The notes beneath the pieces were generated by a model, which ran no database searches, had not been told where the DNA came from, and saw only the letters and a program-made list of their open reading frames with translations. A stretch of 21,141 bases of DNA from a virus, in IMG/VR virus record IMGVR_UViG_3300009177_000128, positions 1 through 21,141 of that record; one strand, given 5' to 3'. Made by a program: the position numbers and the translations under genes. Below are positions 1 to 21,141 of the stretch, piece after piece. How positions within the stretch are numbered: position 1 is the first letter of the stretch; the number at the start of each line of letters is the position of its first letter.

Positions 1-56
1 AAGATTCGCCTCTGAGCGTCCAAATTGTTCGCTTTGGAGGACAACCAAAGGAATAA
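1..56 (+). CDS. 3' end of an unidentified upstream gene (partial)
   Basis: The third frame is open from the left edge to a TAA at 54-56 and would encode a C-terminus ending DSPLSVQIVRFGGQPKE. The stop lies two bases before the ATG at 59, the tight spacing typical of this block. Too little remains to assign a function. The first frame stops at 13-15 instead, and the second frame is open and continuous with the gene at 59, so the choice rests on spacing alone. Confidence 0.4.
   Translation, partial: DSPLSVQIVRFGGQPKE
32..50 (+). promoter_or_regulatory. RBS-proximal hairpin of the first complete gene
   Basis: CTTTGG (32-37) is perfectly complementary to CCAAAG (45-50), giving a 6-bp stem with a 7-base loop, AGGACAA. 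The ribosome binding site AAAGGA (47-52) before the ATG at 59 is half inside the stem, so folding could limit its access. The pairing is seen directly; a regulatory effect is inference. Confidence 0.4.
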
Positions 57-58
57 TC

Positions 59-865
59 ATGAGCCGATCTGGCGGGGGCATTGAACGAGATTTCACAGCA
101 GATGTAAGCCGTAACATTGTCTCTGGAGTAGCAAGGGTAAACGCTCTCTGTACCAGATCGATCGCTACAGCATTCTCTAGCCTATCGGCTGCTCAAGATA
201 TTTGGGCCGGGGTAAACAACGAAATGACCTTCCCGACGGCTAATGAGTCTTGGGAAGTTGTCTCTACTAGCCCCAATGACACGGTAGGCGGTTCTGGTTC
301 CGAAACTGTCACATTCACTATTCTCGATTTCAGCTACAACGAAATCGCAGCCTTCACAGTTAATCTCAACGGCACAACGCCTGTAACGCTTCCTAACGCT
401 GCTGCCTATGCGTGGCTAAATGGTGCGACGACTGGCCGGATCAACTCTAATGCTCAGCGAGTAAAGAATCAAGGCGATATCACTATTCGCGTAACTGGTG
501 GCGCAGGAGATAATACGAAAATACGTGGCATTATCCCTGCATTCACTGGAAATCTTTCCAACGCTGTTTATACTGTGCCCATTGGTAAGACATTGGAGAT
601 ATTCTCCATGGAGGCCAAGATTTTATCATCTGGATTAACTGGCACTCCACGAGGCGCGGATTTCCGTTTAAACTTCCGCAATCCGAATGGTTCAGTTTCA
701 GCTCCTAAAGCGATTACATGCACGGACATGGGGCCATTTACTCTTAGAGCAGAAACAAAGATTCGTGTGGCACAAAGATTCAATTTCATTCCACAATGCG
801 TTGGAACAAGCAATAATTCAATGATTGTGAGCATGGATTGGGAAGGCCATCTTTATACAAATTGA
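59..865 (+). CDS. Beta-rich probable virion protein, 268 aa
   Basis: Not recognised as a named family. The protein is rich in Thr, Asn, Gly and short beta-type segments, with no membrane helix and no signal peptide. The C-terminal half (about residues 170-268) begins VYTVPIGKTLEIFSMEA, a pattern often seen in jelly-roll-like domains of phage virion proteins; this is a resemblance only. The start at 59 is chosen because AAAGGA lies 6 bases upstream, but the frame stays open to the left edge, so a longer protein cannot be excluded. It heads a run of four closely spaced small genes ending at the terminase. A structural role, such as a head fibre or decoration, is inferred from composition and context. 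Confidence 0.6.
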   Translation: MSRSGGGIERDFTADVSRNIVSGVARVNALCTRSIATAFSSLSAAQDIWAGVNNEMTFPTANESWEVVSTSPNDTVGGSGSETVTFTILDFSYNEIAAFTVNLNGTTPVTLPNAAAYAWLNGATTGRINSNAQRVKNQGDITIRVTGGAGDNTKIRGIIPAFTGNLSNAVYTVPIGKTLEIFSMEAKILSSGLTGTPRGADFRLNFRNPNGSVSAPKAITCTDMGPFTLRAETKIRVAQRFNFIPQCVGTSNNSMIVSMDWEGHLYTN

Positions 866-872
866 GGACATT

Positions 873-1199
873 ATGCAGACTGCAAACCTATTTAGCGCTC
901 AATCCAAGGTAACGACCTTTGCAGCCACTACCAGCGCACCTGTAGCCGTTCAGCTATCTAACGCCGGCAATACTCTGCGCGTTGTCAATGAAGGCACTAC
1001 AGGTGTTTTTATCGCGGTGGCAGATACGGCTATAGCAGCAGTAGCCACTCTCCCAGCAAACGGCAGTACGACTAGCTGCTATGTAGCGCCTAATGCGGAC
1101 GTGAACTTTGCCATGCCCAACGATTCGGCAAAATTTGTTAGTGCAATTTGTCGGACCGGCACAGCGACCGTAGAGTTCTACGCGGGGGAGTCCAGCTAA
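873..1199 (+). CDS. Small beta-rich probable virion protein, 108 aa
   Basis: Small protein rich in Ala, Thr and Val, with alternating hydrophobic strands such as TLRVVNEGTTGVFIAVAD and a C-terminal TATVEFYAGESS. The pattern (a strand with N-E-G or N-N-G, then a Pro-Ala-Gly/Asn turn, then a final strand) resembles the small capsid-associated protein at 9299-9673, suggesting the same type of fold; this was judged by eye. It starts 7 bases after the previous stop, and its TAA shares one base with the ATG of the next gene (TAATG). It has one Cys near the middle and one near the end, and no signal peptide. Most likely a decoration or head-fibre component. Confidence 0.6.
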   Translation: MQTANLFSAQSKVTTFAATTSAPVAVQLSNAGNTLRVVNEGTTGVFIAVADTAIAAVATLPANGSTTSCYVAPNADVNFAMPNDSAKFVSAICRTGTATVEFYAGESS

Positions 1200-1552
1200 T
1201 GACCGGCATTAATCGAAACGGACAGATGGGCGCTGCGGGTGCTCAAGCTGCTACACGCCCTGGCGTTGATGCATTCAGCCCGACCACAGGCCAAACTGTC
1301 GCCTTCACCAATGATGCCAGTGATCGGCTAATGCTGGTAACGCCAGCAGGATCATTGGCGGCATTAACCATTATCATGCCAACTTCAGGACAAGCCCAGC
1401 CAGGACAGCGATGCACATTTACCAGCAGTCAAAGCATTACGACAACTAGCGTATCTGGCTCTACTGTTACTGGTTGGGTGACTTCTGTATCTGGAGGGGA
1501 TATGTACACCTACATGTATGTGGGGGCTAACACTTGGAGGCGTGAACTATGA
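1199..1552 (+). CDS. Small beta-rich probable virion protein, 117 aa
   Basis: Starts MTGINRNGQMGAAGAQAA and continues with a Thr/Ser/Gly-rich chain of short strands, ending GANTWRREL. The aromatic-rich end (Tyr-Met-Tyr, then Trp-Arg-Arg) is a common way for small phage decoration or fibre domains to close. The frame is open further upstream to 1148, but the ATG at 1199 overlaps the previous stop by one base and has GGGGGAG at 1184-1190, so I chose it. The stop overlaps the next ATG (ATGA at 1549-1552). The tight packing implies translation coupled with both neighbours. Specific function unknown. Confidence 0.6.
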   Translation: MTGINRNGQMGAAGAQAATRPGVDAFSPTTGQTVAFTNDASDRLMLVTPAGSLAALTIIMPTSGQAQPGQRCTFTSSQSITTTSVSGSTVTGWVTSVSGGDMYTYMYVGANTWRREL

Positions 1553-2223
1553 AACGTTCGCTCGTAGCATTGGTTGCATTCGCAATCGCATTGGCCGCAT
1601 ATGCCGGACCTGACTCAATGGTCGTTTTGAAGCGTAACTCTGACGATACGGGTACGCAGCAATTATTGGTAGGCCCACCCGGAACGCCAGGATTTCTAAC
1701 ATTTGATCCTACCTCGCCGACCTTTACGACCATTGGCACAGGTCTACTATGGTCAAGTGGTGTTCTGTCATCGACGGCTACTGCGCAGGTCAATTCTGAC
1801 TGGAATGCGTCATCTGGTGTGGCGGCAATCCTGAACAAGCCAACAATTCCGACTATCCCAACGCGCAGCTTCAGCTATACCACGCGTAGCCTGAATACCT
1901 GTTTCCAAGCATCCGCCAGCCGAGATGCATTCATTACTTATGCAGTGGATATCTCTACCACTCTGAGTCTATCTGGTGGGCAGACGGGTACGGTTTATCT
2001 GCGGACATACACGAACAATACTTGCACGACGGGTGCTCAGGAATTGGCCCGATTTGTAAATGGTAATACCGGCACGCTGACCATTGGCCTTAACATCACG
2101 CAGAACGCTACTGGTACGCTCACAGGTATCGCTCCTGCAGGCACATGGCAACGATTGGATACCGAGAGCACGACCGGTACGCCAACCTTTACTGCTCGGC
2201 CCGGGCAGGAAGTCCTGCTTTGA
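1549..2223 (+). CDS. Fibre-like protein with a Sec signal peptide, 224 aa
   Basis: The N-terminus is a textbook signal peptide: basic KR at 2-3, a hydrophobic core at about 4-18, and a signal peptidase I type site A-Y-A before Gly20. No lipobox Cys is present. Residues 81-100 (VNSDWNASSGVAAILNKPTI) match a linker common in phage tail fibres, and the C-terminal domain (about 105-224) ends RPGQEVLL, a Thr/Gly-rich beta domain also familiar from phage fibre-type proteins. There are only two cysteines, C118 and C159, which could form a disulfide after export. The ATG overlaps the previous stop and has GGAGG at about 1537-1541. Alternatively the N-terminal segment is a virion anchor rather than an export signal. 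Confidence 0.65.
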   Translation: MKRSLVALVAFAIALAAYAGPDSMVVLKRNSDDTGTQQLLVGPPGTPGFLTFDPTSPTFTTIGTGLLWSSGVLSSTATAQVNSDWNASSGVAAILNKPTIPTIPTRSFSYTTRSLNTCFQASASRDAFITYAVDISTTLSLSGGQTGTVYLRTYTNNTCTTGAQELARFVNGNTGTLTIGLNITQNATGTLTGIAPAGTWQRLDTESTTGTPTFTARPGQEVLL

Positions 2224-3653
2224 GTGTTATCCAACTCCCTAATAACTGGCAGCCACGTGAATACCAGATGGCCGCATGGTCATATCTGGAGAACGGTGGG
2301 CGTCATGCTGAATTGATCTGGCCGCGAAGGGCTGGCAAAGACGCTGTCTGCCTTCATTGGGCCGCATGTGCATCGTTTGAGCGTATCGCCAATTATTGGC
2401 ACATGCTCCCTGAGTACAGCCAGGCTCGCAAAGCTATTTGGGATGCAGTTAATCCCACGACAGGCAAGAAACGCATCGATGAGGCATTCCCCCATGAACT
2501 CCGCCGCCGAGTAGACAACACCAAAATGACCATTGAGTTTGTCAATGGCAGCACTTGGCAAGTCGTAGGCTCGGATAACCCTGATAGTCTGGTCGGCACA
2601 ACTCCTGCTGGCATCGTTTATTCCGAATGGGCGCTATCCAATCCGAATGTGAGGGCTTACTTACGGCCGATTATCGCTGAAAACAACGGTTGGCAAGCGT
2701 TTATCACAACTCCACGGGGCAGGAATCACGCATATACGACATTCGCAGCAGCAGAAAAGAACATGCGTGCGGGTCTGGATGTATTTGCTCAACGCCTGGA
2801 TGCATATGATTGCCGAACGATGACACCCGCCCAGTTGGCGGCTGAACTTAAGGAATATATCGATTCATTCGGCGAGGATTACGGTAGGGCGAAGTTTGAA
2901 CAGGAATACCTATGCTCCTTTGATGCTGCGATCATGGGTGCGATCTTGGCTCGCTCTATTGCTGCTGCTGAAAAAGAAGGCAGAGTAAGTGATGATGTGC
3001 AATATGATCCATATGGAGCACCAATCGAGATTACATGCGACTTAGGCCGACGCGATACGGCTACTTGGTGGTTCTGGCAGCTTCAGATTGGCGGCTATCA
3101 GATCATTGATTACGCGAGCGGCTGGGCAATCGACGCAGAGGAATGGTGCTATAAGCTGTCCAATATGCTTGAGGAATACAAAAATAGCGATGGTAAGCCA
3201 GCATTAGGCCGAATCTGGATGCCACATGATGCGCGAGCTAAGACATTCAGCGCAAAGCATAGTGCGGTCGAAATCTTCATTGAGAAATTCGGAACAAAGC
3301 ATGTTGCAATGGTTCCGCGATCTTCCATTGCCGACCGTGTTAATGCTGCCAGGGTAATGATTGGCAAAGTAAAGTTTAATCAGACTAAATGTGAACGTGG
3401 ATTAGATGGATTGCGTAACTGGCGTTATGAATATGACGAAGAAGCAAAGATATTCGGCTCTGATCCGGTTCACGATTGGTCATCTCATGATGGCGATGGA
3501 TTTAGTTATGGTTGCCAGATAATGCAACAAGCCGAACCGCCATCACCTAAACCTGAAGATATGCGCGGTATATTCGTTGGTATTAATAAAAATAATGTTA
3601 CACTAGACGAAATGTGGGCTTCTACGCCTAAAAGAGAACAAGGGCGCATATAA
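2220..3653 (+). CDS. terL: Terminase large subunit (DNA-packaging ATPase/nuclease), 477 aa
   Basis: Motor that drives phage DNA into the prohead and cuts the concatemer. ATPase domain: Walker A variant RRAGKD at residues 36-41 after the hydrophobic strand AELIWP, Walker B with catalytic Glu in IVYSE (132-136), and a coupling-type motif FITTPRGR (161-168). Nuclease domain of RNase H type: CDLGRRDT with D273, MPHDA with D336, and C-terminal HDWSSHDGDG ending with D425, consistent with the metal-binding acids of TerL nucleases. The frame is open back to 2145, but the likely start is TTG at 2220, which overlaps the previous stop (TTGA) and has AGGAAG at 2207-2212, 7 bases upstream. An ATG inside the ORF (codon 17) would remove little of the ATPase core. 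Followed directly by the portal gene. Confidence 0.93.
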   Translation: MSVIQLPNNWQPREYQMAAWSYLENGGRHAELIWPRRAGKDAVCLHWAACASFERIANYWHMLPEYSQARKAIWDAVNPTTGKKRIDEAFPHELRRRVDNTKMTIEFVNGSTWQVVGSDNPDSLVGTTPAGIVYSEWALSNPNVRAYLRPIIAENNGWQAFITTPRGRNHAYTTFAAAEKNMRAGLDVFAQRLDAYDCRTMTPAQLAAELKEYIDSFGEDYGRAKFEQEYLCSFDAAIMGAILARSIAAAEKEGRVSDDVQYDPYGAPIEITCDLGRRDTATWWFWQLQIGGYQIIDYASGWAIDAEEWCYKLSNMLEEYKNSDGKPALGRIWMPHDARAKTFSAKHSAVEIFIEKFGTKHVAMVPRSSIADRVNAARVMIGKVKFNQTKCERGLDGLRNWRYEYDEEAKIFGSDPVHDWSSHDGDGFSYGCQIMQQAEPPSPKPEDMRGIFVGINKNNVTLDEMWASTPKREQGRI

Positions 3654-5828
3654 ATGGCAACTACTGATAATCGAGATATTGTTACTAGTCCATCTCAAAA
3701 ATGGGTGGAAGCCATTGCATCTTATGAGCGCGAATTCAAGAAATGGGAGAATCGCGCAGAGAAGATCGTTAAGATTTATCGTGATTTCGACAGCAATGCT
3801 GATAATCGAAACACTCAAGCGGTCAATTTCAATATCCTTTGGTCGAATATTCAAACACTGCTCCCTGCTGTCTTCTCCCGCCTTCCTAAGCCTGACGTTT
3901 CCAGGCGATATCGTGATACTGATCCTATTGGTCGAGTAGCTGCACTCTTGCTTGAGCGCGCACTTTGCTTTGAAGTTGATCACTATCCCGATTACGGCGC
4001 TGCAATGGAAAACTGCGTGCGCGATCGTTTCCTAGGTGGTCGCGGTCAAGCATGGGTACGCTATGAGCCACATATCGTTGCTCTGCCTGGTGAGCCTGAG
4101 GATGGTCTACAAGTTACCGATGATGCTGATGCTGGTGTCGAAGGCGAGCAGATCGAAGAGATTGAATATGAATGCTGCCCTGTGGATTATGTCCACTGGA
4201 AGGATTTTGGACATGTAGTAGCGCGCACATGGGAAGAAGTCCCGGCAGTATGGCGCAAAGTCTATATGAATCGTGATGCGCTAATTAAGCGCTTTGGTGA
4301 AGAGATTGCCTATCGCATTCCTTTAGATACCAAGCCTGACGCCATCAATAACGGCAATTTCACGCAGAATAGTAGCCAAGATGCAAAGTCACAGGCTTGC
4401 ATCTATGAGATTTGGGATAAAGAGAATCAGAAGGCCATTTGGTTCTCCAAGACACTGAAACAGATCATTGATGAGCGCCCTGATCCCCTTGCCCTTGAAA
4501 ACTTCTTCCCATGCCCTCGCCCTCTGTATGCCACGTTGACCAGCGATACACTAGTCCCGGTTCCAGACTATAAACAATATCAGGATCAGGCTCAGCAGCT
4601 TAATAAACTGGCTGTTCGCATTGATGGCCTGATTAAGATGCTCGTAGTGAAAGGCGTCTATGATGCTGCAATTCCTGAACTTGCACGCCTGTTCAAAGAA
4701 GCTGGCAACGGGGATCTGATTCCTGTCAAGAGCTTCCAGAACTTCTCAGAGAAAGCAGGCCTAAAAGGCTCAATCGATCTGTTTGATATTGCTCCTATCG
4801 TTGCAGCGCTGAATGAAGCTTACCAAGCCATGGAGGCGGTCAAAAACGAGATTTACGAGTTGATGGGTATCTCGGATATCGTCCGTGGCTCGTCTGATCC
4901 ACAAGAGACTTACGGTGCACAGAAGCTCAAAGGCCAATATGGCAGCATGCGTCTGCGATCCAATCAGGAAGCGGTTGTCAAGTTTGCGACTGAACTATTG
5001 CAGATCAAAGCACAGATTATCTGTAAACACTTCCAACCTGAAAACTTCCTCAAGATTGCAGCGGCTGACCAAATTCAACCAACAGATCAACAAATGATCC
5101 CTCAGGCAATCCAATTGCTAATGGGTGATCGTGCTATGAATCCAGAAGTTGAAACTCGCGAAGGCCCGCTAATGGGCTTCCGTATCGAAGTGTCGAGCGA
5201 TTCCATGGTGCAGATGAATGAGGAACAGGAAAAAAATGACCGTGTTCAATTTTTGGGCGCCGTTTCTGGCTTCCTGCGTGATGCCATGGCTGCTGTTCAG
5301 CAAGCTCCCCAGCTTGCTCCCTTATCTGCTCTTCTTCTCAAATATGGCGTAAGCGGATTCAAAGTCGGTAAGACCGTAGAAGGCGCAATTGATCAAATGA
5401 TCGACCAATTGACTCAAGAAGCACAGAATCCTCAGCCTAAGCCAAGCAAAGAGGAAATGGCCGCACAAGCCAGCCTACAAGCTGAACAGCAGAAGGCTCA
5501 ATTGCAAGCCATGCTGAAAGATCGGGAGATTCAGGCAGAGAAAGAACTTGAGTTGGCCCGCCAGCAATTTCAGGCTCAAGAAGAACAGAATCGCAACCAA
5601 TTGGAAGCTCAACGTTCTCAATTGGAGGCTCGCTTGGAGGCTCAATTGGAAATGCAGCGCCAAACTAATGCCAGGGAATTGGAATCAATGCGCGGTCAAA
5701 TCCAAGTGCTTATCGCTTCGATGAATAATGAAGCCCGATTAGAACAAGCGCAGATTACTGCTCAAACTACTTTGACCAGCCAGCAGATTAATGCCGCTGA
5801 AAGTGCTGATGATGAGGTGAATCGATAA
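3654..5828 (+). CDS. Portal protein, P22-type, 724 aa
   Basis: Dodecameric ring at the head vertex through which DNA enters and leaves; docks with the terminase and later the adaptor. Assigned from position between terminase and scaffold, from N-terminal features (NILWSNIQTLLPAVFSRLPKPDV at about residues 58-80, typical of podovirus portals) and from length: P22 gp1 has 725 residues. From about residue 590 the protein becomes a long, highly charged, Gln-rich coiled coil (repeated QLEAQ/LEAR units) to the end, corresponding in place to the C-terminal helical barrel of the P22 portal. ATG immediately follows the terminase stop; the ribosome site (AAGGGCG) is modest, so coupling to terminase translation is likely. 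Confidence 0.92.
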   Translation: MATTDNRDIVTSPSQKWVEAIASYEREFKKWENRAEKIVKIYRDFDSNADNRNTQAVNFNILWSNIQTLLPAVFSRLPKPDVSRRYRDTDPIGRVAALLLERALCFEVDHYPDYGAAMENCVRDRFLGGRGQAWVRYEPHIVALPGEPEDGLQVTDDADAGVEGEQIEEIEYECCPVDYVHWKDFGHVVARTWEEVPAVWRKVYMNRDALIKRFGEEIAYRIPLDTKPDAINNGNFTQNSSQDAKSQACIYEIWDKENQKAIWFSKTLKQIIDERPDPLALENFFPCPRPLYATLTSDTLVPVPDYKQYQDQAQQLNKLAVRIDGLIKMLVVKGVYDAAIPELARLFKEAGNGDLIPVKSFQNFSEKAGLKGSIDLFDIAPIVAALNEAYQAMEAVKNEIYELMGISDIVRGSSDPQETYGAQKLKGQYGSMRLRSNQEAVVKFATELLQIKAQIICKHFQPENFLKIAAADQIQPTDQQMIPQAIQLLMGDRAMNPEVETREGPLMGFRIEVSSDSMVQMNEEQEKNDRVQFLGAVSGFLRDAMAAVQQAPQLAPLSALLLKYGVSGFKVGKTVEGAIDQMIDQLTQEAQNPQPKPSKEEMAAQASLQAEQQKAQLQAMLKDREIQAEKELELARQQFQAQEEQNRNQLEAQRSQLEARLEAQLEMQRQTNARELESMRGQIQVLIASMNNEARLEQAQITAQTTLTSQQINAAESADDEVNR

Positions 5829-6157
5829 TGCCTATTTACGCGATGATATGCCAATGCGGCTATGAAGAGGATATTTATCGTTCAATTTCCAAGATGAATG
5901 ATGATTTGCCTAAGCATTGTGGTATTACAATGCAGCGTAAAATAATCGCCCCAATGGTAGCCGCTGATATTCAGCCCTATCAGAGTATGTGCGATGGTAG
6001 TTGGATTACTAGTCGTTCTCAGCATAGAGCACATTTAAAGCATCATAATGTTGTAGAAGTAGGAAACGAGAAGTTGCAAGCACCAAAGAAACATATTGCG
6101 CCGCCGCCTGGATTAAAAGATACTCTTATTCGCGCGGCAAATGAAAAATTGAAATAA
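5828..6157 (+). CDS. FmdB-like zinc-ribbon protein, 109 aa
   Basis: Begins MPIYAMICQCGYEEDIYRS, the start pattern of FmdB-type regulatory zinc ribbons (MPIY, a Cys knuckle, a Gly, an aromatic strand), followed by LPKHCGITMQRKIIAP at about 27-42, where the second knuckle should lie. The usual two CxxC pairs are not intact: the candidate ligands are C8, C10, H30 and C31, so metal binding may be altered or lost. The rest is basic and His-rich (HRAHLKHH at about 62-69). The ATG overlaps the portal stop by one base (TAATG). Small zinc-ribbon proteins between portal and scaffold occur in other podoviruses; the role is not known to me, perhaps in head assembly or nucleic-acid binding. Confidence 0.7.
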   Translation: MPIYAMICQCGYEEDIYRSISKMNDDLPKHCGITMQRKIIAPMVAADIQPYQSMCDGSWITSRSQHRAHLKHHNVVEVGNEKLQAPKKHIAPPPGLKDTLIRAANEKLK

Positions 6158-6162
6158 CTCTT

Positions 6163-6178
6163 TCTCGATTACTTGAGA
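6163..6178 (+). promoter_or_regulatory. Mini hairpin leader before the scaffold gene
   Basis: TCTCGA (6163-6168) pairs with TTGAGA (6173-6178), including one G-U pair, around a TTAC loop. It directly abuts AGGA (6178-6181), the ribosome site for the ATG at 6186. Almost the same leader, CTC(G/A)ATTACTTGA, recurs at 9713-9725 before another gene. Function inferred. Confidence 0.4.
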
Positions 6179-6185
6179 GGATTAA

Positions 6186-7214
6186 ATGAACGAAGAAATT
6201 GAAGTAAGTCAGCCGGAATCCCGGCGCGATATGTTGGCCGCAAGTTTTGATGATATTGAAACTGCGCAACCAGAAGCAAAACCAGTAATCGACCGTGCTA
6301 GGGATGAGCAGGGCAAATTTGCTCCTGAAGCTCCGAAGGTAGACGCGCCAAAAGAGGCGCTTATGCCTGATGAGCAACAGATGACTCAACGTGAGTTGAC
6401 GACCTGGCGCAAGGAATACCGTCCGATTCAGGATAAGTTGGGCCGTGGCGAAGCTCTAAGCCCAGATGAAGCACGAAAGCTTTACGAATACAACTTTGAG
6501 CGCGAGAAGCAATATGCCAGTGGCGTAGCAGCGTTTAAAGGCGAAGCTGAACAAGCTCGCGAGTTGACCAGTGTAATGAATGAGTTCATGCCGATCCTTC
6601 AGCAGAACAACATACAACCGGCAACATGGATTAAGAATCTTGGCAATGCTCATCGCACTCTAGTGATGGGCTCGCCAGAGCAGAAATTGCAGATGTTCAG
6701 CCAGCTTGCACAGGAATATGGGATTCCTCTGGCAGCGGTCGGACAAGCGCAGCAGGGCCAAGTTGATCCAGTTGCCATGCAATTGATGCAAGAGCTTCAA
6801 ATGATTAAGCAGCAGGTTAGTGGTGTGACTAACTGGCGCGAGCAACAAGAGCAAGCGGCAGTACACCAAGAATTGGCAAAGTTCGGGGATACCTCTAAGT
6901 ATCCGCACTTTGAGCAGGTACGCGGGGACATGGCTCTATTACTAGAGGCAGGTCGTGCCCAAGACCTTGATGACGCTTATGCGAAGGCTGTGCGCCTGTC
7001 TGATGATGCATGGAAGGCTGAGCAGGATCGAATTGCGCAGACCACGATGCAAAGCCAGCAACAGGCGAAAGCAGTATCTGTAGCTAAAGCGAAAGCGAGT
7101 GGTGGACAAGTGAAAAGTGCTACTCCTAGCACAATGATTCCAGTCCCAACCGCAAAGGATAGGCGTGGCGCACTGATGGAAGCTTTTGATTCCGTCGAGC
7201 CAGGCCGGGTTTGA
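6186..7214 (+). CDS. Head scaffolding protein, 342 aa
   Basis: Placed directly before the major capsid gene. The sequence is almost entirely helical, charged and Gln/Ala/Glu-rich, with no aromatic core, as expected of an internal scaffold that shapes the prohead and then leaves. Long Gln-rich helices run from about residue 110 to 300, with a more basic C-terminal tail (KAVSVAKAKASGGQVK at about 297-312). The two ends carry related motifs: RRDMLAASFDDIE at 13-25 and RRGALMEAFDSVE at 326-338. In phages such as P22 the scaffold's C-terminal helices contact the coat protein, so these may be coat-binding elements. Ribosome site AGAGGA precedes the ATG. No protease gene is visible in the window. 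Confidence 0.8.
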   Translation: MNEEIEVSQPESRRDMLAASFDDIETAQPEAKPVIDRARDEQGKFAPEAPKVDAPKEALMPDEQQMTQRELTTWRKEYRPIQDKLGRGEALSPDEARKLYEYNFEREKQYASGVAAFKGEAEQARELTSVMNEFMPILQQNNIQPATWIKNLGNAHRTLVMGSPEQKLQMFSQLAQEYGIPLAAVGQAQQGQVDPVAMQLMQELQMIKQQVSGVTNWREQQEQAAVHQELAKFGDTSKYPHFEQVRGDMALLLEAGRAQDLDDAYAKAVRLSDDAWKAEQDRIAQTTMQSQQQAKAVSVAKAKASGGQVKSATPSTMIPVPTAKDRRGALMEAFDSVEPGRV

Positions 7215-7215
7215 T

Positions 7216-7228
7216 CTGTCTAAAACAG
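7216..7228 (+). promoter_or_regulatory. Hairpin overlapping the major capsid RBS
   Basis: CTGT (7216-7219) pairs with ACAG (7225-7228) around a CTAAA loop, extendable by a T-G pair. The 3' arm runs into the ribosome site CAGGAG (7226-7231) for the ATG at 7239. It is short and could form by chance; reported because several neighbouring genes show a similar arrangement. Confidence 0.25.
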
Positions 7229-7238
7229 GAGAAATATT

Positions 7239-8240
7239 ATGGCTTTCGCCAACTCTCAAATTACCGATATTATCGCGACCACGATCCAGAGCCGCTCTGG
7301 TGAACTGGCCGACAACTTGACTAACAACAATGCACTTCTGCGTCGCCTGAAGGCACGCGGCAATGTACGACCGTTCTCCGGTGGTAACGTGATCTTGGAA
7401 GAGATCATGTACAACGATCCGAGCACGGATAACAGCGCATCCTACTCTGGCTATGAGGCGATTAACATTTCGCCAGATAGCCCGATTTCTGCTGCACAAT
7501 ACAGCATCAAGCAATATGCCGATGCTGTGACCATGTCCGGTCTGGAAATGCTGCAAAACAGCGGCAAGGAACAAATCATTTACCTGCTGGATGGTCGCAT
7601 GATGGTTTCCGAAGCTCGTCTGCTGAACCGTATCGGCTCTGATATCTATCAGGATGGTACTGGTAATGGCGGCAAGAATATCACTGACCTGGCGGCTGCT
7701 GTGCCTGACGTGCCTACTACCGGCACTTATGGCGGTATCGACCGCGCAACCTGGACTTTCTGGCAGCCGAAGAAGTTCTCCGGCGTGACTGATGGTGGCG
7801 GCGCAGTATCCGTAGCCAACATTCAGCAATACATGACCAAGCTCGCGCTGCAACTGGTTCGCGGTACTGACATGCCTGACCTGATCGTTGCTGATACCAA
7901 CTACTACGCTCTGTATGCTAACTCGCTGCAAGCAATTCAGCGTGTTACCTCGGATGGTGGTGGTGATGCTGGCGCTGGTTTCGCAAGCCTGAAATTCTAT
8001 GGTGGAGGCACTCAAGCCGATGTGGTTCTGGACGGTGGTATTGGTGCAGCAGCAACCGCAAACCACATGTGGTTCCTGAACACCAAATACATCTTCTTCC
8101 GTCCGCACAAAGACCGCAACTTCGTGCCAATCGGTGGCGAGCGTCAAGCCGTCAATCAGGATGCAATCGTGCGTCTGTATGGCTGGGCTGGCAATCTGAC
8201 TGTGTCGGGTTCTCAGTTCCAGGGCGTTTTGCTGAGCTGA
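7239..8240 (+). CDS. Major capsid protein, 333 aa
   Basis: Main shell protein of the head. Begins MAFANSQITDIIATTIQSRS, continues with ADNLTNNNALLRRLKARG (an N-terminal helical arm), and has the beta-rich PFSGGNVILEEIMY (about residues 46-59), a layout familiar from capsid proteins of podoviruses with adaptor/nozzle tails. Further support: its position after a scaffold; the central RLLNRIGSDIYQDGTGNGGK region; and the C-terminal NQDAIVRLYGWAGNLTVS. An HK97-type fold is expected from the family, not shown here. Codons are richer in GC and Leu CTG than neighbours (53% GC in the 60 bases from 7801), consistent with high expression. Strong AGGAG ribosome site. No cleaved pro-domain is obvious. 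Confidence 0.9.
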   Translation: MAFANSQITDIIATTIQSRSGELADNLTNNNALLRRLKARGNVRPFSGGNVILEEIMYNDPSTDNSASYSGYEAINISPDSPISAAQYSIKQYADAVTMSGLEMLQNSGKEQIIYLLDGRMMVSEARLLNRIGSDIYQDGTGNGGKNITDLAAAVPDVPTTGTYGGIDRATWTFWQPKKFSGVTDGGGAVSVANIQQYMTKLALQLVRGTDMPDLIVADTNYYALYANSLQAIQRVTSDGGGDAGAGFASLKFYGGGTQADVVLDGGIGAAATANHMWFLNTKYIFFRPHKDRNFVPIGGERQAVNQDAIVRLYGWAGNLTVSGSQFQGVLLS

Positions 8241-8295
8241 TTGCTTAAAACAATGCGGGAATGTACCATGTAATCTCTTAAATAAAGGAGGTTAT

Positions 8296-8748
8296 ATGGC
8301 ACGCCCAAGGTCTGATGTATATATGCGGTTCCAAAAGAAGGTAGAAATTATGCCTTCCGGTTGTCATGAATGGCGGTCGCAGATAAAACGTGATGGTTAC
8401 GGAAGATTTCATCACGAAGGAAGAAGTCAGTCCGCCCATAGAGTTGCATATCAACTTTATCTAGGAGAGATACCTGATGGTAAGGTGATTATGCATAAAT
8501 GTGACAATCGTATTTGTGTTAATCCAGATCATTTAAGTGTTGGTTCTTTGCAAGACAACATTAGGGATATGGATATAAAACAGAGGCGCGGAACAAAAAG
8601 CAAATTGACATATGCGCAAGTAGAGGAAATCAAAGAAATGGCTAAAGATAGATTTTCTCAGTTTGTAATTGCTGAAGCATATGGGGTACATCAGACTACA
8701 ATTAGCCGCATTGTTTTGGAAAAGACTACTAAATTCAAGGAGAAATAA
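8296..8748 (+). CDS. Free-standing HNH homing-type endonuclease, 150 aa
   Basis: Predicted DNA nicking or cutting enzyme. N-terminal part: GCHEWRSQIKRDGYGRF (about 22-38), AHRVAYQLYLGEIPDG (47-62) with H48, then VIMHKCDNRICVNPDHL (64-80), the core of the HNH_3 type, with H67, C69, D70, C74, N76 and H79. C-terminal part (about 103-140): KLTYAQVEEIKEM, then QFVIAEAYGVHQTTISRIV, a helix-turn-helix as in many phage HNH enzymes and in resolvases. Ribosome site AAAGGAGG (8284-8291) is very strong. Three hand-counted 60-base lines gave 42, 32 and 37% GC, lower than the capsid gene. It interrupts the capsid block, and its last codons contain the ribosome site of the next gene. No intron or intein signs were seen. 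Confidence 0.88.
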   Translation: MARPRSDVYMRFQKKVEIMPSGCHEWRSQIKRDGYGRFHHEGRSQSAHRVAYQLYLGEIPDGKVIMHKCDNRICVNPDHLSVGSLQDNIRDMDIKQRRGTKSKLTYAQVEEIKEMAKDRFSQFVIAEAYGVHQTTISRIVLEKTTKFKEK

Positions 8749-8749
8749 C

Positions 8750-9259
8750 ATGGCTTACACCATTCAAAATCCATTGGCAGGTTTCCAGCCAATCAACGTT
8801 ACCGATACGGTGAAGAATCACCCGATTGGCATGATCGTTAGCGCCACCGATCCTATCTATGGCGCTGGTGAGTTTATCTACCTGCTGGGTGTCGCTTCGA
8901 CCGTTGTCGGTTCGGTTGTTACCTATAATGGCAATACCACTGGTACGCCAACTGGTCAAACTGCACTGGCAACTAATGCGGCTAATCAGGCTCGCCCTAT
9001 TGCTGTCGCAATGTCGGCAAATGTGGCAACCCAATATGGCTGGTATCAAATCTACGGTAACGCTGTCTGCGCTACTAACGGCACTCTGGCTGCTGGTCCT
9101 GCACCTGTCTATTTGGCTGGGTCTGGTCAGCTTAGCTCTACTGCTGTTGCCGGTACTCAAGTTCTGGGTGCTATCAACGTAACAGCTACTGGCACTCCTG
9201 CTGCTAACCAGGCTGTGGTCGAAATCAATCGTCCTCACGCGCAAGGCGCAATCACCTGA
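8750..9259 (+). CDS. Capsid-associated (decoration-type) protein, 169 aa
   Basis: Starts MAYTIQNPLAGFQPINVTDT and is made of short strands rich in Ala, Thr, Gly and Val, with no charged helices until the end (EINRPHAQGAIT). Residues around VSATDPIYGAGEFIYLLG (about 27-44) and YGWYQIYGNAV (about 88-98) are a pattern common in small head proteins encoded just after the major capsid gene, where it may decorate or cement the shell. The frame is open upstream to 8669 inside the HNH gene, but ATG at 8750 is preferred: AAGGAG at 8737-8742, two bases after the HNH stop, and a start context (GGAGAAATAACATGGCTTAC) almost identical to that of the major capsid gene. Confidence 0.75.
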   Translation: MAYTIQNPLAGFQPINVTDTVKNHPIGMIVSATDPIYGAGEFIYLLGVASTVVGSVVTYNGNTTGTPTGQTALATNAANQARPIAVAMSANVATQYGWYQIYGNAVCATNGTLAAGPAPVYLAGSGQLSSTAVAGTQVLGAINVTATGTPAANQAVVEINRPHAQGAIT

Positions 9260-9262
9260 TGA

Positions 9263-9280
9263 ATGGGGCTTCGGCCCCAT
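9263..9280 (+). terminator. Extra-stable UUCG hairpin between two capsid genes
   Basis: ATGGGGC (9263-9269) and GCCCCAT (9274-9280) form a perfect 7-bp stem closed by the loop TTCG; C(UUCG)G is among the most stable RNA tetraloops. Only CTTTC follows, so termination would be weak; alternatives are partial attenuation or protection of the upstream mRNA 3' end. It begins 3 bases after a stop, and the next ribosome site AAAGGAG (9286-9292) is 5 bases downstream. An ORF reading through from ATG 9263 exists but is not preferred. Confidence 0.7.
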
Positions 9281-9298
9281 CTTTCAAAGGAGAAAGAT

Positions 9299-9673
9299 AT
9301 GTCTGGTTTTCAACAGGATATGTGCGGTACTGGCACTCCAGCAGCACAAGCAGCCGCAATTGCTGGTTCGATTCAACTGAGTCAAACTGCAACAGGTAAC
9401 AGTCAAGCTACAGCATTTGCAGTTACTGCTAGCACCACTGAATTTACTACTGTAGCTGCTAGTACGGGTGCAATTCTTCCAGTGCTGCGTATTACTGCAA
9501 ATGATGCGCTTTATATTGTGAACAATGGTGCCAATGCACTATCTGTCTATCCACCTGTCGGTTTCAAAATCGGTACGACTGCTACAAACGGTTCGGTATC
9601 GATCCCAGCAGGCAAAGCGGGAGAATTTGTGGCCCGTGGTGATGGCAATTACTTCGCCAACATTAGTTCCTAA
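9299..9673 (+). CDS. Small beta-rich head protein, 124 aa
   Basis: Probable capsid decoration or fibre-type protein. After an N-terminal helix-forming stretch (AAQAAAIAGSIQLSQTATG), the C-terminal part reads ALYIVNNGANALSVYPPVGF (about residues 70-89) and SIPAGKAGEFVARGDGNYF (about 101-119), a beta pattern very common in small phage virion proteins. The ATG at 9299 follows AAAGGAG; the alternative in-frame ATG at 9263 lies inside the hairpin stem and has no ribosome site. The gene is bracketed by two GC-rich hairpins (9263-9280 and 9677-9696), so it may form its own mRNA segment and be made in different amounts from its neighbours. It resembles the 108-residue protein at 873-1199 in overall plan. 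Confidence 0.7.
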   Translation: MSGFQQDMCGTGTPAAQAAAIAGSIQLSQTATGNSQATAFAVTASTTEFTTVAASTGAILPVLRITANDALYIVNNGANALSVYPPVGFKIGTTATNGSVSIPAGKAGEFVARGDGNYFANISS

Positions 9674-9676
9674 TTG

Positions 9677-9700
9677 ATGGGGAGTCCGCTCCCCATTTTC
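9677..9700 (+). terminator. Intrinsic-terminator-like hairpin
   Basis: ATGGGGAG (9677-9684) and CTCCCCAT (9689-9696) form a perfect 8-bp stem with a TCCG loop, followed by TTTCTT (9697-9702). It lies 3 bases after a stop in one of the longest gaps of the head block (64 bases). Its T-tract is short, so it may be a partial terminator that steps down transcription from capsid to tail genes. It resembles the hairpin at 9263-9280 in sequence. Confidence 0.65.
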
Positions 9701-9712
9701 TTAACTGACTAC

Positions 9713-9732
9713 CTCAATTACTTGAAGGGAAT
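9713..9732 (+). promoter_or_regulatory. Second copy of the mini hairpin leader
   Basis: CTCAATTACTTGA (9713-9725) matches the leader at 6164-6176 at 12 of 13 positions. It folds as TCAA/TTGA around the same TTAC loop; the one base difference changes a G-U pair to A-U, so pairing is kept. GAAGGGA (9724-9730), the ribosome site for the ATG at 9738, overlaps its 3' arm. Function inferred. Confidence 0.4.
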
Positions 9733-9737
9733 CAAAA

Positions 9738-10403
9738 ATGAGTCAAATGCTAGCTTCTGATCTGAATAATCCTGAGTTCGTAGGCGCTTCTAATCCTGAT
9801 GCACGCCTATCTGTTGTTTTCTTTAGCAAGCCGCTGAAGAATAATTTCCGATCTGAACAAGAAGGCCGTCCTATCTTCGATGATTGCGATATGGTGCGAA
9901 TCTATGTGCCTGGCGATGATAAAAATATCGTAGAGACGTTTGTACGCGATGATCATAAACGCCGGTTTCCGCTCCAATGGGCACATTATCAAAACAAAAT
10001 GCAGGGCGATCAGCGCTTGGCTGGTAAGACTCCAATTAATCAATGGCCGCGTATTACACCTGCACAAGCAGAAGAATTGCGAGCATTGAAGTTTCTATCT
10101 GTTGAAGATGTGGCAAATGCTTCTGATTCGAATATTCAGCAGATTGGTATGCTGGCCGGTATGTCGCCATATTCGTTCCGTGAAGCTGCCCAACGATATT
10201 TGAAATTAGCCTCTGATGAATCGGCAGCAGCTAAAAGCGATGAGCGCTTGAAAGCAATGGAGGCTGAGAATCAGGCGATGAAAGAGCAAATGCAAAAGAT
10301 GCAGGCTCATTTTGAAATGATGGCAAATCAAACGCAAAGCGCTCAAGAAGAAGTAAAATCCGAAGAAGCTCCACGACGTGGACGACCACCGAAAGAAAGC
10401 TAA
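9738..10403 (+). CDS. Virion-associated coiled-coil protein with AT-hook-like tail, 221 aa
   Basis: Not a family I can name. Residues 1-90 form a mixed domain with DARLSVVFFSKPLKNN and MVRIYVPGDDKNIVETFVRD. A middle region (about 105-155) has ITPAQAEELRALKFLSVEDV and IQQIGMLAGMSPYSFREAA, resembling a small helical DNA-binding or HhH-like fold. Residues about 165-200 are a coiled coil (MEAENQAMKEQMQKMQ). The end PRRGRPPKES contains the AT-hook core RGRP at 214-217. Genes of this plan are often found between capsid and adaptor genes in podoviruses and some siphoviruses. A role in contacting packaged DNA or organising the head vertex is possible but unproven. Confidence 0.65.
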   Translation: MSQMLASDLNNPEFVGASNPDARLSVVFFSKPLKNNFRSEQEGRPIFDDCDMVRIYVPGDDKNIVETFVRDDHKRRFPLQWAHYQNKMQGDQRLAGKTPINQWPRITPAQAEELRALKFLSVEDVANASDSNIQQIGMLAGMSPYSFREAAQRYLKLASDESAAAKSDERLKAMEAENQAMKEQMQKMQAHFEMMANQTQSAQEEVKSEEAPRRGRPPKES

Positions 10404-10406
10404 TTC

Positions 10407-11306
10407 ATGAAAACCATGCTGCAAATCATCCAGGCTGCAACACAGGAAATGGCATTGCCAGTTCCTACATTAGTAGCCGGTTCAACTTCAACCGATACGA
10501 TTCAATTATTTGCATTGCTGAATCGCGTTTTGAATGATTTGCAGCGTGATTATATTTGGCAGTCTTTGCGTGTTGAATATCGATTCACTACACAGTTCTT
10601 GCAGACAACTGGAACTGTAGCAGCTAATAGTCCGATCATCACTGCGATTGCAAATACGACCGGACTCGATAATACGTATCAAATCGTTGCTACCGGCGTG
10701 AACAATGATACGTATATCCAGACCAAGGATTCCGCTACTCAGGTCACGATGACTCAAGCGGCTAGCGCACCTGGAACCGGCATCCCGATTACTTTCTGCA
10801 AGACCAAATACGCAATGCCAGCGGACTATGATCGTCCAATTGACCGTACTCAATGGGACAAATCCAAGCATTGGGAAATGCTCGGCCCTGAAACGCCGCA
10901 ACAATGGCAGTGGCTTAAATCCGGTTATATTTCGACCGGCCCTCGTATCAGATGGACATATCTAGGTGGATTCTTCCAAATCTGGCCTGCTGTCAGTTCG
11001 CCGGAATATCTAGGCTTTGAATACATTAGTAACGGCGTGGTTCTGGATTCGACTGGCGCTCGTAAACAATATTTCACGGCCGACAGTGATACTTGCATCT
11101 TCCCTGATGGCCTGATGATTGTCGGCCTGAAGAATGCCTATTACCAAGCCAAAGGCTTCGGGGATCAGTACACATCTGAATTCGAAAATCTCTGGTCCAT
11201 CGCTAAGGCGAATGACTCAGGCAGCGCGACGCTGCATATGGCCCCTGATCCACTTAACACATTGATTGGATGGGAGAATTTGCCTGACTCGGGATACGGG
11301 AACTAA
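10407..11306 (+). CDS. Head-tail adaptor (tail tube A-type) protein, 299 aa
   Basis: Likely joins the portal to the nozzle (equivalent by position to P22 gp4 and T7 gp11). The N-terminal region has QIIQAATQEMALPVPT and LFALLNRVLNDLQRDYIWQSL (about 32-52), helices typical of these adaptors, followed by a beta-rich domain (about 65-130) and the aromatic-rich stretch QQWQWLKSGY and RIRWTYLGGFFQIWPA (about 165-195). The C-terminal part carries helices IVGLKNAYYQAKGFGDQYTS. No strong ribosome site is visible before ATG 10407; an ATG three codons later is an alternative. Followed by the nozzle gene after 3 bases, the usual order for this pair. Confidence 0.82.
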   Translation: MKTMLQIIQAATQEMALPVPTLVAGSTSTDTIQLFALLNRVLNDLQRDYIWQSLRVEYRFTTQFLQTTGTVAANSPIITAIANTTGLDNTYQIVATGVNNDTYIQTKDSATQVTMTQAASAPGTGIPITFCKTKYAMPADYDRPIDRTQWDKSKHWEMLGPETPQQWQWLKSGYISTGPRIRWTYLGGFFQIWPAVSSPEYLGFEYISNGVVLDSTGARKQYFTADSDTCIFPDGLMIVGLKNAYYQAKGFGDQYTSEFENLWSIAKANDSGSATLHMAPDPLNTLIGWENLPDSGYGN

Positions 11307-11309
11307 CGC

Positions 11310-13766
11310 ATGTTCATTCCTCGCCAAAAACGACCGCCGCAACAACCCCCGGCACAAACGCTCACACTCCCTGCTCCTACTGGTGGACTGAATGCGCGTG
11401 ATGCGCTGGCCGCTATGCCGCCAACCGATGCAACGATCCTGACCAACTTTTTCCCGAATACTACGAGTGTAGAGTTGCGCAAGGGATTTGTGCGCTGGTC
11501 AACTGGCTATTCCGCACCTGTAGAAAGCCTGATGGCATATAACGCCGGAGCAACTAGCAAACTGTTTGCTGCTTCGGATGGCTCCTTCTTTGATGCTACG
11601 GCACAAGGTGCGCATGGGGCGGCTGTAGTGACTGGTTTGACTAATGCACGCTGGCAGCATGTGAACTTTACGACTCCTGGCGGATCATTCCTTTATGCCG
11701 TAAATGGCGCTGATTACCCGCGTATTTACGATGGTACGACATGGAAAGCTGTCTCTGGCCTAGGCTCGCAGACAATTAACACGATTACCTATTCCGGCAG
11801 CACTGCTACGGTCACCACCAGTGCGCCGCATCTGCTATCTACGGGGACGATTGTCAGCCTGACTGGCGCAACGCCAACAATGTATAACGGCGCTTATGTC
11901 ATCACTTCGACTGGCGCGAATACCTTTACTTATGTGATGGGCCAATATGCGATTGCATCAATCACATTCTCAGGTGCCACGGCAACGCTCACGACTATCT
12001 TCCCGCATGGGCTTAGCACTGGCAATAACGTCACTATTTCTGGTGCTGCGCCAGCAACGTACAATGCAACGTCGAATATTACTGTCACTAGTGCTACTAC
12101 CTTCACTTATACGATGGGTGGTACGCCAGCGACGAACGCGACGACTGTAGGTCAGTATGTTGTTAATCAGACGACTAGCAGCATTACCCGGGTTGGAACG
12201 CTCGCTACGCTCACTTCTGGCACTCCGCATAACTTGGTGACTGGTGATTTCGTTCTCATCTCTGGAGCTACACCAGCGGCCTTTAATGGCACATTCCAAG
12301 TGACTTCTACCGGTGCGACGACCTTCACCTATAACATGCAGAGCGATCCTGGCGCAAACGCTGCGCCGGTAGGTACTTTCGTTAAAGTCCCTGGCAGCAA
12401 TGCTACGATCACTGGCACTTATACGATTGTTCAACGTCCTGTGTCGATAACCTTTGTTGGCACGACTGCGACTTATACAACGAGCACGCCGCACAATCTG
12501 ACGACTGGCACGACGATTATCGTTTCTGGTGCTAATCCGAACGAATACAACGGCACATTCATTGTGACCGTGACGAATCCTACAACGTTCACTTACACAA
12601 TGAGCGCTGTACCGGCTACGAATGCGACTGTCGTTGGCACATTCATTGTTACGCCTGCTATTACTGGTGTAGATGCGCGTAATCTGATTCATCTGAATAT
12701 TTATGCCAATCGATTGTTCTTTATCGAAAAGAACACGCTGAAAGTATGGTTCCTGGCTCCCAATGCCATTTCTGGCGCGGCCCAAGTATTTGATTTCGGT
12801 TCATTGATGAATCTTGGCGGATCGTTATCCGCTATGGTTACATGGACTATAGATAATGCCGCAGGTATTCAAGAATATGCCTGCTTCATTTCGACAGAAG
12901 GTGAAGTGCTAATGTATACTGGCACTGACCCAAGCAATGCATCGAATTGGACTAAAGCAGGGCATTTCTTTATTGGCCGCCCTCCTGGCAGACGTTTTTA
13001 TACTCGCTATGGCTCCGATGTTATTCTTTTGACGACTGATGGCTTTACGGCGCTATCTAAATCACTATTAACTGATCGCTCTCAATTACGCGATTCTCTT
13101 AGCGATAAAATTTCAGTATTAGTTAATAGTGATACCGAAAACTATTTTAATAACTTTGGATTCCACGCGCTTTATTACCCAACTGGAAATAAAATATTCG
13201 TTAATATTCCGCAAGTACAAAATGCGGATCAATACCAATATGTGATGAACGCCGTGAATAATTCATGGTGCAAATTCACAAATTGGAATGCTAATACATT
13301 CGAGATTCTAGGAAATGATCTGTATTTTGGCTCAAATGTTATTGCCGGTTCTGCATATGTAGCTAAAGCAGATACAGGGTATTCGGATGATGGCGGGTAT
13401 ATTTTTGGAGAGGCAAAAACAGCCTTCCAATATTTCGGATCGCCAGGACGTAAGAAACATATCACCATGGCGCAACCTATTTTCAATCTCACTGGCAATA
13501 TGACTGCTACGTTAGGGATTGATATGGATTTCAATGATAATTATCCTATTGCAAATCCAACATTTAGCGGAACAGGCGGAACTTTATGGAATACGAAACT
13601 TTGGAATACGTTCCCATGGAGTCCTGGCGTTAGCACAAAAACAGATTGGCAAGGTTTGACAGGAGTCGGTAACGCTGGTGCTCTTCATATGCGAATTGTG
13701 AATAATATGAGTGCGACCAATTGGCAAGCAGTAACTTATGTATTCCGTTTAGGTGGTGTGCTATGA
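11310..13766 (+). CDS. Tail nozzle (tail tube B-type) protein with inserted repeats, 818 aa
   Basis: Forms the distal tail tube below the adaptor (role of P22 gp10 and T7 gp12). The N-terminus PAPTGGLNARDALAAMPPTD (about 21-40), then FFPNTTSVELRKGFVRW, is a clear signature of podovirus nozzle proteins, and KLFAASDGSFFDAT and FLYAVNGADYPRIYDG (about 127-142) are propeller-like repeats. After residue 454 (VDARNLIHLNIYANRLFFIE) the family body resumes. Between them, residues about 155-447 are four beta modules. From about 12,990 the DNA becomes much more AT-rich. The stop overlaps the start of the acetyltransferase gene (ATGA). Confidence 0.85.
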   Translation: MFIPRQKRPPQQPPAQTLTLPAPTGGLNARDALAAMPPTDATILTNFFPNTTSVELRKGFVRWSTGYSAPVESLMAYNAGATSKLFAASDGSFFDATAQGAHGAAVVTGLTNARWQHVNFTTPGGSFLYAVNGADYPRIYDGTTWKAVSGLGSQTINTITYSGSTATVTTSAPHLLSTGTIVSLTGATPTMYNGAYVITSTGANTFTYVMGQYAIASITFSGATATLTTIFPHGLSTGNNVTISGAAPATYNATSNITVTSATTFTYTMGGTPATNATTVGQYVVNQTTSSITRVGTLATLTSGTPHNLVTGDFVLISGATPAAFNGTFQVTSTGATTFTYNMQSDPGANAAPVGTFVKVPGSNATITGTYTIVQRPVSITFVGTTATYTTSTPHNLTTGTTIIVSGANPNEYNGTFIVTVTNPTTFTYTMSAVPATNATVVGTFIVTPAITGVDARNLIHLNIYANRLFFIEKNTLKVWFLAPNAISGAAQVFDFGSLMNLGGSLSAMVTWTIDNAAGIQEYACFISTEGEVLMYTGTDPSNASNWTKAGHFFIGRPPGRRFYTRYGSDVILLTTDGFTALSKSLLTDRSQLRDSLSDKISVLVNSDTENYFNNFGFHALYYPTGNKIFVNIPQVQNADQYQYVMNAVNNSWCKFTNWNANTFEILGNDLYFGSNVIAGSAYVAKADTGYSDDGGYIFGEAKTAFQYFGSPGRKKHITMAQPIFNLTGNMTATLGIDMDFNDNYPIANPTFSGTGGTLWNTKLWNTFPWSPGVSTKTDWQGLTGVGNAGALHMRIVNNMSATNWQAVTYVFRLGGVL
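11772..12650 (+). repeat. Four tandem beta-module repeats in the nozzle
   Basis: Modules lie at about residues 155-212, 216-285, 290-358 and 378-447 of the nozzle. Shared consensus: (S/N)IT..G..ATLTT..PH.L.TG..V.ISGA.P..YNGT..VT..(T)TFTY.M, and in the last three also PA.NAT.VG.(Y/F)(V/I)V. The first copy is shorter and lacks this last part. A spacer of about 19 residues separates modules 3 and 4. Copies have diverged at the DNA level, so they are not recent perfect duplications. They resemble surface beta domains found on phage tails and adhesins. Confidence 0.85.
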
Positions 13767-14200
13767 AGCTTTTCATTGCCCATGATGATATCGGGCATGA
13801 GAGCATTGCTAGATGGGTTTGCGAGCGGATTCCTCATGTCGAATCGTTCTCCAATATGAAGACCATTGGAGTAATGGACGAGGAAGGAAATCCATTAGGT
13901 GCTGTTGTTTATCATGAATACCGCGATCATGATATTCAAATGTCTTGTGCTGCTGATTCCTCAAGATGGCTGACTAGGAATATACTAGCGAAAATATTTG
14001 AATATCCTTTTTCGCAGCTTCAATGCAATAGAGTTACGGCACTGACTCCATTGAGAAACAGGCATACTCGCGAGTTTCTTGAGAAAACGGGATTCAAGCA
14101 AGAAGGTATTATGCGGCGAGGTTTTAATGATGATGACTGCGTAATCTATGGAATGCTGCGCGATGAATGTAAATGGATAGAGAGGAAAAATCATGGGTAA
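13763..14200 (+). CDS. GNAT-family N-acetyltransferase, 145 aa
   Basis: Predicted to transfer an acetyl group from acetyl-CoA to a protein or small amine. Visible features: the strand GNPLGAVVYHEYRDHDIQMS (about 43-62), the helix SSRWLTRNILAKIFEYPF, the strand NRVTALTPLRNRHTREFL (about 89-106) and LEKTGFKQEGIMRRGF (about 106-121), the C-terminal pattern of RimJ/RimL-like GNAT enzymes. The frame is open back to 13721, but the ATG at 13763 overlaps the nozzle stop (ATGA), so translation is probably coupled. It also overlaps the next gene by 8 bases. Such enzymes recur among tail genes of podoviruses; the substrate is unknown. Length fits a single GNAT domain. Confidence 0.85.
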   Translation: MKLFIAHDDIGHESIARWVCERIPHVESFSNMKTIGVMDEEGNPLGAVVYHEYRDHDIQMSCAADSSRWLTRNILAKIFEYPFSQLQCNRVTALTPLRNRHTREFLEKTGFKQEGIMRRGFNDDDCVIYGMLRDECKWIERKNHG

Positions 14201-15527
14201 AAGTAGTCCAAAAGCTCCGGCTCCGCCTGATCCTAATGTAGTCGCAGCCGCGCAGACGCAACAAAATAAAGATACAGCAATTGCCAATGCAGCGCTGAAC
14301 CGCATCGATCAAGTTACTCCATGGGGTAATCTGACCTATACCCAAAATGGGGTTGATGCCAACGGTATTCCAAAATATACGCAGACTGTTGCATTATCGC
14401 CTGAACAGCAAAAGCTATTGGATAGCCAGAATGGTATTAGCCAAGCTTTAGCTAATCTTGGCCTTAGTCAACTTAATACGACTACACAGACTCTTGGTCA
14501 GCCATTCAATTACAATGGCGCACCAAATCAAGTAAACAGCCTTGGTAATTTCAATCCTGTAAGCTATGGGTCTATTCAAAACGATGTTGATGTAAGCAAG
14601 GTTCCTTCTTTAATCGGAGGCCAGGATCTTGTTAAAGATTTACAGACCCAACGTGACGCTCTTTATAACCAACAAACGGCTTTTCTAGATCCACAATGGA
14701 AACAAGATCAATCGGATCTTGAAAATAAACTTGTACAACAAGGTATTGCTCAAAATTCTGATGCTTGGAATCGTGCGGTAGGAGATTTCAGCAGGAATAA
14801 AGAATTCGCATATGGTAATGCACGTAATAGTGCAATTACTGGAGGTGGTGCTGAGCAATCAAGGTTATTTGGTATTGGTTTAGCATCAAATCAAAATGCT
14901 TATAATCAGGCACTGCAAAATGCGCAATTCCACAATTCTGCTCAAGCGCAGGGATTTGGTCAAGCATTTCAAAATAGCCAAGCAGGATTCAATCAGAACC
15001 TTGCAAATGCTAATTTGCAGAATCAAGGACGTAATCAATATATCAATGAGCAGAATTATTTGCGGCAACAGCCATTGAATGAACTAAATGCATTGCGTTC
15101 TGGTTCTCAAGTAACTGCACCTCAATTCTCTGGTGTACCGCAAGCGTTGGTTGGGAATACCGATGTGACTGGTCTTTATAACAATCAATATCAGGGGCAA
15201 TTGGCTGCATATAATGCTCAGCAAGCAAGTAATAATTCTTTGACCAGTGGTCTATTTGGACTTGGCTCAGCATTTGCAGGCTCTGGAACGGGATCTGCCT
15301 TGATTGGTCAAGGTTTGTCTGCATTGGCCGCGTTCTCTGATCGCCGCCTAAAAACTGATATTGAGCGCATTGGCACTCATGATTTGGGTATCGGTCTTTA
15401 TAAGTGGAATTATGTATGGGGACAGCCTGGGGTTGGTGTGATGGCCGATGAGGTTGAGAATATTCGTCCTGATGCGGTTATCATGCATCCGAGTGGATAT
15501 AAGATGGTGAACTATGGAGCCCTGTGA
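14193..15527 (+). CDS. Probable ejection protein with a C-terminal S74-like chaperone segment, 444 aa
   Basis: Residues 1-20 (MGKSSPKAPAPPDPNVVAAA), then NALNRIDQVTPWGNLTY, are a start seen in internal virion proteins of podoviruses. The middle (about 140-340) is extremely Asn/Gln-rich helical sequence with no fibre-like domain. The end (residues 381-444) contains FSDRRLKTDIERIG, GLYKWNYVWG and GVMADEVENIRPDAV, the core of the intramolecular chaperone family named peptidase S74; S382 and K387 sit where the family's self-cleavage Ser and Lys are expected. It starts 8 bases inside the GNAT gene, with GAGGAAA upstream, and its stop overlaps the next ATG (TGATG). It could be annotated as a tail fibre from the S74 hit alone; position argues for an ejected protein. 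Confidence 0.72.
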   Translation: MGKSSPKAPAPPDPNVVAAAQTQQNKDTAIANAALNRIDQVTPWGNLTYTQNGVDANGIPKYTQTVALSPEQQKLLDSQNGISQALANLGLSQLNTTTQTLGQPFNYNGAPNQVNSLGNFNPVSYGSIQNDVDVSKVPSLIGGQDLVKDLQTQRDALYNQQTAFLDPQWKQDQSDLENKLVQQGIAQNSDAWNRAVGDFSRNKEFAYGNARNSAITGGGAEQSRLFGIGLASNQNAYNQALQNAQFHNSAQAQGFGQAFQNSQAGFNQNLANANLQNQGRNQYINEQNYLRQQPLNELNALRSGSQVTAPQFSGVPQALVGNTDVTGLYNNQYQGQLAAYNAQQASNNSLTSGLFGLGSAFAGSGTGSALIGQGLSALAAFSDRRLKTDIERIGTHDLGIGLYKWNYVWGQPGVGVMADEVENIRPDAVIMHPSGYKMVNYGAL

Positions 15528-17134
15528 TGCCAAATACCGTTAATACCATCAGCTTCGGACCAAGCCAGCAGGATTTGCAGGCTCAGCAAATTGATTTGCA
15601 ACGCCGACAGCAGTTTGCTGATGCGTTGCGATCTCAATCTTTGCAGCCTCTTGAGTCGCAAATGGTGTCAGGACGTGTTGTGCCTACTAGTCCATGGCTT
15701 GGCGCAATCAAACTCGCTCAAGCTGCGCTGGCGGGTCATGAGCAAAGGCAAAATGCTGCTGATGAAGCGGCATTAGGCCAAGCATCTGCGCAGCGGCAAG
15801 CCGCAGCATTGCGAGCATTAGCTCCTGCTGGGACGTTCGATCAAAATATGCAAGCTGCCCCACGTCAGGCCGTTCAACTTGGAATGGGCCTGACCGATGA
15901 AAGTATGGGCGAAGTTCCGCCACAAACTCCTGCTGCGCCGCAAGTAGATCAAGCTACGCGCTCTCGATGGGCAAAGATCCTGGCTGCGAATAACTATGAT
16001 CCTGCTCTAGCTAAGAAGCTGATTGAGAACGAACTGACTACGCCTGAAGAAACTCGCAATCTTCTGGCTCAGGGCATTGATCCAGTCGCATATGGAAAGG
16101 CTCGCCTTGGGAAAGAACAAGCGGCCGGCGTTACTAATGTCGCTGCTGGAACGAGTGTATACAACCCAAGTACAGGTCAATTTGTCGCTGCTGCGCCAGA
16201 TTTTGCTAATGGTGTTCAAGGAAGTTTTGGCCCTAATGGCCCACAAATTAGCCGTATTCAAGGCTCTGAAGTATTGCCGCAAATCGCCGGGGAAAAAGCT
16301 CGGCAAGAAGCGGCAGGACGTGCCGGATTCAATACGATCACGGTTAATACTCCGAATGGTCCTGTACTTCTTACTGAAGAACAAGCAGCTAGGATGGCTG
16401 GTGGTGGGCAACAACCTCAATCTAATGCGCCAGTCAATTTCAAAGCTTCTAATGGTGTATCCATCAATATGGCGGGCCGCACTCCACAGCAGATCATTCA
16501 AGCGGCACAAGCCAGCGGTGATCCACAAGTAATGCAAGCTGTCGGCGAATGGATGCGCAGCGGTGGACAACAGCCTCAAGGTCAGCCAGGTATCCCGCTG
16601 ATGTCCAAAGCGCAAGAAGCCATGCAAGTAGGACAGGCTGAAAATCAAGTAGCACTTGCGCGTGATCTGGCAAAGAATGCTCAATCGCCTGAATCTCAAC
16701 AAAAGATTGCTGATGCTCAATCAGTAGTTGGTTTGCTTCAGGAAGCTAGTCCGTATATCTCAAGTGCCACTAGCAGCACTGTAGGCAATCTGCGCGATGC
16801 TGCATTGGGATTGGTTGGTAAATCTACTGGTGCTGGTCAGGACGCTGCTCGATTAGCTGCAATCGGCGGTCAATTAGTGTCCAAAATGCCGAAAATGTCC
16901 GGCCCTCAATCTGATAAAGACGTTCTGCTTTACAAGGAAATGGCTGGTCGAATTGGAGATCCAACTGTTCCATCTGATATCAAGCAAGCGGCAGCAGATA
17001 CGATCCTTCGTTTGAATCAAAAGTATCTTGAACGTAATCAAGGCAGCATGGCAACTCAAGCACTGAAACAGACGCAAGGGCCGGGAAATGCTCCGAGTCT
17101 TGACGATTTGCTGAATAAATATGGAGGCCGTTAA
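15527..17134 (+). CDS. Probable internal/ejection protein, 535 aa
   Basis: Ala/Gln-rich helical protein without enzyme motifs. N-terminal coiled coil (about 13-40, QQDLQAQQIDLQRRQQFADA); helical WAKILAANNYDPALAKKLI (about 147-165); a central Gly/Gln/Pro-rich stretch with GGQQPQ repeats (about 290-350); and a C-terminal domain with MPKMSGPQSDKDVLLYKEMA (about 452-471), then GRIGDPTVPSDIKQAAADTI, a segment I associate with phage internal virion proteins. Lies between two other candidate ejection proteins; overlaps one base at each end (TGATG and TAATG). A GTG one codon earlier is possible but lies inside the previous gene's end. A DNA-transfer role is inferred from context. Confidence 0.68.
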   Translation: MPNTVNTISFGPSQQDLQAQQIDLQRRQQFADALRSQSLQPLESQMVSGRVVPTSPWLGAIKLAQAALAGHEQRQNAADEAALGQASAQRQAAALRALAPAGTFDQNMQAAPRQAVQLGMGLTDESMGEVPPQTPAAPQVDQATRSRWAKILAANNYDPALAKKLIENELTTPEETRNLLAQGIDPVAYGKARLGKEQAAGVTNVAAGTSVYNPSTGQFVAAAPDFANGVQGSFGPNGPQISRIQGSEVLPQIAGEKARQEAAGRAGFNTITVNTPNGPVLLTEEQAARMAGGGQQPQSNAPVNFKASNGVSINMAGRTPQQIIQAAQASGDPQVMQAVGEWMRSGGQQPQGQPGIPLMSKAQEAMQVGQAENQVALARDLAKNAQSPESQQKIADAQSVVGLLQEASPYISSATSSTVGNLRDAALGLVGKSTGAGQDAARLAAIGGQLVSKMPKMSGPQSDKDVLLYKEMAGRIGDPTVPSDIKQAAADTILRLNQKYLERNQGSMATQALKQTQGPGNAPSLDDLLNKYGGR

Positions 17135-18930
17135 TGGCTGATCTGGCACAACTGGAAACTGCACTTCGTAATGCTGATGCTGCGGGTGATTCGCAAGCTG
17201 CACAGATGATTGCAGCAGAGATTCGCCACCAACGTTCGGCCTCTGTCATTCAGCCTGCCCAACAAGCGGCATATGACCCAACGCAAGGCATGAGCACTAG
17301 TGAGAAACTACTTGCTGGCGCTGGTAAAGCCTTCGTTGATCTTGGCAGGGGGGCAGGTCAACTTGCACGGAGCGCTTTACCTGAATCAGCCGCGAATCGC
17401 TTAGGGCTTCCAACTGCTGCCGATATCGAAGAATCGCGCCGACTTGATGCTCCATTGATGCGCACTGGTGCAGGAACCATTGGCAATGTCGCTGGCTCTG
17501 TTGCTGCCGCTCTTCCTACCGCATTCATCCCAGGAGCTAATACGATTGGTGGTGCAGCGCTATTAGGAGCCGCACAAGGCGCTTTGCAACCGGTAGGTGA
17601 AAAGGATAGCCGACTGCAAAATATCGGCACTGGCGCTCTTTTCGGGGCCGCTGTGCCCGCTGCTATCAAGACTGCCCAAATCGGCAAAGCAGCGCTGATT
17701 GATCCTATCACTGATGCCGGTCGTGCTCGGATCGTTGCTAAGGCATTGCGCCGCGCTGCGTCCAATCCTGAACAAGCTGCGCAAAATCTTGCAACTCGCA
17801 CTGCTGCAACGCCCGGATTCCAGGCGACTGCCGGACAATTGGCTGATGATGCTGGTTTAGCTTCGCTTGAGCGTGCTGCCCGCGCTATTCAACCGGCAGA
17901 GTTTGGGGATATCGATACTTCGCAACAGGCCGCATTGGTTAATGCTTTGCGTGGTGTAGCTGGCACGCCAGAACAGCGTGCCGCAGCAGTTACCGCACGA
18001 GAAACGGCTACGGCTCCATTGTATGAAGCCGCTACGAAGGCCACATTCAATCCTACGCCTGAATTTGATGCATTGCTGCAGCGCCCATCCATGCAGGCTG
18101 CAACTCGCGCTGCCACTGATCTTGCTGCCGAGCGTGGTGGCACTTTTGGCGCGACTTTACCTAATGGGCAGCCAGGATATACAGGTCAAGCTCTACATGA
18201 TCTGAAAATGGGGCTTGATACTGCAATCATGGACCCGCAGCAGGGATTCATGGGCGCTAAAAAGGCTGCTGCTGATGCAACTCGTAATGAGTTCCTTCAG
18301 CAACTTGAGGCGCAGATTCCTGAATATGGGCAAGCTCGCCAAACGTTCGCAGAAATGAGCAAGCCGATCAGCCAACAGGATATTGGACAGGAACTGTATA
18401 ACCGTTTCGTTCCTGCTCTCGCTGATACTGGTGGCGTCCCATTCAAATCCCGCGCTGATGCATTGGCCCAGGCGCTGAGGAATGGCGATCAACTGGCGAA
18501 GAATGTCACAGGCATGAAATCGGCTACGCTGAAAAACATCATGACGCCGGAACAGATTGGTTCGTTAGAAGGTGTTGTGTCCGATGCTGCAATGCGTGCG
18601 GCTGCTCAAAATGCAGGGCGTGGAGTTGGATCAGACACCGTACAAAAAATGTCTATGTCGAATCTGATTAACGAAGCTGGTTTGCCTAGCTGGATTGGCT
18701 CGATTGCACGCGTTCCAGGCGGTTATGCCAAAGCAGCAGGTAATTTCCTGTATGGGCAGAGCGATGAGGCTATGCGGAACATTCTCGCCGATACATTGCG
18801 CGATCCGCAGAAAGCAGCCGAAGCATTGAGGAATGCTGGTGTCCCGCCAAGTAAGATTGCTGAAATCCTTCGTGTTGGTGCTCAAGGATCAGCGTTTGCT
18901 GTTCCTGCCATCGTTCAGGGGCAGCAGTAA
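17134..18930 (+). CDS. Probable membrane-inserting ejection protein, 598 aa
   Basis: The N-terminal helix LAQLETALRNADAAGDSQAA (about 4-23) recurs in phage DNA-injection proteins. Residues about 112-150 and 164-180 are Gly/Ala-rich hydrophobic stretches (AGSVAAALPTAFIPGANTIG and GTGALFGAAVPAAIK) that could cross a membrane. The rest is helical and Ala-rich, with a C-terminal segment IGSIARVPGGYAKAAGNFLY at about 523-542. Role by analogy with P22 gp16 and T7 internal proteins: released from the virion to help DNA cross the envelope. ATG overlaps the previous stop by one base, with GGAGG at about 17123-17127. Its last 42 bases overlap an antisense ORF. No lytic transglycosylase motif was seen. 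Confidence 0.68.
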   Translation: MADLAQLETALRNADAAGDSQAAQMIAAEIRHQRSASVIQPAQQAAYDPTQGMSTSEKLLAGAGKAFVDLGRGAGQLARSALPESAANRLGLPTAADIEESRRLDAPLMRTGAGTIGNVAGSVAAALPTAFIPGANTIGGAALLGAAQGALQPVGEKDSRLQNIGTGALFGAAVPAAIKTAQIGKAALIDPITDAGRARIVAKALRRAASNPEQAAQNLATRTAATPGFQATAGQLADDAGLASLERAARAIQPAEFGDIDTSQQAALVNALRGVAGTPEQRAAAVTARETATAPLYEAATKATFNPTPEFDALLQRPSMQAATRAATDLAAERGGTFGATLPNGQPGYTGQALHDLKMGLDTAIMDPQQGFMGAKKAAADATRNEFLQQLEAQIPEYGQARQTFAEMSKPISQQDIGQELYNRFVPALADTGGVPFKSRADALAQALRNGDQLAKNVTGMKSATLKNIMTPEQIGSLEGVVSDAAMRAAAQNAGRGVGSDTVQKMSMSNLINEAGLPSWIGSIARVPGGYAKAAGNFLYGQSDEAMRNILADTLRDPQKAAEALRNAGVPPSKIAEILRVGAQGSAFAVPAIVQGQQ

Positions 18931-19056
18931 GAAGGATTTGAGAGCACAAGGCCGCATATAATGCTGAACTAGCAATTTAATCGGCAATGCAATAAACCCA
19001 AGAATAGCCAAGGCTATGAATGGACGAAGAATTAAAGCAATGAGCCACGGTTCCAT
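18889..19056 (-). CDS. Small antisense membrane protein, 55 aa
   Basis: Read on the minus strand, ATG 19056 to TGA 18889 gives a start MEPWLIALILRPFIALAILG, one strong hydrophobic segment (about 4-30) broken by R11, then LPIKLLVQHYM and a basic, Leu-rich tail. This alternation of membrane helix and amphipathic basic tail is not what a random shadow frame gives, and I recall similar short membrane proteins in other phages. It fills most of the largest gap (182 bases) of the late block. It is convergent with the ejection gene and overlaps it by 42 bases. A TTG at 19095 would add 13 residues. The ribosome site (CTGGATAC) is weak and no clear promoter is seen. A role in lysis timing or exclusion is only conceivable. 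Confidence 0.55.
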   Translation of the reverse strand: MEPWLIALILRPFIALAILGFIALPIKLLVQHYMRPCALKSFLLLPLNDGRNSKR

Positions 19057-19112
19057 AAGTATCCAGATGGAATTACAATGACAGCAGTTTAGCAAAGAAA
19101 GCGAGAATTGCC

Positions 19113-20360
19113 ATGCCTTATAACGGCACCGGAGTATTCAACCGAATTTATCAATGGGTACAAGATGCCGCTAATGGTATTTTTGTTGATGCAACTCGCA
19201 CCGATACTGATAGCAATGATATTGCCGCTGGCTTGACCAATTGTGTAACTCGGGATGGGCAATCCCCATGGCTTGCTAATATTCCTGCTGGTGGTTTTAA
19301 GATTACCGGGTTGGCAGCTGGTGTAAATACTACTGACTCAACAAATTACACTCAAGTATTCAATAGCCCCGCATTTAACAGTCCGACTATTGTTACTGAT
19401 CCGGCACTTACAGATAATAGCTCTCTGATTCCTTCAACGCGATGGGTCAATCAAAAAGCATTTCAAGCTGCATTGCCAGCACAAACGCTTGGCTTCCTTC
19501 GGTCTGATGGAACAAACGCAGCATTTACGCAAACGCATACTGGTTATGCGCAAAATGAGGTTAAAGGCGCTGATATTGCTTCTGCTCCCAATATTAATCT
19601 AACAACTGCCACAGGCAATCTAGTTCATGTAACTGGCACTACAAATATCACAGCAATTACTATTCCTTCTGGAGCGGAAAGAACCGTGGTATTTGATGGA
19701 ATTCTTACTCTGGTTAATAGTGCCAGCCTGATTCTTCCATCAAATGCTAATATCACTACTGCTGCTGGTGACACTATGCGCGTTCGTGGTGATGGTTTAA
19801 ATGCTCGTGTAGTAAGTTATGAAACTTTTACCGGCAGAGCGTTAGTAGTTACTACTCCTGGGTTGGTTAAAATCGCTGGTCCTACTACTCCTGCTGCTGC
19901 TGCAACCGCTGATTTCCTAAGCTTGTTCAGCGGTACATATGACAATTACCGAATCATCATTGACGGCATCACTCCTGCTGCGGATGATTCTTTGGTTTTA
20001 CGAGTTGCAGTCTCCAATGCGGCAGATTCCACAAGTAATTATTATGGCGGTCTTGTTAGTGGTACGGTGATAACTGCTGCTGCTAGTTCGGCCCCAATCA
20101 CTGGAGGCACAACTACAACGGCTGGTAGTGGCGCATGTTTCACAATTGATATCCTGAACGCAAATGATTCAGTTCGGGCAAAAACAATTGTTGCTTCTGG
20201 CGCATCGCAACGAAATGCAACGCCTGGGTTCATTGTCACTCAGCAAAATACACAATTCAACCGTGCTAATGTATTGACTGGGTTCCAATTGCTATGGGCT
20301 ACTGCAAGTAATTTTAGCGCTGTGGGAACGATTACAGTTTATGGATATTCCAAAGTTTGA
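19113..20360 (+). CDS. Tail fibre protein, 415 aa
   Basis: Receptor-contacting appendage. The N-terminal domain (residues 1-75) starts MPYNGTGVFNRIYQWVQDAA and includes DATRTDTDSNDIAAGL and NIPAGGFKITGLAAG, the virion-attachment domain of many podovirus tail fibres. A middle beta region (about 150-240) has INLTTATGNLVHVTGTTNIT and LPSNANITTAAGDTMRVRGD, a domain shared by phage fibre and head-fibre proteins. The C-terminal domain (about 265-415) begins FLSLFSGTYDNYRIIIDGI and is a lectin-like or galactose-binding-like beta domain common at fibre ends; it probably sets host range. No self-cleaving chaperone is present. The ribosome site is weak (GCGAG). The 183 bases before it hold the antisense gene. 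Confidence 0.86.
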   Translation: MPYNGTGVFNRIYQWVQDAANGIFVDATRTDTDSNDIAAGLTNCVTRDGQSPWLANIPAGGFKITGLAAGVNTTDSTNYTQVFNSPAFNSPTIVTDPALTDNSSLIPSTRWVNQKAFQAALPAQTLGFLRSDGTNAAFTQTHTGYAQNEVKGADIASAPNINLTTATGNLVHVTGTTNITAITIPSGAERTVVFDGILTLVNSASLILPSNANITTAAGDTMRVRGDGLNARVVSYETFTGRALVVTTPGLVKIAGPTTPAAAATADFLSLFSGTYDNYRIIIDGITPAADDSLVLRVAVSNAADSTSNYYGGLVSGTVITAAASSAPITGGTTTTAGSGACFTIDILNANDSVRAKTIVASGASQRNATPGFIVTQQNTQFNRANVLTGFQLLWATASNFSAVGTITVYGYSKV

Positions 20361-20367
20361 GGTTAAT

Positions 20368-20613
20368 ATGCAAATCGCTTATTACGATGCAGATAAAAAT
20401 GAAATGTGCTTGCGTGATGCTACGGAAGAAGAAGCAATAGCCATTCAGAGCGCATCATCTGGAATCAATTTTGAAATGAAAAATGCTGATATCCTATCGC
20501 AATTGGAAGAGATTGATCGCAAGACTATTCGCCCATTGAGTGAAGGTGAAACCGATCGAGTAGCGACACTCCGTGCACAGGCGGCAGTTTTGCGAGCAAA
20601 GCTGGTCAAATGA
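20368..20613 (+). CDS. Small fibre-linked protein, 81 aa
   Basis: Small acidic protein: MQIAYYDADKNEMCLRDATE at the N-terminus, and a helical C-terminal half with LEEIDRKTIRPLSEGETDRV then ATLRAQAAVLRAKL, a pattern I associate with small proteins encoded next to phage tail fibres, some annotated as fibre-assembly helpers. The ATG at 20368 is preferred to that at 20341 because TGAGG (20358-20362) lies 5 bases upstream and the longer form would overlap the fibre gene by 20 bases. It follows the fibre stop by 7 bases. Function is inferred from position only. Confidence 0.65.
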   Translation: MQIAYYDADKNEMCLRDATEEEAIAIQSASSGINFEMKNADILSQLEEIDRKTIRPLSEGETDRVATLRAQAAVLRAKLVK

Positions 20614-20635
20614 TTTTTAACCCGAAAGGAAAAGT

Positions 20636-20743
20636 ATGAAAAAGCTGAACATGGCTACAGGTGGTGGCGGTCAACAACGTCCGCCAGATGAAAAGACTTC
20701 TTCGATTCCAGTGAAAACACAAACTCCGAAGAAAACGAAATGA
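20636..20743 (+). CDS. Small basic/polar peptide, 35 aa
   Basis: ATG 20636 to TGA 20741-20743 encodes a 35-residue peptide starting MKKLNMATGGGGQQRPPDEK and ending with the Lys/Thr-rich PKKTK. It has a good ribosome site (AAAGGAAAA at 20625-20633), and its stop overlaps the next ATG (ATGA at 20740-20743), the arrangement of a real coupled gene. There is no hydrophobic segment and the peptide is probably unstructured. No family recognised. It might serve mainly to couple translation of the next gene. Confidence 0.6.
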   Translation: MKKLNMATGGGGQQRPPDEKTSSIPVKTQTPKKTK

Positions 20744-21135
20744 ACGGTTGGCGCTCGCGTTTATTGCTTATCGCTGCTTTTTTCCTGGCGGCAAAAGCAC
20801 ATGATTTGATCATGCTAGGGTGTGCGAATACACCCCAGATGATGGCTATCTATCATGGAAGCGCGGGCACTGTAGATTTGCTTCTGTTGTATGTCGCTCA
20901 GCATCACATCAGCGGAAGATTATGCGATCACATACAGGCCTCATGCATTGCCTCTGTGATCATTAATTTCGTAGGTTATCGCCTATATATGGCCTATTCC
21001 CCGCCAGATTTTTACAATTATCTGATTGCGGGATTAAGCTATGTGCAATATCTACGATTACTTTATGTGGGCCGCCACGATGCTGACTATTACGAGCACG
21101 CTGTGGTTCCTGGCGCTCCTAGTGTCAGGGCTTAG
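20740..21135 (+). CDS. Membrane protein with four hydrophobic segments, 131 aa
   Basis: Hydrophobic segments at about residues 5-27 (RLLLIAAFFLAAKAHDLIML), 42-56 (AGTVDLLLLYVAQHH), 67-86 (ASCIASVIINFVGYRLYMAY) and 91-110 (FYNYLIAGLSYVQYLRLLYV), with a polar C-terminal tail of about 20 residues. Likely in the inner membrane. It starts inside the previous stop and is followed, in another frame, by a second hydrophobic ORF that overlaps its end. Being last in the fibre block and near a possible spanin-like start, it may belong to a lysis region, for instance as a holin-like protein, but four segments of this type are not diagnostic and it lacks a recognised holin motif. Confidence 0.65.
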   Translation: MNGWRSRLLLIAAFFLAAKAHDLIMLGCANTPQMMAIYHGSAGTVDLLLLYVAQHHISGRLCDHIQASCIASVIINFVGYRLYMAYSPPDFYNYLIAGLSYVQYLRLLYVGRHDADYYEHAVVPGAPSVRA

Positions 21136-21141
21136 GCTAAT
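21065..21141 (+). CDS. 5' part of a hydrophobic ORF cut by the right edge
   Basis: From ATG 21065 the frame is open to the window end and reads MWAATMLTITSTLWFLALLV, then SGLRL. An alternative ATG at 21080 gives MLTITSTLWFLALLVSGLRL, an N-terminal single membrane helix of the kind that starts inner-membrane spanins and some signal anchors. It overlaps the end of the membrane-protein gene by 56-71 bases in a different frame. No strong ribosome site is visible, so the call is tentative. Confidence 0.35.
   Translation, partial: MWAATMLTITSTLWFLALLVSGLRL

What the first reader, a model, noticed from the sequence alone, without database searches (positions are those of the whole stretch)
18889..19056. 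Antisense single-helix membrane protein inside the late operon
All other genes supported here run on the + strand. This minus-strand ORF encodes a coherent membrane helix plus basic tail, fills the largest gap of the block between the ejection genes and the tail fibre, and overlaps the ejection gene by only 42 bases. Expressed against the late transcript, it could be an early or lysogenic function, for example exclusion or lysis control, or its RNA could be antisense to the ejection gene's 3' end.
Basis: partly seen in the sequence, partly recalled or inferred. Interest (0 to 1): 0.55.

Follow-up and report, generated by a model that had tools for sequence, protein, structure and literature searches.

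The report
Conserved antisense phage membrane protein gene
A tiny membrane-protein gene, read backwards against a phage's late genes and sharing DNA with the end of a DNA-injection gene, is real and conserved across many short-tailed phages, and most likely helps an infected cell keep out further phages.

Summary
Observation confirmed; the ORF is a real gene. The 55-aa minus-strand ORF (18889-19056) has relatives in 49 counted records (46 IMG/VR contigs, Rhodoferax phage P26218, Xanthomonas phage PBR31, podovirus MW202557; 38 distinct peptides), unannotated in the three named ones and matching no library family. In 49 of 49 it is antisense and overlaps the 3' end of a long ejection-side ORF. 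In 38 of 38 peptides the overlap has the same phase; in 37 the neighbour's stop codon is read as a Leu of the antisense protein, and TGA is depleted there (1 of 20 against 36 of 79). Nine of 21 upstream clusters carry a -10-like hexamer exactly 6 nt before the ATG (0 of 2000 shuffles), mostly without Shine-Dalgarno sites, suggesting a leaderless mRNA; the window's own clade lacks that spacing. Product: one N-terminal membrane helix with invariant Lys/Arg-Pro, basic tail. The slot matches P22 sieA, but the proteins are unrelated. Best reading: an early inner-membrane exclusion protein acting on DNA ejection. Function is inferred, not shown.

The parts
18889..19056 (-). antisense membrane-protein gene, 55 aa, ATG start
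18958..19050 (-). codons 3-33: single predicted helix holding the membrane segment, with Lys/Arg11 and invariant Pro12
   Evidence: AlphaFold2 mean pLDDT 70.9, blocks 82/89/78 over residues 1-30
18892..18957 (-). codons 34-55: basic, Leu-rich C-terminal tail (low-confidence model)
18889..18930 (.). overlap shared with the 3' end of the ejection-side gene, in codon register
18928..18930 (+). ejection-side gene stop codon TAA, read on the minus strand as Leu43 (TTA) of the antisense protein
   Evidence: (L001, identical peptide, codon 43)
19072..19077 (-). candidate -10-like hexamer TGTAAT, 15 nt before the ATG, conserved in the window clade (weak; no full sigma-70 match found)
17134..18930 (+). 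convergent ejection-side gene, 598 aa (DNA-ejection role inferred from position and from a relative annotated 'putative DNA transfer protein')
19113..20360 (+). divergent neighbour, 415-aa tail-fibre-type virion protein
   Evidence: phrog_13989 at its N-terminus

Best explanation
A genuine protein-coding gene for a small inner-membrane protein (one N-terminal helix, basic tail predicted cytoplasmic). Shown by computation: purifying selection, strict antisense placement, fixed-phase overlap with the ejection-side gene, and in about half of the lineages a -10-like element placed for a leaderless mRNA. Inferred: host RNA polymerase transcribes it alone, early after DNA entry and, in the temperate members, from the prophage; strong late transcription running the other way then silences it. 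Most likely function (inferred): superinfection exclusion. The protein sits in the inner membrane and obstructs the ejection proteins of an incoming related phage, working like P22 SieA although it is not a SieA homologue. That would explain why it stays bound to the ejection gene while tail fibres next to it are exchanged.
For: Selection: synonymous excess in the minus frame. Antisense placement with overlap of 18-57 nt (168 in PBR31) in 49 of 49 records. Same phase in 38 of 38 distinct peptides, stop codon read as Leu in 37. TGA depleted at this stop: 1 of 20 against 36 of 79 other long late-strand ORFs, Fisher p 5.5e-4. A -10-like hexamer (at least 4 of 6) exactly 6 nt before the ATG in 9 of 21 upstream clusters, mean 0.74 per position, 0 of 2000 shuffles; best -35 averages at offsets 29 and 30 of those scanned (20 to 41), as expected for a 17-18 nt spacer; Shine-Dalgarno match of at least 4 nt in 3 of 21 antisense starts against 12 of 18 tail-fibre starts, with no -10 peak at 6 nt at the latter. 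Membrane segment in 38 of 38. P22 sieA lies in the same slot and orientation, directly 3' of ejection gene 16; [quoted passage not shown] Ejection-side homology is shared with P26218 and PBR31, whereas the window's portal finds neither at E 1e-10.
Against: No expression or phenotype data. The window's own clade lacks the exact -10 spacing, and a full sigma-70 scan of 18850-19250 found 0 sites. P26218 and the window clade seem lytic, where exclusion is less obviously useful, though T4 Imm is a lytic-phage precedent (PMC11436027, passages). No similarity to SieA, and one helix against the three predicted for SieA. The window's ejection-side protein shows no significant BLASTP match to P22 gp16. 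Three distant ejection homologues lack the gene: DSL-LC05, MW202879 and MW202573. Staying with the ejection gene is also expected from the physical overlap alone.
Confidence: 0.4

Rival explanations
1. Early host-takeover or surface-modifying membrane protein: it binds a host inner-membrane enzyme or channel (for example in lipopolysaccharide or pilus assembly) and alters receptor or physiology, with no direct contact with ejection proteins.
For: Same expression logic and membrane topology; a conserved charged residue beside Pro in the helix suggests a partner helix. It suits lytic phages as well as temperate ones.
Against: Does not explain the constant association with the ejection-side gene beyond physical overlap.
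Confidence: 0.25
2. Lysis control: an antiholin-like or pinholin-like protein made from the opposite strand.
For: Small, one helix, basic tail; one of 15 scanned members touches a holin PHROG weakly (phrog_11161, E 0.35).
Against: Close relative G010 has a GH108 endolysin and a GTA_holin_3TM protein on the late strand; PBR31 has annotated holin, lysozyme and spanin. The antisense promoter would be opposed by late transcription just when lysis is timed (inference).
Confidence: 0.12
3. A small accessory of the ejection machinery, made on the opposite strand but used with the ejection proteins, for example as a membrane receptor or chaperone for the channel.
For: Fixed overlap and joint inheritance with the ejection-side gene.
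Against: Opposite-strand expression conflicts with co-production (inference); three distant ejection homologues manage without it.
Confidence: 0.1
4. The RNA matters, not the protein: an antisense transcript that limits the 3' end of the ejection mRNA.
For: Convergent, overlapping layout; late-strand terminator-like hairpins just upstream of the antisense ATG in 9 of 21 clusters against 1.05 in shuffles.
Against: Synonymous excess and a conserved hydrophobic protein at about 40% identity; stop-codon choice of the ejection-side gene follows the antisense Leu codon.
Confidence: 0.05

Closest known systems
P22 SieA (superinfection exclusion, immI region)
   Same: Same genomic slot: minus strand, directly 3' of the last ejection gene (gene 16) and before the tailspike gene; inner-membrane protein (PMC10883804, passages); own promoter annotated.
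   Different: 162-164 aa with three predicted transmembrane segments (PMC10883804, passages) against about 55 aa with one; no profile similarity; no overlap with gene 16 in P22 (22 nt gap); SieA is a prophage function, while this family also occurs in phages without integrase.
T4 Imm (DNA-injection exclusion in a lytic phage)
   Same: Exclusion at DNA entry by a phage protein (review PMC11436027, passages).
   Different: Not compared by sequence here; unrelated phage type; size and helices of Imm only recalled.
Leaderless phage mRNA such as lambda cI from PRM (recalled, no call)
   Same: Promoter placed so that transcription starts at the ATG, with no Shine-Dalgarno site.
   Different: cI is a repressor; here a membrane protein on the late-antisense strand, and the arrangement is inferred from sequence only.

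Membership tests
P22 SieA family | sequence or profile similarity to SieA | tested here: not met
   hhalign of A6 with SieA: probability 0.15, 1 column
P22 SieA family | gene on the opposite strand directly 3' of the ejection genes | tested here: met
P22 SieA family | inner-membrane protein with three transmembrane segments | tested here: not met
   one helix only; SieA prediction from PMC10883804
P22 SieA family | blocks DNA entry, with escape mutations in ejection genes | not testable with these tools
   needs infection assays
Phage holins and antiholins | match to a holin family | tested here: not met
   P0001: no PHROG or Pfam match; 15 members scanned in four libraries, best holin hit E 0.35 in one member
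Phage holins and antiholins | sole candidate holin of its genome | tested here: not met
   GTA_holin_3TM and GH108 in G010; holin annotated in PBR31
phrog_2734 (unknown function) | family-wide profile match | tested here: not met
   1 of 15 members at E 0.0049; 1 of 10 records, and it rings in 7 of 14 cellular controls
Leaderless genes | -10 hexamer about 6 nt before the ATG and no Shine-Dalgarno site | tested here: inconclusive
   met at family level: 9 of 21 clusters at 6 nt, SD in only 3 of 21; not met at that spacing in the window's own clade
Leaderless genes | transcription start at the A of the ATG | not testable with these tools
   needs 5'-end mapping

The most novel reading that the evidence does not exclude
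A previously unnamed family of leaderless, constitutively expressed one-helix membrane proteins whose coding sequence is interlocked with the 3' end of the phage DNA-ejection gene that it acts against, so that an exclusion protein and its own target are inherited as one unit in both lytic and temperate podophages.
Probability: 0.25. Interest if true: 0.75.

Novelty: new variant of a known kind. Interest (0 to 1): 0.52.

Why it matters
The gene is missing from the annotation of P26218, PBR31 and MW202557, presumably because it is short, antisense and overlaps a longer gene. It is a conserved protein with a recurring promoter pattern, so a phage-host pair already in culture (P26218 and Rhodoferax IMCC26218) could test directly whether lytic podophages carry SieA-like exclusion aimed at DNA ejection. 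The stop-codon signature (Leu codon opposite the neighbour's stop) is also a clean case of one gene constraining the stop-codon choice of another.

Tried and rejected
Family libraries: PHROGs, Pfam, NCBIfam and PADLOC gave no family-wide match. phrog_2734 looked promising (E 0.0049 in one member) but was dropped. The genome-contig scan used a single rigid peptide pattern and gave one relative in a cyanobacterial MAG, 16 residues long (HMM E 0.002 among the eight loci scanned together), which I treat as chance; it is weak evidence about prophages either way. The serine-recombinase search found none in 22 records. The T7-type RNA polymerase search was silent, but so were its controls, so absence is not shown. 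Similarity of the window's ejection-side proteins to P22 gp16 and gp20: none significant by BLASTP; weak XaxB hits in the structure database (E 0.012) were not pursued. L031, a weak relative (19 residues by tblastn, HMM E 2.9e-5), was left out of all counts. L055 was left out because its contig ends before the gene's 3' end. The structure model is one helix, so no fold search was run. Paper searches touching this gene or layout listed nothing that describes it by title or abstract start; I saw listings for all, passages of PMC10883804, PMC10975493, PMC11436027 and PMC4657236, and no whole text.

Full report
What is there. The minus-strand ORF at 18889-19056 encodes 55 aa, overlaps the + strand ORF 17134-18930 by 42 bases and lies in a 182-base gap before the ORF 19113-20360. 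ORFs of this size are common in the window by chance (97 of at least 50 aa, 61 of them on the minus strand by my count), so presence alone says little. The window is itself a 21,141-base virus record. PHROGs profiles on 20 + strand ORFs place it in a virion-structure block: terminase, portal, major head protein, an HNH endonuclease, tail protein, an amidase-type large protein, an acetyltransferase, virion proteins and a tail-fibre-type protein.

Relatives. Six answered scans of viral contigs and tblastn on named phages gave 49 distinct records that I counted as members after a profile search and removal of repeated loci of one contig: 46 IMG/VR contigs, Rhodoferax phage P26218, Xanthomonas phage PBR31 and podovirus MW202557 (MW202655 and NC_029061, which look like second copies by length and match, were not counted). 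They hold 38 distinct peptides of 46-62 aa, 116 aa in PBR31. Two records were set aside: L031 (weak) and L055 (contig ends before the locus). Closest relatives of the ejection-side gene: 9 of 10 loci carry the ORF, the tenth being L055. The gene was not found in P22, VvAW1, BUCT555, Bradyrhizobium phage ppBjS10J-1, MW202489, DSL-LC05 or the 10-kb Sf6 stretch examined (of VvAW1, 38,000 of 38,682 bases), nor in the ejection regions of MW202879 and MW202573; of these, DSL-LC05, MW202879 and MW202573 have a related ejection-side protein.

It is a protein. Between the window and close relatives nearly all changes are synonymous in the minus frame (7 synonymous and 0 nonsynonymous against L005 over codons 1-42; 22.0 and 12.0 against L006; 19.3 and 18.7 against L008). 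Against L010 the signal is weaker (20.5 and 43.5; dS 1.82, dN 0.70). Across 37 aligned members Pro12 is invariant, preceded by Lys or Arg in the rows shown, and Pro25, Lys40 and Leu43 are nearly invariant. All 38 peptides have a 19-residue stretch favourable to membrane insertion, and the net charge after that stretch is +4 to +13, which by the positive-inside rule (established knowledge) puts the tail in the cytoplasm. AlphaFold2 gives a helix at residues 3-33 and a short one at 39-43, mean pLDDT 70.9.

It is locked to the ejection-side gene. In 49 of 49 records the ORF is antisense to a long ORF whose 3' end it overlaps, by 18-57 nt (168 in PBR31), always a multiple of three. In 38 of 38 distinct peptides the neighbour's stop is in codon register with the antisense frame; in 37 it is TAA or TAG, read as Leu, in 36 of them within the Leu-rich tail motif (PBR31's lies further on, at codon 62), and in one (L038) it is TGA, read as Ser. 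In cluster representatives this stop is TGA in 1 of 20 genes, against 36 of 79 other late-strand ORFs of at least 200 codons (Fisher p 5.5e-4). The 21st representative's ejection ORF is cut to 156 codons and fell below the length limit. Convergent overlaps may show phase biases in general (search listing only, PMC2174442), so the constant phase mainly shows common descent; the stop-codon bias is the sign of constraint. The fibre on the other side differs: the window's fibre protein had no tblastn match in L010 or in the P26218 locus, while its ejection-side protein matched both at 38% and 35% identity.

How it is read. I clustered the 38 upstream regions into 21 groups. A hexamer with at least 4 of 6 matches to TATAAT ends exactly 6 nt before the ATG in 9 of 21 groups (6 of them with 5 of 6); the mean over 100 offsets is 0.74, and 0 of 2000 shuffles reached the observed average at any offset from 0 to 40. 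Matches to TTGACA are highest at offsets 29 and 30 of the 20-41 scanned. A Shine-Dalgarno match of 4 or more is present in 3 of 21 antisense starts and in 12 of 18 tail-fibre starts from the same loci (three loci had no usable tail-fibre ATG), and the latter show no peak at 6 nt (1 of 18). This is the layout of a leaderless mRNA from a host-type promoter. The clusters are related by descent, so they are not fully independent. Against it for the present case: the window clade has no such hexamer at 6 nt, only a conserved TGTAAT 15 nt upstream, a shape that also reads as TACAAT on the + strand and could serve the fibre gene instead, and the consensus scan of 18850-19250 found no promoter. PBR31 and L077 have a Shine-Dalgarno sequence instead. 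In 9 of 21 clusters a late-strand terminator-like hairpin lies within 110 nt upstream of the antisense ATG, against 1.05 expected (mononucleotide shuffles; maximum 4); the window clade has none.

Lifestyle. A tyrosine integrase match at E 0.01 or better occurs in 10 of 22 records examined, 9 over the curated cut-off. The window (a fragment), its close relatives G009, G010, G011 and G022, and the P26218 group have none. PBR31 is described as temperate from its genes (PMC10975493, passages) and P26218 as lytic (PMC4657236, passages). So the gene cannot serve lysogeny alone.

Function. [quoted passage not shown] The present protein is not a SieA relative, is a third of its size and has one helix. 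I therefore say that it probably works like SieA, not that it is a SieA. Lysis control is disfavoured by lysis genes elsewhere. A general host-takeover role is the main rival.

Verdict. Observation confirmed; gene real (about 0.97, my estimate); own early promoter likely at family level (about 0.75, my estimate); SieA-like exclusion plausible (0.4).

Noticed in passing
window 8296-8748 (+): HNH endonuclease gene directly after the major head protein gene, probably a homing endonuclease in the structural block.
   Followed up: no
window 13721-14200 and 14193-15527 (+): Acetyltransferase-type protein (phrog_4470) followed by a virion protein with a C-terminal S74 endosialidase-chaperone domain, upstream of the ejection-side genes; BUCT555 has an acetyltransferase next to a tail-fibre-domain protein in the same order.
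   Followed up: partly
window 6942-8147 (-): A 401-aa open frame antisense to the major head protein gene; G010 has a 448-aa one at 7467-8813. Possibly a codon-usage shadow.
   Followed up: no
L002 5855-6159: About 300 extra bases in the ejection-side gene between query residues 350 and 354 without closing the frame (702 open codons).
   Followed up: no
window 19113-20360 against L002, L003, L004, L008 and L009: Tail-fibre protein matched only over its first 139-246 residues in these relatives, suggesting exchange of receptor-binding ends.
   Followed up: no
L049 (PBR31) 11929-12001: Two hairpins with T-runs on the late strand appear to lie between the tail spike start and the antisense ATG; a Shine-Dalgarno-like GGAGG sits within the one nearest the ATG (the second hairpin seen by eye).
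   Followed up: partly
window 20740-21135 (+): 131-aa hydrophobic protein without a Pfam match, with a 131-aa counterpart before the endolysin gene in G010.
   Followed up: no
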